60,124 nt of DNA from an uncultured Opitutales bacterium (GTDB lineage: Bacteria; Verrucomicrobiota; Verrucomicrobiia; Opitutales; Intestinicryptomonadaceae). This document shows, piece by piece, positions 1 to 60,124 of this stretch; within the stretch, counting starts at the first letter, position 1, and the number at the start of each line of letters is the position of its first letter. The stretch is from assembly GCA_944389195.1 (NCBI GenBank), contig CALXLM010000042.1:1-60124 (forward strand), in the 5' to 3' direction. The position numbers were made by a program, and so were the translations under genes. The notes beneath the pieces were generated by a model, which was not told the origin of the DNA, ran no database searches, and was given only the letters and a program-made list of their open reading frames with translations.

Positions 1-122
1 ACCGCCTCCTCGACATGATGCGCACTTCCGTAAACATTTACGGAGACTCGTGCGCAGCCGTGTGGATTGCAAAAACTGAAGGCGAAAACGTCTATCCGGA
101 AAGCTCCGAAATTAGTAAATAA
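1..122 (+). CDS. Dicarboxylate/amino acid:cation symporter, C-terminal fragment
   Basis: This is the last 39 codons of a gene that begins upstream of the window. The open frame starts at base 3 and ends with TAA at 120-122. The peptide carries LLDMMRTSVNIYGDS followed by AAVWIAKTEGE. This matches the conserved C-terminal segment of the DAACS/SDF symporter family (GltP/DctA type), where an Asp-Arg-Thr-Asn-Gly-Asp pattern in the last helix takes part in cation and substrate binding. The protein would be an inner-membrane importer of C4-dicarboxylates or acidic or neutral amino acids. Substrate and coupling ion cannot be read from this fragment. No strong terminator follows it. Confidence 0.75.
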   Translation, partial: RLLDMMRTSVNIYGDSCAAVWIAKTEGENVYPESSEISK

Positions 123-424
123 AAGCGGCCGCCATTCGGCACTCCGCGGAAACGTATGCGAGGTTAGGAACCCGACGAAACTGCACGTAAAGCGGTTCCA
201 TATTTCCGAAAACGTCAGTGCGCTTTAACCTCCCCGTCTAAAAGCGCGCCTTTTTGCCAAGGCTGGCGAAGCCGATATTTTTCACTGTTAAAACCGCATT
301 CATCTTCCCTCCCGCCCCGTACCGGCGCGCGCCTTTTCAAAAGCTTCGATTCTCAAAAAATAAAATCCGCCGACAAAAAAACCGGTCTTGACTGCCGAAA
401 CATTGGAAATTACTATTTTTATAT
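123..424. other. Intergenic region with promoter for the next gene
   Basis: No convincing gene is present. A short weak hairpin (GGCT/AGCC arms near 262-275 followed by a T-rich run) might end the symporter transcript. The last 40 bases hold the promoter for the glycosidase at 425. Confidence 0.5.
388..416 (+). promoter_or_regulatory. Sigma70-type promoter directly in front of the glycosidase gene
   Basis: TTGACT (388-393) and TACTAT (411-416) are separated by exactly 17 bases, close to the sigma70 consensus. The ATG begins at 425, only eight bases after the -10 box. Transcription should therefore start at or within about three bases of the start codon, giving a leaderless or nearly leaderless mRNA. 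There is no Shine-Dalgarno sequence. Confidence 0.55.
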
Positions 425-2341
425 ATGAACATAAGATTTTCATGCAAATATTTGTTTTTCGCATTGGCCTCCGCACTGCTATGTGCCGCAACCGCGGGAA
501 ATATGCCCGAACAAAAGGAAAGATTCTTCGCTTACAGGTCTTTCTGGCCGGAATTCGGGGCGATGAAAAGCTTTTCCGAAAACGGGGTGAACACAATCAC
601 CATAATGCCGTCGAACACGACAAATTCGCTCGGAGAGCCGTACTGCAAATATCCGGTTTTCTGGAGGGGTGAGGGAAAATACGACTGGAAGTCGTTCGAC
701 AGGCAATTCGACGGAGTCATATCGGCCAACCCGAACGCGAGAATCGTCTGCATTGTTGACCTTAACTCTCCGCCGTGGCTCATGCGCAAGATGTCGTTTG
801 GGCACACATTCGACTCCGACAGCTTTTCGATGCTTTCGAATTCCGTGTCGTGCCGCTTCTGGAAAAAGGCTACCGAACGATTTCTTATCGACTATCTCGA
901 ACACACCGAAAAAAAATACGGCGGCAAAATTGCCGCATACATGCTGGCGTGCGGCCACACCGACGAATGGCTTGACTACACGCTCGGAATAGCAAGCCCC
1001 TGCAAAATATCGGCATGGCGGGAATGGCTCAAGCGGAATAAAAAGCCCCAATGCAACATTCCACCATACAGCATGCTGTGCAATGCCTCGTTTGAGAACA
1101 CTTTGAGGGATCCCTCCAAAGAGTCGGCATCGATAGATTTTATCAGGTTTTCAAACGAAATTGTGGCTGACGCCATGATTCGGTTTGCAGAAATTGCCAG
1201 GGAAAAAATATCGAAAGACAAACAGCTGGGGGCGTTCTTCGGGTATGTGCACCGTTTTGCCCTCGACGGCCATTCCGACTACGAACGCGTATTCGCCAAC
1301 CCAGCATACGACTTTTTCGTAAGCCCGGGGACATACGGAACACGCGCCATGGGCGAAGGCAGCGGATTTATGGCTCCAAACGGAACCAGAACCAGATTAG
1401 GCAAAGGCTGGTTCCACGAAATAGACCACCGCACGCACACCTTCAACCACCAATTGTCGGAATATGTGAGAATAGTAAACGTGGCCAATTGGAAAAACCA
1501 GAAGGAGGACGACGCCGGATTAAAAAGGGAATTCAGCCTCGCCACAATAAATCACTCCTCTCTTTGGTGCTTCGACATGTGGGGAAACGTTTTTTCAACG
1601 CCCGAAACGCTTTCCACCGTGAGGCGTGCGCGGCAAATATGGGGCAAATATAAAAACGACAATTCGCCGACCGCCGCAGAAATTGCGATATTTGCCGATA
1701 TGGAAAGCGGCCTCCTTGTAAACCAAAATGTAAAGGGTCCCACAAACCACTTAAAGCCGGTATGGTACAACTTTATAAAAACCGGCGCCCCCGTAGAAAT
1801 ATTTTCCTTCGGCGACATCGGAAAGGCGGATCTTTCAAAATATAAGGTTATCGCCATTCCCCAAACGTTTCTCGTCACGCCGGAGCGCCGCACCCTGCTC
1901 AAAAAATTCGTTCTTTGCGGTAATAAAACCGTAATAACAACCTACGCCCCCGCAATCTGCGACGGCAAAAACCTCGACGTTTCGCGGGTGAAGGAGTTCT
2001 GCGGATTCGAATACGGGACAAAGGGCGTCAACAAAAAGCAAATGGACGGATGGAAAAGCGTATATTTCCACAACGCATATGACGCTACAACCGAAGAACT
2101 TAGAAAAATAGCGGAAGAAGCAGGGGTGCATTTTTACGTTGACGAAAACGTACCCGTGTTCGCAAACGAAAAGCTGCTGTGCGTGCATGTGAAGGACGGC
2201 GGTAAAAAAACCGTGCGCCTCAAGAAAAAACACGCAAAAATAACGGAGCTTTTCAGCGGGAAAACCGTCGCGGAAAATGCAGACAGCTTTGAATACGATT
2301 TCGACTCTCCAGATACGGCCCTGTTCGAACTATCCGAATAG
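425..2341 (+). CDS. Secreted glycoside hydrolase, clan-A (GH42-like) TIM barrel
   Basis: 638 residues with an N-terminal signal peptide (about residues 1-25). The body reads as a (beta/alpha)8 barrel of the GH42/clan-A type: an FAYRSFWPEF start, IVCIVDLNSPPW on an early strand, an acid/base candidate Glu181 in ACGHTDEWLDY and a nucleophile candidate Glu332 in WFHEIDHRTH. Residues of about 420-560 resemble a beta-galactosidase trimerisation-like Rossmann domain, followed by a small beta domain. It is a close full-length paralogue of the protein encoded at 32072, which has the same motifs. Probably exported to the periplasm or cell surface to hydrolyse a glycan. The substrate is unknown and the GH family assignment is by motif only. 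Confidence 0.7.
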   Translation: MNIRFSCKYLFFALASALLCAATAGNMPEQKERFFAYRSFWPEFGAMKSFSENGVNTITIMPSNTTNSLGEPYCKYPVFWRGEGKYDWKSFDRQFDGVISANPNARIVCIVDLNSPPWLMRKMSFGHTFDSDSFSMLSNSVSCRFWKKATERFLIDYLEHTEKKYGGKIAAYMLACGHTDEWLDYTLGIASPCKISAWREWLKRNKKPQCNIPPYSMLCNASFENTLRDPSKESASIDFIRFSNEIVADAMIRFAEIAREKISKDKQLGAFFGYVHRFALDGHSDYERVFANPAYDFFVSPGTYGTRAMGEGSGFMAPNGTRTRLGKGWFHEIDHRTHTFNHQLSEYVRIVNVANWKNQKEDDAGLKREFSLATINHSSLWCFDMWGNVFSTPETLSTVRRARQIWGKYKNDNSPTAAEIAIFADMESGLLVNQNVKGPTNHLKPVWYNFIKTGAPVEIFSFGDIGKADLSKYKVIAIPQTFLVTPERRTLLKKFVLCGNKTVITTYAPAICDGKNLDVSRVKEFCGFEYGTKGVNKKQMDGWKSVYFHNAYDATTEELRKIAEEAGVHFYVDENVPVFANEKLLCVHVKDGGKKTVRLKKKHAKITELFSGKTVAENADSFEYDFDSPDTALFELSE

Positions 2342-2447
2342 CGATGGATCCGGAAAGGCGCAAAAAACGCAATGCTCTCTTTTTTATCGAAACGTTTGCA
2401 GCCGCACGGACGCATGCAATTTGACGTCTCGCCGCGCGCAACTTGCC

Positions 2448-2463
2448 GGCAAACGCGTTTGCC
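2448..2463. repeat. 16-base perfect palindrome
   Basis: GGCAAACGCGTTTGCC is perfectly self-complementary. It has the AAACG/CGTTT look of LacI-family operators. It lies between two convergent genes, where an operator has no obvious target, and it has no T-run. Function unknown. Confidence 0.35.
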
Positions 2464-2823
2464 TCCTGAAAAAACGCATGCGCTAACAAAAAAGCCAACC
2501 GGCAATCTTTATCCATTTACCGCGCAAATGCCCGATTTCCCTCCGAGCAAACAAGCCCCCAATACCACAAAAAATCCCGGGAACAATCGCGCATGCCGAT
2601 AAGCAGTTCCGGACTCGTACGCGTATTTAAGCCTGCCTACGCGAAAAAACGCAAACGGCGAAGCGCCGGCATAGAAGGCATTAAGAAAAGTACCACCGTA
2701 CGAGCGACGAAGTCGAGCCGCCATAAAAAGCATAATATCCGCCCTTATTTTCGCCCCCCCCCAAAAAATAAAGCGAAAGAAAACGCCGCCAAAAAAGGCG
2801 ACAACTACTTAGGCTGCTGAGGG

Positions 2824-2851
2824 AAAAGCAAAACGCCTTTACCACAAAGGC
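2824..2851 (-). terminator. Rho-independent terminator of the TPR-protein gene
   Basis: Read on the minus strand, GCCTTT and AAAGGC form a 6-base-pair stem with a 5-base loop, followed by GTTTTGCTTTT. It lies 27 bases after the TPR gene's stop. Confidence 0.6.
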
Positions 2852-2877
2852 CCGGCCGCATGGAGAAAAGCACCTCA

Positions 2878-4587
2878 TTAAAGATCGACCGAATCGCTCG
2901 ACATTACGCGGTCATTTTCCTCTGTGTAATCAGACAGCGCGGTGGCGTTATTGTTGTCAATGAGAGTATCGATCTCCTTCATTATCTTTTCGCGGTTGTT
3001 CGTAAAGATAAAGCGGTCGCTCGCCAAGCTTTTGCGCGCTTCGAGAACGAGATCCCGCGGCGGGCGACGCATTGAAAGAAGCCTTACGATATGCTTGTCA
3101 AGATTGGTGGAATTGCCCTGTTTGATGTCGAGCTGAACGAGACGCGTAAGAGCAAGCTGGTGGCGCGGGAAACGCTCAACGGCGTCCTCCAAGAGTTTTT
3201 GGGCCATTGCCGTGCCTCCGAGCATGTCTATGCGGCGGGCCGTCGCGACAAGCATGCGCGGAGTGGCGGTTCCGCGATTCAATACGTCGTTAATTAAAAT
3301 ATCCGCCATATTAACGTTTCCGGTGGCGTAATAGCATATCGCCCGCAAGCAGCCGAGAACGTCGTCATAGCGCTTTATCCAGACGGGCTTTTCGTTGAGA
3401 ATTTTATCAGTAAAGGAAACCGCCGCCTTGTAATCGCGGTTGGCAATCATAGCCTCTATCAACAGGAGGCTAAAGGCGCCCAACTGAAAATCGTTTTTTA
3501 CGGCGTTGTCGTATATTCTGCGCATTAGGGTTATATCACCGTTGTCTGCGGCGTAATTTCCCATAAGAAGCATGGCGTTATAGTCGGCTGAATACTGTTT
3601 CATCATCGACTCAATCGCTTCTTTTACACCCTCTTTGTCGCCCGATTTTGCCTGGAGATTTATATACTCTATACGCTGCTCGATGGAAAACGGATTTTCA
3701 ATCGAACGAAGCATGGAATACTGCCTGGCCTTTTCAAAATCTCCCATTTGCGTGTAATAACTTACAAGAAGCGCATAGAGTGACTCCTTATTCTGGGCGT
3801 AGTTAAAATTGTCGGCGATAACTTTTATGGCTTCGTCGCGCTTACCTTGTTCCCACTCGTTTTTGGAAAGGCGCATTATGCCGGGAAGGGTTTTATCGAG
3901 GCCGTACTTTACGAGAAACTCCTTCGATTTATCGAAATTTCCGTGCATGGCGTAAATCGATGAAACCGACATGGCAAGGTATGCAACAACCTCCTTATTT
4001 TTAATGTTTCCGTCGGCGAGCAGTTTTTCCCCGACATCGATAAGCCTCCTGTCTTCCGAAAGGTCAATGAGAGTGCGCATGTAGAGGCGCACATATTGCG
4101 TATCCTCTTTGGCGTACACCAGACTTCTTTCGAGTATTCCGAGCGCCATGTCGGGGCGCTTAAAGATAGGCGAAATGTAAAATTCTGCCAACAACATGAC
4201 TCCGCGCACGTTTTTCGGCGAACGCCTAACTCCGAATTCGAGATTTTTATACGCTTCACGCCATTTTCTTTCCTTTATGTATTCCTCCGCCTGTTTGATA
4301 TTATAATTGCCTATGGTCACGCGAAGGGCGCTACGGTCGAACGGATAGGCCAATGCCTTAAAAAAAGTCATGTCGCTGTATTCCATAGCGTATTTAAAAT
4401 ACGCGTAAATTAATACGGCAAAAAGAAGATATAAAAATACGGCAATAAATGTGAACAAAACCAACAACCTGTGCCATACAATCCTTAACACCCACACGCC
4501 GTTAGGTTGCCGAACGCGGCGCAGTATGCCAAAAAACGATGAATAGGAATTGCCGACATCGATATTATAATTTGTCTTGTCGTTCAT
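2878..4587 (-). CDS. Membrane-anchored TPR-repeat protein
   Basis: 569 residues. A short cytoplasmic N-terminus (about 1-38) is followed by one hydrophobic helix at about 39-68, then a region rich in helix-turn-helix repeats of TPR character from about residue 95 to 520 (for example EEYIKERKWREAYKNLEFG and MALGILERSLVYAKE). TPR arrays bind peptides or assemble complexes. The single anchor puts the array on the outer face of the inner membrane, probably in the periplasm. No enzymatic motif was seen and no specific family is recognised. The gene is divergent from the beta-barrel gene at 4881. A TATAAT-like -10 (4604-4609, minus strand) gives a leader of only about ten bases. Confidence 0.6.
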   Translation of the reverse strand: MNDKTNYNIDVGNSYSSFFGILRRVRQPNGVWVLRIVWHRLLVLFTFIAVFLYLLFAVLIYAYFKYAMEYSDMTFFKALAYPFDRSALRVTIGNYNIKQAEEYIKERKWREAYKNLEFGVRRSPKNVRGVMLLAEFYISPIFKRPDMALGILERSLVYAKEDTQYVRLYMRTLIDLSEDRRLIDVGEKLLADGNIKNKEVVAYLAMSVSSIYAMHGNFDKSKEFLVKYGLDKTLPGIMRLSKNEWEQGKRDEAIKVIADNFNYAQNKESLYALLVSYYTQMGDFEKARQYSMLRSIENPFSIEQRIEYINLQAKSGDKEGVKEAIESMMKQYSADYNAMLLMGNYAADNGDITLMRRIYDNAVKNDFQLGAFSLLLIEAMIANRDYKAAVSFTDKILNEKPVWIKRYDDVLGCLRAICYYATGNVNMADILINDVLNRGTATPRMLVATARRIDMLGGTAMAQKLLEDAVERFPRHQLALTRLVQLDIKQGNSTNLDKHIVRLLSMRRPPRDLVLEARKSLASDRFIFTNNREKIMKEIDTLIDNNNATALSDYTEENDRVMSSDSVDL

Positions 4588-4880
4588 AATGCGATATATG
4601 TAAATTATATTTCTGGGTGGGGGTTATGTTTTATCGAAGCCAATAGCCTATAAGAAATCCGGCGGACAAATCAACGGCAAATGTCATCGAAATTGAACTT
4701 ATAAATATTGAAAATGCGAAAGTAAATTTTGCAAGAAAGATTTAAGTACAAATATTAAAAAAAGCTTCGAATAAATGCTTGACAAATTTAAAAAAAATAA
4801 AGAGATTTACGCCAATTTGAAGTTATCTCGTATATTGAGACTGAAACATTGACATTTATAAATTAACAACAGATCTAATA
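4588..4880. other. AT-rich divergent intergenic region
   Basis: 293 AT-rich bases separate two divergent genes and must carry both promoters. TATAAT in minus orientation at 4604-4609 would serve the TPR gene. For the barrel gene there are TTGACA hexamers at 4779 and 4850 and a TATATT at 4832, but no pair has good spacing. No RNA gene is visible. Confidence 0.4.
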
Positions 4881-6050
4881 ATGAAAAAAATATTAACCTC
4901 ATCAATTCTGCTCGCAGCCGCCGTGTCGGCAAGCGCAGCTCCTCTCGTAACTATTGGTGACCAGCTCGACCTTTTCTTTAAGGGAGCGGTTATCGGAAGG
5001 TGGGATAGCAATATCACATTCTCAAGCAAGGAGAGGTTTAACGACTATTCCGCCGTATTCCGTCTCGGCGCCGAAGCTGATTACGGCCGCAATAGTAAAT
5101 TCAAAGCGAATATAAAATTTTACGAAGACCTCACCCGTTATGCGGACTACAAAGAATTCAATTCGAACCTTGCCCATATAGCGGCAAACGCGTCGTATAC
5201 GGAAACGGTTTTCTCAATCAAGGCGAATTTCTCGTTCGATCAATTTTATCAGAACACGTCGCAAACAACGGCGGCCATTTTGGAAGGCGACCTTGTTCGC
5301 TCCAATCTCTGGAAGGCCGGAGCTCTCGCCTCCTACGATTTCACTGAAAAGCTCTACGGCGAACTCGGAGGAGACTGGAGATATGTGCAATACCTCGGCA
5401 AGTGGAGTCGCGAATATTCCGACTACAATATGTACAGCATACCGTTTAGCATTCTTTACAGAATCACACCCAAGATTTCGGTCGGTCTTTCCTACCAATA
5501 CCGCTACACCACGTTTGAAGGCGGCAATATAAACAACGGAATTCTTTACGGCAACAACCGCAGCGACCATTTCGGCGGCGTGACCGTCCGCGGAGACATT
5601 CTCCCGAAGTTGAATGTTGTAGCCTATGCCGGTGTTTCATACCGCGATTTGACAGGCGGCCTCTACAAGGGTTCCGACACGACATTCGCCCTTTCCTCGA
5701 CTATTTCGTACGAGCTTACGGAAAAGATCGGTCTGTTTGCAACCGGCCGCCGCGACTTTGCAAACGGCGCTTCCCGCCAGAGCTCTGTTGACAGCAGCTG
5801 CGAAGTCGGCGCAAACTACCTCTTAAACCAGTTTGTGACGTTTACGACCAGCTTCATGTATGAAAACAGCGACTACATCGACATCAACCGCAACGACGAT
5901 ACATATGTCGGACGCGTAGGCGTAAGCTACAGGCCGAACAAGTTCCTCACGCTTGGCGCAAATTACCGTTTCTTGGAAAACTGCTCGAATATAGCGGATG
6001 CCCGCTACAACCAACACTTGGTTGACATTTCCGTAGCGGTTAAATACTAA
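4881..6050 (+). CDS. Outer-membrane beta-barrel protein
   Basis: 389 residues with a clear signal peptide (MKKILTSSILLAAAVSASA, cleaved at about residue 19). The mature part is made of alternating hydrophobic/polar strands rich in Tyr, Phe, Gly and Asn, such as ISVGLSYQYRYTTFEG, and ends in DISVAVKY. That is typical of a transmembrane barrel of the BBP2-like superfamily. It probably forms a pore or structural protein in the outer membrane. There is no Shine-Dalgarno sequence, and the start is fixed by the signal peptide. A strong terminator follows, so the gene is monocistronic. A specific substrate cannot be inferred. Confidence 0.7.
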   Translation: MKKILTSSILLAAAVSASAAPLVTIGDQLDLFFKGAVIGRWDSNITFSSKERFNDYSAVFRLGAEADYGRNSKFKANIKFYEDLTRYADYKEFNSNLAHIAANASYTETVFSIKANFSFDQFYQNTSQTTAAILEGDLVRSNLWKAGALASYDFTEKLYGELGGDWRYVQYLGKWSREYSDYNMYSIPFSILYRITPKISVGLSYQYRYTTFEGGNINNGILYGNNRSDHFGGVTVRGDILPKLNVVAYAGVSYRDLTGGLYKGSDTTFALSSTISYELTEKIGLFATGRRDFANGASRQSSVDSSCEVGANYLLNQFVTFTTSFMYENSDYIDINRNDDTYVGRVGVSYRPNKFLTLGANYRFLENCSNIADARYNQHLVDISVAVKY

Positions 6051-6075
6051 TAAATTTCATTGTTAGACAATAGTT

Positions 6076-6110
6076 AAAAACCCGAGCCGCAAGGCCCGGG
6101 TTTTGTTTTT
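6076..6110. terminator. Bidirectional terminator
   Basis: AACCCGAGCC, loop GCAA, GGCCCGGGTT form a ten-base stem with one mismatch, flanked by A-runs and T-runs on both sides. It can end the barrel-protein transcript on the plus strand and the MBL-hydrolase transcript on the minus strand. Confidence 0.8.
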
Positions 6111-6161
6111 ACCAGTTTCCGCCGTCATTTGCCAGGCGGTTTTATGGTATTGCAAGCATAG

Positions 6162-6932
6162 TCAAACCGTTTCATACGGAGAGCTTGATTGGGCAAACGG
6201 AGAAACTATTTCTATGCGAGAACGCATCTCGCCTATGCCGCTTAGCAGCTCCGATATATGTTCGGCGCTGTTGCATTCGCGCGATATGTGCGCAAGATAT
6301 ATCTTTTCGACAATTTGCGGCGAAAGCCTGCTGATAATCGATATTGCGTCAGCATTCGACAAATGGCCGTGCGAACTTTTTATGCGCATTTTCAGGCGGT
6401 ATGGCCGGGCGGACGCCTCGAGCATTTTCGGGCAATAGTTGCTCTCCAAAACAAGTATTTGCGCCCCCATGGCCATGTCTTGAACAAGAGCGGTAGGTTT
6501 TCCGAGGTCGGTCATCCATACGAGGCATTTTTCCCCAATCTGGAAACGGTATCCCACCGAATCGCTCGTGTCGTGGGGAACGGGGAAAGCGCAAACGCAA
6601 ATTCCCATAAAATCGAATGGGCGGCCGTTTTCAAAAATGTTCCATTTTAGTTTTTTTGAATCGGGGTATGCATAGCATATAGATTCTGCAGTAAGCCTGT
6701 TTGCAAAGATTTTCGCATTTGTCTTTGCAAAATATTTAAGCGACCTGCAATGGTCCACATGTTCGTGAGTAATAAACAGAGCGTCTATGTCTTCGAGAAG
6801 CAGGCCGCGCGAAGCCAGATAATCCCTTATTTTTCTGATGCCCACTCCGGCGTCCACGAGCACGCGCACGCCGTCGTTTTCGATAAGCGCGCAATTTCCC
6901 GAACTCGACGTTTCTATAATTTGAAAAAACAT
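6162..6932 (-). CDS. MBL-fold metallo-hydrolase, YycJ/WalJ-like
   Basis: 256 residues, the usual length of YycJ-type hydrolases. The N-terminus has the family-typical SSSGNC, followed by the metal-binding THEHVDH (His56, His58, Asp60, His61), a PVPHD histidine near 120, WMTDLG and a late AHISREC histidine. These ligands hold two metals for phosphodiester or nucleic-acid hydrolysis. Relatives are linked to DNA repair or mismatch processing and to cell-wall signalling, but the role here is inferred. It starts one base after the stop of the GH32-like gene, so the two are probably cotranscribed despite unrelated functions. Confidence 0.75.
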   Translation of the reverse strand: MFFQIIETSSSGNCALIENDGVRVLVDAGVGIRKIRDYLASRGLLLEDIDALFITHEHVDHCRSLKYFAKTNAKIFANRLTAESICYAYPDSKKLKWNIFENGRPFDFMGICVCAFPVPHDTSDSVGYRFQIGEKCLVWMTDLGKPTALVQDMAMGAQILVLESNYCPKMLEASARPYRLKMRIKSSHGHLSNADAISIISRLSPQIVEKIYLAHISRECNSAEHISELLSGIGEMRSRIEIVSPFAQSSSPYETV

Positions 6933-6933
6933 C

Positions 6934-8694
6934 TCACTTTTTCTTCTTGGGCGAGTTTACAGACTCTATAATTTCGCGTGCGGCCTTGGCGCGCTGTTCC
7001 ATAGTAGTCGGCAGAATGGGTATGCGAGTGACTTTTTCTATGAATATTTCTCCGTTGCAACCGATTTTTATATATTGCTCCGGATTTATATAGGAATCGC
7101 CCATAAAAAGAACAGCCGAACCGTCGAGAAAGAAAGTTTCAACCGAATATGTATCGACAAACATCATCACGCTTGTAAAACCGTCCGGACGCGGATCGGT
7201 AGCCTTTTGTATATGTTTGTAATCCTCTATTCTTGTGACCTCGTAAATGTTTGAAGTTTTCGAATAGCCGAATTTTGCGACCCCCGCGCGCAAAGAAAAG
7301 CCGACCAATTCGCGCGTATCGAATGTAAACACCACGGCAAACTTGTTTCCCACCGCGTTCGGAAGCATAAACACGTTCGAGCGGAACTGCATAGTCGGGA
7401 TGCCAAGCGCGTCAAGGGGATCGCCCATGTGATCGACGACCTCAACTGGAAGCGACGCCCTCAATCTAAATCCCCTTTTCGTATCGGCGAGGCGTATCTC
7501 CCACGGAATGCTCATGCACTGCGAAAACGACTGCCCCACTGTTCGCATCAAATCGCCCGGCTGCTCTATCCATGCAGAAACGAGGCATCTTCCCGATGTT
7601 GCATTCTGCCAAAATTGGGCTGATTTTGCGTCGCCGTAAAAGAGGCGGGCGGGTTCTGGAAAACTTGAGGCAAATTTTTTCCCGTCGAAATCCCCCACAA
7701 AGTAGCGGCCGTCCCCGCTCCAAAGGACATATTTAAAATTGGCGTCTGAACCCGACACGGGCATTTTTCTGAACGACGGCGAGGGAAAATCGGCGTCGAC
7801 GGCGCAAGCGAGTTTCCACGACTTTAAATCAGGAGACGAATAAAAGTTAACCCTCTGCTTCCCGCCTACATTTTCGCATTTCAGGAGGAACCAAAGCTTA
7901 AAATCCTCGATATATGTTAAAGTCGGGCTTCCTTTCGATTTTCCTCCGACCCCCGAAAGCTTTGACAATGCCGCGCCGGGACCGGCGTTGAGCCATGTAG
8001 AGCCGTCGGAATTCTCCACCACAAGAAGCGTCCCGGCGCCGGAGTCGAAAAAACCGCTTCTGTTTCCCCTATCGAAATAGGCGCTGCCGCCGACCGGATA
8101 AACTACGGAATCTCCCGAAAATTTAGGAGCCGACACGTTGGGTTCGTAGGTCCAATTAATGAGGTCTTCGCTTGCGGCGCGCGCAAGATAATACGGAGGC
8201 CTGGGAGTCATCGCATACGGATTGTATAGGAAATATGCGTTCCATTTTCCTTTTTCATAAACAAGCCCGCATATTTCGCCCATAAAACCGTCTTTAGGTG
8301 TCAAATGGTACGCCGGACGTCCCCTGTCGGCGGAGTAGTTTCTAATGCCCATGCTGTCCGACTGCATCAGATGCGGGGCCGATCCGAGATTTTGATATGT
8401 CATCACCAACTCCTGCCCCTTGTATTTCGAAACGTCGACCGGCGCATACCACGCCGCTTTAGAACCCGATAAAAGCACGGAGGCGAAAAACACCGTTTTG
8501 CCGTCCTTGTCGGAAATCCTCACCTTGTTATACCTCTCGTTTCCGTCCATCGGAAGCAGGAGCCAATTTCCGTCTATTTTTACCTTCATTTCGGACGTGC
8601 CGTCGAAGGGCGGAGGCGAGTCAACTTGCAGCTGCGCCAAAACGGGCGGGAGAGCAAATATTAAAATGCACGCTGTAAAAAGGCTTAATTTCAT
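6934..8694 (-). CDS. Secreted GH32-fold protein with altered catalytic motifs
   Basis: 586 residues: signal peptide (1-20), a DUF4980-like beta domain (about 36-105) as found in Bacteroidota levanases, a five-bladed GH32 propeller (about 125-400) and a C-terminal beta-sandwich (about 400-570). HLTPKDGFMGEICGLVY (130-146) aligns base for base with the GH32 block that normally reads WxNDPNG, so the nucleophile Asp is Glu140 and the Asn is Gly. The RDP motif is GSP (255-257), and the EC acid/base motif is missing around 303-311. The fold is convincing, but fructan hydrolysis is doubtful. It may be a binding protein or have changed chemistry. It sits between a flavoprotein and an MBL-fold gene, all on the minus strand. 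Confidence 0.65.
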   Translation of the reverse strand: MKLSLFTACILIFALPPVLAQLQVDSPPPFDGTSEMKVKIDGNWLLLPMDGNERYNKVRISDKDGKTVFFASVLLSGSKAAWYAPVDVSKYKGQELVMTYQNLGSAPHLMQSDSMGIRNYSADRGRPAYHLTPKDGFMGEICGLVYEKGKWNAYFLYNPYAMTPRPPYYLARAASEDLINWTYEPNVSAPKFSGDSVVYPVGGSAYFDRGNRSGFFDSGAGTLLVVENSDGSTWLNAGPGAALSKLSGVGGKSKGSPTLTYIEDFKLWFLLKCENVGGKQRVNFYSSPDLKSWKLACAVDADFPSPSFRKMPVSGSDANFKYVLWSGDGRYFVGDFDGKKFASSFPEPARLFYGDAKSAQFWQNATSGRCLVSAWIEQPGDLMRTVGQSFSQCMSIPWEIRLADTKRGFRLRASLPVEVVDHMGDPLDALGIPTMQFRSNVFMLPNAVGNKFAVVFTFDTRELVGFSLRAGVAKFGYSKTSNIYEVTRIEDYKHIQKATDPRPDGFTSVMMFVDTYSVETFFLDGSAVLFMGDSYINPEQYIKIGCNGEIFIEKVTRIPILPTTMEQRAKAAREIIESVNSPKKKK

Positions 8695-8823
8695 GTTTCT
8701 TTGTAATCCGAAACGATAAGACAGTTCTAAAAAAAAGTAAAAAAAATTCCGACTTACAAAAGCCGCATTTTTATTTCAAACAATTGCTCTGGATTCTTGC
8801 GCAATGCACAATTCTCCGAAGAT

Positions 8824-10803
8824 TTACGCATAAGCCCTAATTTCGCTGACCACAACTTTGGGATGCCCGTTTGTAGAGATTATGTCGGCGCGCAAAGATT
8901 TTATCGAAACGGGGTCGAATTTTACCCGCACAAGGCGCTGGGCGTTGCCGCGCATTTGGCAAAGTTTAATCTCCTTTCCGTCTTCAAGTTCGGCCACCAC
9001 GTCAAAATCGCGCACAAGCTCTTTTTGGGGCCCCCTATGCATGTGTTTCAGAAGATAATCGGAATGCGTCTGCGACAGTTCCGTGCAACCCCCGTAAAAA
9101 GTGAACTGAACCGACGAAACTTTTACCGGAGACTTCCAAGACAGTTTTATCCACGGCTTGGAGCCGGCCGAAGCAATCCACCTGTTTTTAACTCCTTTGG
9201 GAGAATCTATAACCACTCCGCTTATGACATTTGCCGGAGCGCTTCCGTCCAAGCTTTCCGATGCCGCGACATCGGCCGATCTGGCAAGGTCGAGCGGATC
9301 TTCATTTTTTATTCCGAGAATTGTCTGGTCGTCCCGCAGCAGTATCTGCTGGAGGCTTTTAATCTTTGCGGGGGCCGCCCGAAGCTGCGACGGCGACAAG
9401 CCTTCGTCTATGCACAACGCGGCGGCAGTTCCGACAGCCTGTCCGACTGCCGCGCATGTGGACATCACGCGCGTGGACGTAAACGCTACGTGACTGCAGC
9501 TTATATTGCGCCCCGCCATCATCAAATTTTTAACGTCTTTCGAGTAGAGCGACGAAAGCGCTATGTTGTAAAACGGAACATCAGCGAACTGTCTGCACGG
9601 GCGCCTGTCGGAATCGTAAAATCCTTTGGCCGGGTGATCGTCCATCGACCAGCCTCCCACTGCTACGGCATCGTCAAAATCCTTCCATTTGCCCATGATA
9701 TCGTGCTGGGTCATTATGCGCTCCCCGACGATGCGGTATGTGTCGCGGCGCCCCGGAACCATCGATATGGAATCTATGGCCCGATTCGCGGCGTCCGGAT
9801 ATTTGCCGCTGTTTTTTATGTAATCCCAAACGCCCATTACAATCGACAGCAGCTCAAAGCGCAGCATTTCATTGTCGCGTATGGCGTCCCCGTCTCCGCC
9901 GAGTTCTATCCACCAATATCCGTATGCGAGCCCGTCGCCCTTGACGCTTCTGAACTTCATCTGTTCGGGCGTTATTTTTTTCGCCCAAACCGGAGGCTTA
10001 AAAGGCATGGGTTTGTCGTAAATTTTCGACGTGAACATGATTGTAGAACCCTGGCGGGTTCCGACGGTGTCGTAATCTGCAAAGGGTTCGCCGAATTTTT
10101 TGGAGCCGTCGCGCCCCGACATTACTTCGGCGCCCGCCTCCATTGCAAGCCTGCTGTCGCCGGTGGCATCCACGAATATACCGGCTTTTATTTCATAGAT
10201 ATGGCGCGTCGTGTCGGAGCGCGCAAACGCCTTGGAAATTTTGTCCGCCTCCATTTCGACCGAACATACCGAAGTATCGAGAAGGAGCGTTATATTCTTT
10301 TCGCTTACGCATTTGTCGTAAAGTAGAAAATCCCACATTTCCCACGAAAGCTGTGGGTTGTTCGCCGCATTTTCGAGTTTCAGCTCCTCGATAATGCCTC
10401 CCTCCCTCCAGCCGGTGCGCGGAGATTTTACGCCGAGGGGATGCATTTTTATTTCCGAACTTGAATTTCCGCCGAGCCTCGACCTATCCTGAACAAGAAC
10501 CACCTTTTTCCCGTGCCGCGCCGCCGCCATAGCTGCGCAAATTCCGGAAAGCCCCCCCCCTGCAACAAGTACGTCGCAGTCGAGGCTGATTTTTTTCATT
10601 AACTTTTCGTTTTCTGCGCAAGGAACTGCTGCCGGCGCGCTCAAAGCCGCAAGCCTTTCCGAACGTTCGTCTGTGGGTTTTAATGCATATGCTGGTTTGG
10701 CCGCGCTTACAATCACGCTATATCCGACCGCCGAAGCCAGTGAAGAAGATAAAAATCCCCTTCTGCTCAAAGTTGATACCCTTTTTTCCATGAATATTTC
10801 CAT
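8824..10803 (-). CDS. Tat-exported FAD-dependent oxidoreductase with discoidin-like C-terminus
   Basis: About 659 residues from ATG at 10803. An in-frame TTG at 10830 and a second ATG at 10791 are alternatives; an AAGGAAAG stretch lies upstream of 10803. The N-terminus has a twin-arginine-like SRRGFLSSS motif and a hydrophobic stretch. DVLVAGGGLSGICAAMAAA is the dinucleotide-binding fold, followed by RLGGNSSSE, and the core matches the FAD_oxidored (PF12831) family. The last 150 residues resemble an F5/8 type C (discoidin) carbohydrate-binding domain (WIKLSWKSPVKVSSVQFTF). It probably oxidises a sugar or sugar derivative in the periplasm. The substrate is unknown. The GH32-like gene lies 129 bases downstream. 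Confidence 0.7.
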   Translation of the reverse strand: MEIFMEKRVSTLSRRGFLSSSLASAVGYSVIVSAAKPAYALKPTDERSERLAALSAPAAVPCAENEKLMKKISLDCDVLVAGGGLSGICAAMAAARHGKKVVLVQDRSRLGGNSSSEIKMHPLGVKSPRTGWREGGIIEELKLENAANNPQLSWEMWDFLLYDKCVSEKNITLLLDTSVCSVEMEADKISKAFARSDTTRHIYEIKAGIFVDATGDSRLAMEAGAEVMSGRDGSKKFGEPFADYDTVGTRQGSTIMFTSKIYDKPMPFKPPVWAKKITPEQMKFRSVKGDGLAYGYWWIELGGDGDAIRDNEMLRFELLSIVMGVWDYIKNSGKYPDAANRAIDSISMVPGRRDTYRIVGERIMTQHDIMGKWKDFDDAVAVGGWSMDDHPAKGFYDSDRRPCRQFADVPFYNIALSSLYSKDVKNLMMAGRNISCSHVAFTSTRVMSTCAAVGQAVGTAAALCIDEGLSPSQLRAAPAKIKSLQQILLRDDQTILGIKNEDPLDLARSADVAASESLDGSAPANVISGVVIDSPKGVKNRWIASAGSKPWIKLSWKSPVKVSSVQFTFYGGCTELSQTHSDYLLKHMHRGPQKELVRDFDVVAELEDGKEIKLCQMRGNAQRLVRVKFDPVSIKSLRADIISTNGHPKVVVSEIRAYA

Positions 10804-10892
10804 ATAAAATAAGGCTTCTTTCCTTGTCAATTATATTTCCGGCGCGCCGGTTTTGACTTGAAAAATCGCTCGGTTTTGAAAGCATCGTGTCA

Positions 10893-13484
10893 ATGCGAAA
10901 AACCGGTATAATATGCGCCGTTTTGCATGCGGTGTTTCTTGCGGTCTCAGCCGATGCGGCGACTGCCGCCGACGCCGTGATAAACAAACTTCCCGGAACG
11001 TCAACCGCTCCACTTTCAACCACGCGCCGCCAACGCACCGCCGAATACCTTGAATCGGTGGGGAAATCGGCTCAGTCGGCGCTCCGCGCCGGAATGCCCG
11101 CGCTTGCCCAGGCTATTGTCGATGAATCTTTAGAATTGGGCAACCTGCCGTCGGAACTTGAAACCCGCTTAAAACTGATCTCGCTGGACGCCATGATTGC
11201 CCAGGGAGACTTCGAGCGCGCCGACAGGCTTTTCGAAACGCTCAACGTAAATCCGAAGTCCATTCCGAACAAAATTAGGAGGGCGCTGATTTGCTTGGGC
11301 ATTTCAAAAACAAAGGAAGCCTCGGAAGCTCTCGAAGAAATAAGCGAGGACAAAATAGAAAAAGACGATATTCCGTGGTATTTCATAGCGCGCGGATACA
11401 TAAACTACGAGGAGGGGAAAATCGGGCAAGCTCTCCAAAACTTCGAAAAGGCGAAGAAACACTCGTCTTCTCCGGCGACGATAGCCGATGCCGAAATAGC
11501 CGAAACGTTCTGCCGAATGGCGAATTCTGAAAATTCGGAAAATATGGAGGAGCTTGCGGAATCGCTCGGAAACAAGGTTAAAATCTACATGGGAACGCCG
11601 CAGGGTTTTCAGTTTGCGAAGCAGTATGCGGCAGCCTTGTTTAAACTCGGTAAACGCGACGAGGCCATAGACGCTTTAAACCAGCAGCTCGAGATAGAGC
11701 TGGCGCCCGAACTCGACAAGGACGAGATAAGAATCATAGCTGCAGCCATAACAAAAAACCGCGATAAACAACTTGAAATGCTGCGCGAAGTGCTCCGCGA
11801 AACGTCGTCGTTTGCAGTAAGCGACTTCGCGCTGTCGATGCTTGCAAGAAACCACGAAATAACGGCCGCGGAGCAAAAAAAATTCCTTCTCGAACTGCTT
11901 GAAAAGGGTTCCGACAAAATACGCGACAGACTGTATCTGGAGCTTGCAAAAGTGGCGATAAAGGCCGGAAACCGCGACGAAGCCGCAAAATACGCGGGCA
12001 GGCTCGTGGACGAATTTCCAGCGTCAAAATATCAAAGCGACGCATTGAGAATACTCGCATGGGCGGCATTTTCGTCCGACGCAGGGAAGGAACCCGAGTA
12101 CAGGCTTGCCGCCACATATCTGGCATCGCTTGCCGATCTCGAAAAAGATCCCGAAAAGGCGAACGAAATGCGCCTGCTTTCCGCAGACTGTTTTTATCTC
12201 AACAAGGACTACGGCACCGCCGCAAAGATGTACGCCGAACTTTTATCCCTTATGGACTCGAAGCGCGGGGTCATTCTCAACCGGGCGATAGAATCCTACC
12301 TGCTGCGCGGCGACGAGGCAAACGCCATCTCCCTTTTAGACTCGGCGTACAAGAGCGAAGGTATAGGAGACGACGCTATATGGAACGCCGAATGGAAGAT
12401 AACATCCAGGTTTCGATCAAACGGCCAAAACTCCAAGGCTTTGGCGCGTATAGAACACGCAATCGGCACGGCGCGCTCAAAGCTTCTTCTAATGAAAATG
12501 CAATGGCTGCTCGCCAGGATATCGGAAGAATCCGGAGACATAAAAAAAGCCATATCTCAATGCGACAAAATTTTGAAGGAGATAGAAACGCTCGATTCGT
12601 CCGACAAAAGCACGCGGGAGATAGTCGCCTCAAACGCCCTGCTGATGAAGGCGCGCTGCCTGGAGTCGCAGGGTTTGTTTGACGGGCCCGAAGGCGCTTT
12701 TGCGGCCTATAAAACGCTTCAAAAAAAATACCCATCGACCGACGCGGCTAAAGTCTCGTATTTGTATCATGCAAGAACCGAAGCCGACCGCGGAAATTTC
12801 GCCGCGGCGCAGCAGCTGTGCCGAACGCTCGCCGACTCAGACCCCAAAGGCCCCTACGCCTACGACGCCGTTTCGGACGCCGCGCAATACGCCAGAAAAT
12901 TGGGCCTTGAAGTCGACTATAAAATCGCGCTTTCCATGCTCGACAAACTTTGCTCCAATTTCCCGGACAATCCGAGAAACTTTTACGCGCGCATGTCCCA
13001 GGCGGAAATATTGAGGCTGCTAAACGCCTTCGCCGACGCGAGAAAGCTCTACGAGGAAATAATAAACAAATATCCGGCGCACCCTGAAGTGTACCTTGCA
13101 TGGATGGGGCTGGGCGACTGCGCCCTCGCCCAGCCCGAGCAAACCCTCAATGCCGTTGCAATCTTCGAACGCCTGTATGCGCTTCCAGAAATGCCGCTGC
13201 AAGCAAAGGCCGAAGCCGCCTTTAAGTGCGCCTATGCGCTCGACCGCGCTGGACGCGCGCGCGAAGCCGACGAAATGCGCTGGGTGACGTCGGAGCAACT
13301 CCTTTCAAAAAGCAACCTCACGCCCGCCGCAAAATACTGGATAGGCAGAAGTCTGTATTCGCTCGCCTCAAGCCTTGAAGCAGACGGACAAAAACGCGAC
13401 GCGCGCGCGGCTTACGAATTGATAGTAAAATACAAGCTTCCATCGTACACCGCGGCTAAAGCGAAACTTGGAAAAATAAAATAG
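10893..13484 (+). CDS. Periplasmic multi-TPR protein of the ExbB/ExbD operon
   Basis: About 863 residues from ATG at 10893 (a GTG two codons upstream is an alternative). A signal peptide covers about 1-24. The rest is almost wholly helical TPR-like repeats, including GYINYEEGKIGQALQNFEKA and FADARKLYEEIINKYPAHPEVYLAW, the latter like the YbgF/CpoB type of TPR. It probably acts as a periplasmic scaffold for the energised complex encoded next to it: the exbB-like gene starts five bases after its stop. Large TPR proteins next to ExbB/ExbD are common in planctomycetes and verrucomicrobia. Partners are not visible from sequence. Confidence 0.65.
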   Translation: MRKTGIICAVLHAVFLAVSADAATAADAVINKLPGTSTAPLSTTRRQRTAEYLESVGKSAQSALRAGMPALAQAIVDESLELGNLPSELETRLKLISLDAMIAQGDFERADRLFETLNVNPKSIPNKIRRALICLGISKTKEASEALEEISEDKIEKDDIPWYFIARGYINYEEGKIGQALQNFEKAKKHSSSPATIADAEIAETFCRMANSENSENMEELAESLGNKVKIYMGTPQGFQFAKQYAAALFKLGKRDEAIDALNQQLEIELAPELDKDEIRIIAAAITKNRDKQLEMLREVLRETSSFAVSDFALSMLARNHEITAAEQKKFLLELLEKGSDKIRDRLYLELAKVAIKAGNRDEAAKYAGRLVDEFPASKYQSDALRILAWAAFSSDAGKEPEYRLAATYLASLADLEKDPEKANEMRLLSADCFYLNKDYGTAAKMYAELLSLMDSKRGVILNRAIESYLLRGDEANAISLLDSAYKSEGIGDDAIWNAEWKITSRFRSNGQNSKALARIEHAIGTARSKLLLMKMQWLLARISEESGDIKKAISQCDKILKEIETLDSSDKSTREIVASNALLMKARCLESQGLFDGPEGAFAAYKTLQKKYPSTDAAKVSYLYHARTEADRGNFAAAQQLCRTLADSDPKGPYAYDAVSDAAQYARKLGLEVDYKIALSMLDKLCSNFPDNPRNFYARMSQAEILRLLNAFADARKLYEEIINKYPAHPEVYLAWMGLGDCALAQPEQTLNAVAIFERLYALPEMPLQAKAEAAFKCAYALDRAGRAREADEMRWVTSEQLLSKSNLTPAAKYWIGRSLYSLASSLEADGQKRDARAAYELIVKYKLPSYTAAKAKLGKIK

Positions 13485-13489
13485 AGCTT

Positions 13490-14149
13490 ATGGAAAAAAT
13501 CCTCGACATATTCCGAATGGGCGGTCCCGTAATGATTCCCCTCGCGGGGCTTGCGCTTATAGGAGCCATTATATTCATAGAGCGCCTGCTCTATCTTCAT
13601 AAGGGACAAATACGGACAATCGAATTTGTGTCCGGAATTAAAACCGCCTTAAAAAACAGGCGCCTGCTCGAGGCGATAACCATCTGCGACGAAAGTTTCG
13701 GACCTGTCCCGCGCATAGTAAAAACAGCCCTTTTAAACTGCGAACAGCCGCGCGACGTCATGTCGCAAAGCGTGTCGGTCGCCGCGCAAAACGAATTCGC
13801 CCTAATAGACAGGCGCGTGGCAAGCATGGCGCTCATAGCTAAAATCGCGCCCCTTCTCGGATTAATGGGAACGGTCATTGCGCTTTTGCAGGTCTTTTAC
13901 ACAATGTCTAAAAGCGGCTCGTACGCAACGGTGTCGGAATTTACCATGTATGTATATGCTGCTCTTCTCTCTACCGCTTTCGGCCTTCTTATATCGATAT
14001 TCGGCTGGCTGGCCTACAGTTTCCTCAACAGTAGAGTGCGCGCGCTTGCACACGATATCGACCTTTCCGCAAACGAAATAATGCTTTTTATAATCAGGGG
14101 AATGCCCGAACATGAAAACCTGCACTTGAAAGGCAAAGAGGCAAAATGA
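13490..14149 (+). CDS. exbB: MotA/TolQ/ExbB proton-channel protein
   Basis: 219 residues with three transmembrane helices at about 14-34, 117-140 and 155-178, and the cytoplasmic loop typical of ExbB/TolQ. The core IAKIAPLLGLMGTVIALLQVF matches the conserved Gly-rich second helix that lines the proton channel. With ExbD it converts the proton gradient into motion of a periplasmic partner. It overlaps the next gene by four bases (ATGA), which points to translational coupling. It could equally be called TolQ; the absence of tolB and pal here favours the generic ExbB name. Confidence 0.85.
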   Translation: MEKILDIFRMGGPVMIPLAGLALIGAIIFIERLLYLHKGQIRTIEFVSGIKTALKNRRLLEAITICDESFGPVPRIVKTALLNCEQPRDVMSQSVSVAAQNEFALIDRRVASMALIAKIAPLLGLMGTVIALLQVFYTMSKSGSYATVSEFTMYVYAALLSTAFGLLISIFGWLAYSFLNSRVRALAHDIDLSANEIMLFIIRGMPEHENLHLKGKEAK

Positions 14150-14583
14150 CGGCGGTCGACACTTCATCAAAGGTTAGACGCGAAAGAATCACACTGTGTT
14201 CCGCCGCCCTCGTCGACGTTTTGCTAATATCGCTGATGTTCGTGCTTCTCGGTTCCAAGTTTGTGCTCGCCCCCGGATTTACAATAGCCTTCGACAACGA
14301 CAGCCTGGTTTCGGCGGAGTCCCCCAACGCGGCGGCGGTCGACGACGACCTGAGCGTGCTTAACGCAAAAGGAAACTCGATGATTATTTTCGACGGCGCA
14401 ATTTTCAATCCGGAATCGTTCGCAAAAAAAATGAAGGCCTCCAGGCAGGGTGAAAAACGGGGGATTCTGCTCATTAAGGCCGACAAAAACGTCGATGCAC
14501 AAACTTTAATCGGCATCTGCTCGGCCGCCCGCGCCGGCGGATACGAAAAGATACATCTGGCGGCCGCACCCAAACGCCAATAA
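14146..14583 (+). CDS. exbD: ExbD/TolR biopolymer-transport protein
   Basis: 145 residues with one N-terminal transmembrane helix (about 20-40). Its Asp24 in ALVDVLLISLMFVLL is the family's proton-carrying aspartate. The remainder is a small periplasmic alpha/beta domain. It forms the stator-like complex with the ExbB product and would act on a TonB/TolA-like protein, perhaps the next gene's product. It starts inside the last codons of exbB. Confidence 0.8.
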   Translation: MTAVDTSSKVRRERITLCSAALVDVLLISLMFVLLGSKFVLAPGFTIAFDNDSLVSAESPNAAAVDDDLSVLNAKGNSMIIFDGAIFNPESFAKKMKASRQGEKRGILLIKADKNVDAQTLIGICSAARAGGYEKIHLAAAPKRQ

Positions 14584-14596
14584 AGCACCCACAACC

Positions 14597-15310
14597 ATGG
14601 CAAACGCAAAAAAGAAAACGACCGCGTCTGGCATGTCTGCGCCGGTAGCAGCGTCGTGCGCGGCGGTGTTTGTTTTCTTTATGTTTTTCCCCGAGATAAA
14701 TCTCGAAATAAAAGATCCTGCCCCTCCAGCGCCACTTGCGAATATATCGCACTTTCAAGACCCAGAAAGTATAGCAGGGTTAGACGAAATATCAGACTAT
14801 TCGCCAATGTTTATTCCGACAAAATGGAACGCATCTCCCTTAAAAACCGGCGTCCCGACTCCGGCGGGCTGGGATTTCGGTGTAAAAAACGGCGACATTC
14901 CCGCTTTGGCGCTTCAAAAACAGTCGTTCTTACTTGACGAAACTGCCGATATTGAAAGGGGAAAAAGCGCGCTTATGAGGGCGGTTATGCGCAATTTTTT
15001 TTCCTCCTACAAACGCAAAGAAATAGAAATTTCTAAAAAAGACGATAGCGAAATAACATTTAAGCTTATCGATATGAATACCGGAGAAACCGTAAAAATG
15101 CATCCGGTAAAAATAAGCTCCGCGAACAAAATGTACAATATAGCCGAGTTTAAAGTCTATGTTGAGAGGGACGGCTGGGCAATGAAACCGCTCGAACTTC
15201 AATCGTCGGGCGACGAGCAAAACGACTTGGAACTTAGCTCAATGTTGTCGAGCTCAAAACTTTTAAAAGGGGCGCAAAAAGGCGAGTATAAGGCCGTCTT
15301 CATTCCGTAA
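14597..15310 (+). CDS. Single-pass periplasmic protein, possible TonB/TolA analogue
   Basis: 237 residues, family not recognised. A Lys-rich cytoplasmic start is followed by one hydrophobic helix (about 17-33), a Pro-rich stretch DPAPPAPLAN, and a periplasmic part with predicted helices and strands. The topology (short inside, one helix, proline-rich linker, C-terminal domain) and the position after exbB and exbD, 13 bases after the exbD stop, match where tonB or tolA usually sits. The C-terminal domain does not show the TonB signature, so the role is an inference from context. Confidence 0.45.
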   Translation: MANAKKKTTASGMSAPVAASCAAVFVFFMFFPEINLEIKDPAPPAPLANISHFQDPESIAGLDEISDYSPMFIPTKWNASPLKTGVPTPAGWDFGVKNGDIPALALQKQSFLLDETADIERGKSALMRAVMRNFFSSYKRKEIEISKKDDSEITFKLIDMNTGETVKMHPVKISSANKMYNIAEFKVYVERDGWAMKPLELQSSGDEQNDLELSSMLSSSKLLKGAQKGEYKAVFIP

Positions 15311-15674
15311 ACGCTCCAATATTGGCGGCAGGCGCGCCGATGCCGCGCGTTTAATGGCCTAAAATCCTCGAGCTTTTCAGCGTTGGAAGAAAATGCGGAA
15401 GCTTAAAATACGTCAAGGTTTTACTGCGTTTCTTATGCTAATCTTACGGACGTACGGCGGCGCTTCAAAAACCATTTTTTAAACGGTATCCTCAAAAAAA
15501 ACACAGCCGCTTTCAGCCTTTCGCGCCGGGAAACGGAATGGGGTTTTATTTATAAGACAGATGTGCCGCCACTACATGCAATTTCGCACAAGAAACGATC
15601 CGGACAATTGGAAACAACTGGCGCTTCGGAGTGGGGAAGCCGAAGCGCCGCAAAGATTGGAATATAGCAAGCCG
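15311..15674. other. Gap between convergent operons
   Basis: 364 bases between the ends of the exbB/exbD operon and the RNase gene. A GCGGCA/TGCCGC stem (15325-15346) just after the last plus-strand gene is a weak terminator candidate, and a perfect ten-base-pair hairpin lies at 15620-15649. No gene was found between them. Confidence 0.5.
15620..15649 (-). terminator. Hairpin after the RNase E/G gene
   Basis: GGCGCTTCGG and CCGAAGCGCC are perfect inverted arms around a ten-base loop, 26 bases after the RNase stop. The T-run is poor, so it may act as a transcript-end stabiliser rather than an intrinsic terminator. Confidence 0.5.
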
Positions 15675-17378
15675 CTATTTTCTCGCGTCCTGAATCCTGA
15701 AATTTTCGAGGTGGTACGATGGATCCGCCCTGAACGTCAGCTTGATATTGTACGCCTTTTCAAGGTTTATAAGATGTTCGTAATCCTCCGTCTGCAAGCG
15801 CTGAAGGTTGTCTGGATGCAAAAGAATCAGCAAAGAAAGTTCGCCTATATTCGCGTTGTTGGCGCGCAGCGACCTGCATGTGGCGACAATCTTGCGCTGG
15901 ATTTCTGCGCTCATAGTGCGCGCCGATTTCACTATGCCCTTACCCCCGCAGTAAGGGCACGCCGTATATATGCCGCTTGAATTGCTTTGGGCGTGGCGCT
16001 GGCGCGTCATCTGCATGATGCCCAGCTGGGATATCGGCAGAACCTGGCTTTTGGCCTTATCCTTTTCCATTTCGTCCTTGAGGCGCTTATAGACTGTCTG
16101 CCTATCTTTTCGGCTTTTCATGTCGATGGTGTCTATAATCACCAAGCCTCCAAGGTTTCTCAACCGCACTTGCCGCGCCGCTTCGGTGACCGCCTCAAGA
16201 TTCGCCTGAAGAATGAAATCCTTTCCGTCCTCGCTTTTTCCCTTGTGCGAACCCGTATTGACGTCGATAGCCACAAGCGCCTCGGTTTCGTCTATGACTA
16301 TTTCGCCGCCTGACGGCAGCGGCACTCGCCGCTGAAAGGTCTGGGCTATCTGCCTTTCTATATTGTACCTTTCAAAAATCGGAATATTTTCCTTAAACAG
16401 CTGTATTTTGTTTCTCGCACGGCGCGATATTTCGGAAACGGAACGCATGATTCGCTCGTAATCCTCTCGGCTGTCGATGAGTATCCTGTCGGTCTGCTCG
16501 GTAAGGAAATCGCGCACCGTGCGCTCTATGAGGTCAGGTTCCTTGTAAATCATTGCTGGCGCGGGAACGGTTTCTATGCGCTGCTGAATTTTTTTCCATA
16601 TGTTTAAAAGCATATGGAGGTCTCTCACAAAATAGGTCCAGCGTTTGCCCTGCCCGGCAGTCCGGACTATCACTCCCATTCCCTCGGGAACTTTCATCGA
16701 TTTTAGGATTTTTTTTATGCGCTCCCGCTCCGCCCTATCCTCGATTTTGCGGGAAATACCGAACTGTCCCGCGTATGGCATCAATACGAGATAACGCCCG
16801 GGAATGGCTATGTTTGTTGTCACGCGTGGACCCTTTGTGCCTATCTGCGTCTTTGTTATCTGAACGATAATCTCCGTGCCTATGGGAAATTTTTCTGGAA
16901 TATCCTTTGTTGAAAACTTCTGCGCTTTTTTTTGCTCTTTGCTTTTGTTTTCCCGAACAACCTCGTAAGAATTGTCGGAAGTTGTGGGAAATATGTCCCA
17001 ATAGTGAAGGAAAGCGTTTTTGGGCTGCCCGATATCGACGAACGCCGCTTTTAAACCCGGTTCAAGGTTCTGGATTTTTCCCTTGAATATCGCCCCGACC
17101 ATGCTTTCGTCGCCGTTGCGCTCTATTTCAAACTTCTGCATCACGCCGTCGACGAGCAGCGCCATGCGTTTCTCAAACGGCTCCACATTTATGACGATTT
17201 CGCGGTACGGATCGTCTTCGCGCTTGAGAAGCCTTATTATTTTTTCGAGCAAAGGACGTTTTTTGGCTCGCAACTTCGCCTCCTGGTTGAGCTGTTCTTC
17301 GGGAATCGGCTCAACGATCTCCTCGGCGGGGCGTTTTGTCAGGTCGTCGCTCTTATAATTTTGATTTTCCTGTTTCAT
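15675..17378 (-). CDS. rng: Ribonuclease E/G family endoribonuclease
   Basis: 567 residues, near RNase G length, without the long C-terminal scaffold of E. coli RNase E. An S1 domain occupies about 91-200 ([20 protein letters not shown]). The catalytic DNase-I-like domain carries the magnesium aspartates Asp372 (VAIDVNTG) and Asp416 (IIDTIDM), and a zinc-link CPYCGGKG follows. A charged extension of about 55 residues precedes the S1 domain. It cleaves single-stranded RNA for rRNA maturation and mRNA turnover. It is the last gene of the minus-strand block, 41 bases after rodA. Whether it is functionally RNase E or G cannot be decided. Confidence 0.9.
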
Positions 17379-17419
17379 TGTTTCGCTTTAATTTCCATTT
17401 TTAGCGAAACTCCGTTTTT

Positions 17420-18697
17420 TCATGCGTAATCGTTCCTGTGTCGGTAAACGCTCTGAACGAGACCGAGTAAGATGCAACACGTTAAAACAAAAGTTCCGCC
17501 ATAACTTAACATTGGCAGGGGAAGCCCGGTAATAGGCATTATGCCCACAGTCATTCCCACGTTTATAAAAGTGTGTGTCATAAGGATTACGGCAATTCCC
17601 ACGCACATAAACTGGCCGAATCTGTCGCGGGATAACTGCCCCGCCCTAAGACAGCCGTAAATTATTATCACCGCCATCAAAACGACAGCCAAAGCGGCTC
17701 CCAAGAATCCCGACTCTTCGGCGAGCACGGAAAATATGAAGTCGTTGTAGGCCACGCTTGACGGCAGATATCCAAGCTTTGCCTGCGTTCCCTCCGCAAG
17801 CCCCTTTCCGAATATTCCACCGGAACCGACCGAAATCAGGCTCTGGCGCTGGTTCCAGCTGACTCCGTTTCCGCGGGGATCTACAATCTCCGGCGCAACG
17901 AACGCCAAAATGCGGTTGCGTTGGTAATCCTTTAGTGGAAGGCAGAATGTCGCCGAAGAACCGTATGCGTTTTGGCTCGACGCCTCCTCCGCGGTCATAT
18001 TATTGGAATTCAGAAAAGAATTGTAGCCGTATATATCGGCAGCCACGGCGCCTATAAAGGCGCAAAATAAAACCGTGACGCCCACAAAAAACCTTTTGGG
18101 AAGGTTCGATATGTACAGCATTGCAAAAAGCATGGGTATAAATACGAGCGTAGAGCCTAAGTCGGGCTGCAAAAAAATCAATAAAATAGGTATTAAAAAC
18201 ACAAGGCCTATTTTTATCCAAAACTTTGCGTTTTTTTTGCCCTTATAACGCGCAAACATGGCCGCCGACATTATGCACGTACCTATTTTGGCGATTTCCG
18301 ACGGCTGAATCGACAACAATCCCAAGTCTATCCACCGCGTCGCGTTGTATCTGCTCTCCACAAGGGGAACCGGTATGCCGAGATTTTCCTTCAGTGCCAG
18401 CGGAATCAAAAGCGCTATGGACAGCGCGTAAATAACGTCGGCGTATGTAAAAAGCCATTTGTAGTCGAGCCAGCCGAGAAAGGCGTAAACGGGAAGCCCC
18501 ACGCAGAAAAAGAAAAACACCTGCCTCAACCAAAACTGCCTCGCAAGCGGAATTTCGTCTATGTTGTAGCTTTGGGCGGAATAAATAAACGCAACCCCCA
18601 TCAAAAAAAGGACAAACATGCACACCGGCACGATGAAGTCGGTTTTTACGCCCCGCCGTCCGGGAACCGTTCCGTATATGTCGTATCCGCTTTTCAT
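17420..18697 (-). CDS. rodA: Rod-shape-determining peptidoglycan glycosyltransferase RodA
   Basis: 425 residues with about ten transmembrane helices, a member of the SEDS (FtsW/RodA/SpoVE) family. Conserved features are YSAQS at the first helix, WIDLGLLSIQPSEIAKI, YNDFIFSVLAEESGFLGA with the catalytic Asp, and the C-terminal NVGMTVGIMPITGLPLPMLS signature. It polymerises lipid II during lateral wall growth together with a class B PBP, which is not in this window. RodA is preferred over FtsW because of the SIQPSE/GLPLPMLSYG pattern and the absence of division genes nearby. It begins two bases after the metH stop. Confidence 0.85.
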   Translation of the reverse strand: MKSGYDIYGTVPGRRGVKTDFIVPVCMFVLFLMGVAFIYSAQSYNIDEIPLARQFWLRQVFFFFCVGLPVYAFLGWLDYKWLFTYADVIYALSIALLIPLALKENLGIPVPLVESRYNATRWIDLGLLSIQPSEIAKIGTCIMSAAMFARYKGKKNAKFWIKIGLVFLIPILLIFLQPDLGSTLVFIPMLFAMLYISNLPKRFFVGVTVLFCAFIGAVAADIYGYNSFLNSNNMTAEEASSQNAYGSSATFCLPLKDYQRNRILAFVAPEIVDPRGNGVSWNQRQSLISVGSGGIFGKGLAEGTQAKLGYLPSSVAYNDFIFSVLAEESGFLGAALAVVLMAVIIIYGCLRAGQLSRDRFGQFMCVGIAVILMTHTFINVGMTVGIMPITGLPLPMLSYGGTFVLTCCILLGLVQSVYRHRNDYA

Positions 18698-18699
18698 TG

Positions 18700-21600
18700 T
18701 CAGAGGGGCTTTACCGATATGTATTTTTCCACATCGGAAACGTTGCGCTTGTTTCTTTGGGCATAATCCTCAATCTGGTCGCGCCCTATTTGGGCGGAGA
18801 AATACACGGCGGAAGGGTTGGCTATCCATATTGCCGCCACCGTGGACTTTGGCGTCATCATGTAATTGTCGGTAAGGCGCACGCCGACGGAATCCTCAAG
18901 GGAAAGCAGCTTTTCGAATTTCGCCTTTTCGGAATGGTCGGGATACGAAGGGTACCCGACCGCTGCCCGCACGCCCGAGCGCGCCCCCGGAAAGTCAGCA
19001 AACATCGACTTTTGAACGTGCGCCGAAAGAGCCTCGACAATCGAATCGCAAAGAGTCTGGGCGAGCATATAAGAATACTCCTCGCTTTCAGATTTCAATG
19101 AATTTACATAGTTTTCTGCCTCAACGCCTATCGTAGCCGCATAAAGCGCCACGCTGTCGGCTGTTCCGGAAGCAGAAGGGGCGACATAGTCGGACAGGCA
19201 AAGGCACTCCCCGCGCGAATTCGGCGCCTGCGAACGCAAGAAAGACAATCTTTCAATTTTTCTTCCTCCCTCAAAGAGGTCTATGTCGTCTCCGTCTGAA
19301 CTTGCGGCATAAAATCCCAATCTCACCTTCGGCCGGGCGACTTTTCCAAGTTTTTCAAGCATTGAAAGCGCGTCGGCGTAAAAGTCGGAATCCGCTTTCG
19401 CGGCGTCTTTGCCGATTCCCCACGTTTTGAAAAACATTCCCCACGGCATGTTTTTCTCCAGTTCGGAAACCGGAACCTCGAAAGTTTTTACCCCGAAAAA
19501 CGGAGGCCGCACCGCATGCGAAAAATCGCAAACGGCCTTTTTTGCGCGCGCTTCGGCTATCGGAAGAAGCTTTTTTTCACCGCAATCCTGCGTTCTTTCC
19601 GACTCGTACCTGTCCCTTAACGCCTGCTGGCGGGCGGCTATCTCAAGGGAAAACGCCTTTGAGTTAGGCCCCATTGCCAAACCCGCGCACACTCCCGACG
19701 ACAAACTGGCGTCGCCTACGCGAACCACCGTTCCTGAATACAAAGGGGCGAGTTTCACCGCCGTATGAAGGTCGCTTGTCGTGGCTCCTCCTACCATTAC
19801 AGGAAGCCTTAGCCCTGCGCGCTCCAACGCAATAAGCACGTTTGCCATTTCGTCGAGAGACGGCGTTATGAGTCCGCTTAACCCCAATATGTCGGCGTTG
19901 CGCGCAGCCTCCACAATGGTCTCAGGCTGAACCATGACGCCGAGATCCGTCACTTTGAAGCCGTTGCAGCCAAGCACTACGGCTACAATATTTTTGCCGA
20001 TGTCGTGCACGTCGCCCTTTACCGTGGCGAGAACGACTTTAGGCCCCGTTCCCGACGCGGACGGCTCCATGTAGGGCTCTATCGCCGCTACCGCCCGCTT
20101 CATCACGCGCGCGCTCTTTACCACCTGCGGCAAAAACATTTTGCCGTCCCCAAAAAGCTCGCCAACTTTTCTCATGGAGCCCATTAAAGGCCCCTCTATT
20201 ACTTTAATCGGCTCCTTTAACTTTTCGAGAAAATCCAACGCCAAACCTGCCGCGACGTCCTCCTCGCCCCTCACGAACGCCCTGTCGAGCCTTTCCTGCT
20301 TCGACAGCCCGCCGGCGCCTTCTCCAGCAGTATCCGCTGAGCTTCGCGCCGAGGCTCCGGCATATTCCGGAGCTATCGCCAGAAGCGCGTCGGTGGCCCC
20401 GGGATTGGCGTTTAAAACCACGTCCTCCACGGCCTTGCGCAGGCGGGGATCTATTTCGTCGTAGGGAACGAGCATACCCGCGTTCACTATGCCCATGTCG
20501 AGCCCCGCCCGTCGCGCATGGTATAAAAATACGCTGTGCATGGCCTCGCGCACCCTGTTGTTTCCGCGCAGCGCGAAACTTATGTTGCTTACGCCTGCGC
20601 TCGTGCGCGCAAGCGGACAGGTGCGCTTTATTTCGCGCACTGCCTCTATAAAATCGACCGCATACGAATCGTGCTCCCGCATGCCGGTTGCAATTGTAAG
20701 AACGTTGGCGTCAAAAATTATGTCGCGCGGATCGAAGCCGGCCTTTCCCACAAGCAAAAAGTATGCGCGACGGCAAATGGACACCCTGTCGCTTAAAGTG
20801 GAAGCCTGCCCACGCTCGTCAAACGCCATCACGACCGCCGCCGCGCCGAACATGCGTATCTCCTCCGCGCGCTCGAGAAACTTCTTCTCCCCCTCCTTTA
20901 AGCTTATTGAATTTACAACGCACTTTCCCTGCGCGCATTTCAAGCCGGCCAAAACGGTATCCCAATCCGAAGAGTCTATCATAACCGGCACGCGCGCTAT
21001 TTCCGGCTCGGCGCCTATCAAATTCATAAACTTGCGCATGCATGCGGGCGAATCCAACATGCTTTCGTCGAAATTTACGTCGATTATGTTCGCCCCGTTT
21101 TCGACCTGCCTGCGCGCGACTGACACAGCGTCGTCAAACCTTCCCTCCTTGACTGCTTTGCGAAACGACGGCGAACCCATGACGTTCGTCCTCTCGCCGA
21201 CAAATATAAACGGCGAATCCTCATCGGGGATTCTGAGTATGTCCAGTCCGGAGAGCGTAAGCGAATCCGCGCATTTAGGCTTGCGCGGTTTGAATTTGGA
21301 GCACTCCCTAACGATAGCTGCTATGTGCTTGGGCGTCGTTCCGCAACACCCGCCCACGACATTTAGCAGCCCCTCGCGGCAGTAATTTCCGAGATACTTG
21401 GCGGTATCTTCCGGCCGCTGGTCGTACCCGAACTCCGAAAGCGGATTGGGCATTCCCGCATTGGGATAGCAATGAGTGAAACATTCCGCAACCTTGTCAA
21501 AAGCCTCTATGTACGGACGCATTTTCTCCGCGCCCATGGCGCAGTTGAGCCCCACAAACAAAGGCCGAGCATGGCGTATCGAGGCGTAAAAAGCCTCTAT

Positions 21601-22305
21601 CGTCTGCCCGCTCAATATGCGCCCGGACATATCGGAAACGGTCATGCTGACCGCTATGGGGATCCTCTCCCCGCGCTTGCGGCACAAGCCTAAATACGCG
21701 TGTATTGCCGCCTTCACGTTGAGCGTGTCTATGGACGTTTCTATTATGAACAGGTCGGCGCCGCTTTCCGCCAAAACCTCCATCTGTTCGAAATACGACT
21801 CCCTAAGCTCGTCGAAAGATACCGCGCGCATCGACGGGTCGGACACGTCGGAAGCTATGCTCGCCGATTTGTTCATCGGCCCGACAGAACCCGCAACAAA
21901 CAGCGGTTTTCCCCCGAGCTCGGCTGAAACTTCGCGGGCAGCCTCCTTGGCCGCGCGCACCGCCGCGGCGTTCATGTCGGATAAAATTCCGCCGCCGACC
22001 CCGTATTCCGCCTGCACGACGGAATTTGCGCCGAACGTGTTTGTCGTTGCTATGTCTGCCCCGGCAAGATAATAATCTTTATGTATTTTTGATATTATAT
22101 CGGGCCGGGTAATTGAAAGAAGATCGTTGTTTCCGCAAAGCTGCCCGCCCAGTTTTTCCAGGCGTTCGTCCCCTTTTCTGAAGTCGCCTTCGGAAAGCCC
22201 GCACCTCTGTATGAGCGTGCCCATCGCCCCGTCGAGAAACAGTATTCTCTCGCCGATGGCCTTTTCCAATAATTTTCCCCTCTCGGAAAGCGGAAGCTCT
22301 GACAT
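18700..22305 (-). CDS. metH: Cobalamin-dependent methionine synthase
   Basis: 1201 residues, all four MetH modules present. The homocysteine-binding barrel (about 1-335) has FLDGAMGT and zinc ligands Cys255, Cys320 and Cys321. The pterin-binding barrel (about 360-640) has FVGERTNVMGS. The cobalamin module (about 660-880) has the cap helices and Asp-x-His-x-x-Gly with His767 as lower cobalt ligand. The AdoMet-binding reactivation domain fills the C-terminus. It transfers a methyl group from methyl-tetrahydrofolate to homocysteine. metK and ahcY of the same cycle are 15 kb away in this window. It starts one base after the hprK stop. No cobalamin riboswitch was seen next to it. Confidence 0.95.
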   Translation of the reverse strand: MSELPLSERGKLLEKAIGERILFLDGAMGTLIQRCGLSEGDFRKGDERLEKLGGQLCGNNDLLSITRPDIISKIHKDYYLAGADIATTNTFGANSVVQAEYGVGGGILSDMNAAAVRAAKEAAREVSAELGGKPLFVAGSVGPMNKSASIASDVSDPSMRAVSFDELRESYFEQMEVLAESGADLFIIETSIDTLNVKAAIHAYLGLCRKRGERIPIAVSMTVSDMSGRILSGQTIEAFYASIRHARPLFVGLNCAMGAEKMRPYIEAFDKVAECFTHCYPNAGMPNPLSEFGYDQRPEDTAKYLGNYCREGLLNVVGGCCGTTPKHIAAIVRECSKFKPRKPKCADSLTLSGLDILRIPDEDSPFIFVGERTNVMGSPSFRKAVKEGRFDDAVSVARRQVENGANIIDVNFDESMLDSPACMRKFMNLIGAEPEIARVPVMIDSSDWDTVLAGLKCAQGKCVVNSISLKEGEKKFLERAEEIRMFGAAAVVMAFDERGQASTLSDRVSICRRAYFLLVGKAGFDPRDIIFDANVLTIATGMREHDSYAVDFIEAVREIKRTCPLARTSAGVSNISFALRGNNRVREAMHSVFLYHARRAGLDMGIVNAGMLVPYDEIDPRLRKAVEDVVLNANPGATDALLAIAPEYAGASARSSADTAGEGAGGLSKQERLDRAFVRGEEDVAAGLALDFLEKLKEPIKVIEGPLMGSMRKVGELFGDGKMFLPQVVKSARVMKRAVAAIEPYMEPSASGTGPKVVLATVKGDVHDIGKNIVAVVLGCNGFKVTDLGVMVQPETIVEAARNADILGLSGLITPSLDEMANVLIALERAGLRLPVMVGGATTSDLHTAVKLAPLYSGTVVRVGDASLSSGVCAGLAMGPNSKAFSLEIAARQQALRDRYESERTQDCGEKKLLPIAEARAKKAVCDFSHAVRPPFFGVKTFEVPVSELEKNMPWGMFFKTWGIGKDAAKADSDFYADALSMLEKLGKVARPKVRLGFYAASSDGDDIDLFEGGRKIERLSFLRSQAPNSRGECLCLSDYVAPSASGTADSVALYAATIGVEAENYVNSLKSESEEYSYMLAQTLCDSIVEALSAHVQKSMFADFPGARSGVRAAVGYPSYPDHSEKAKFEKLLSLEDSVGVRLTDNYMMTPKSTVAAIWIANPSAVYFSAQIGRDQIEDYAQRNKRNVSDVEKYISVKPL

Positions 22306-22306
22306 T

Positions 22307-23278
22307 TTATTTTGCGCCCTCCTTAGTCATATGGGCGATAAGCCTGTCGTTAAACGCCTTTGCGCCGTCGTGCCCCATTTGCCTGAGCGCGTGGACCATC
22401 GCCGCGACCTCCACAAGGCGGGCCATGTCTCGCCCGGGGCGCACCGGTATGACAAAATGCGGAATCTGTATTCCCAATATGTCGAAATAGTTTATTTCAA
22501 GCCCCGTCCTCTCCTCGGCAACACCCGGCTTCCAATCGACAAACGTCACTACGATGTCTATTGACTTTTCCATTCTCACGCAGCGTATGCCGAAAAGTTC
22601 GGCGACGTTTATGATGCCTATGCCCCTGCATTCCATATAGCCCCTGCTCAGCTCGTTGCCGCGGCCGAGAACAACCTGGTCGTAAACCTTAACGCAATAA
22701 ACGTGGTCGTCGGCCACAAGCGAATGCCCGTGGTCGATGAGCGCGAGCGCGCACTCGCTTTTGCCTATTCCGCTGTCGCCGCGTATGAGGGTTCCGACGC
22801 CCTTGATGTCGAGCAGCGTTCCGTGTACCGACATTCTCGGCGAGAAAAGGCGCTCGAGCCTCACGAACACCTCCGCGGAAAACTCTTTCGACTTCATCTT
22901 TGTGCCTATCAGCGGAACATTGTAGGCGTCGGCCGCTTCAAGCATCTCTTTTGTGGGCGCGAGATTGCGCGAGATGACAACGCATGGAATGTCGCGCCTT
23001 ATCATTTCGCGCATGACCTCTCCCTGCCGGTCTTCCGCAAGGTCCAGCATGTACGCCATCTCGCCAGCCCCGAAAAGCTGTATCCGCTTTGAGGCGAAAT
23101 TTTTGTAGTAACCGGTTATTGCGAGGGCCGGGCGGTTCAAGCTCGGCTCGTATATTATGCGGTCGAGACCGTTGGCGCCGGCAAGCAGCTCGAGCTGCAA
23201 AGAGCTTTTGAACATGTCGAAAAACTCGCGAACCGATATCTCCTCAGAAACCCTTGTCTTGCTTATCTTGTTTTCCAT
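22307..23278 (-). CDS. hprK: HPr kinase/phosphorylase
   Basis: 323 residues, normal family length. The N-terminal domain covers about 1-130. The C-terminal kinase domain has a P-loop GDSGIGKS (167-174), the essential His in SVHGTLLDI (His152), DDHVYC, and the HprK signature [16 protein letters not shown]. It phosphorylates a serine on HPr-like proteins and so links carbon status to regulation. No HPr or PTS gene is in the window, which is common in bacteria that keep an incomplete PTS. It follows lptB by ten bases, a neighbourhood known from other Gram-negative genomes. Confidence 0.9.
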
Positions 23279-23288
23279 ACCGACCGGA

Positions 23289-24029
23289 TTACATTGAAAA
23301 GTTTTCGCCTAAATAGAATTTGCGGCTTTGCGGGTCGTCCACGAGAAATTCGCTCGTGCCTTCGCAAAGAACTCTGCCCTCGTGTATCAGATATGCGCGA
23401 TCGACTATGCTGAGAGTTTCGCGCACGTTGTGGTCGGTAATCAAAACCCCTATGTTTTTCGATTTCAACCCCAGAATTATTTCCTGAACCTCGGAAACGC
23501 TTATCGGATCGACGCCGCTGAACGGCTCGTCCATAAGCAGAAATTTCGGACGCGCAGTCAAGGCCCTCGTAATTTCAAGCCGCCTGCGTTCCCCGCCGGA
23601 AAGCGTAAAAGCCTTTTGAGACGCCAAAGATTCGAGCCCCAGCTCCTCGAGCATCGACATGGAAAAATCCTTCAATTCCGACTTCGGCACTGGAAGCGTC
23701 TCGGCAACCGCAAATATGTTTTCGTAAACCGTTAGTTTTCTAAAAACCGAAGGCTCTTGGGGAAGATAGCCAATTCCCATTCTCGCCCTCTTGTACATGG
23801 GGACGCCCGTAATGTCGCAGTCTTCGAGAAAAACCCTTCCCTTCGTGACGGGTACTAACCCGACAATCATGTAAAAACTTGTCGTTTTCCCAGCGCCGTT
23901 GGGGCCGAGCAACCCGACGATCTCCCCGGCATCGAGCTTTATGTTGACGCCCCTTACGACCTGCCTATTGCCGTATTCCTTAACGAGATTTTCGGTGCGA
24001 ACGGACGATTTCTTATTTTGAAAATCCAT
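23289..24029 (-). CDS. lptB: LPS export ABC transporter ATPase
   Basis: About 246 residues from ATG at 24029, chosen because an AAGG box lies eight bases upstream; a GTG at 24068 would add 13 residues. Walker A is GPNGAGKTT, the ABC signature [11 protein letters not shown], Walker [14 protein letters not shown], and the H-loop TDHNVRET. The region [19 protein letters not shown] is typical of LptB. It powers extraction of lipopolysaccharide from the inner membrane with LptF/LptG, which are not in this window, and shows that this is an outer-membrane bacterium making LPS. Confidence 0.9.
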
Positions 24030-24086
24030 GCAATACGCCTTAACCAAAAAGCGTTCGCCTTGCAACACTTTTGATATTCCACGCCC

Positions 24087-24323
24087 TTATTTATGGACAA
24101 AAAGTCTCAAGGCATAAGCGCGGCGCCTTCTTGAAGTAAACGCCGCCGCATCGATTGACGACCACAAATGAACGCCTACGCCCACGGGCATGCACATTAA
24201 ATAGGCAAAAACGGTGCCGAAAAGAAAAGCCGCCGCCTCATACCAGCGCGATTCGAACGCCTGTCCCAAACCCGGCATAAGCGCGCTCGCCGCAAAACAC
24301 ATAAGACTGTTCAACATATGCAA
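24087..24323 (-). CDS. Small membrane protein with PGLGQ motif
   Basis: 78 residues, or 76 from the second Met. Two hydrophobic segments occur: one around MCFAASALMPGLGQAF and one around AAFLFGTVFAYLMCMPVGVGV. The tail is Arg-rich. The PGLGQ turn after a first helix is found in several small membrane-protein families whose function is unknown. It sits alone between the ompH terminator and lptB, and may lead the lptB-hprK-metH-rodA-rng transcript. It is too short to be sure, but hydrophobicity and position support it. Confidence 0.45.
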   Translation of the reverse strand: MHMLNSLMCFAASALMPGLGQAFESRWYEAAAFLFGTVFAYLMCMPVGVGVHLWSSIDAAAFTSRRRRAYALRLFVHK

Positions 24324-24388
24324 CTTCTCCAGATTGCCGCAGGCAATATAAAAGAGCCTGCCGCACTTAAAAATCTTCGCGAAACGCG

Positions 24389-24426
24389 TAAAAAAAGAGG
24401 GAACCGGCGTTAGCCAATATTCCCTC
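24389..24426 (-). terminator. Rho-independent terminator after ompH
   Basis: On the minus strand GAGGGAA pairs with TTCCCTC, with an inner GGC/GCC pair, and is followed directly by TTTTTTT. It splits the long minus-strand block into an upstream part ending with ompH and a downstream part from the small membrane protein to rng. Confidence 0.8.
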
Positions 24427-24447
24427 CATCGTCCGATAAAAAACCGA

Positions 24448-24993
24448 CTACTTAGTGGCAGGCGCCGAAGCGTTTATGCGCTTTATAAGCTCGTCGGTCA
24501 AATCAGCTTTCGGGTCGGCAAAATGGCACACGCCCTTTTCGAGAATGAAGTCTGCCTTCTTGTCTGCGGCGAGCTTCTTAACGATTTCGCCTATCTCCTC
24601 AAGGTGCACCTTGCGAATGTTGTCGGCGTTCTGTTTAAGCCTTTCGTTGGCCTGCTGGCTTATGTTGCGCATGTTCATTTCAATCTGCTGGAACTCAGCG
24701 AAAATCGGCTGAGCCTCCTCGTTAAGCTTCTTTTTGGCGTCTTCGCCCAAAGCCGGATTCTTCGCCTTCTCCTGAATCGCCTGAAGCTGTTTCGCCTTTT
24801 CCTGGCGGGTCTTATCCATCTTGGCGAGTTCGGCCTTGGTCGAATCTATCGAGGCCTGAATCTGCTCCGCGGCAGCCTTGGCCTTGTAAAAATTCTGATA
24901 AGCCTTTCCCATGTCCACGTAATAAATCGTGGGAGCCGCGTTAACTGCCGCGCAGGCGACTACGCCCGCAAAGAGTGCTATTAATTTTTTCAT
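24448..24993 (-). CDS. OmpH/Skp-family periplasmic chaperone
   Basis: 181 residues with a signal peptide (about 1-19). The mature part has the strand YYVDMGKAYQNFYKAK, a long Lys/Glu/Gln-rich coiled coil (about 40-140) and a closing ADFILEKG strand-helix, which is the Skp layout of a small body with long tentacles. It holds unfolded outer-membrane proteins in the periplasm before they reach BamA. The gene directly follows bamA, 70 bases away, as in many Gram-negatives, and is closed by a strong terminator. Confidence 0.85.
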   Translation of the reverse strand: MKKLIALFAGVVACAAVNAAPTIYYVDMGKAYQNFYKAKAAAEQIQASIDSTKAELAKMDKTRQEKAKQLQAIQEKAKNPALGEDAKKKLNEEAQPIFAEFQQIEMNMRNISQQANERLKQNADNIRKVHLEEIGEIVKKLAADKKADFILEKGVCHFADPKADLTDELIKRINASAPATK

Positions 24994-25063
24994 ATCGATA
25001 TTTTGGTGTTTAATATTGTTAGTGTTTAAATATTGTTTTTTGTTCCGTTTTACACGCTTTTTT

Positions 25064-27565
25064 TTAAAAAACAGTTCCGAACGAAAAGTTAAACTGCATG
25101 CCGTCGTTGTTGTACGGCCCCGTTTGCCACGGGAAGCCCAAATCGATTCTCATCGGCGCTCCCATCAGCAATACGCGGAAACCTATGCCGAAGTCGGAAT
25201 TATAGTCCGATGGATCCCAATCCCATTCTCCGGTATTTACAAAACCTATGTCATAAAAAACCGCAAACCTTACGGGCGCAAACAATTCTATAGAATATTC
25301 AGCTGAAGCGAACGCAAATGTCTTTCCCCCGTAGGCCTCCCCTGTCACCGGGTCAATCTTTCCAACCTTGCGATATTTGAAACCGCGCATGTTGTATCCG
25401 CCTCCGAGAAAATACTGCTCGAAATACGGAACATCTTTGCCACCGTAGCCCATCACAGTTCCGCTTCTGCCCACAAACGACAAAACTTGGTTGCCGAATT
25501 CAAACGTCGGTATCCACCAACCGGCGCGCGCCTCCACCCTGTAAAGGTTGGTCTGCCCCAAGAGGGGGCCTCCAGCTATGTCCTGAAGTATCTCGAAACG
25601 CGTTCCGCGCGTAGGCGTCATAAGGCTGTCGCGGGAATCCCTGAGAAACGAAAGGCTCAGCTGTGAAATGGAACGCTCACCCACGTCGCCCCTCCACGAT
25701 TTCATCACCGGATCTGGGCCCTCCATCAGCTTTTTATCCACATCGTATATGTCAACAAGCTCGAGCTTATATGCCAAACGCGCTTCTATTAGCTCGTAAA
25801 CCCTCTTGCGCAGATAGTTCGTGGCTCCCAAACGCACTTCGGAATAATAGTCCGAATAATACCCCGTATCCGTACGGTACAAATCTATGCCGTATGCCAA
25901 GTTTCTGTTGAATACCCACGGCTCTTCAAAGCTGATTATAATCTGATTGCTCTCCAAACCTATGGAACCGCGTATCCTAAACTTCTGCCCCGCGCCCTGA
26001 AAATAGTTGTCGTAATTTTCATAGTCAAAATTGCTCTGCGTTATTTCGACAGTAGCCACAAGGCTTTCTATCGTGCTGAAACCAGCCCCGAACGTAAGGT
26101 TGCCCGTTCTGCCCTCCTTTACAACCACCCTAAGGTTGCGCCTGTTGGGAATGTTCGTAGCCTCGGGGGAAAGCGTCACTTCATCGAAAAAGCGCGTTTC
26201 CTTAAGGCGGTTTTCTGAAGACTTCATTCTGGCCAAGTCGAATATGTCTCCGGGCGCAAGTGCAAGTTCGCGAATTATCACCTCGCTTTTGGTCTTCGTG
26301 TTGCCCTGAATGTTTATCGACTCAAGATAATATTTGCCGCTCTCTATTATGTCAATGACAAGATCTATGTCTCCGGTTTCGACGTTCGGCTTGCGCAAAG
26401 CGCGCACAATCGTGTCTATATAGCCGTATTCGCCGTAATAAATGCGTATCTTGTCTATCATCTCCTCTACTTTTGAGGGCGAAAACACGTTGCCGGTGGT
26501 AAGATCGTAATATTCCACAAACGGCATCAGCTTTTCGTCGCTGAACAGCTTATTGTTCTTGAACGAAACCTTGCCTACCTTGTACTTGCGATTGGGAACG
26601 ATGTTTATAACTATGTCCATGTCGCCGGGTTCGTCGGGATCCGGAAATTCGAACTTTACCTTGGATTCGTCTATTTCCACGTCGAGATGGCCGTGGTCGC
26701 GGTATATCTTGCGCAGTTTTTCAATGTCTGCCTGAAACTCCTCGTCTTTAAATCTGCCGTTGTCGGTGATGTACGATATGACCGGAATCCATGTGTCGGT
26801 CTTCATCTCCTTAAGGAGCTTCATTGAGTTGAGCTCGCCGGGTTTGTCCTCGCCGAACAAGTAATGCCCCATTCTTCCGAAGAATCCGTACTGTTCCTCG
26901 ACGGCGGGATCCCCGGTAAACCTGATATTTTGAACGGCTATGTCGGCGCCCTCGTCGATGTCGAATATGACCGCACCTTTGCCCTGTTCGTCGTTGCGCT
27001 CAATGGAAAAGTTCACTTTCGCAAGCGAAAACCCCTTCTTTTGGTAGAACGCCTTCAGCTTGTCGGCGTCGCGCTTAACGTCAACCTCGCTCAAGGTTGA
27101 ACCTGCATACGAAGTTATCTCCTCCTGAAGGCGCCTTGCCGAATACTCCTTGTTCCCCTTGAACACGACCTGGCTTATCCTGTACTTGGGAACTATTACA
27201 AACTCTATGTCCATGCTCCCGTTTGGGTTGGCGCTTCTTGTAGCGTCGATGACGTCGTACAATCCAGTCTCGTAAAGCGAGCGTATTGACTGGTCGAGGG
27301 CCTTTTGGTCAAACTTCATTCCTTTGCGGAGGCGCACATGGGCGGTGACAGCGTCTTCGGAAATCGTCTTCGGCCCCTCTATTTTATACGTTATGCGGTT
27401 GATCGTCATAGACTGCTCGTCAACCGCCTTGCCGCCGCCTACTTGCGCAAACGCCGCCGCACACGACGCAACCGCCGAAAACGCAAGCGCCGCTTTCATT
27501 GCGAAAGTAAAATTTACGCACGCGCGCACCGCAGACGTGCAAATGTTGTTGCTAAATTTGCGCAT
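25064..27565 (-). CDS. bamA: Outer-membrane protein assembly factor BamA
   Basis: About 833 residues from ATG at 27565. A signal peptide follows, possibly starting at the inner Met at 27499 (MKAALAFSAVASCAAAFA). Five POTRA domains cover about 50-430, with repeated motifs such as VSFKNNKLFSDEKL and INIQGNTKTKSEVIIRELAL. The C-terminal 16-strand barrel carries the MRGFKYRKVG version of the conserved VRGF/RGF loop and ends in FNFSFGTVF. It inserts barrel proteins into the outer membrane. The gene start overlaps the end of dnaB by 14 bases at 27565. No good Shine-Dalgarno sequence marks any of the candidate starts. Confidence 0.92.
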   Translation of the reverse strand: MRKFSNNICTSAVRACVNFTFAMKAALAFSAVASCAAAFAQVGGGKAVDEQSMTINRITYKIEGPKTISEDAVTAHVRLRKGMKFDQKALDQSIRSLYETGLYDVIDATRSANPNGSMDIEFVIVPKYRISQVVFKGNKEYSARRLQEEITSYAGSTLSEVDVKRDADKLKAFYQKKGFSLAKVNFSIERNDEQGKGAVIFDIDEGADIAVQNIRFTGDPAVEEQYGFFGRMGHYLFGEDKPGELNSMKLLKEMKTDTWIPVISYITDNGRFKDEEFQADIEKLRKIYRDHGHLDVEIDESKVKFEFPDPDEPGDMDIVINIVPNRKYKVGKVSFKNNKLFSDEKLMPFVEYYDLTTGNVFSPSKVEEMIDKIRIYYGEYGYIDTIVRALRKPNVETGDIDLVIDIIESGKYYLESINIQGNTKTKSEVIIRELALAPGDIFDLARMKSSENRLKETRFFDEVTLSPEATNIPNRRNLRVVVKEGRTGNLTFGAGFSTIESLVATVEITQSNFDYENYDNYFQGAGQKFRIRGSIGLESNQIIISFEEPWVFNRNLAYGIDLYRTDTGYYSDYYSEVRLGATNYLRKRVYELIEARLAYKLELVDIYDVDKKLMEGPDPVMKSWRGDVGERSISQLSLSFLRDSRDSLMTPTRGTRFEILQDIAGGPLLGQTNLYRVEARAGWWIPTFEFGNQVLSFVGRSGTVMGYGGKDVPYFEQYFLGGGYNMRGFKYRKVGKIDPVTGEAYGGKTFAFASAEYSIELFAPVRFAVFYDIGFVNTGEWDWDPSDYNSDFGIGFRVLLMGAPMRIDLGFPWQTGPYNNDGMQFNFSFGTVF

Positions 27566-28985
27566 TTTCAACATCGAGATAATTCTCGTAGCGAGTATAA
27601 CTTCTATTAAACAAAAGCGTGACGACGCCGGTCGGGCCGTTTCTTTGCTTTGCAAGCTCCACCCTGATCAGCCAATTCGGATTCGCGTTTGCCTCTTCAT
27701 CTGTGACAGATTTTTTCTGCCTACTCAAGAGTAAAATGGCGTCGGCGTCCTGTTCTATGGATCCGGATTCCCGGAGGTCGCTCGGGCGCGGATTGCGCTG
27801 ATCCTTTTCGCTGTCGCGGTTAAGCTGGGCCAAAACGATTACCGGTGCCAAAAGCTCTTTTGACATGGCCTTCATGCCCCTCGAAATCTCCGCAACCTCC
27901 TGCTCGCGCGGAAGCGACGAATCCGAGCCCCGCAAAAGCTGAAGATAGTCAACAATTACAAGCCCGAGTTTCCCGCCCAGCTGCTGGTTTAAACGCCTGG
28001 CTTTCGCCCTCATCTCCAAAATCGACAAGCCCGCCGTATCGTCTATCCACAGCGGCGCGTCCTTCAATTCGTTTGCCGCAGTGTTGATGTCCTTGAGTTG
28101 GTCGGGCCCGATTCGCCCTATGCTCAACCTGTGCTGGTCAACCCGCGCCCGCGAAGCTATCATTCGGCTGTACAGCTGCTCGCCCAACATTTCGAGCGAA
28201 AATATGAGAGTCGGAACCGGATTCCTGCCAAATAAGGCAGTCTCTGCTATGTTTAACGCTATAGAGGTCTTGCCGGTTCCGGGACGCCCCGCGATGACTA
28301 TCATCTCGTTTGGGCGAAGCCCCCTCATCAGGCTGTCGAGCCCCGTAAAGCCGGTCGGAACCCCCATCAGCTCACCCTTGCTCGATATTAGCTTGTTGAT
28401 TAATATCATCGCCTCGGGAACCTTCTGGCTCGCCTTTATTACGGAATCTCCGACCCTGTCCTGGCTTATGCCGAGTATCCGCTCCTCGACGCGCTCGATG
28501 AAAGAGTCTATGCTGCCCCTGTTCGCATACGCGCTCTCGATGCTTTCCGAGCACACGCGTATAATCTCGCGCATGAAATATTTTTCGCGCAAAATTTCAA
28601 GCCACTGCCTGTAATGCGTGAAAGTCTCTATCCTGCCGGCAATGTTGTTTATTGCGACTATGCCCCCCACCTGGTCGAGCGCGCCGCGCTTTTTTAAATA
28701 ATCGGCCAATACGATTTCGTCGATATTGCTGCCCTCGCTGTAAAGGGCCAAAATCGCCGAATATATCGCCCTGTGCTGCGGCTTGAAAAAATAATCCTCG
28801 CGGACTTTAAGCGCAACGCAAGCGTTTATTACTTCTTTTGTGCCGTCGATTAAAATCGCGGCGAGAACCCCTTCTTCGGCATCGAGATTGTGGGGCAACT
28901 GCCTGTCCGAAACGGACACTGCGCCCGACGGCGCGGCCCTGCGCCGACGGCCTGCGGGTTTCCTGTCTTCACTTGCCTCTGACAT
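27552..28985 (-). CDS. dnaB: Replicative DNA helicase DnaB
   Basis: About 477 residues from ATG at 28985, chosen because GGTGGGG lies nine bases upstream and the preceding in-frame residues are not DnaB-like. A basic, low-complexity start is followed by the N-terminal primase-interacting domain (DRQLPHNLDAEEGVLAAIL) and the RecA-like C-terminal domain with Walker A GRPGTGKTS and Walker B VIVDYLQLL. The hexamer unwinds DNA at the replication fork. Placement after rplI is the classic rpsF-ssb-rplI-dnaB order. Confidence 0.95.
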   Translation of the reverse strand: MSEASEDRKPAGRRRRAAPSGAVSVSDRQLPHNLDAEEGVLAAILIDGTKEVINACVALKVREDYFFKPQHRAIYSAILALYSEGSNIDEIVLADYLKKRGALDQVGGIVAINNIAGRIETFTHYRQWLEILREKYFMREIIRVCSESIESAYANRGSIDSFIERVEERILGISQDRVGDSVIKASQKVPEAMILINKLISSKGELMGVPTGFTGLDSLMRGLRPNEMIVIAGRPGTGKTSIALNIAETALFGRNPVPTLIFSLEMLGEQLYSRMIASRARVDQHRLSIGRIGPDQLKDINTAANELKDAPLWIDDTAGLSILEMRAKARRLNQQLGGKLGLVIVDYLQLLRGSDSSLPREQEVAEISRGMKAMSKELLAPVIVLAQLNRDSEKDQRNPRPSDLRESGSIEQDADAILLLSRQKKSVTDEEANANPNWLIRVELAKQRNGPTGVVTLLFNRSYTRYENYLDVENAQI

Positions 28986-29143
28986 ATCGATATTTCCCCA
29001 CCGATAAAGCCTACACTCCAACCGTACAAAGCGCAACGTTGTCGCGCCTTCCCTATTAATTGTAAAACTCGGTGCGACCGAACAAGCCGCGCCGAGTTGA
29101 TTTGCCGGATAATCCCCGCAGAAAAGCGGCAAAATGCGCGCTG

Positions 29144-29629
29144 CTATTTAGACTCTTTCGCGGAATCGTCGATGGGATTTTCAGAAACGACCTCGAATGT
29201 AAAGTCGAATTTGACATCCTTATGAAGCTTGATCTGCGCCGTGTGCTTCCCCAGCTCCTTCACAGGAGCCGACAAATGGACAGCCTTTTTCGGAAGCTCT
29301 ATGCCGCCTTCAGCGATTTTTGCAATGATATCCGCGGCAGTCACCGATCCGAACATTTTGCCACCTTCTCCAGTCTTGACGGCAAACGCTATGGTCATGC
29401 CCTCTATAGCTTTGGATACGGCTTGCGCGCTTTCAAGCTCCCTGGCTTCGCGCAGCTCGCGCGCCTTTATGAGTGCCTCTATTTGCTTTTTGTTGGCCTT
29501 GCTTACGGGAATCGCCTTTTTCTGGGGAAACAGGAAATTGCGCGCATAGCCCGCCTTTACCGAAACCTGTTCGCCCTCTCCGCCGAGATTCTCGACGGGC
29601 TTGACCAATAATACTTTGCTTGTTGCCAT
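29144..29629 (-). CDS. rplI: 50S ribosomal protein L9
   Basis: 161 residues, slightly longer than the usual 150. The N-terminal L9 signature VENLGGEGEQVSVKAGYARN is intact, followed by the long connecting helix and a C-terminal domain with GGKMFGSVTAADI. The last ten residues are an acidic tail. It binds 23S rRNA near the L1 stalk base. The translation start is preceded by AT-rich sequence with no Shine-Dalgarno match. It lies 42 bases after ssb. Confidence 0.95.
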   Translation of the reverse strand: MATSKVLLVKPVENLGGEGEQVSVKAGYARNFLFPQKKAIPVSKANKKQIEALIKARELREARELESAQAVSKAIEGMTIAFAVKTGEGGKMFGSVTAADIIAKIAEGGIELPKKAVHLSAPVKELGKHTAQIKLHKDVKFDFTFEVVSENPIDDSAKESK

Positions 29630-29671
29630 AATAGTGTTTGTTAAGAGTTAAATTAAAATGACGGCGCCGGC

Positions 29672-30130
29672 TCAAAACGGAACGTCGTCGTCGTCCATAT
29701 CGTCGTTTTTCTGGCGCTGCTGCATGGGCGCGCGGGAACGCGGTCCCGGAGCGGAATACTCGGCGTCATAGCCACCCCCGCCGTTGGAGTCATTACGGGG
29801 GCCGCCCACAAATTCAAAACGCTCCAATACGACCATGAGCTTTGTGCGCTTCTGCCCCGACTGCTTGTCTTCCCACGAATCCTGGCGCAAACGCCCCTCA
29901 ACAAGAATGGGTTTACCCTTGTTGAAATATTTCGCTATATTTTCGGCAGATTTACCGAAAGAATCTATCTCGATAAAGCACGTTTCGTCGCGAGAAGAGC
30001 CGTCCTGCGAATTGAAAGAGCGGTTCACCGCTATCGAAAAACGGCACACGCTCGTGCCGCTTTGGGTTTGCCTCAGCTCGGGATCGCGCGTGAGGTTGCC
30101 CATCAGGATTACTTTGTTGTACGAGGCCAT
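29672..30130 (-). CDS. ssb: Single-stranded DNA-binding protein
   Basis: 152 residues. The OB fold (about 1-112) contains NKVILMGNLTRDPELR and the tetramer-type core. A Gly/Arg/Gln linker follows, and the acidic tip DDDDVPF is the conserved peptide that recruits replication and repair partners. It protects single-stranded DNA during replication. It lies between rpsF and rplI, where many bacteria carry ssb together with rpsR; rpsR is absent here. Confidence 0.95.
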   Translation of the reverse strand: MASYNKVILMGNLTRDPELRQTQSGTSVCRFSIAVNRSFNSQDGSSRDETCFIEIDSFGKSAENIAKYFNKGKPILVEGRLRQDSWEDKQSGQKRTKLMVVLERFEFVGGPRNDSNGGGGYDAEYSAPGPRSRAPMQQRQKNDDMDDDDVPF

Positions 30131-30163
30131 GTTTGTTCCGCCTATCGATTTGTTTAACCCGCG

Positions 30164-30454
30164 CTATTCGGCCATTACCAAAACGCGATTGACAGTTTTG
30201 TCCAAACGGAGCTTTTCCTTTATCACGGAATTGGACGTCGCCGGACCCTCAAATTCCACTTCGATATAGATACCCGCGGGAAACGAACGATCCGTCGTGC
30301 GGGCGAATGTTTTCTGCCCGAGATTCTCGACGGACAGAATCTTGCAATTCGCCGATTCCACAACACCCTTTATTTTTTCAATGAGAGTCTCAACGGGCTC
30401 GTTATAGCCCCTGGTGTCGAGTATAAACGTTGCTTTGTACTTTTTGTTATTCAT
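30164..30454 (-). CDS. rpsF: 30S ribosomal protein S6
   Basis: 96 residues, normal length, with the S6 ferredoxin-like pattern: YKATFILDTRGYNEPVE at strand 1-helix 1, the KILSVENLGQKTFA strand pair, and NRVLVMAE at the end. S6 normally pairs with S18 on the 30S platform. The start has only an AT-rich leader and no Shine-Dalgarno sequence. It is followed by ssb after 33 bases. Confidence 0.9.
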   Translation of the reverse strand: MNNKKYKATFILDTRGYNEPVETLIEKIKGVVESANCKILSVENLGQKTFARTTDRSFPAGIYIEVEFEGPATSNSVIKEKLRLDKTVNRVLVMAE

Positions 30455-30478
30455 ATTATCTGCTGTTTGTTAAATTTT

Positions 30479-31051
30479 CTAAGGGCTCTTTCTGTTTACG
30501 ACATTCTGCGCGCCTTCAAGCCCCTTTGAAAGCATAAGGCCTATGCAACCCCTGACATCGAGAGACTTTAACGCCTCAAGCTGGCTTTCGTCAAGCCTTC
30601 CGAGAACGTAGTCGGCCAAGTCCATGGACTTTAGAGGCTTGGCCCCCACTCCCAACCTTATTCTCGCAAAACCGTCGCCGCATTTGGAGATTATGTCGGC
30701 CACGCCGTTATGCCCGCCCGACGAACCCCCGACGCTAAGCTTCATGCGCCCGGCGTCGAGCGTTATGTCGTCGTAAACAACCGCCGTTTCCGTTATGTCG
30801 AATTTGAAGAATCTAAGAATCCTTCCTATGCTTTCCCCGCTGAAGTTCATATAGCCGTCGGCAAAGGCGAGCATTATTGGAAACGACTCTATGGAAGCCT
30901 TGGCAACGTGCGCCGCACAGCTTTTATTGCGCAAAAAGACGGCTCCGCACAGCCGGGCTACCTCCGCTACGGCTATCCTTCCCGCGTTATGGCGCGTGTG
31001 CTCATACTCCGCTCCGGAGTTTCCAAGCCCGATTACGATTTTCAGTTGCAT
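30479..31051 (-). CDS. pth: Peptidyl-tRNA hydrolase
   Basis: 190 residues. All catalytic and binding residues known from E. coli Pth can be placed: Asn11 (IGLGNSG), catalytic His21 (TRHNAG), Asn69 (YMNFSG), Asp94 (VYDD) and Asn115 (GGHNG). It releases tRNA from stalled peptidyl-tRNAs. It lies directly between rplY (L25) and rpsF, a pairing of pth with rplY seen in many bacteria. Confidence 0.95.
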   Translation of the reverse strand: MQLKIVIGLGNSGAEYEHTRHNAGRIAVAEVARLCGAVFLRNKSCAAHVAKASIESFPIMLAFADGYMNFSGESIGRILRFFKFDITETAVVYDDITLDAGRMKLSVGGSSGGHNGVADIISKCGDGFARIRLGVGAKPLKSMDLADYVLGRLDESQLEALKSLDVRGCIGLMLSKGLEGAQNVVNRKSP

Positions 31052-31112
31052 TTTTTAAAGAACGTTTCAAGCCGGCTGGCAAAAAGAACCCGCCGGCGCG
31101 AAAAAACACGGA

Positions 31113-31763
31113 TTATTTGGAGGCTTTCGCGTCCGCAGCAGCCGCTCCGGGAGCTGCCGCATCGGCGCCTTCCGCAACTGCTGCGGCGGCGGGTTCTTCC
31201 TCGACGACTATCTCGTTGCATGTCACAAGTATGTCCTCAAGATTGGACGTAAACTCGACGCCCTCGGGCGGAACTACGTCTTTCAAATGTATGGCCTCTC
31301 CGACATGCAAATCCGAAACGTCTATAGTTATCATTTCGGGAAGGTCGCGCGGGCGGCACTTTACGCGGACTTCGTGTTCGTGAATCTCTATGATGCCGTT
31401 TTCGTTCTTCACGCCGAAAGCCTCTCCGGTAAAGTGGAGAGGAAGCGTGGCGTGCATGGGTTTGCCGCGAACTACCTCCACAAAATCCACATGAAGCAGC
31501 CTGTCAGTGACGGGATTGCGCTCGGTGTCTTTAAGCATCGCATAGCGCGACTCCGTACCGTCCGAAAATGTCATCTCTATGAGAACGGCCTTGCCGCTTA
31601 TCGCTTTCAGAGCGGCCGAAAGCTCCTTTTCGTCAACAAGAAGATTTTTTACGCCGCTCTCGCCGTAAATCACAGCCGGAATTTGACCGCTTTTGCGATA
31701 GCGTTTCGCGGAATTGCCGCCAATATCGGTTCTTAAGGTTGTGTTGAGATTTATCTGTTTCAT
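31113..31763 (-). CDS. rplY: 50S ribosomal protein L25, Ctc form
   Basis: 216 residues: the 5S-rRNA-binding L25 domain (about 1-92) with AVIYGESG and the C-terminal TL5/Ctc beta domain (about 98-185) with LHVGEAIHLKDV, plus an Ala-rich tail. It is the two-domain (Ctc/TL5) type rather than the short E. coli form. It leads the minus-strand housekeeping block, and a good promoter candidate lies in front of it. Confidence 0.92.
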   Translation of the reverse strand: MKQINLNTTLRTDIGGNSAKRYRKSGQIPAVIYGESGVKNLLVDEKELSAALKAISGKAVLIEMTFSDGTESRYAMLKDTERNPVTDRLLHVDFVEVVRGKPMHATLPLHFTGEAFGVKNENGIIEIHEHEVRVKCRPRDLPEMITIDVSDLHVGEAIHLKDVVPPEGVEFTSNLEDILVTCNEIVVEEEPAAAAVAEGADAAAPGAAAADAKASK

Positions 31764-32071
31764 TTTAGTATAGTTATATAAAATTCTACACCAACGCCGC
31801 CGTCAAATTTTGCAATAAGACGCAGAGACGCTGATTTAAAAAGGCGTGTACTTTACGCGCCCGCAGCATAAAATCAACAAAATTTTTTATTTATTTTTTA
31901 TTGACCGAAATTTAACAAAACACGTTTACGCTTCGTCTTAGCGCATTTAAATCCAAAAAGTCAATTTAATGGAATTATTAACAAATTAAGTCAAATTTGC
32001 CGGACATAAATTGTTGAAATCGATAAAAAATCCAAATAATATAACATAGAATATAATTTTTGCCGTAAAAA
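31764..32071. other. AT-rich divergent intergenic region
   Basis: 308 bases between rplY (minus) and a glycosidase gene (plus). It contains the rplY promoter candidate near one end. Near the other end are TTGAAA (32014-32019), TAATAT (32037-32042, 17-base spacer) and a perfect TATAAT (32052-32057). The middle holds long A/T runs. No RNA gene or repeat was recognised. Confidence 0.45.
31777..31806 (-). promoter_or_regulatory. Promoter candidate of the rplY-led operon
   Basis: On the minus strand TTGACG (31806-31801) is followed after 18 bases by TTTATA (31782-31777), within the AT-rich leader. The rplY ATG is at 31763, so the leader would be very short. No Shine-Dalgarno sequence. Confidence 0.4.
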
Positions 32072-34033
32072 ATGAAAAGATTTCTGCCGATAGTGTCCGT
32101 CGTTTTTGCGTTGTCTCTTCCCGCAAACGCATCTTCAGACAAAATTTTCTCATACCGCTCGTTTTGGCCGGAATTTAACGCCATGGCTGATTTTAAAAAA
32201 GCCGGCGTAAACGCGGTAGCCATACTGCCCTCCAACTCCGACAATTCTCTCGGCGAACCCTACGGAAAATATCCCGCCGTATGGGCATGGCACGACACAT
32301 ACGACTGGGAAAGCCTGGACAGGCAGTTCGACGGCGTTCTGAAAGCAAATCCCGACGCCGAAATAATCTGCATTGTCGACTTAAACTCCCCCCGCTGGTT
32401 TGCCCGACATCTGGCAATGGTTTCGCGCAGCATGGGCATGGAGGCCGACAGTTTTACACAGCTGTCCAACTGCCTCACAAACCCCCTATGGGTTAATCCC
32501 ACAAAGAAATTCGCCGCCGAATTTTTCAACAGGGTAGAAAAAAAATATGGGAAACATATTAAGGGATATTTGATAGCGTGCGGGCAAACCGACGAATGGA
32601 TGGACTATTCAAGCGGCATTGCCAGCGCCAATAAGAGCGACGCCTGGCGCAAATGGCTCGCTAAAAAAGGATATCCGCAAACTCCGGTTCCCGGGATTGA
32701 CCGCCTTGAAAAAGCGTCGTTCGAGGGGCGGCTCCGCGATCCGGCAAAAGAGGGAGACGTCATAAGATACGCGGAATTTACAAGCGATATCGTATCCGAC
32801 GCCATTATCGACTTTGCAAAATTCACCCGCGAACGCGTTTCAAAAGACAGGCTTATCGGATCGTTTTACGGGTATGTAATGGAACTTGCCGGAAAGCGGT
32901 TCGTATGGTGCGGACACCTGGCGTATGAAAAGGTTTTCAATTCGCCCCATCTCGATTTTTTTGCCAGTCCCGCCGCATACGGCAACAGGGCCCCCGGCGA
33001 GGGAAGCGGTTTCATGTGCGCATACGAAACGCTTAGACGGCTCGATAAAAACTGGCTTCACGAAATAGACCTAAGAACGCATACATACAACTCAAAGCTA
33101 TCCAAATACATAAGCATTTCCACAAGCGGGGCGCTTGCCATGACGAAAAACCAAACGGAAACAAGCGCCGTTTTAAAACGCGAGTTCTGCCTGGCGACAA
33201 TTAAAGGGACTTCGCTATGGTGCTTCGACATGTGGGGGGGTGTTTTTGCCACTTCCGAAACCATGGAGATTGTTAAAAGGGCGAGGCAAATATGGGGGGA
33301 ATACGCCGGCAAAAACCTCCGCCAAAACTCAGAAATTGCGATCGTCGTCGATCCCAGAAGCGCGCTTTACATTTCCGCAAGCATATCGCACGAACCGTAC
33401 AATATGCTCAGAAAGCGCCTTAATTTGATTTCCGCCCCCTTCGACGTAATATCCTTCGGCGACATTCCGCATATCGACATATCGAAATATAAGACTCTAA
33501 TCATTCCCGCCCTTTTCGAACTTACAGACAGCAGCCGCAAAATTCTCGAAAAATACGCCTTTTGCGGCGGCCGCACGGTATTATTTGCGTACGCCCCCGC
33601 AATAAGCGACGGCAAAACCCTTGACACCGCGCGCATAAAAAAACTTACCGGTTTTGAATACGGCGCAAAGGGAATAAACAAAAAACGCATGGACGGTTGG
33701 AACTGCATCTACATACACGACTACAATGACATTACAACCGACGTCCTAAAAAGCGTTGCCCGCGACTCCGGCGTCCACATATACCTCGACGAAAACGTTC
33801 CCGTATATTCGAACGAAAAACTTACCGCCGTCCACGCGGGCGGAATGGGGTGCGAAAGCGGAAACGGCGCACCGGAAAGCGCATCACTAACGCAAAAGCT
33901 AAAAATAAAACTTCCGCAAAAATTTTCAAAAATAACCGAACTGTTTTCGAACAGGGTTGTGGCGGAAAACGCCGAAGAATTCGAATACGAATTCTCCATT
34001 CCCGACACCGCGCTGTTTTTAACCGAAAAATAA
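32072..34033 (+). CDS. Secreted glycoside hydrolase, paralogue of the enzyme at 425
   Basis: 653 residues with a signal peptide (1-20). It is clearly homologous along its whole length to the protein encoded at 425: both have YRSFWPEF, DRQFDGV, CIVDLNSP and ARQIWG. Acid/base candidate Glu175 lies in ACGQTDEWMDY and nucleophile candidate Glu331 in WLHEIDLRTHTYN. The C-terminal half again contains the trimerisation-like domain (FAYAPAISDG). An insertion of about 20 residues near 590-615 distinguishes it. Probably a periplasmic or surface clan-A glycosidase of unknown specificity. It is followed 86 bases later by a larger glycosidase gene on the same strand. Confidence 0.7.
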   Translation: MKRFLPIVSVVFALSLPANASSDKIFSYRSFWPEFNAMADFKKAGVNAVAILPSNSDNSLGEPYGKYPAVWAWHDTYDWESLDRQFDGVLKANPDAEIICIVDLNSPRWFARHLAMVSRSMGMEADSFTQLSNCLTNPLWVNPTKKFAAEFFNRVEKKYGKHIKGYLIACGQTDEWMDYSSGIASANKSDAWRKWLAKKGYPQTPVPGIDRLEKASFEGRLRDPAKEGDVIRYAEFTSDIVSDAIIDFAKFTRERVSKDRLIGSFYGYVMELAGKRFVWCGHLAYEKVFNSPHLDFFASPAAYGNRAPGEGSGFMCAYETLRRLDKNWLHEIDLRTHTYNSKLSKYISISTSGALAMTKNQTETSAVLKREFCLATIKGTSLWCFDMWGGVFATSETMEIVKRARQIWGEYAGKNLRQNSEIAIVVDPRSALYISASISHEPYNMLRKRLNLISAPFDVISFGDIPHIDISKYKTLIIPALFELTDSSRKILEKYAFCGGRTVLFAYAPAISDGKTLDTARIKKLTGFEYGAKGINKKRMDGWNCIYIHDYNDITTDVLKSVARDSGVHIYLDENVPVYSNEKLTAVHAGGMGCESGNGAPESASLTQKLKIKLPQKFSKITELFSNRVVAENAEEFEYEFSIPDTALFLTEK

Positions 34034-34083
34034 CTATCAACCCGCAACCCCGGCGCGGCGCAAGGAAATCCCAATAATGCTAT

Positions 34084-34112
34084 TTGACACTACACATAGA
34101 ACAATAGATAGT
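34084..34112 (+). promoter_or_regulatory. Promoter placed at the start codon of the 897-residue glycosidase
   Basis: TTGACA (34084-34089) is a perfect -35. At 17 bases distance lies GATAGT (34107-34112), a moderate -10. The ATG starts at 34120, so transcription would begin about at the start codon, as for the gene at 425. No Shine-Dalgarno sequence is present. Confidence 0.45.
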
Positions 34113-34119
34113 AATTAGC

Positions 34120-36813
34120 ATGCAAACTAAATCGTTTTCATCGGCCATATTTTTATTTTTGACGGCGCTTTCTCCGGCAGTTTTAGCGCAAAACGACTAT
34201 ACAGTCGAACCGCGCGGAGGGGTTCCGTTTATGCATGTAAACGGCAAGCCTGTCCGCGGAAAGATGTTTTACGGCAACGTTCCGGGAATGAAGTACGATT
34301 CCATAGATGAGAATTGGAAGCGCGTCGCGCTAAAATTCACTGCAAAAAGGGACTGCGACGCATGCCTGCAGATGAATTTCGGCTCCACGATAAGGGATAT
34401 TGAAATCAGCGAAATTGTCCTAACAGACGACGAGACCGGCGAAAAGCTCCCAATATTCGACTTCTCCGACGCCTCCGCCTCGCAATTGAAATCGAACTGG
34501 ACGCAAAAATCGCTCGAAGCCTGGCGCGATATCGCCGAAACGGTGTCAGACACCGCTCCGGACCCTAAAAAATATCCCGTTCCACCGTTTACCGCCGAAA
34601 ATAAAAACGGCGTTCTGCACATACGCAAGGACTTTGTAAGCAAAGAGAAAATTCAATCTAAAATCCACGACATCGAACGCCTCAATTTTATAATAAACTC
34701 AATAAAGCTCAAAGAGGGCAAAAGCTACTCGCTGTCGATGAAGCTGCGTTCCGACACTGAAGGCCGTTTTGAAGTCTCTGTATTCTACGAAGGCCCGCGA
34801 GAGCTTGCCGCAACAAACACCGGAGAAACTTTTATGACGCAGGAAAAATACGCGGCATCTGTGGGTGTCGATTTCGTCACGTTCGGCGTTCCCGCTTTTT
34901 GGGAGGACGACGAAACCTGCAAAAAGCTTGTGGATTCGCGCTTTCAACCGGTGATAGCGGCAAATCCCAACGCAAAAATCATAGTGCGGCTCGGCCTTGA
35001 ACCCCCGAATTGGTGGCTCGACAGCCATAAAGACGACCTTATGTGTTCGCCCGACGGCGTTCCGATAGAAAGAATGCACGTGCGTTTCCCTTCGCCGTCG
35101 TCGGAAAACTACAGGCGGGACGCTTTAAATGCGATGCGCAAATTCATAAAATATGCGGAGGAAAAATATCCGGACAACATCGCCGGATACCATCCGTCTG
35201 GCGGCAATTCGAGCGAGTGGTTCTACGGCGGAACTTACGAAAAAGGGCACCACGGATACGACAAGGCGACTTTGGCGGCATGGCGCAAATGGCTCGCTAA
35301 AAAATACGTAACCGACGCCGGGCTGCAAAAGGCGTGGAACCGCCCGAATGTTAGGATTGCCGAAGCTGCCGTACCCTCAGTTGAGGAGCGTTTTGTTTCC
35401 GACGGCGCAATTCTCGACCCGCAAACCCGCATGCCGTCCATAGACTTCAACATATTTCTGCAGGACGAAATGAGCGACATCGTTTTGTTGGCCGCCGAAA
35501 CCATACGCAAAACCGCACCGCGAAAACGCCTTTCGGTCATTTTTTACGGCTACGGTTTCGGATTCTCAAGTGTTCCGAAAGGTCCGGCATATTCCGGCCA
35601 CTACGCTTTCGGAAAACTTTTGAAATCAGACGCAATAGACATATTTACAGCCCCGATAGCCTACCACGACAGAAATTTCGGCGGCATAAAATGCTGTGTA
35701 AGCCCCGCGGAATCGGCGTCGCTGCACGGCAAGATTTGGCTCGACGAAGACGACAACCGCACTTGGCTTGCTCCGAAATCGGGTTCGCCGCCGTACGTGC
35801 TCGACTTCTCGCAAAAAAGCCGCGCCGAATCCACGCTTGTCATGCGCAGAAACATGGCGCACCAAAGCATAAAAAACCTCGGGTCCTGGTGGATGGATCT
35901 ATTCGGTTGCGGCTGGTTTCTCGACAGGCAACTCTGGGGCGTATTCGATGAATTTAAGGAGGTCGAAAGCGACCTTCGAAACAATCCGTCGCCCTATTCC
36001 CCCGAAACCGCCGTTTCTTACGATGAAATCTCCATGTGCCATGTTTCAGGAAAGCCCCACTCGCAGCTTACTACCGCCAATTGCATAATGAACCTGCCCA
36101 AATATCTTGCCACGATAGGAACCCCCCACGGGCAGTACCTTCTCGAGGATATTTTGGAGGGGCGCGCCCGCCCGAAACTTCATTATATATCGGGCGCGTA
36201 CGCCCTCGACAAGAAGCAGAGAAAACAAATGAGAAATGCCGCCGAAAACATGGCGTGCGTATATCTGTGGAATGCGGGATACGCGGACACGGACAACAGA
36301 AACCTGTCGCTCGACGCCATAGAAGAGGCGACCGGATTCAAAGTTGAATACGCCGGAAAGACAACCGCGCTGGCGATTCCCACCAAAGAAGGCAAAAGGG
36401 AAGGCATCGGAAATTTCGGATTCAATCTCGAAGTTTCCCCGCTATTCTCGCCCGTGCCCGAAGAGGGCGACAAGGTAATTGCCACATATCCCAACGGAAA
36501 GCCGGCAATGGTCGTGCGCACGGGCGGCAAATTCCCCCAAATATTCATAGGCGTCACAAAACTCTCTCCTGAAGTTTGCAAATACATAGCAAAAATTTGC
36601 GGAATCCACAGCTATGTGGACAACGAAGCCGTGGCAGTCGCAAACGGAAGCTACCTTTCAATCAACGCCACAAAAGACGGCAGGCACACAATATCGCTCA
36701 AAGACGAAGCCGACGTTTTCGACGTTTTGGAAAACAAACCTATCGGACGTTTTAAAACGAGGGAGTTCAACCTTAAAAAGGGCGACGTAAAGCTGTTTAA
36801 GCTCTCAAAATAG
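34120..36813 (+). CDS. Large secreted glycoside hydrolase, GH42-like
   Basis: 897 residues. A signal peptide (1-24) is followed by an N-terminal beta-rich region (about 25-230) that may bind carbohydrate. The catalytic barrel (about 240-600) has LGLEPPNWWL, acid/base candidate Glu366 in GNSSEWFYGG, and nucleophile candidate Glu543 in IWLDEDDNRTW. A trimerisation-like domain (about 630-800) and a small beta domain close the chain. The last part (IHSYVDNEAVAVAN) resembles the C-termini of the two shorter paralogues. It probably acts on the same glycan as its neighbour at 32072. Substrate unknown. A bidirectional terminator follows. Confidence 0.7.
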   Translation: MQTKSFSSAIFLFLTALSPAVLAQNDYTVEPRGGVPFMHVNGKPVRGKMFYGNVPGMKYDSIDENWKRVALKFTAKRDCDACLQMNFGSTIRDIEISEIVLTDDETGEKLPIFDFSDASASQLKSNWTQKSLEAWRDIAETVSDTAPDPKKYPVPPFTAENKNGVLHIRKDFVSKEKIQSKIHDIERLNFIINSIKLKEGKSYSLSMKLRSDTEGRFEVSVFYEGPRELAATNTGETFMTQEKYAASVGVDFVTFGVPAFWEDDETCKKLVDSRFQPVIAANPNAKIIVRLGLEPPNWWLDSHKDDLMCSPDGVPIERMHVRFPSPSSENYRRDALNAMRKFIKYAEEKYPDNIAGYHPSGGNSSEWFYGGTYEKGHHGYDKATLAAWRKWLAKKYVTDAGLQKAWNRPNVRIAEAAVPSVEERFVSDGAILDPQTRMPSIDFNIFLQDEMSDIVLLAAETIRKTAPRKRLSVIFYGYGFGFSSVPKGPAYSGHYAFGKLLKSDAIDIFTAPIAYHDRNFGGIKCCVSPAESASLHGKIWLDEDDNRTWLAPKSGSPPYVLDFSQKSRAESTLVMRRNMAHQSIKNLGSWWMDLFGCGWFLDRQLWGVFDEFKEVESDLRNNPSPYSPETAVSYDEISMCHVSGKPHSQLTTANCIMNLPKYLATIGTPHGQYLLEDILEGRARPKLHYISGAYALDKKQRKQMRNAAENMACVYLWNAGYADTDNRNLSLDAIEEATGFKVEYAGKTTALAIPTKEGKREGIGNFGFNLEVSPLFSPVPEEGDKVIATYPNGKPAMVVRTGGKFPQIFIGVTKLSPEVCKYIAKICGIHSYVDNEAVAVANGSYLSINATKDGRHTISLKDEADVFDVLENKPIGRFKTREFNLKKGDVKLFKLSK

Positions 36814-36900
36814 CTTAAACAGGGGATATGCAAAATGTCTGCCGCAATCGCCGCGCCGCAAAAACCGGACAAATGTTTTTTTACCCGCGCGGTGGGGGTA

Positions 36901-36932
36901 AAAAAACGCCCCTTTTTCATGGGGCGTTTTTC
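36901..36932. terminator. Bidirectional terminator
   Basis: AAAAACGCCCC and GGGGCGTTTTT are perfect arms around an eight-base loop, with T-runs on either strand. It can end the glycosidase transcript (plus) and the ahcY transcript (minus). Confidence 0.85.
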
Positions 36933-36959
36933 ACGGTGCGTTTGGCGCGTTTTTTCGGA

Positions 36960-38369
36960 TTAGTATCTGTAATGGTCGGGTTTGAACGGGCCCTGAACCG
37001 GAACGCCTATGTAATCGGCCTGCTTTTTTGTAAGCTTTGTAAGCTTGGCGCCTATCTTGCCGAGATGCAAGCGCGCGACCTCCTCGTCGAGGCGCTTCGG
37101 CAAGACATACACTTTGTTCTCGTACTTGTCCCTGTTTGCCCACAAATCCATCTGAGCGAGAGTCTGGTTTGAAAACGAGTTGCTCATTACAAACGACGGA
37201 TGTCCCGTGGCGCAGCCGAGATTCACAAGGCGCCCCTCCGCCAACAGGAATATGGACCTGCCGTCGGGAAATTTGTATTTGTCCACTTGCGGCTTGATGT
37301 TTTCCCTCTTGATTCCCGGAAACGACTGCAGTTTCGAGACCTGTATTTCGCTGTCGAAATGCCCTATATTGCAAAGAATTGCCTGGTCTTTCATTTTGCG
37401 CATATGGTCGATGGTTATGACGTCGCAGTTGCCGGTTGTCGTGACGTAAATGTCCGCAACAGGAAGCGCGTCTTCGACAGTCACGACCTTATAGCCCTCC
37501 ATTGCGGCTTGAAGCGCGCATATGGGATCGATTTCCGAAACGAGAATCGTTGCCCCGAGCCCCTTAAGCGCCTGAACGCAGCCTTTGCCGACGTCGCCGT
37601 ATCCGCATACGAGGGCGGTTTTGCCGGCGATCATGACGTCTGTCGCCCTCTTTATGCCGTCAACAAGCGATTCGCGGCAGCCGTAAATGTTGTCGAATTT
37701 GCTTTTTGTGACTGAATCGTTAACGTTTATTGCCGGTATAAGCAGGCGGCCGTCCTCTACCATTTGGTAAAGGCGGTGCACTCCTGTTGTCGTTTCTTCG
37801 GAAACGCCCTTCAGATCCGCGACAACCTTATGCCAATGGTTTTTGTCTCCCTTGTAAATCTTCTTCAGAAGCTTTTTTATAACGCCTTCTTCGCGCGAGT
37901 CGGACGGGGTTTCAACCCATTTGTCGCCGTTTTCAAGCTCGTAGCCCTTATGGACAAGCAAAGTGGCGTCGCCGCCGTCGTCCACTATAAGCTGCGGCCC
38001 TTTTCCGTCCGGCCAAGTAAGCGCGCGGTACGTGCATTCCCAATAGTCCTCAAGGGATTCGCCCTTCCATGCGAATACAGGCACTCCGGCCTTCGCTATT
38101 GCGGCTGCCGCATGGTCCTGGGTGGAAAAAATGTTGCAGCTCGCCCATCTGACGTCGGCCCCGAGAGCTTTTAGGGTCTCTATTAGAACCGCGGTTTGTA
38201 TGGTCATGTGAAGCGAACCGCTTACGCGCACGCCGCGAAGTGGCTTTTTCGGGGCGTACTTTTCCCTGATGGCCATCAGTCCCGGCATTTCAAATTCGGC
38301 GATGTCTATCTCTTTCCTGCCCCATTGGGCCAGTTTAATGTCTGCAATCTTATAGTCGTTTTTTTTCAT
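36960..38369 (-). CDS. ahcY: Adenosylhomocysteinase
   Basis: 469 residues. The first signature region ([20 protein letters not shown], then [14 protein letters not shown]) and the NAD-binding second signature ([19 protein letters not shown]) are intact, as is the C-terminal FKPDHYRY. It hydrolyses S-adenosylhomocysteine to adenosine and homocysteine, keeping methylation running. It follows metK by 81 bases in the same direction, so substrate supplier and product remover are likely cotranscribed. No SAH riboswitch core was seen before it; a GC-rich hairpin lies in the gap. Confidence 0.95.
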
Positions 38370-38385
38370 AAATATATAAACAATC

Positions 38386-38405
38386 GGCGGCGCCCGCGCG
38401 CCGCC
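38386..38405 (-). other. GC-rich hairpin between metK and ahcY
   Basis: GGCGGCGC and GCGCCGCC form a perfect eight-base-pair stem with a four-base loop, 17 bases before the ahcY start. There is no T-run after it. It may be a partial attenuator or mRNA-stability element. Confidence 0.4.
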
Positions 38406-38450
38406 CCAGTCGGTTTTTGCCCGTTCAGAAACGTGTCGGCAAGCCGGAGT

Positions 38451-39626
38451 TTACTTTGACGAAACCGCCGCCTTAAGCTGGGCAGATTTGTCCGTGCGCT
38501 CCCAAGGCAGGTCGGCCTTTGTGAAATGCCCGTAATTTGTGGTTTTCTTGTAAATAGGACGCAAAAGGTCGAGCTGTTTTACGATATCGGCCGGCTTAAA
38601 GCTAAACACTTTGCGGACCGCTTTTTCTATTTCCGCCTCCGGAATTTTTCCGGTTCCGAAGGTTTCGATTGCTATGCTCAACGGCTGCGGATAGCCTATT
38701 GCGTAAGCCACTTGTATTTCGCACTTGTCGGCAAGCTTTGCCGCAACTATGTTTTTTGCAACCCAGCGGCACATATAAGCCGCCGAACGGTCAACTTTGC
38801 TCGGATCCTTTCCGGAAAACGCCCCGCCGCCGTGGCGCCCGTAGCCGCCGTACGAATCGACTATAATTTTGCGCCCCGTGAGGCCGGAATCGCCCTGCGG
38901 ACCCCCGACAACAAAATTGCCCGTCGGATTTACTAAAAATTTTGTGCTTTTTCTCAAAAGCTTCTTCGGAAGAACTTTTTTTACGACCTTTTCGACTATA
39001 TAGTCTTTTATGGTTTTATGCGAAACACCCGCCGCATGCTGCGTGGACACTACGACATTTTCTATATATGCCGGCTTTCCGTTTTCATACGCCACCGCCA
39101 CCTGGCTTTTGCAGTCGGGGCGGAGCCATTTGGGGCCCTTGCCGCTTTTGCGCTGTTTGGCAAGCTCCATTAGAATCCTGTGGGCGAACATAATCGCGGC
39201 CGGCATGTACTCCGGAGTTTCGTTTGTTGCGTATCCGAATATGATGCCCTGGTCGCCGGCTCCCTGTTCCGCCGTCTCCTTGCCCTTGGCCTTGCGCGCG
39301 TCCACTCCCTGCGCTATGTCGAGCGACTGCTTCGTAAGCAAATTGGACACGAATATTTTGTCGGCGTGGAAAATATCGTCTTCGTTGGTGTATCCTATTT
39401 CCTTGACGGCCTTGCGGACTATCTTTTCGTAGTCGAGGTTCGCTTTCGTCGTAATTTCGCCGGCTATCACAACGCAATTGCTTTTTACGAGCGTCTCACA
39501 GGCTACGCGGCTGAATTTATCCTGTTCGAGGCAGGCGTCGAGAATGCTGTCGGATATGTAGTCGGCTACTTTGTCGGGATGGCCTTCGCCGACCGATTCA
39601 GATGAAAACACATAGTTGTCTGTCAT
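38451..39626 (-). CDS. metK: S-adenosylmethionine synthetase
   Basis: 391 residues. Family motifs include [17 protein letters not shown] near the start, [12 protein letters not shown] (ATP binding), and [17 protein letters not shown] with the following Gly/His-rich loop. It makes S-adenosylmethionine from methionine and ATP. It lies between proS and ahcY. The start has an AT-rich leader with no Shine-Dalgarno sequence, and no SAM riboswitch was recognised in the 47-base gap before it. Confidence 0.95.
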
Positions 39627-39673
39627 AAAATTAAAAGAGTAATTTTGTTGGTGCTATGGTCAAGTAAATTCGC

Positions 39674-41191
39674 TTAATAGGATTTTGCGAATATGGCACG
39701 ATATTTGGCAGGCCGCCCCGTGAAGATGCAATTTCCGTCGGGCTCCCCGCCGTCGAGCGGTATGCACCTTACCGTCACGCGCAAATCCGCGCGCAGCGCG
39801 TCCTCAACCTCGGCGCTGCCGTCATAGTTTGCGACCGCAAAACCTCCGTGTATTTCGGGCTTCTTCGCGTTTTTAGGCGTGAAATAGGCGTAAAAATCTT
39901 CTTTTGAACGCATTTCGACGGTGTTTTCGTCGCGGTATTTTTTTGCGCGCAAGAAAAGGTTTTCCTGTATAGACTGCAACAAAGCGCCGATGTTTTCGAT
40001 AAATTCGGCGCAGGGCATTGATTTTTTCTCCCCTGTGTCTCTGCGCGCCACGAAAAGGGAACCGGAAGCGATGTCGCGCGGCCCTACTTCCACGCGCAAA
40101 GGAACGCCCTTTTTAATCCAGCTCCAGACTTTCTCCCCGCCGCGCAGATCCCTTGAGTCAACCGAAACCCTTACGGGCACCCCGCAATAGCTTGCCGACT
40201 CTATTTTGCTTTTCAACTTGGCGCAATATTCGAGAACGTTTGAGCGCTCGCAATCCTTGTGTATCACAGGAAGCACGACAACATGCAAAGGCGCCAATCT
40301 CGGCGGAAGCACAAGCCCGTCGTCGTCGGAATGGGTCATCACCATGCCGCCGATAAGGCGCGTAGAAACGCCCCAGCTTGTTGTCCACGCGTATTCTTGG
40401 GTTCCCGCCTCGGAAAGGTATTTTATGTTGCTGGCCTTTGAAAAATTTTGTCCGAGAAAATGCGAAGTTCCCGCCTGAAGCGCCTTTCTGTCCTGCATCA
40501 TGGCTTCAATGCAATATGTATCCACAGCCCCCGGGAATTTTTCGCCCTCCGTTTTTCTTCCGCACACGACCGGCATCGCCATAAAATCTTGCGCAAACGT
40601 TTCGTACACGCGCAGCATTTTTAGAGTTTCCTCTTCGGCCTCCCCTTTGGTAGCGTGCGCGGTATGCCCCTCTTGCCACAAAAATTCGGCGGTGCGAAGA
40701 AACAGGCGCGTGCGCATCTCCCACCTGACGACGTTGGCCCACTGGTTGATTAAAACGGGAAGATCGCGGTACGACTGAACCCACCTTGAATACATTTCGC
40801 CTATAATGGTTTCGGAAGTCGGGCGCACAATGAGCGGCTCCTCGAGCGGCGAAGCCGGAACAAGCCTGCCGTCGCTGCCGAGCTCGAGGCGCGAATGGGT
40901 GACGACCGCGCATTCCTTTGCGAAGCCCTCCACATGTTCGGCTTCCTTCTCGAGATAGCTTACGGGTATAAAAAGCGGAAAGTAGGCGTTCGTATGGCCG
41001 GTATCCTTAAACATTTTATCGAGGCCCGCCTGCATGTTCTCCCAAAGCGAATACCCCCAAGGCTTTATTACCATGCAGCCGCGGACAGGGCTGTTTTCTG
41101 CCAGATCCGCCGCCTTTATTACCTGCTGGTACCATTCAGGATAGTCTTGTTCGCGCGTCGGCTCTATGGCCGTTCTTTTTTCCTTTGCCAT
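39674..41191 (-). CDS. proS: Prolyl-tRNA synthetase, archaeal/eukaryotic type
   Basis: About 505 residues from ATG at 41191; the in-frame extension upstream has no homologous character. Class II motifs are visible: VRPTSETIIGEMYSRWVQSY (motif 2 region), RTAEFLWQEGHTAHAT and GVSTRLIGGMVMTHSDD (motif 3). The length, the absence of an editing (INS) insertion between motifs 2 and 3, and the extended C-terminus ending in KSY mark the archaeal/eukaryotic (type 3) ProRS, which is patchily present in bacteria. It charges tRNA-Pro in the cytoplasm. Confidence 0.92.
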   Translation of the reverse strand: MAKEKRTAIEPTREQDYPEWYQQVIKAADLAENSPVRGCMVIKPWGYSLWENMQAGLDKMFKDTGHTNAYFPLFIPVSYLEKEAEHVEGFAKECAVVTHSRLELGSDGRLVPASPLEEPLIVRPTSETIIGEMYSRWVQSYRDLPVLINQWANVVRWEMRTRLFLRTAEFLWQEGHTAHATKGEAEEETLKMLRVYETFAQDFMAMPVVCGRKTEGEKFPGAVDTYCIEAMMQDRKALQAGTSHFLGQNFSKASNIKYLSEAGTQEYAWTTSWGVSTRLIGGMVMTHSDDDGLVLPPRLAPLHVVVLPVIHKDCERSNVLEYCAKLKSKIESASYCGVPVRVSVDSRDLRGGEKVWSWIKKGVPLRVEVGPRDIASGSLFVARRDTGEKKSMPCAEFIENIGALLQSIQENLFLRAKKYRDENTVEMRSKEDFYAYFTPKNAKKPEIHGGFAVANYDGSAEVEDALRADLRVTVRCIPLDGGEPDGNCIFTGRPAKYRAIFAKSY

Positions 41192-41393
41192 AATTTTTAA
41201 TACTATTAAGCGTAAAATTCTGCCCCTTACGCGTCGCGACTTCAAGACTAATCTGCGCAAAAAAATTAGCCAAAAAACGCAAATCACCTATACCCCAAAA
41301 TTTCACAACAGCACGCGAAATCCCCCGCAAAAAAAAGATGCCGCCGTGGTAAAACCGCGACGACACCCAACACACATGAGAAAAAATTTACTT

Positions 41394-41413
41394 TTTATTG
41401 TCCGGACAATAAA
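41394..41413. promoter_or_regulatory. 20-base perfect palindrome, operator candidate for dinB or proS
   Basis: The core ATTGTCCGGACAAT extends to 20 bases of perfect dyad symmetry. It lies 105 bases before dinB and about 200 before proS on the opposite strand. dinB is often LexA-controlled, so a repressor site is a reasonable guess, but the LexA motif of this lineage is not known to me. Confidence 0.45.
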
Positions 41414-41483
41414 GACGGCGCGGCCAAATATGTCAATATTTTTTTTGAGAAATTTTTTTACAAACAATAATTTATTTTCTTTA

Positions 41484-41489
41484 TATAAT
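41484..41489 (+). promoter_or_regulatory. -10 box of dinB
   Basis: Perfect TATAAT, 28 bases before the dinB ATG. No -35 hexamer matches at 16-18 bases, which suggests a weak or activator-dependent promoter. Confidence 0.4.
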
Positions 41490-41517
41490 CGCCGCAGCGT
41501 ACAAAAATACAAATATT

Positions 41518-42714
41518 ATGCCTTCGGACAGGACAATTCTGCATTGCGATCTAAACGGATTCTTTGCCGCCGTCGAGGCTCTTTCGCATCCCGAGATAGG
41601 GAACCGCCCGATGGCGGTGTCGGGCAATCCGCGCACGCGCCACGGGGTCATACTTGCAAAAAACGAGGCTGCAAAAAGGTTTGGGGTTTCCACCGGGGAA
41701 TCGATATTTCAGGCAAAAAAAAAATGCCCCGATTTGATACTGCTGGAACCGCACCATGAAAAATACGAGGAGTATTCGAAAAAGGTAAACGCCATATACG
41801 CGCGCTATACCGATCTGGTCGAGCCTTTCGGCATAGACGAATCTTGGCTCGATGTCACAGCCGGATTGTCGCTTTTCGGTTCCGGCGTCGAAATTGCCGA
41901 CAAACTGCGCGCCGCCGTAAAATCCGAACTCGGCCTTACGATATCGGTCGGGGTCTCATTCAACAAAATTTTTGCAAAACTTGGAAGCGACTATAAAAAA
42001 CCAGACGCCACAACCCTTTTCGGGCGCGAACAGGTTGAAAGCATAATCCATAAACTCCCCGTGCGCGACATGCTTTATGTCGGGCGATCCACGGCAGAAG
42101 TCCTGCGCCGAATGGGCATAACGACCATCGGCGAGTTGGCCCGCGCCGACATCGCCCTAATATCGAGAAGATTCGGCAATACGGGAAGGATGCTTGTGGC
42201 CGCCGCGCGCGGAGAGGACGATTCCCCCGTAGCACGGGCGGGCGAAACGGAGGAGTCAAAATCGGTGGGGAACTCCGTCACTTTCAAGCGCGACCTTATC
42301 GGGAGGGCCGATATTCGCGCCGGATTGGAAATTGTAGCCGAAAAAGTATCAATGAGGCTCAAAAGCGAAGGCCTAAAGTGCCGCACTGTGCACGCGGTTA
42401 TAAAAGGTGCTGATTTTTCATACATGACGCGCCAGACATCATTGGAGAATCCGACAAACTCGCGCAGGGTTTTGATAAGTGCGGCAATGAAACTGGTGTC
42501 GGCAAATTGGGACTTGAAATCGCCCGTAAGAATGTTGGGCGTAACGGGATCGTCGCTTGTCGGCGAAGACCAATATGTGCAGGGAGAACTGTTCGGAGGC
42601 GAAAATGAATCCTCCGGCAGGTCGGAAAAAGCCGAAGATGCGTTTTTCAGGGTACGCGAACGTTTCGGAAAGGACTCAATACGTTTCGGGTCGTCGCTCG
42701 AATGCGACATATAA
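41518..42714 (+). CDS. dinB: DNA polymerase IV (Y-family)
   Basis: 398 residues. The palm has CDLNGFFAAVEA with Asp11 and FGIDESWLDVTA with the catalytic Asp107-Glu108 pair. Helix-hairpin-helix motifs lie in the thumb (about 180-235), and the little-finger domain follows. Near the C-terminus QGELFGGE may be a beta-clamp-binding element (QxxLF). It carries out error-prone translesion synthesis. The unusual Asn in the first metal motif (DLN rather than DMD) is worth noting but still leaves the main metal ligands. Confidence 0.92.
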   Translation: MPSDRTILHCDLNGFFAAVEALSHPEIGNRPMAVSGNPRTRHGVILAKNEAAKRFGVSTGESIFQAKKKCPDLILLEPHHEKYEEYSKKVNAIYARYTDLVEPFGIDESWLDVTAGLSLFGSGVEIADKLRAAVKSELGLTISVGVSFNKIFAKLGSDYKKPDATTLFGREQVESIIHKLPVRDMLYVGRSTAEVLRRMGITTIGELARADIALISRRFGNTGRMLVAAARGEDDSPVARAGETEESKSVGNSVTFKRDLIGRADIRAGLEIVAEKVSMRLKSEGLKCRTVHAVIKGADFSYMTRQTSLENPTNSRRVLISAAMKLVSANWDLKSPVRMLGVTGSSLVGEDQYVQGELFGGENESSGRSEKAEDAFFRVRERFGKDSIRFGSSLECDI

Positions 42715-42721
42715 CCGCGAG

Positions 42722-42742
42722 GAAAATGTATTGGCGAATACA
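42722..42742 (-). terminator. Weak hairpin after hemB
   Basis: TGTATT/AATACA with a four-base loop, followed on the minus strand by TTTTCC. A modest terminator between the convergent dinB and hemB genes. Confidence 0.35.
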
Positions 42743-42761
42743 GCGCGCATAGCCGCAGAAA

Positions 42762-43772
42762 TCACTTCGCCAGAAAGTCGGCAAAATATGTCAGAATCAT
42801 ATCCGCCCCGGCGCGCTTTATGGATACGATGGATTCAGCCGCCGCACGTTCCAAACTTATCCACCCGTTTTTAGCCGCGGCAACAATCATTGAATATTCG
42901 CCTGAAACCTGGTATGCGGCTATCGGAAGCGACGTGTTTTCCCTGACCTTCGCCACAATGTCGAGGTAGTACCCGGCGGGCTTTAGCATAATTACGTCGG
43001 CGCCCTCGTCCTCGTCGAGAGCAGCCTCCTTCAGAGCCTCCCTGGAGTTTGCCGGGTTGAGCTGGTAGCCCTTTTTATCGAGATATTTTGCGCCTCTTTT
43101 CCCCCCCTTCGGAGCAGAGCCGATGGCGTCCCGGAAAGGCCCGTAAAAGGCGGACGCATATTTTGCGCTGTACGCCATTATGGCGGTATTCTGCAAATCG
43201 CACTCGTCGAGAACCTCCCTTATCGCGCCTACTCTGCCGTCCATCATATCGCTCGGCGCCACAAAATCTGCGCCGGCCTGCGCGGCCGCAAGCGACATTC
43301 CGCACAAAACCTCCACGGTTTCGTCGTTGAGAATCCATGAGCCCGATTTGTCGAGAATGCCGTCGTGCCCGTGCGTGGTGTAGGGGTCGAGGGCCACGTC
43401 CGCGACTACAACCATTTCGGGGAAGCGCCTCTTTACGGCGGATATCGCGCGGTTTGCCAGAGACTTCGGGTTTAAAGCCTCGTCCGCGCGAATGCTTTTC
43501 TTGGAGTTTTCTACAAGGGGAAACGGCGCAATCGCCATAACGCCGCGCTTCGACAACGAATCGCAAAGCCTTAAAAGCGAGTCCACCGTGTGGCGGAAGA
43601 CGCCCGGCATGTACGATATCTCGTCGGCGCCGTTTCTGCCCTCTTTCAGAAAAACTGGCAGGATCAAATCAGAGGGCAAAACCCTGTTTTCCTCGCAAAG
43701 CGACAATACGGAATCGTTTTTCCGCAGGCGCCGCGGACGTCTTTTTATATCGAGCTTGAAATTTTCGTTCAT
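42762..43772 (-). CDS. hemB: Delta-aminolevulinic acid dehydratase (porphobilinogen synthase)
   Basis: 336 residues. The two active-site lysines are Lys204 (MAYSAKYASAFYG) and Lys264 (MLKPAGYYLD). The metal-loop region reads DVALDPYTTHGHDG, with aspartates instead of the cysteines of zinc enzymes, so this is the magnesium-type HemB. It condenses two aminolevulinates to porphobilinogen in haem and cobalamin synthesis. The gene is convergent with dinB and divergent from cysS. No other haem genes are nearby. Confidence 0.93.
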   Translation of the reverse strand: MNENFKLDIKRRPRRLRKNDSVLSLCEENRVLPSDLILPVFLKEGRNGADEISYMPGVFRHTVDSLLRLCDSLSKRGVMAIAPFPLVENSKKSIRADEALNPKSLANRAISAVKRRFPEMVVVADVALDPYTTHGHDGILDKSGSWILNDETVEVLCGMSLAAAQAGADFVAPSDMMDGRVGAIREVLDECDLQNTAIMAYSAKYASAFYGPFRDAIGSAPKGGKRGAKYLDKKGYQLNPANSREALKEAALDEDEGADVIMLKPAGYYLDIVAKVRENTSLPIAAYQVSGEYSMIVAAAKNGWISLERAAAESIVSIKRAGADMILTYFADFLAK

Positions 43773-43814
43773 TGTGGTTTGATATGAACCCGTCGAAAAA
43801 AAATCGCAACAAAA

Positions 43815-45239
43815 ATGAGCGTATCAATATACAACACCCTAACACGACAAAAAGAAGCCCTTGTGCCCGAAACCGACACGTTCAGGATGTATTGTTGCGG
43901 CCCGACAGTGTACGGACCCGCGCATATCGGCAATTTCAGAACCTTTCTGGTGCAGGACGCCCTGCGGCGCACTCTCGAATGTTCCGGCGTAAAGGTCGCG
44001 CACGTACGCAACATAACCGACGTTGACGACAAAACCATACGCGAAAGCCGCAAGCTCGGCATTCCGCTCGCGGAATTCACAAAGAAATGGGAGGACAAAT
44101 TCCATCTCGACTGCGACCGCCTAAACATGCTCAGGCCAACCGTCGAACCGCGCGCCACCGAACATATCGCCGAACAGCTCGACATGGTTTCAAAGCTGGT
44201 CGAAAACGGACACGCATATGCGGCAAAAGACGGAAGCGTCTATTTTAAAATATCGTCGTTCGAAAACTACGGCAAGCTTTCCGGAATAGACCGCGAGCAC
44301 ATGGCAACGCAGGCCCTAAATTCGGCGGGGGAGGCAAACGTAGCCGACGAATACGAAAGGGAAAACGTGTCGGACTTCGCGCTCTGGAAGGGAAGAAAGC
44401 CGGAGGACGGCGAAAACTTCTGGAAATCGCCCTGGGGAGAGGGGCGCCCCGGCTGGCACATAGAGTGTTCGGCCATGTCGAAAAAATATCTCGGCGACAC
44501 TTTCGACCTGCACGGCGGCGGGATAGACCTGTGCTTTCCCCACCACGAAAACGAAATTGCCCAAAGCGAATCAGCCACGGGGAAGTCGCCCTGCGTCCGA
44601 TATTGGTTCCACAGCGCCCACCTTATGGTGGAGGGGCAAAAAATGTCGAAAAGCCTCGGAAACCTGTACACTCTTGACGACCTTTTAAAGCGTGGGTACA
44701 CATGCGCCCAGATAAGGTACGCCCTGCTTTCCGGGCACTACCGACAGCAGCTGAATTTTACTTTCAAGGGCTTGGACGACGCAAAAAGCGCCCTTGCAAA
44801 ACTTTCAAAAGGTATCGGCGGCGCGCTCGAACGAGCGGGCATGGATTTTGGCGATTTCCAAAAAGAGGCCGTATCGCCGCTCGGCAGGTTCGGCGGAACA
44901 ATATTTGAACCCGCATGGAACGCGCTGTGCGACGACCTCAACATTCCGCGCGCGCTCGGGGAAATATTCGCCGCCCTGCCGAAGCTTGACGGAAACCGCC
45001 GCGACATATCCGCGCTCGGCTCGCTTATGTACGCGCTGGGAATCGATTTGGGTGGGGAGCCCCAAGCCTACGAAACCGAAGCTGACGTTCCGGAAGAGGT
45101 GTCCAAGCTTGCGCAGATGCGGTGGGAAGCGAAAAAGAACAGGGATTTTGCAAGCGCCGACGAACTGCGCAAGCGCGTGTCAGAACTCGGCTGGACCATT
45201 CTCGACGGCAAGGACGGATTTAAAATTAAAAAAAGCTGA
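43815..45239 (+). CDS. cysS: Cysteinyl-tRNA synthetase
   Basis: 474 residues. Zinc ligand Cys28 lies in CCGPTVYG, the HIGN class I signature is at 37-40, GWHIECSAMS and HGGGIDLCFPHHENE hold further zinc/active-site residues, and KMSKSLGN is near residue 276. It charges tRNA-Cys. The stop is followed five bases later by ispH, so the two are probably cotranscribed. Confidence 0.95.
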   Translation: MSVSIYNTLTRQKEALVPETDTFRMYCCGPTVYGPAHIGNFRTFLVQDALRRTLECSGVKVAHVRNITDVDDKTIRESRKLGIPLAEFTKKWEDKFHLDCDRLNMLRPTVEPRATEHIAEQLDMVSKLVENGHAYAAKDGSVYFKISSFENYGKLSGIDREHMATQALNSAGEANVADEYERENVSDFALWKGRKPEDGENFWKSPWGEGRPGWHIECSAMSKKYLGDTFDLHGGGIDLCFPHHENEIAQSESATGKSPCVRYWFHSAHLMVEGQKMSKSLGNLYTLDDLLKRGYTCAQIRYALLSGHYRQQLNFTFKGLDDAKSALAKLSKGIGGALERAGMDFGDFQKEAVSPLGRFGGTIFEPAWNALCDDLNIPRALGEIFAALPKLDGNRRDISALGSLMYALGIDLGGEPQAYETEADVPEEVSKLAQMRWEAKKNRDFASADELRKRVSELGWTILDGKDGFKIKKS

Positions 45240-45244
45240 ACGAC

Positions 45245-46120
45245 ATGAAGGTAATACGTGCAAAAAGCGCCGGATTCTGCTTCGGAGTGGAGCGCGCAAT
45301 AGAAATCGCCACAACGTGCGCCGACGGCGGCAAGTGCAGGGTCTTTACCGACGGCCCCCTGATACACAATAGACAAGTGATGGAAAGGCTCACAAAAAAC
45401 GGCATTCTCGAAATAGGCGACTATAAAAGCGAATCTCCGATAGACGAACAGATAAAGGATGTGTCAAACGAAGACAGCGTGCTTGTATTTCGCGCGCACG
45501 GGGTATCTCCTGAAAGAAGAAAATACCTGCAAAGCCTCGGAATGCGCTGCAAAGACGCGACCTGCCCCGACGTGGGAAAAATCGCGGGCATAATAAAAAT
45601 GCACGCCAACAAAAACTTCACTACCGTCATAGTGGGCGATCCTGACCACCCGGAGGTTATAGGGCTTCTCGGCTATGCCGGCGGCAAGGGATACGTCGTC
45701 AAAGACAAAAATGCTATCGACGCCCTTCCACAAATAGACGGAGAAATATGCATGGTGTCGCAGTCAACGATGTTTACCGACGACTACCATGAAATCTCCG
45801 AATATTTTAAAAAACGCTTTCCGAACACGAAAGTGATAGACACAATCTGCGGGGCTACAAAAGAGCGGCAGAAAGACGTGAACGTGCTCGCCGAAAAGGG
45901 CGCAAAGGCGATTGTCGTAATAGGAGGCAAGCATTCCGCAAACACGGTAAAGCTGGCTATCATGGCGAAGCGCACCGGACTGCCGTGCTTTCATATTGAA
46001 ACGGTTGGGGAGCTCGACATCGAGGCCATAAAAAAATTCGACGTGGTGGGAGTGACCGCGGGGGCCTCAACCCCAGACTTTCTCATCGACGAAGTATGCA
46101 ACGTTCTCGAAAAACTGTAA
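45245..46120 (+). CDS. ispH: 4-hydroxy-3-methylbut-2-enyl diphosphate reductase
   Basis: 291 residues. The three iron-sulfur cluster cysteines are Cys12 (AGFCFGVERA), Cys107 (DATCPDVGK) and Cys202 (DTICGATKERQ), with substrate-binding RAHGVSPE and GDPDHPEV histidines. It carries out the last step of the non-mevalonate isoprenoid pathway, forming IPP and DMAPP. This shows that the organism uses the MEP pathway. It is separated from the pseudopilin operon by 59 bases without an obvious terminator. Confidence 0.95.
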   Translation: MKVIRAKSAGFCFGVERAIEIATTCADGGKCRVFTDGPLIHNRQVMERLTKNGILEIGDYKSESPIDEQIKDVSNEDSVLVFRAHGVSPERRKYLQSLGMRCKDATCPDVGKIAGIIKMHANKNFTTVIVGDPDHPEVIGLLGYAGGKGYVVKDKNAIDALPQIDGEICMVSQSTMFTDDYHEISEYFKKRFPNTKVIDTICGATKERQKDVNVLAEKGAKAIVVIGGKHSANTVKLAIMAKRTGLPCFHIETVGELDIEAIKKFDVVGVTAGASTPDFLIDEVCNVLEKL

Positions 46121-46179
46121 TTTTCTTGAAACAACAGCGCGCCAACGGCGTTAACAGTCAAAGACAGGAGAATCCCAAT

Positions 46180-46626
46180 ATGCCTTACCAAGCAAAAAAA
46201 CTGCCGACCCACGCGAGAAAACCGGCGCGCGGAGCGTTCACCCTGATGGAAGTTCTGCTTGCAATCGCAATGATATCAATGCTTGCGTTTCTTGTTGTCG
46301 GCAATCTCGAAAATTTTATGACAGGCGGCCAGACAAAAATCGCCCAGTCTATGGTCGGAGACTCTTTCGCCACGCCGATAATGTCCTTCAAGCTGTCAAT
46401 AGGCAGGTATCCCACTACCGAAGAGGGCCTAAAAGCGCTCATGGCCGCCCCCGAATCGCTTTCCGACAGGTGGAAGGGGCCGTATGTGCGCAACATACCG
46501 CTCGACCCGTGGGGAAATCCGTACCAATATAGGTTTCCGGCAGTCAAGAGCAAAGACGGCTACGACGTGTGGTCCAACGGCCCGGACGGGCAGCCCGATA
46601 CCGAAGACGACATCGGGAACTGGTAA
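46180..46626 (+). CDS. gspG: Type II secretion major pseudopilin GspG
   Basis: About 148 residues from ATG at 46180, chosen for an AGGAG box nine bases upstream. A basic leader ends in RGA, followed by FTLMEVLLAIAMISMLAFLVV with the +5 Glu. The C-terminus has the GspG layout (GRYPTTEEGLKAL, DPWGNPYQYRFP, calcium-site-like DGQPDTEDD). It assembles the short pseudopilus that pushes substrates through the outer membrane. The residue before the cleavage site is Ala rather than Gly. It is the first gene of a five-gene pseudopilin operon. Confidence 0.9.
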   Translation: MPYQAKKLPTHARKPARGAFTLMEVLLAIAMISMLAFLVVGNLENFMTGGQTKIAQSMVGDSFATPIMSFKLSIGRYPTTEEGLKALMAAPESLSDRWKGPYVRNIPLDPWGNPYQYRFPAVKSKDGYDVWSNGPDGQPDTEDDIGNW

Positions 46627-46641
46627 ACTAAAAGTCCGGCC

Positions 46642-47190
46642 ATGCTGAAATCGGCGCACGGGGCGTTCACTCTGATGGAAGTTCTGCTTGCAATCGCGCT
46701 GATAGCGGCGATGGCGGGCTTCGCCGCGATAGGCACGGCGGTGTTTTCGGAGCGCCCGCTTAAATCGCGCCCGCCCGACAGGGTTTTCCTTTCGGCTTTA
46801 AAGCTGGGCCAGTCGGAGGCGGCGGCAAAAGGCAGAAAGATGTCGCTCCGCTACGACGACGGGGCTTTCGTGATTGAAGACGCCTCAGACAAATCCATCG
46901 TGGCGAAAGTATGGCTTTCACCCGAAATAGAGGAGGCGGCAAAGGCGAAGCAGCAGGATATCGGGATAGAAATTCCGAAAGCCGACGTCGCGGTGAGCAT
47001 TGTCCCGCAATATCCCGAAGTCATAGGCTCAGTTTCCGTTGAATTCCCCGACGAAAACCTGGCGTGCATCGAAATATCGCCGGACGGAACCTGCACTCCG
47101 GCGAACGTTTCGTTTTCGCTCGGAGGCGAAGACCCGTTTACAATAGTCCTCGATCCGGTAAGCGCGGCGCAGCTTGAAATAAGGAAATGA
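46642..47190 (+). CDS. GspH-like minor pseudopilin
   Basis: 182 residues. Leader MLKSAHGA, then FTLMEVLLAIALIAAMAGF, then a beta-rich C-terminal region (KMSLRYDDGAFVIED, FSLGGEDPFTIVLDP) of GspH type. It is a minor pseudopilin of the pilus tip. Its first 13 prepilin codons are almost base-identical to those of gspG (see findings). It follows gspG by 15 bases, and its stop overlaps the start of the next gene. Confidence 0.7.
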   Translation: MLKSAHGAFTLMEVLLAIALIAAMAGFAAIGTAVFSERPLKSRPPDRVFLSALKLGQSEAAAKGRKMSLRYDDGAFVIEDASDKSIVAKVWLSPEIEEAAKAKQQDIGIEIPKADVAVSIVPQYPEVIGSVSVEFPDENLACIEISPDGTCTPANVSFSLGGEDPFTIVLDPVSAAQLEIRK

Positions 47191-47771
47191 GACGTTTAAA
47201 CGCATTGCAGCCAAATCCGCGCCACGAAGTGAAAGCCAATGCCTTCCGGCTTTCGCCCGCATGCGGCGCCTGCGCAAAAACCAGCAACTCCGAAGTTCCG
47301 GAAACGCGCCGAGCTATTATAAGATACCGAAAATCGTTCACTCTTATCGAGTCGGTACTGGCCCTCGCATTGTTTTCCATGGCGGCCGTCGCCATATCAA
47401 ACGTCTGCTGCAACTGCATATTCGCCCTCGACATGGCCGACAAATCGCCGATCGACGACGCCGTCAAAGAGCAAATCACGTCGGCCGTGCTCAAAATATC
47501 CAACTACGACGAGCTCGACGACGGAGTGGAAGTCGACGGCCTCGACGGCAAGACCTACAAAGTGTACGGATACGCCGAACCCACTCAAATATTGGACTTG
47601 TTCGAACTCGAAATTGTCTGCCAGCGTGAAAACGACGAATTCAGGACAAAACTGTTCGTGCACAGGACAAACACCTCATGGTACGAAAACCTCAGCGACC
47701 GCGACGAAATTATAGAAGACAGAACCGAGCTTCTTGAAGACAGGAGGCGCGAATGGAGCCCGCCGCAATGA
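47187..47771 (+). CDS. GspI-like minor pseudopilin with long leader
   Basis: 194 residues if translation begins at the ATG overlapping the gspH stop. The prepilin segment KSFTLIESVLALALFSMAAVA does not appear until residue 49, whereas prepilin leaders normally have 6-25 residues. The residue at -1 is Ser. Downstream, the short acidic domain fits GspI. Either the leader is truly long, or a later non-ATG start is used. The hydrophobic helix and the order in the operon support the GspI role. Confidence 0.6.
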   Translation: MRRLNALQPNPRHEVKANAFRLSPACGACAKTSNSEVPETRRAIIRYRKSFTLIESVLALALFSMAAVAISNVCCNCIFALDMADKSPIDDAVKEQITSAVLKISNYDELDDGVEVDGLDGKTYKVYGYAEPTQILDLFELEIVCQRENDEFRTKLFVHRTNTSWYENLSDRDEIIEDRTELLEDRRREWSPPQ

Positions 47772-48439
47772 AGCTCAAACCGGCATTTACCCTTATAGAG
47801 GTGGTATTGGCCATGTCGGTCTCGGCAATCGTCATGCTCGGATGCTGCCTAATGATGTTCGACCTCATGACCACCGCCGAACGCCTCGAGCGAGGCTGGT
47901 CTTTAAAGTCACACGCCGACGGCGTAGAAAGGTTTTTAAGGGCGTCGTTTAACACCTCCCTTCTGCTGTATCCGTCGAGAATAAACGACGTCCAGGCTCA
48001 AAACGCCTCAAAGACCTTAGCGATAGCCGAGCTGCCCGAATCGGTTTCAAGCGACTACGGCGTCGTATTTGCCGTAAACGGGCAGCACCCCCTGTTTTTG
48101 TCGCCAACAAAATTTTCCCCGGCTAAAATATGTTGGTTAAACTTGGACGACGATGGCCTTTCAATAATATGGAGGCACGCAAATCCGGAAGACAAAAATT
48201 CCGACGCCGCGGTTTACAAGACGAAAATATCCCCCTTCGTAAAACAAATCGGCTATCTCTACCAGGACGAATCCGGCTGGAGGGAGGAGGACGAACTGGA
48301 CACTTCCGGCTTAAACACTTCCGGGACGGAGGGAAACTCTAACATGCCGTCATATATAAAATTGTATTTTTCGCGAGGCGACGAAAAGCTCGAGCGCATA
48401 ATTTCGCTCTCGGGAATGATGGATCCCGTTTTGCAATGA
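47753..48439 (+). CDS. GspJ-like minor pseudopilin
   Basis: 228 residues. Start at 47753 is supported by AGGAGG five bases upstream; the in-frame ATG at 47768 overlaps the preceding stop as ATGA and is an alternative. The leader ends in KPA before FTLIEVVLAMSVSAIVML with the +5 Glu. The long beta-rich C-terminal domain fits GspJ. It would form the tip complex with GspI and GspK. Confidence 0.7.
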   Translation: MEPAAMKLKPAFTLIEVVLAMSVSAIVMLGCCLMMFDLMTTAERLERGWSLKSHADGVERFLRASFNTSLLLYPSRINDVQAQNASKTLAIAELPESVSSDYGVVFAVNGQHPLFLSPTKFSPAKICWLNLDDDGLSIIWRHANPEDKNSDAAVYKTKISPFVKQIGYLYQDESGWREEDELDTSGLNTSGTEGNSNMPSYIKLYFSRGDEKLERIISLSGMMDPVLQ

Positions 48440-49533
48440 AGACAAAAAAAGCCAACGCCCTCATATTCGTACTCGGCCTGATTTTCGCATCGTCGATCGT
48501 GGCGGTCGAAATCGTCGGGCAGGCTTCGCGCTCGCTGAAAAGTTCGGCTTCATCGACATGGGAGCGGGAATTGCGAAACGACGCGTATTCGGCGCTGTAC
48601 GCCTCCATCGCCGTTCTGAAAGAATACGAAAAAATCGACGGCGCACTCTATTCAAGCCAGCAGGGCTGGGCTAAGCCTCTCGAGGAAAAACGCCTTGAAT
48701 TCCCCAGCGGGGCCTCCGTAGAGGTGGAGATCGTGGACGAAAGCGGCAAGCTCCCATTGTGTTCTCTCGACTCCGCGTCCCTGCAAAAAATATTCGAGGA
48801 AATGGACATATCCACAAACGAAGCCCAGGAAATGGCCGACAGCATAATCGACTGGCGCGACGACGACGACGCAAAATCGTTCAACGGAGCCGAATTCGAC
48901 GACTACGAAAGAAACGAGGCAAAGCCTCCCAACCGCCACATATTGTCGTTCGACGAATTCAGATACATAAACAAAGTAAGGGACGTTTTCTTCGACGAAA
49001 ACGGGCTTCCCAACGACCTGTTTAAAACCTTCTCCTCCGCAATATCGCTCGAGCTGTTCGAAAAAACCAACCTCAACAGCGCCTCTCCCGAAACGCTCAA
49101 AATGATGCTGGACATCGAGGAAAAAGACTACGACGACTCCCTGTACCGCGCATTGCGCGGCGAAATCGGCCAAGTATCAGACGGTATCGTGTGGGTAAAA
49201 AACTCCACCGAGCTGTCGTCGCGCGGCGCCGCCGAAATACCGTACAAAAACGCCGAATACAAATGCCAGCTGCTTAAAATAAACATAACCGTCAAACGCG
49301 GCGTGGCATCGTACTACATGTGCGCCTACTACGCCTCCGCAGAAACCGTCAAGTATTACGAAGAAAACATAAAAAAAGTTTACACCCAAACCGAGGATGC
49401 AAATCTCGGCAAAAAAACCGACTCTAATCCGAGCGTGGTCATGGGATCGGTTTATACTTCAAGCACGTCTCTATCCTCCCAAGATAAAACTTACACCGTC
49501 ATTAAGGTTTACGAACGCGGCAACAATCAATAA
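48436..49533 (+). CDS. gspK: GspK-like pseudopilin
   Basis: 365 residues, overlapping the gspJ stop by four bases. The N-terminus MKTKKANALIFVLGLIFASS lacks the usual FTLxE, as is normal for GspK. ESGKLPLCSLDSASLQKIF and MADSIIDWRDDDD match the characteristic GspK region, and a NLNSASPETLKMM helix-hairpin-helix-like segment follows. It caps the pseudopilus and recruits GspI/J. A strong terminator ends the operon. The secretin, ATPase and platform genes are not in this window. Confidence 0.8.
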   Translation: MKTKKANALIFVLGLIFASSIVAVEIVGQASRSLKSSASSTWERELRNDAYSALYASIAVLKEYEKIDGALYSSQQGWAKPLEEKRLEFPSGASVEVEIVDESGKLPLCSLDSASLQKIFEEMDISTNEAQEMADSIIDWRDDDDAKSFNGAEFDDYERNEAKPPNRHILSFDEFRYINKVRDVFFDENGLPNDLFKTFSSAISLELFEKTNLNSASPETLKMMLDIEEKDYDDSLYRALRGEIGQVSDGIVWVKNSTELSSRGAAEIPYKNAEYKCQLLKINITVKRGVASYYMCAYYASAETVKYYEENIKKVYTQTEDANLGKKTDSNPSVVMGSVYTSSTSLSSQDKTYTVIKVYERGNNQ

Positions 49534-49833
49534 TACAATAGAAGAGCGCGCAAGGCATCAGCCTTGCGCGCCCGTTTTTATGGGATTATTATGAGAAGAA
49601 AATATTTGTAAAATTCCAACAATTCCGCCGACAATTAATTTCGTCACCTCTGAATGGAAAGACCGCCCTCGTTAATATTTCCAATACAATCATAAAAAAT
49701 CCAACAAAAGTCAAGTATTTTTTTAATAATTCCAATCCGCAACATTCTTTGCAATAACGCAAAAAAATGCTCCTACTGATAAATCAAAGCCAGCGCGAAA
49801 AACCCCCCAAATAAAATACGGCAAAAGCCAAAA
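49534..49833. other. AT-rich gap between convergent operons
   Basis: 300 bases containing the pseudopilin terminator at the left end, then AT-rich sequence with no recognisable gene, promoter or repeat. Confidence 0.5.
49546..49579 (+). terminator. Rho-independent terminator of the pseudopilin operon
   Basis: GCGCGCAAGGC, loop ATCA, GCCTTGCGCGC is a perfect eleven-base-pair stem followed by CCGTTTTTA. Confidence 0.85.
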
Positions 49834-50763
49834 TCAAATCATGAGAACGCGCGGCGTTTCCTCGCCGAACCCTTCTACTACTATTTTGTCTTTGTAAAAA
49901 TTCAACACGGAATAGGTGGGCTCTTCGTACTCCAAAAGCGACTTTAACGCAAGGTAATGCAATCCGCCGCGCATTTCATATCCGCCGTCGTGCTTGTGCC
50001 CGCAAATGAAGGCCTTTGCGCAATTCCTGTATTTAGACAGCATCTCCCCCACCTCTTCATAATTGAACATACTCGCATGCGAAAGCGGATATGCTGTCAT
50101 ATGGCACAACACGGCTGCCGGACGCGATTCCGCCGACGATTTTTTCAATTCGGATTCAAGCCATGCCAGCTGGCGCGAATCTATGCCTCCGCCCCACGGC
50201 ACGGAATTGGGCTTTCCTTCAACTCTCGATATCCACATTTCTGTCTGTGCGGCGCAATCGGCGTCTTTTATTTTTGAAATTCTTGAAAGCCCCATCGAGT
50301 CAAGGACAATGAATCTCCATATCCCGCAGTCGAAGGAATAATAGGAATTTCCCCCGCAAAAAAGTTTTTTTGCCATTGCGCGCTGCCCGGACGGAGAACA
50401 TCTGAAATCGTGGTTTCCCAAAACGTTTTTCAAGGGGGCGCCCAAAGACGAAAGCTCGGAAAGCGCGGTATCGGCGCAGGAAACGTTCCTGTCGACAATA
50501 TCGCCAAGATTTAAAACAAAATCAAATTTTTGCGAACGATGTGCGGAAACGGCTTTTTTTAATTTTCCGAGAGACGCCCTATAATTTTTTGAGCCCTCGT
50601 TTTCGCAAACGTCGCAATGAATGTCGGCCACCGAAAAAACCCGGACGGGACTTGAACCGGAAAAGCCAAAGCTCCGCAAAAAGCCGGAAAATAAAAGAGA
50701 AGCCCCCGCGCAGATAAAATCCCTCCGCAAAAGCCCGCCTTTTTTAAATGTGCGCTTTTTCAT
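49834..50763 (-). CDS. Calcineurin-like metallophosphoesterase, exported
   Basis: About 309 residues from ATG at 50763; the in-frame extension to 50988 lies inside the neighbouring gene and is not phosphoesterase-like. LRRDFICAGASLLFSGFL is Tat-like (Arg-Arg before a hydrophobic stretch). The metal motifs run in order: VADIHCD, NLGDIVDR, LGNHDF, CHMTAYP and GHKHDG, typical of a two-metal class-III phosphoesterase. It probably cleaves a phosphomonoester or phosphodiester outside the inner membrane. It follows the barrel gene by 37 bases in the same direction. Confidence 0.75.
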   Translation of the reverse strand: MKKRTFKKGGLLRRDFICAGASLLFSGFLRSFGFSGSSPVRVFSVADIHCDVCENEGSKNYRASLGKLKKAVSAHRSQKFDFVLNLGDIVDRNVSCADTALSELSSLGAPLKNVLGNHDFRCSPSGQRAMAKKLFCGGNSYYSFDCGIWRFIVLDSMGLSRISKIKDADCAAQTEMWISRVEGKPNSVPWGGGIDSRQLAWLESELKKSSAESRPAAVLCHMTAYPLSHASMFNYEEVGEMLSKYRNCAKAFICGHKHDGGYEMRGGLHYLALKSLLEYEEPTYSVLNFYKDKIVVEGFGEETPRVLMI

Positions 50764-50800
50764 GTATCTGCGTATAAACGTAAAAGAGCGTATAAAAAAA

Positions 50801-51700
50801 TCAGAATTTGCATCCGGCATGCAGAAAAAACACCGGAGACGGGTCAGAACTGTATTCCTCGGCCGAAATTCCCCCTCGCCTAAATATGAGCTTTCTGTAA
50901 ACATTCGCCCCAACCGCGCCAGAAACGTAAAAATTCTTTCCGATATTGTATGTTGCTCCGACCGAAATATTGACAACGTTGTCGCCAACCGAGCGCTTTT
51001 TGCCGTCCGGGGAGTCCGACAGGCGCAAATACGTATTGTTGTATTCGCAAGCGGCGCTCAATAAAAGCGAGGAATCTTCAAAAACATCGCAAACAACGGC
51101 GGCTCCGTTGAAAGTGCGCAGGCTCCAACGCGGAGTTATAGTCCAACGGACATATCCCACGGGCAAGGGAAGCCATGTGTTATCCATGCGCGAAACCGCC
51201 ATGGCGCCCAAGCCCGCCGTCAGATTCCGGGAAAAGGCATAGCCGATTCCCCCTCCGGCAAAAATGCGACCGCCGTCAAAAATGTCGGCTCCCGTCTCCG
51301 AAGCCATAGCCCCGTGAACGACGGCAAATGCGCTCCACCTGTCGGAAACTTTACGGGAATAAAACAGGTCTATAAACATTTCTTCGGCATCGGAAAAAAC
51401 CGGCATTTCCGAAAAATCGAAACGGGAATATTCAAAGCCCGCCGCGACATCAAGCGCGCTTTTTTCAGAAAAGCTCTGAAACTTCAGGGTTCCGGCGGTT
51501 TTATATACGCCGAGAGTGCCTCGCCCGTCGCCGTGTATGTCGGACGGGATTGAAAAAGACTGCATCGCGTCCGCAGTGACCCCCACATGCCAATCCGAAA
51601 CAATCTGGTCGAAAAAACTCGCCCCTCCAACCGACTGCCCGAATAGCCGGCAAGCCGACACCATACACATAAAAACCGCAATCCGATTCATGCCTTTCAC
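50801..51700 (-). CDS. Outer-membrane barrel protein, DUF6268-like
   Basis: 299 residues with a signal peptide (about 1-22). The mature part alternates short hydrophobic and polar stretches and ends in an aromatic residue (FFLHAGCKF), as transmembrane barrels do. The pattern (LDVAAGFEYSRFDF, LPVGYVRWTITPRWSL) resembles the DUF6268 outer-membrane family, whose role is unknown. Its downstream partner is a metallophosphoesterase, so a periplasmic phosphate-ester function is possible but unproven. Confidence 0.6.
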   Translation of the reverse strand: MKGMNRIAVFMCMVSACRLFGQSVGGASFFDQIVSDWHVGVTADAMQSFSIPSDIHGDGRGTLGVYKTAGTLKFQSFSEKSALDVAAGFEYSRFDFSEMPVFSDAEEMFIDLFYSRKVSDRWSAFAVVHGAMASETGADIFDGGRIFAGGGIGYAFSRNLTAGLGAMAVSRMDNTWLPLPVGYVRWTITPRWSLRTFNGAAVVCDVFEDSSLLLSAACEYNNTYLRLSDSPDGKKRSVGDNVVNISVGATYNIGKNFYVSGAVGANVYRKLIFRRGGISAEEYSSDPSPVFFLHAGCKF

Positions 51701-51715
51701 GATACACCGCCTTCC

Positions 51716-51757
51716 GTTAAAAACGGCGGCGGCGGGATAATTAAACCTCGCCGCCGC
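51716..51757 (-). terminator. Terminator after the 1124-residue glycosidase gene
   Basis: GCGGCGGCG and CGCCGCCGC form nine base pairs with a 14-base loop, followed on the minus strand by CGTTTTTAA. It separates the glycosidase transcript from the barrel/phosphoesterase pair. Confidence 0.7.
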
Positions 51758-51783
51758 AAACCCTGCTGCTAAATCCGAAACCG

Positions 51784-54700
51784 CTACAACTTTACGATTT
51801 CAAACATGGGCGTCGCTCCGTGTTTGAGTTTGTAATTGTCGATTTTAAGCCTCATGACTCCGTCCTTAAACTCGAACGGTATCTTTTCCCGGCGCTCGCC
51901 GTTAAGCGCCACGGGATAAACCTCGTATTTGGAGTTCGGGTCGAGCCGTATTTCAGCCTCTATGGAACCTTTCAGCATGACGACAGGAGGCCTTCCCCAG
52001 AAAGTGGAGGCCACGTCGTCTTCCGAAAGCTTCATGTCGGTATTGCCCTCGCGCGTCACAAAGACGAACATCAAGCGCGAACTGTCTGAAATCTTCTTGC
52101 CGTCGAGCGAACATACGCCAACAGTGGAGGGAACATTGCCGGAAATGACCTTCAAAGCCCCAAGCCTGGTTTCCTCCGGCTTGTTCATGGCAATTATTTC
52201 GGAGCGCGGCGTCACAACCTTCAACGTAATCTTCTTTGTATCCATCGTAATCTGATTCGTATCGGATTGGAATATGCCCTTCTTCACGTCGGTCTTATTG
52301 TCGGGAGACAGTATTCCCTTCGTGCGCATCTGCTCGACCATCTTTTCGACAAAATCTTCAGTGACCTTGCCGTCTTCCTTAACGCCGTGGAACCATGCTT
52401 CGGCTACGATTTCAGAGCTTCCCACCGGGGTCATCACCATGTCGGCAGGCTTTACTTTAACCTTTTTGACAGCGTCGGGCACCCTGCCCTCGTACGACGT
52501 TCCAAAACCGGTAAGAAGCATACACTGCGTCTGCACTGAACTAAATGCGTAAACCGAACGGTTATTGTTGGTTAGAAAATTATCCGAAACTTTTATGTCA
52601 ACGCGGTGGCGGGCGGGCTCCACGTCGCCGCGTATGAACATCGCCGACGAAAACAGTTCGGCAACCTGCGCAACAGGCGAAGGGAATACGGCAAACGCGC
52701 CCACTCTCCCCGACCATTTCCGGGTATGGGGAATCGCATCTGAATGAATCGTGAGCCCGGAAAAGTTCTGGAAAGCCGAATACGGCGCAAACATCGCCGG
52801 GAACTGATAACGCGACTTGTTCCAATAACAGTGGTTGTACTCCGTCACAAAAAACGGACGGTCGTTAAGCTTCATCGAAGTTATTCCGCGCCAATAGCCG
52901 GCAAGACCCTTAATCGCGTCTCCCTGGGGGCACAGCGCATCGGACATGTTAAAGCTCGACGGATGCGAATAGTACGTATTTCCTATAACGTAATCTGTCG
53001 TGCGCGAACGCACCGCATTCCCGTAAACCATAGGCCCGAGATTGTTTTGAACCTTCAGCCCCTTGTATCCCGTGCCTTCCACCACCTTTTCGGCAAAGTC
53101 GACAAAATCGGCAAGATGATCCCAGCAGCAGCGGGTCCAATCCCCGTTGCCCCTCACTATGCACGGAACCTCTTCGAATGTCTTATAACCGGGATTTTTA
53201 CCCATAAAGCCCTCTTCCCACGCCTTGTTGAGGGCGTTAATGTCGCCTTTATAACGCTTTTGCAGCCATTTATGCCATTTCGACATTACAAGCTCCTTGG
53301 TTTCGGGCAATATCTTGTCGTTCGGGTCAAACTTCGTGCTTTCGTCCATTCTGCTAAAGCAAATGGCAAGCTCGTTGTAGTATTCCGCGCAAACGAAGAC
53401 CGGATCGTCCTTCCACCTCAACCCGGTGTACGGGTTCATATGGTTTAAGGTGTACTCCGCATTCGCCTTCCAATGGTTGCGGACGTTTTCGTCTCCGAAT
53501 ACGGCGCGAAGCTTGACGTCGTCGCGAATATAGAAGTGATAGCCCTCAAGCCCCATTCTGTACCACACGAGCGTCAGATGCAAATATACGCCGTTTTTCT
53601 TAAGCTCATATATGAGCCTGTCAGCCGTGTCGTAAAGAATTTCGCGCTCTTCGGCAGGCATATGCTCGCGCAGAATCTCGAACGATATTCTGGCGAAATT
53701 ATATCCTGTCACCTTGAACGATTCCGCATAGCGCCTAATCTCGGCCACCCTTTGCTCAGGCGGAAGCTTCGCAAAATAGGAAAGGCAATAGTTTGAAAAA
53801 CCCTTGAAACGCGCGTCTTTTTCGGGCGTCTTTTCAAAAGCCAGCGTCCCGCGGTCGCTTATTATCACGCGCCCGTACGCGCCCGTGGGCTTGTTGTCAA
53901 AGAAATGCGAATGGTCCAAAGCCGAGCCCTTCTTTACGTAAATGTCGTCCGGAATGTCGGCCTTCACCCATTCGTCAGGATTAAAGGGCTTTGTCTCTAC
54001 CATCGGAACGCGCTCGTCGTAGATTGTCGCCCCCAAAAGCACGAAGGCGTCGCTAAGCATAGACTCGATTTCTATCGACTTTATAGCCCTCTCCGCCGGC
54101 AATTCAAAACGCGACAGGAAAACTCCTCCAAGCTTTTTCTCGGGAATCACGTGGTAAACCGGCCTTACATTTCTGAGATAAACGCGCGGATCGGTAAAAA
54201 ACCAAGTGTCCTTTCGGCGCTGCATAATGTATGTCTTCTTTTCTCCGCCAAGCGATGTGAGCGTTATTTTCATAATGTCGGTGTCGCCAGAACTGCTGTA
54301 AAAAGAGGTGTGCAAAAGATACAGATAATTGCCCGTCACAAATTTGTCTATCTTGATCTTCTTGAGGCCGTCCTGTTTGTTTTTAGATGCAAACAAGATC
54401 CCCCCTTTGCCGCCGTTCTTGTCTGGATCTATAAGGTTAAATTTAACGTCTCCGAAAACCGTGCGTTTTTTGTCGAGCCCCCCGAGATTGTAATTGCACT
54501 TCCACATCGAGAAATCGTCCAGCTTGAGATTTGCGTATTTAGAGATGTCAAGCTGCACGTTGCCGCTTTTGATATCAAAAAGCCCCACCGGCTTCGTCTT
54601 AAACGAAATCTCGTATGTCTGCCCTTTTTTTACGTTAAACACATGCGATGCGTATGTGGCGCTCCAAGCCCTCAAATACTTGTTTTTCTTGCCGTCGGAC

Positions 54701-55158
54701 GCAGTTTCCTGTTCGATGAAAGTGGGAAACGTCTTTGAGAGCCTCCATTTATTGAAGCCGTCTTCGAAATCCCCGTTGGGAACAAGTTTCCCGTTTATTT
54801 TAATGTCGTCGTAGCAGACCGCCAGCCTCAATCTCTTGCCGTTCTTGTACTTGTGAATGCCGGAAACGCTCAATGTCGCTTCGCCGTCGTAATTGGCCTT
54901 GAATTTAAAAGATGCCGTCTCCCAACCCAGATTTTTATTCCTATAAAGGAAACGCACAACCGGGCACATCACTCCGTCGCTTTTGAATTCCCCGACCGAC
55001 AGCTTACCGCCGGTGGAGCCCTGGGCTTCAAACGTCTCCCCAGGCGATGACGATACAATTACATAAGCCTCCGCCTCGAACGGAGACGAAGCTATTGTCT
55101 GGGCGGTCAATACCGAACAAATAAAAACCCCAAGTAGCGCAAACAATATTTTCTTCAT
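51784..55158 (-). CDS. Very large secreted glycoside hydrolase, clan-A type
   Basis: 1124 residues. A signal peptide (1-20) is followed by an N-terminal 430 residues of beta-sandwich character that contain a CBM-like stretch (LVPNGDFEDGFNKW). The barrel runs from about 450 to 800, with acid/base candidate Glu596 (CAEYYNEL) and nucleophile candidate Glu773 (PFFVTEYNHCYW). This Tyr-Asn-Glu pattern resembles GH5/GH42-like clan A rather than the motifs in the other three glycosidases here. The C-terminal 300 residues are beta-rich. It is probably surface or periplasmic, acting on a plant or host glycan. The family is unassigned. Confidence 0.7.
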   Translation of the reverse strand: MKKILFALLGVFICSVLTAQTIASSPFEAEAYVIVSSSPGETFEAQGSTGGKLSVGEFKSDGVMCPVVRFLYRNKNLGWETASFKFKANYDGEATLSVSGIHKYKNGKRLRLAVCYDDIKINGKLVPNGDFEDGFNKWRLSKTFPTFIEQETASDGKKNKYLRAWSATYASHVFNVKKGQTYEISFKTKPVGLFDIKSGNVQLDISKYANLKLDDFSMWKCNYNLGGLDKKRTVFGDVKFNLIDPDKNGGKGGILFASKNKQDGLKKIKIDKFVTGNYLYLLHTSFYSSSGDTDIMKITLTSLGGEKKTYIMQRRKDTWFFTDPRVYLRNVRPVYHVIPEKKLGGVFLSRFELPAERAIKSIEIESMLSDAFVLLGATIYDERVPMVETKPFNPDEWVKADIPDDIYVKKGSALDHSHFFDNKPTGAYGRVIISDRGTLAFEKTPEKDARFKGFSNYCLSYFAKLPPEQRVAEIRRYAESFKVTGYNFARISFEILREHMPAEEREILYDTADRLIYELKKNGVYLHLTLVWYRMGLEGYHFYIRDDVKLRAVFGDENVRNHWKANAEYTLNHMNPYTGLRWKDDPVFVCAEYYNELAICFSRMDESTKFDPNDKILPETKELVMSKWHKWLQKRYKGDINALNKAWEEGFMGKNPGYKTFEEVPCIVRGNGDWTRCCWDHLADFVDFAEKVVEGTGYKGLKVQNNLGPMVYGNAVRSRTTDYVIGNTYYSHPSSFNMSDALCPQGDAIKGLAGYWRGITSMKLNDRPFFVTEYNHCYWNKSRYQFPAMFAPYSAFQNFSGLTIHSDAIPHTRKWSGRVGAFAVFPSPVAQVAELFSSAMFIRGDVEPARHRVDIKVSDNFLTNNNRSVYAFSSVQTQCMLLTGFGTSYEGRVPDAVKKVKVKPADMVMTPVGSSEIVAEAWFHGVKEDGKVTEDFVEKMVEQMRTKGILSPDNKTDVKKGIFQSDTNQITMDTKKITLKVVTPRSEIIAMNKPEETRLGALKVISGNVPSTVGVCSLDGKKISDSSRLMFVFVTREGNTDMKLSEDDVASTFWGRPPVVMLKGSIEAEIRLDPNSKYEVYPVALNGERREKIPFEFKDGVMRLKIDNYKLKHGATPMFEIVKL

Positions 55159-55407
55159 AATATCAATATATTAAAATGTACACTTACACAGATAGAAAGC
55201 ACAGAGCTTAACGCATTTTTCAGCTTAAGTCAACCAGTCTTTTTGCAACCGCCAATCCGACCGGAGAGAACCGGCATGTCCGCCATTTGAAACAGCAAAA
55301 GCCCTGCTTCCCTAAAAAAAACGTTCCGACATGTTTGGCGCCGTTTTCGCGCGGCACATGACAAAAAAAATCCCCGGAACACACCGGGGATTTTTCTAAA
55401 ACGAATT
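55159..55407. other. Gap before the glycosidase gene
   Basis: 249 bases holding the terminator of the discoidin-domain gene and, near 55159-55200, AT-rich sequence with several TATA-like words in front of the glycosidase. No gene found. Confidence 0.4.
55363..55396 (-). terminator. Terminator after the discoidin-domain gene
   Basis: AATCCCCGG / CCGGGGATT arms around ACACAA-like loop, followed on the minus strand by TTTTTTTTGTC. It ends the 55408-59405 gene group. Confidence 0.8.
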
Positions 55408-56040
55408 TTACCTTCCGAAAACTTCGACTTCAATATAGTGGTTCATGTCGTTGGAAGTGTTCCCGTTCGAATAGAGACGGATATACCTTCCCTTAACCGG
55501 AGGATTGACAACCATAAGCTTGCCGAGATTTGTCTCTATGTAAGCCTTGTTCTGACCCGCGCCCTTTTTGGCGGAGTTGTCATGGTCGTTGTTGAATATC
55601 GTCTTTACGTCCTTAATGAAGGCGGGGTCGTCCGACACCTGAACGATAACGTCCTTGTACGCACGTTCCTGGCTATGGTAGTGCCATACCGCAACCGCAA
55701 AGATTTCGGATACTTTTTCAAGGTCGATTTGAATCCATTGGAACCCATTTTGGATTTCGACATAGGAGCCTTCTGCGGCCTCCTTGTCGCCGTCGGTGAC
55801 ACATTCCAACTCGCCTATGAGCGGAAAGTCGTCTGAAGACGTCACTTTCTTTCCCTTGGCGATATTCTTTACGTCTTCCGGAACGTCAGGCTCAGGGTTC
55901 GGCGCTTTCGGCTCAAGATTTTCAATCTTGATCGGAACGGGTGTACCCGTCAGCTGGGAGCGCGGAACTTCAAGTTTCAGCGGCTTTGCGTACGAACAAA
56001 GCGCGGCAAGCGCTATAAACGCAATAAGTGTATTTTTCAT
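55408..56040 (-). CDS. Secreted discoidin (F5/8 type C) domain protein
   Basis: 210 residues. A signal peptide (about 1-18) is followed by a Pro-rich linker (about 40-58) and a single discoidin-type beta-barrel (about 60-210), with FQWIQIDLEKVSEIFAVAVW and KGRYIRLYSNG as family-like strands. Such domains bind sugars or cell surfaces. An AAGGA box lies seven bases before the ATG. It is the last gene of a minus-strand group with an exported oxidoreductase, and may bind the same carbohydrate substrate. Confidence 0.65.
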   Translation of the reverse strand: MKNTLIAFIALAALCSYAKPLKLEVPRSQLTGTPVPIKIENLEPKAPNPEPDVPEDVKNIAKGKKVTSSDDFPLIGELECVTDGDKEAAEGSYVEIQNGFQWIQIDLEKVSEIFAVAVWHYHSQERAYKDVIVQVSDDPAFIKDVKTIFNNDHDNSAKKGAGQNKAYIETNLGKLMVVNPPVKGRYIRLYSNGNTSNDMNHYIEVEVFGR

Positions 56041-56073
56041 TGTTTTTCCTTCTTTTAATTTATTAAATTCAAA

Positions 56074-57468
56074 TTACGACACCACAAAATCAGATTCTTC
56101 AAACGTGAGCGGCCCGTTTTCTATGGCTTCGCGCGCCTTAAACACGGCGGCTTCGGCCTCGTACGCGTGTTCGGCGTCGCAATTGAGCTTGTTCTCGCCG
56201 CGGACAGCGCCCAGGAAGTTTTCCAGATGGTACATGTGTATGGGCTTTTCAACAGTGTTTCCATCTTTGTCCTTCCCGATAACCACCACTCCGGGAATCT
56301 TATCGGGGAAATTATAGGAAACCAATGCGGCCGATTCTCTGGAGTCGGCAATCTTAACTGATGCCCCTGAAGCGTCGCTTCCGCCTATAACTCCCTCTTC
56401 AATTAGAGTATCCCATTTGGGAGCGTTGTTTTCCCTGAACAGTTTTATCAGCGCCGGATTCTCCGACATTTTCAAAGTTCCCTGGTCGCCCATGAATGAT
56501 TCGAAGTATCCGCCGCCGGCACTGGTTGTTGTCAGCACCTGGTAAAACACCTGGGCCTTTTTCCCCTGGAATGTCTTGTCGAACTCGAAAATGCACATTA
56601 CATTGTCGTCCCAATCGTGCGCCGGGGATCCGTCGGGCTTTTTATAATAGTCGCGGCTTCCGGACGCCATAACCCGCGACGGGCGAGCCCCGAGCATCCA
56701 GCCGAAAATATCTATCTGGTGCGCTCCAAGGTCCGATATCGCACCTCCGCCGAATCCTTTATACCAGCGCCAATTCAAGAATTGATGCATATTCTTATAG
56801 CCGTATTTGTTAAGCTCTTCCGTAGACATAGTGTACTTCTGGTTTTTTGGAGGCTGCAAATCAAAAGAAACAGCCCTATTCCATTGCCCGTTACAAGCCA
56901 TTATGTTTCCACAAATCGACGCTCCGCGCAAAAGTTTTTCGCGGGCGTATATATAGCGAGGATTGCTCTTGCGCTGGTGCCCTATCTGCAAAAGTTTGCC
57001 GCTTTTTCGGGCGGCAAGAACCATCTTGCGGGCGCCCTCAAGAGTATCGGACATCATCTTTTCGCAATACACGTTGACTCCAGCCTCAAGGAAATCGACG
57101 GTCATCGGCGCATGCCAACAGTCGGGCGTGGCTATAAACACAGCATCGAGGTCCTTGGCATGGTTTTTAATCAAAAGCTTGTAGTCTTCATAGCCCTTTG
57201 CATCCTGCTTCAAGGTCTTTTTGACCATGGCGATAGCGTATCTCTGGGCATAAGATTTCCATATATCGCAAATTGCCACAAAATTCAGATTGGGCAACTT
57301 CAACAGGCTTTGCAAAAGAACGCGCCCCTCGGCCCCCACGCCAACCATAGCCACGTTAAGCTTTTTGCCTGAAGCTCCGGCAGCCTTAAGCATGCCGGAC
57401 GAAAGCACCAACCCCCCACCAGCAACCGAAGCCGTTTTCAAAAAATCTCTTCGAGTAAAATTTTTCAT
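56074..57468 (-). CDS. Tat-exported Gfo/Idh/MocA-family oxidoreductase
   Basis: 464 residues. TRRDFLKTASVAGGG is a clean twin-arginine signal. The Rossmann fold starts with LNVAMVGVGAEGR. VYCEKMMSDT keeps the family's catalytic Lys, but the usual Pro is Met, and GGGAISDLGAHQIDI is the C-terminal domain signature. The cofactor is carried through export, as in other Tat-dependent members. It probably oxidises a sugar or inositol-like ring hydroxyl in the periplasm. The neighbours (DoxX-like membrane protein, TIM-barrel isomerase, discoidin protein) suggest a carbohydrate-oxidation module. Confidence 0.75.
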   Translation of the reverse strand: MKNFTRRDFLKTASVAGGGLVLSSGMLKAAGASGKKLNVAMVGVGAEGRVLLQSLLKLPNLNFVAICDIWKSYAQRYAIAMVKKTLKQDAKGYEDYKLLIKNHAKDLDAVFIATPDCWHAPMTVDFLEAGVNVYCEKMMSDTLEGARKMVLAARKSGKLLQIGHQRKSNPRYIYAREKLLRGASICGNIMACNGQWNRAVSFDLQPPKNQKYTMSTEELNKYGYKNMHQFLNWRWYKGFGGGAISDLGAHQIDIFGWMLGARPSRVMASGSRDYYKKPDGSPAHDWDDNVMCIFEFDKTFQGKKAQVFYQVLTTTSAGGGYFESFMGDQGTLKMSENPALIKLFRENNAPKWDTLIEEGVIGGSDASGASVKIADSRESAALVSYNFPDKIPGVVVIGKDKDGNTVEKPIHMYHLENFLGAVRGENKLNCDAEHAYEAEAAVFKAREAIENGPLTFEESDFVVS

Positions 57469-57504
57469 AATGATTATATAATTATGTTATCTGTTTTTTA
57501 TCCG

Positions 57505-58110
57505 TTATTTTTCGCAGCCGCAAGACAAACCGCAACCGCGCCTGCATTTCACAAGCTCGAATTTGTTATAGTCGGCAAGCAAAAGAGCGCCCACTATAAG
57601 AACCATGTGCACGCCGAGATACGCTATGCCGGCAGCCGCGCTCGGCCCCATCGACGGTTCGAGAATTATAAAGCCCCATGTCAGCGAGATATACAGCAAC
57701 CCCATCAAAAACAGCGTCACGCGAGTGCAGATTCCCAAAAGCAGCGCCGCTCCCAGCCCTATAAGCGCAAAACCGAGAACTAAAGCGTAAGGCTCTACCA
57801 TAAACGACGGCATTAACGGGCTCGCACTGAACGACTCCACCGTCATCGGCCCCTTTTCAGGAAGCCCGTGATAGAACTCGAACCCGAGAGTCTGCACCGT
57901 CTCGGTGATTTTTTCAGCCGGCGGGCCTCCCGCCGTATTTGTCGCCATTTCCTGTAAAATGTTAATGTCATCAGCGCTCAGTCCCTCAGCATTGGTGACA
58001 ATTTCCTTCTTCCCCTGAAATTTTGTAAGCCCGGTTCCGATAGCCCTTGCGGCAAGCCAGAAACGAAGCAGCCAAAATGCCATAGTATATGTCAGATTAT
58101 TGAATTTCAT
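57505..58110 (-). CDS. DoxX-like membrane protein with C-terminal cysteine cluster
   Basis: 201 residues with about four transmembrane helices (near 10-25, 108-128, 132-152, 160-180), fitting the DoxX/MauE-like family, some of whose members pass electrons to quinone. A soluble loop of about 70 residues separates helix 1 from helix 2. The tail ends CRRGCGLSCGC, four closely spaced cysteines that could bind a metal. It sits between the Tat oxidoreductase and the isomerase genes, which suggests a redox role for the group. Confidence 0.6.
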   Translation of the reverse strand: MKFNNLTYTMAFWLLRFWLAARAIGTGLTKFQGKKEIVTNAEGLSADDINILQEMATNTAGGPPAEKITETVQTLGFEFYHGLPEKGPMTVESFSASPLMPSFMVEPYALVLGFALIGLGAALLLGICTRVTLFLMGLLYISLTWGFIILEPSMGPSAAAGIAYLGVHMVLIVGALLLADYNKFELVKCRRGCGLSCGCEK

Positions 58111-58305
58111 TTGTTATGTTCTATTTAATATTATTGAAATGAATATATTTCAAATAAACGCTTATAACTTTTTTAGTCCCCGTGTAAAGTCTTTTTCTTC
58201 TCACTATTTGCTCAAAAAGATGCAAAATTTTCTCATAAAAAAAGACAATCTTTAAAGCTCAAAGTTTTACAAAATTATACTTTTCAAACCGTATAAAATA
58301 AAAAT

Positions 58306-58351
58306 TTAACCGCCCGAAACCGCATACCGACATAACGGCTCCGGGCGGCGC
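58306..58351 (-). terminator. Terminator candidate after the isomerase gene
   Basis: CCGCCCG and CGGGCGG arms enclose about 25 bases with weaker inner pairing; on the minus strand a T-rich run (TTAAATTTTTATTTT) follows. It would partly separate the isomerase from the DoxX-like gene. Confidence 0.5.
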
Positions 58352-58364
58352 AATCCGCATTAGA

Positions 58365-59405
58365 CTACTGGTTGGAAGTATCAAACGCGGAATCGAAAGC
58401 GATGTCGCTTGTCGGAAAATCGAAAGACTTGACGCGAGCGCAGGCTTCCGTAGCCCCGTGCACCCTGTCCATTCTGCCGTCTTCCCACTCGACCGACAGC
58501 GGCCCCCTGTAGCCGATATCGTTAAGCGCAACTATAATTTCCTCGAAATTGATGTCGCCGTGCCCTATCGAGCGGAAATCCCAATAGCGCCGGGGATCGC
58601 AGAAATCCGTATGCCCCCCGAACACCCCGGCCTCTCCCGTTCCGTGCCCCCACCACACGTCCTTCATGTGGGCGTGGTATATCCTGTCGGAGAACTTGCG
58701 TATGAACTTTACATAATCGACCCCCTGATATCCGAAATGCGACGGGTCGTAGTTAAAGCCGAAACGCGGGTGGTTGCCTATCGCCTTTAGAGCGCGCTCC
58801 GCGCTCGCGATGTCGAATGCTATCTCCGTGGGATGCACTTCAAGGGCGAAATTCACGCCCTCAGCGTCAAAGGCGTCCATTATCGGCGTCCACCTGCGCG
58901 CAAAATCTGCATAACCGCCCTCTATGGCCTCCTGCGAAACCGGCGGGAACGAATATAGATACTGCCATATCGACGAGCCCGTGAAACCCGTCACAGTCGG
59001 CGGTATTGGGGAATCTGCAAGCGACTTCGGGCGCATGCCCATAAATTTTTTGCAAACCTTGGCCGTGCGTATCATCTCGGCGGCCGCGCGTTGGCGCACG
59101 CCTTCGGGATCGCCGTCTCCCCAAATGGAATCCTGCATGATTGCGCGGTGGCGCGAATCGATATTGTCGCAAACACACTGCCCGACAAGGTGGTTCGACA
59201 GAGCAAAACAGTTCAGGCCGTTCGCCTCGAGGATATCCCAACGGCTTTTAAGGTACGATTCGTCGTCGGCTTTGGCCATGTCGAAATGGTTCTGGGTAAG
59301 CGCTATTTCCAGCCCCTGATAACCCATTTTTTTTGCCAGGGGAGCCAAGTCTTCAAGTTTCATATCGGCCCACTGGCCCGAAAATAGTGTGATGGTTCTT
59401 GCCAT
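58365..59405 (-). CDS. Xylose-isomerase-like TIM barrel protein
   Basis: 346 residues. Metal-binding and catalytic positions of the sugar isomerase/epimerase superfamily (PF01261) are visible: Glu in [10 protein letters not shown], Asp and His in FNYDPSHFG, His in [10 protein letters not shown], and a late Glu in LSVEWEDG. There is no signal peptide, so it is cytoplasmic. An AAGGA box lies before the start. Relatives isomerise or epimerise sugars, or split 3-keto-glycosides, the latter paired with Gfo/Idh/MocA oxidases. The exact reaction cannot be read from sequence. Confidence 0.7.
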
Positions 59406-59664
59406 GATATTTCCTTATGTTGTCTTTAGAGTTTAGTGTAAAAAACCTTCGGACGCCGAATTGCGCCGCCCGCTTTCTTGGCTTAAAAGTTAGGAGCAAC
59501 CGAAGAAGTTTCAAGCAATTTTTTTCGGCCGAATATAAAATCGCCACGCCGCAAAACAAAGCGGCAAAAGCACGCACTAAATAAAAAGATTGATTTCGCA
59601 AAAAAAACATTCACCATTACTTGAAATTATTTTTACAAAAACGCATAAAACAAAAAATAAAGAT

Positions 59665-59997
59665 ATGGAAATCACCCAAGAAAAGACAAACGACGTGGTT
59701 GTAATATCCCTTAAAGGAAGGCTTAACGTCACTACGACTGCGGAACTTGAGCAGGTATTTGCAAAACTTATAGAAGAAAAACAGTCAAAAGTGCTGGTCG
59801 AATGCCGCGAGCTCGAATACATAAGCAGCGCCGGTCTTAGGGTTCTCCTTACGGCAGCAAAGCAGTTCAAGAAAATCTCGGGCGAAATAGCCCTTGCCGG
59901 GCTCAGCCAAAACGTAAAGCAAGTGTTTGAAATATCGGGTTTTACCAGCATATTTCCCATTTATACTACGCGCGACGAAGCCGTAAAATCCATGTAG
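59665..59997 (+). CDS. STAS-domain anti-sigma-factor antagonist
   Basis: About 110 residues from ATG at 59665; the in-frame TTG at 59590 would add an unlikely Lys-rich extension. The chain is one STAS domain: MEITQEKTNDVVVISLKGRL at strand 1-2 and CRELEYISSAGLRVLL at the switch loop, where Ser55 corresponds to the serine phosphorylated by anti-sigma kinases in SpoIIAA/RsbV. It probably controls a partner-switching module. The kinase and phosphatase are not seen here. A terminator follows at once. Confidence 0.85.
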   Translation: MEITQEKTNDVVVISLKGRLNVTTTAELEQVFAKLIEEKQSKVLVECRELEYISSAGLRVLLTAAKQFKKISGEIALAGLSQNVKQVFEISGFTSIFPIYTTRDEAVKSM

Positions 59998-60030
59998 AGG
60001 CAAACGCAGCAGCTTTATTTAACGCAATAA

Positions 60031-60057
60031 AAAACCCGCAAAAAGCGGGTTTTTTTA
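60031..60057 (+). terminator. Rho-independent terminator after the STAS gene
   Basis: AAAACCCGC, loop AAAAA, GCGGGTTTT is a nine-base-pair stem followed by TTTATTTT. Confidence 0.85.
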
Positions 60058-60098
60058 TTTTATTGCAAGAATTCGTATAAGCAAAACGCACATCACTT

Positions 60099-60124
60099 AT
60101 GCCCGCATATCCAGACAACCTCCG
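60099..60124 (+). CDS. Possible start of a next gene
   Basis: An ATG at 60099 opens a frame (MPAYPDNL) that runs off the window. No Shine-Dalgarno sequence is present and only eight codons are visible, so this may not be a gene. No function can be given. Confidence 0.2.

Follow-up and report, generated by a model that had tools for sequence, protein, structure and literature searches.

The gene analysed here lies on the minus strand of the window, by which we mean the whole stretch of 60,124 nucleotides from an uncultured Opitutales bacterium; it begins with an ATG at position 8694 and comprises 586 codons followed by a stop codon, and a single base separates this stop from the start of a gene for a metallo-beta-lactamase-fold protein. 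The features of the locus are collected in Table 1. A 509-codon frame with a TTG start at 8797-10326 (+), antisense to the FAD oxidoreductase gene, is most likely a spurious shadow frame. Elsewhere in the window, two large proteins encoded at 34120-36813 (+) and 425-2341 (+) give weak beta-galactosidase (GH42) signals (31.6 bits; trimerisation domain only, below the cut-off) and may be divergent glycosidases, and two further open frames, at 32072-34033 (+) with 653 codons and at 51784-55158 (-) with 1124 codons, have no Pfam match at E 0.001.

Table 1. Features at the locus, with positions in the window and the evidence for each.
Feature	Position	Strand	Length	Evidence
Putative GH32-derived pseudoenzyme gene	6934..8694	-	586 aa	ORF, Pfam GH32N, AlphaFold2 model
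Probable signal peptide, residues 1-21	8632..8694	-		Lys near start, hydrophobic core, VLA-Q site
N-terminal beta domain, DUF4980-like, residues 33-112	8359..8598	-		Pfam score below cut-off, and model
Five-bladed propeller, residues 124-413	7456..8325	-		GH32N match 130-406 and structural match to GH32 enzymes
Former nucleophile motif, WMNDPNG to FMGEICG, residues 137-143	8266..8286	-		Gap-free alignment
Former RDP motif, now GSP, residues 255-257	7924..7932	-		Alignment; Arg position ambiguous
Former acid/base motif, EC to Pro-Ser, residues 304-305	7780..7785	-		Alignment
C-terminal beta-sandwich, residues 435-560	7015..7392	-		Model strands; SVE motif (517-519) kept
Metallo-beta-lactamase-fold gene	6162..6932	-		Pfam Lactamase_B_2, E 4.5e-20
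Upstream FAD-dependent oxidoreductase gene (PF12831 and DUF7402)	8824..10830	-		Pfam

The Pfam profile GH32N (PF00251) matches residues 130-406 of the protein with E 3e-20 and 73.4 bits, well above its cut-off of 22.1. The AlphaFold2 model, built from a 13-row alignment, has a pLDDT of 87.3, and its top structural matches are GH32 enzymes: as an example, comparison with the T. maritima beta-fructosidase 1w2t gives Z 36.5 and rmsd 3.1 over 391 aligned residues, and the levanase BT1760 follows at Z 30.9. The GH32 enzymes compared (T. maritima invertase, 1uyp/1w2t; Arthrobacter levan fructotransferase, 4fff; Aspergillus endo-inulinase, 3sc7) have the same propeller and sandwich fold (Z 36), and the likeness extends to the GH32N match and to the SVE motif of the sandwich. 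With both the propeller-sandwich body and PF00251 found, the protein belongs to GH32 by descent and, on the predicted structure, by fold. The same domain order occurs in a Bacteroides DUF4980-GH32 protein (a BLAST match on a B. finegoldii plasmid), which is 25% identical over 88% of the length.

In the model the signal-peptide region is a helix (residues 2-22). The original prediction had also described the DUF4980-like N-terminal domain and the C-terminal sandwich as intact, which is overstated as regards the Pfam assignment. DUF4980 (PF16352) scores 20 bits, under the Pfam cut-off of 28.9, but residues 33-112 form a confident beta domain (pLDDT 91 when modelled alone), for which comparison of the isolated domain with PDB folds gave no significant match. 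Likewise, the sandwich is seen in the structural model up to residue 562, but the Pfam GH32 C-terminal domain (PF08244) has no match anywhere in the window's genome.

What sets this protein apart from the GH32 beta-fructosidases is the loss of the Asp nucleophile, the RDP Asp and the acid/base Glu, in place of which we find Glu140, Ser256 and Pro304. Pfam, the model and the alignment together bear out the prediction of a GH32 fold in which all three catalytic motifs are altered. The block of residues 130-146, predicted to align without a gap, does so over the slightly longer range 126-146, and in it the conserved N139, D140, P141 and N142 of the WMNDPNG-type enzymes have become Gly, Glu, Ile and Cys. 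The predicted change of RDP to G255-S256-P257 also holds for its decisive residue: a short insertion leaves either K252 or G255 as the counterpart of the Arg, but in both placements the Asp is Ser. The EC motif, said to be absent near 303-311, is indeed missing, and its site aligns to P304-S305. The surrounding −1 pocket is changed as well. Besides the Asn, the enzymes' pocket Gln (FxQ), Trp (WGH) and Ser (FSG) are lacking, these being Leu156, Leu170 and Gly202, and just 1 of the 17 pocket and motif positions defined below is retained. In exo-inulinase, each of the single changes W79L, R181K and C239A abolishes activity (PMC7545266); the window protein has Leu170 at the Trp79 site, and letters not found in the enzymes at the R181 and C239 sites.

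A search for homologues with the same substitutions, as had been suggested, proved productive. Sixteen GH32-type proteins could be read from 13 readable genomes of the genus, 11 with a changed triad (one in each of 11 species) and 5 intact (G001, G006, G008b, G013b and G002b); a fourteenth genome, G010, in which even the RNase E/G-like neighbour protein used as a control had no match, was excluded from these counts. The intact proteins are similar in sequence and have the N-terminal domain, but their motifs are complete. In the maximum-likelihood tree the eleven changed proteins form one clade with support of 100/100, or 100/99 after removal of the motif columns. The pattern is not due to chance, as three separate motifs are altered in eleven proteins of a single clade, and on the same tree we rejected the idea that the triad was lost repeatedly and independently. 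One member, G007, stands in between, with EC and the Gln still present but Asn both at the nucleophile and at the RDP Asp. Two others, G005 (L049:1454-3727) and G011 (L050:1484-3703), have an extended N-terminus and, within the propeller, a long insert of low complexity; Pfam GH32N barely matches one of them (24.3 bits) and does not match the other.

In the rest of the order, 40 GH32 frames could be read; the nucleophile Asp is present in 40/40, an RDP-type Asp in about 38, and the EC-motif residue in about 39 when D is allowed for E. Since the changed proteins are one clade and the frames elsewhere nearly all keep the motifs, we infer a single ancestral inactivation, limited to this genus within the sample of the order. 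A search of GTDB contigs with the window protein alone gave no match, and a 3-row alignment recovered two relatives, labelled Verrucomicrobiota and Opitutales. One genome of the same order, G040, gave 14 matches to the window protein, its GH32-type genes being greatly expanded.

The degree to which the pocket has been erased can be appreciated from 61 reference columns, each conserved among 15 intact proteins to 85% or more. Seventeen of these were assigned to the pocket and motifs; this set was chosen after the conservation table had been viewed, and 12 of its columns are published GH32 motif residues. In the changed clade the enzyme letter is retained in 17 of 187 cells at the pocket columns versus 390 of 473 at the other conserved columns; per protein, the pocket columns match the enzyme in 15 to 17 cases out of 17 among the intact proteins of the genus and in 0 to 5 among the changed ones. 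Mean pairwise identity at the same columns is 94% for the intact proteins and 16% for the changed clade, in which the propeller averages 33%; no other part of the changed proteins is so poorly conserved. Structural residues are fixed in all eleven changed proteins, and the sandwich residues D514 and E519 are kept in 11/11. A pocket that served a shared new reaction or held a shared sugar should be conserved, and the opposite is observed, which argues against both. Among the three closest species, however, conservation of the pocket (43%) is close to that of the remainder (45-56%) and position 140 is Glu or Asp, so that a pocket function specific to that subclade is conceivable.

These observations bear directly on the two roles originally proposed, the first being a non-hydrolytic fructan-binding protein in which the old pocket would act as a lectin site for fructans or fructosides. 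Its fold is retained, the protein is predicted to be secreted, and crystals of single catalytic mutants of GH32 enzymes do show bound substrate (BT1760 E221A is one such case; PMC6560043). Here, however, the sugar-holding residues went along with the catalytic ones (N139G, Q156L, W170L, S202G), no intact GH32 accompanies the protein in the window's genome, and the pocket is where the clade diverges most. Thus the non-hydrolytic and maintained part of the proposal stands, but fructan binding in the original pocket is disfavoured, since the Asn, Gln, Trp, Ser and Arg that hold the −1 fructose are gone and the pocket varies fastest of all; we regard it as unlikely. Fructan binding by another surface is conceivable.

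The second proposal, that of an enzyme whose new chemistry would rely on different residues of the same cavity, such as Glu140 and a second acid, is less probable still. Glu or Asp does occur at position 140 in the three closest species, but in 6 of the 8 remaining members this position is A, S, N or G. The search for an alternative acid pair in the pocket found no new acidic pair common to the clade, and no propeller acid conserved throughout the clade is new relative to the intact enzymes, with the exception of position 328 (D/E/N/Q). The latter is Asp, Glu or Asn in 10/11 members, but its place between two strands and its DG or NG context are those of a predicted turn.

A role in regulating or stabilising an active GH32 enzyme has a precedent in plants, where it has been proposed for the defective invertase Nin88 of tobacco (PMC3713406), and three species of the genus hold a changed and an intact protein together. 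However, no intact GH32 was detected in 8 of the 11 changed species, the window's included, and no other clear GH32 was found in the window's genome (96% complete); therefore, in most hosts the protein would not be the helper of an active GH32. Furthermore, the plant proteins keep the triad: defective invertases are reported never to be affected there (PMC3713406), and the plant type, with an intact triad and altered substrate-stabilising residues, is not what we find in the window protein, whose triad is changed. We consider such a regulatory role about as improbable as new chemistry.

Between the window protein and its nearest relative, from G008 (58% identity), dN is 0.34 and dS is 1.95, the latter near saturation; for the propeller alone dN is 0.31 and dS is beyond estimation. 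Propeller and sandwich are under equal constraint, and dN/dS approaches 1 only in the signal peptide (23 codons). The GH32-type gene directly precedes the metallo-beta-lactamase-fold gene in 10 of the 11 changed species (the window, G002, G003, G004, G005, G007, G008, G009, G011 and G013) and also in G001, whose intact gene thus occupies the same position as that of the window. In G012, the eleventh changed species, both genes lie at contig ends, consistent with the same pair (the genomes appear to be draft assemblies), and in G006 the downstream gene is present with no GH32 ahead of it. By position, the metallo-beta-lactamase-fold gene is the constant neighbour. We discarded a role connected with the FAD oxidoreductase, as that gene adjoins in two species only, the window's and its closest relative. 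In G014 (L114), from a related genus, the metallo-beta-lactamase-fold gene directly follows TPR, TolQ-like and TolR-like genes, so that the GH32-type gene ahead of it in most genomes of the genus represents an insertion or rearrangement relative to G014.

The protein is maintained by purifying selection, as follows from dN/dS, from the homologues in ten other species and from the fixed synteny; the earlier claim of maintenance is therefore upheld, but the open frame on which it was based is by itself a weak argument. A decaying pseudogene or near-neutral remnant, kept by co-transcription with the metallo-beta-lactamase-fold gene, would account for the one-base junction, for the long branches of the changed clade and for this being the fastest of three neighbouring genes (58% identity versus 72% and 80%), but with frames open in all eleven members, amino-acid identity far above expectation at saturated dS and structural residues fixed in 11/11, it is the least probable of the alternatives.

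With enzyme-family homology, missing catalytic residues and selection found together, the window protein is, as judged from sequence, a pseudoenzyme: it is very probably dead as a fructosidase and nevertheless selected. The likely history is that of a secreted GH32-derived pseudoenzyme that lost its activity a single time in the genus and was retained for a non-catalytic role. Starting from an ancestral GH32 beta-fructosidase, the triad and the surrounding −1 pocket would have been lost and with them the fructosidase activity. A duplication probably preceded the inactivation, given that intact paralogues branch off immediately outside the clade; the gene tree, set against the weakly resolved tree of the neighbour gene, suggests an old duplication followed by differential loss. 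The product would then act in the periplasm or at the cell surface, where its rigid propeller-sandwich body would scaffold or bind by way of surfaces away from the former pocket. That the role is one of binding or scaffolding by a non-pocket surface, rather than some other alternative, we propose tentatively, at slightly less than an even chance. Similarly tentative is the broader picture of a genus-wide family that underwent a single erasure of triad and sugar pocket and whose body was then taken over for a secreted role unrelated to carbohydrates, examples of which might be envelope assembly or a protein-binding scaffold.

Pseudoenzymes and inactive GH32 proteins are already known, and the nearest known dead GH32 proteins are the plant defective invertases. 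These (tobacco Nin88 among them) are likewise GH32-derived, secreted, conserved, without normal activity and thought to be non-catalytic; unlike them, the bacterial clade has lost both triad and pocket, mostly without an active partner in the host. In the open-access literature that was searched we found no bacterial GH32 clade lacking triad and pocket together, and no description of a GH32 fold recruited to a secreted non-carbohydrate role. As the Pfam GH32 cut-off is exceeded by 50 bits, automatic CAZyme counts would credit such bacteria with a use of fructan that the sequence does not support, and the pseudoenzyme would be listed as a fructan degrader. If the proposed history is true, the genus offers a passage from glycosidase to non-enzyme with surviving intact paralogues and an intact syntenic copy for comparison, and would be a good system for asking why a dead glycosidase is retained.
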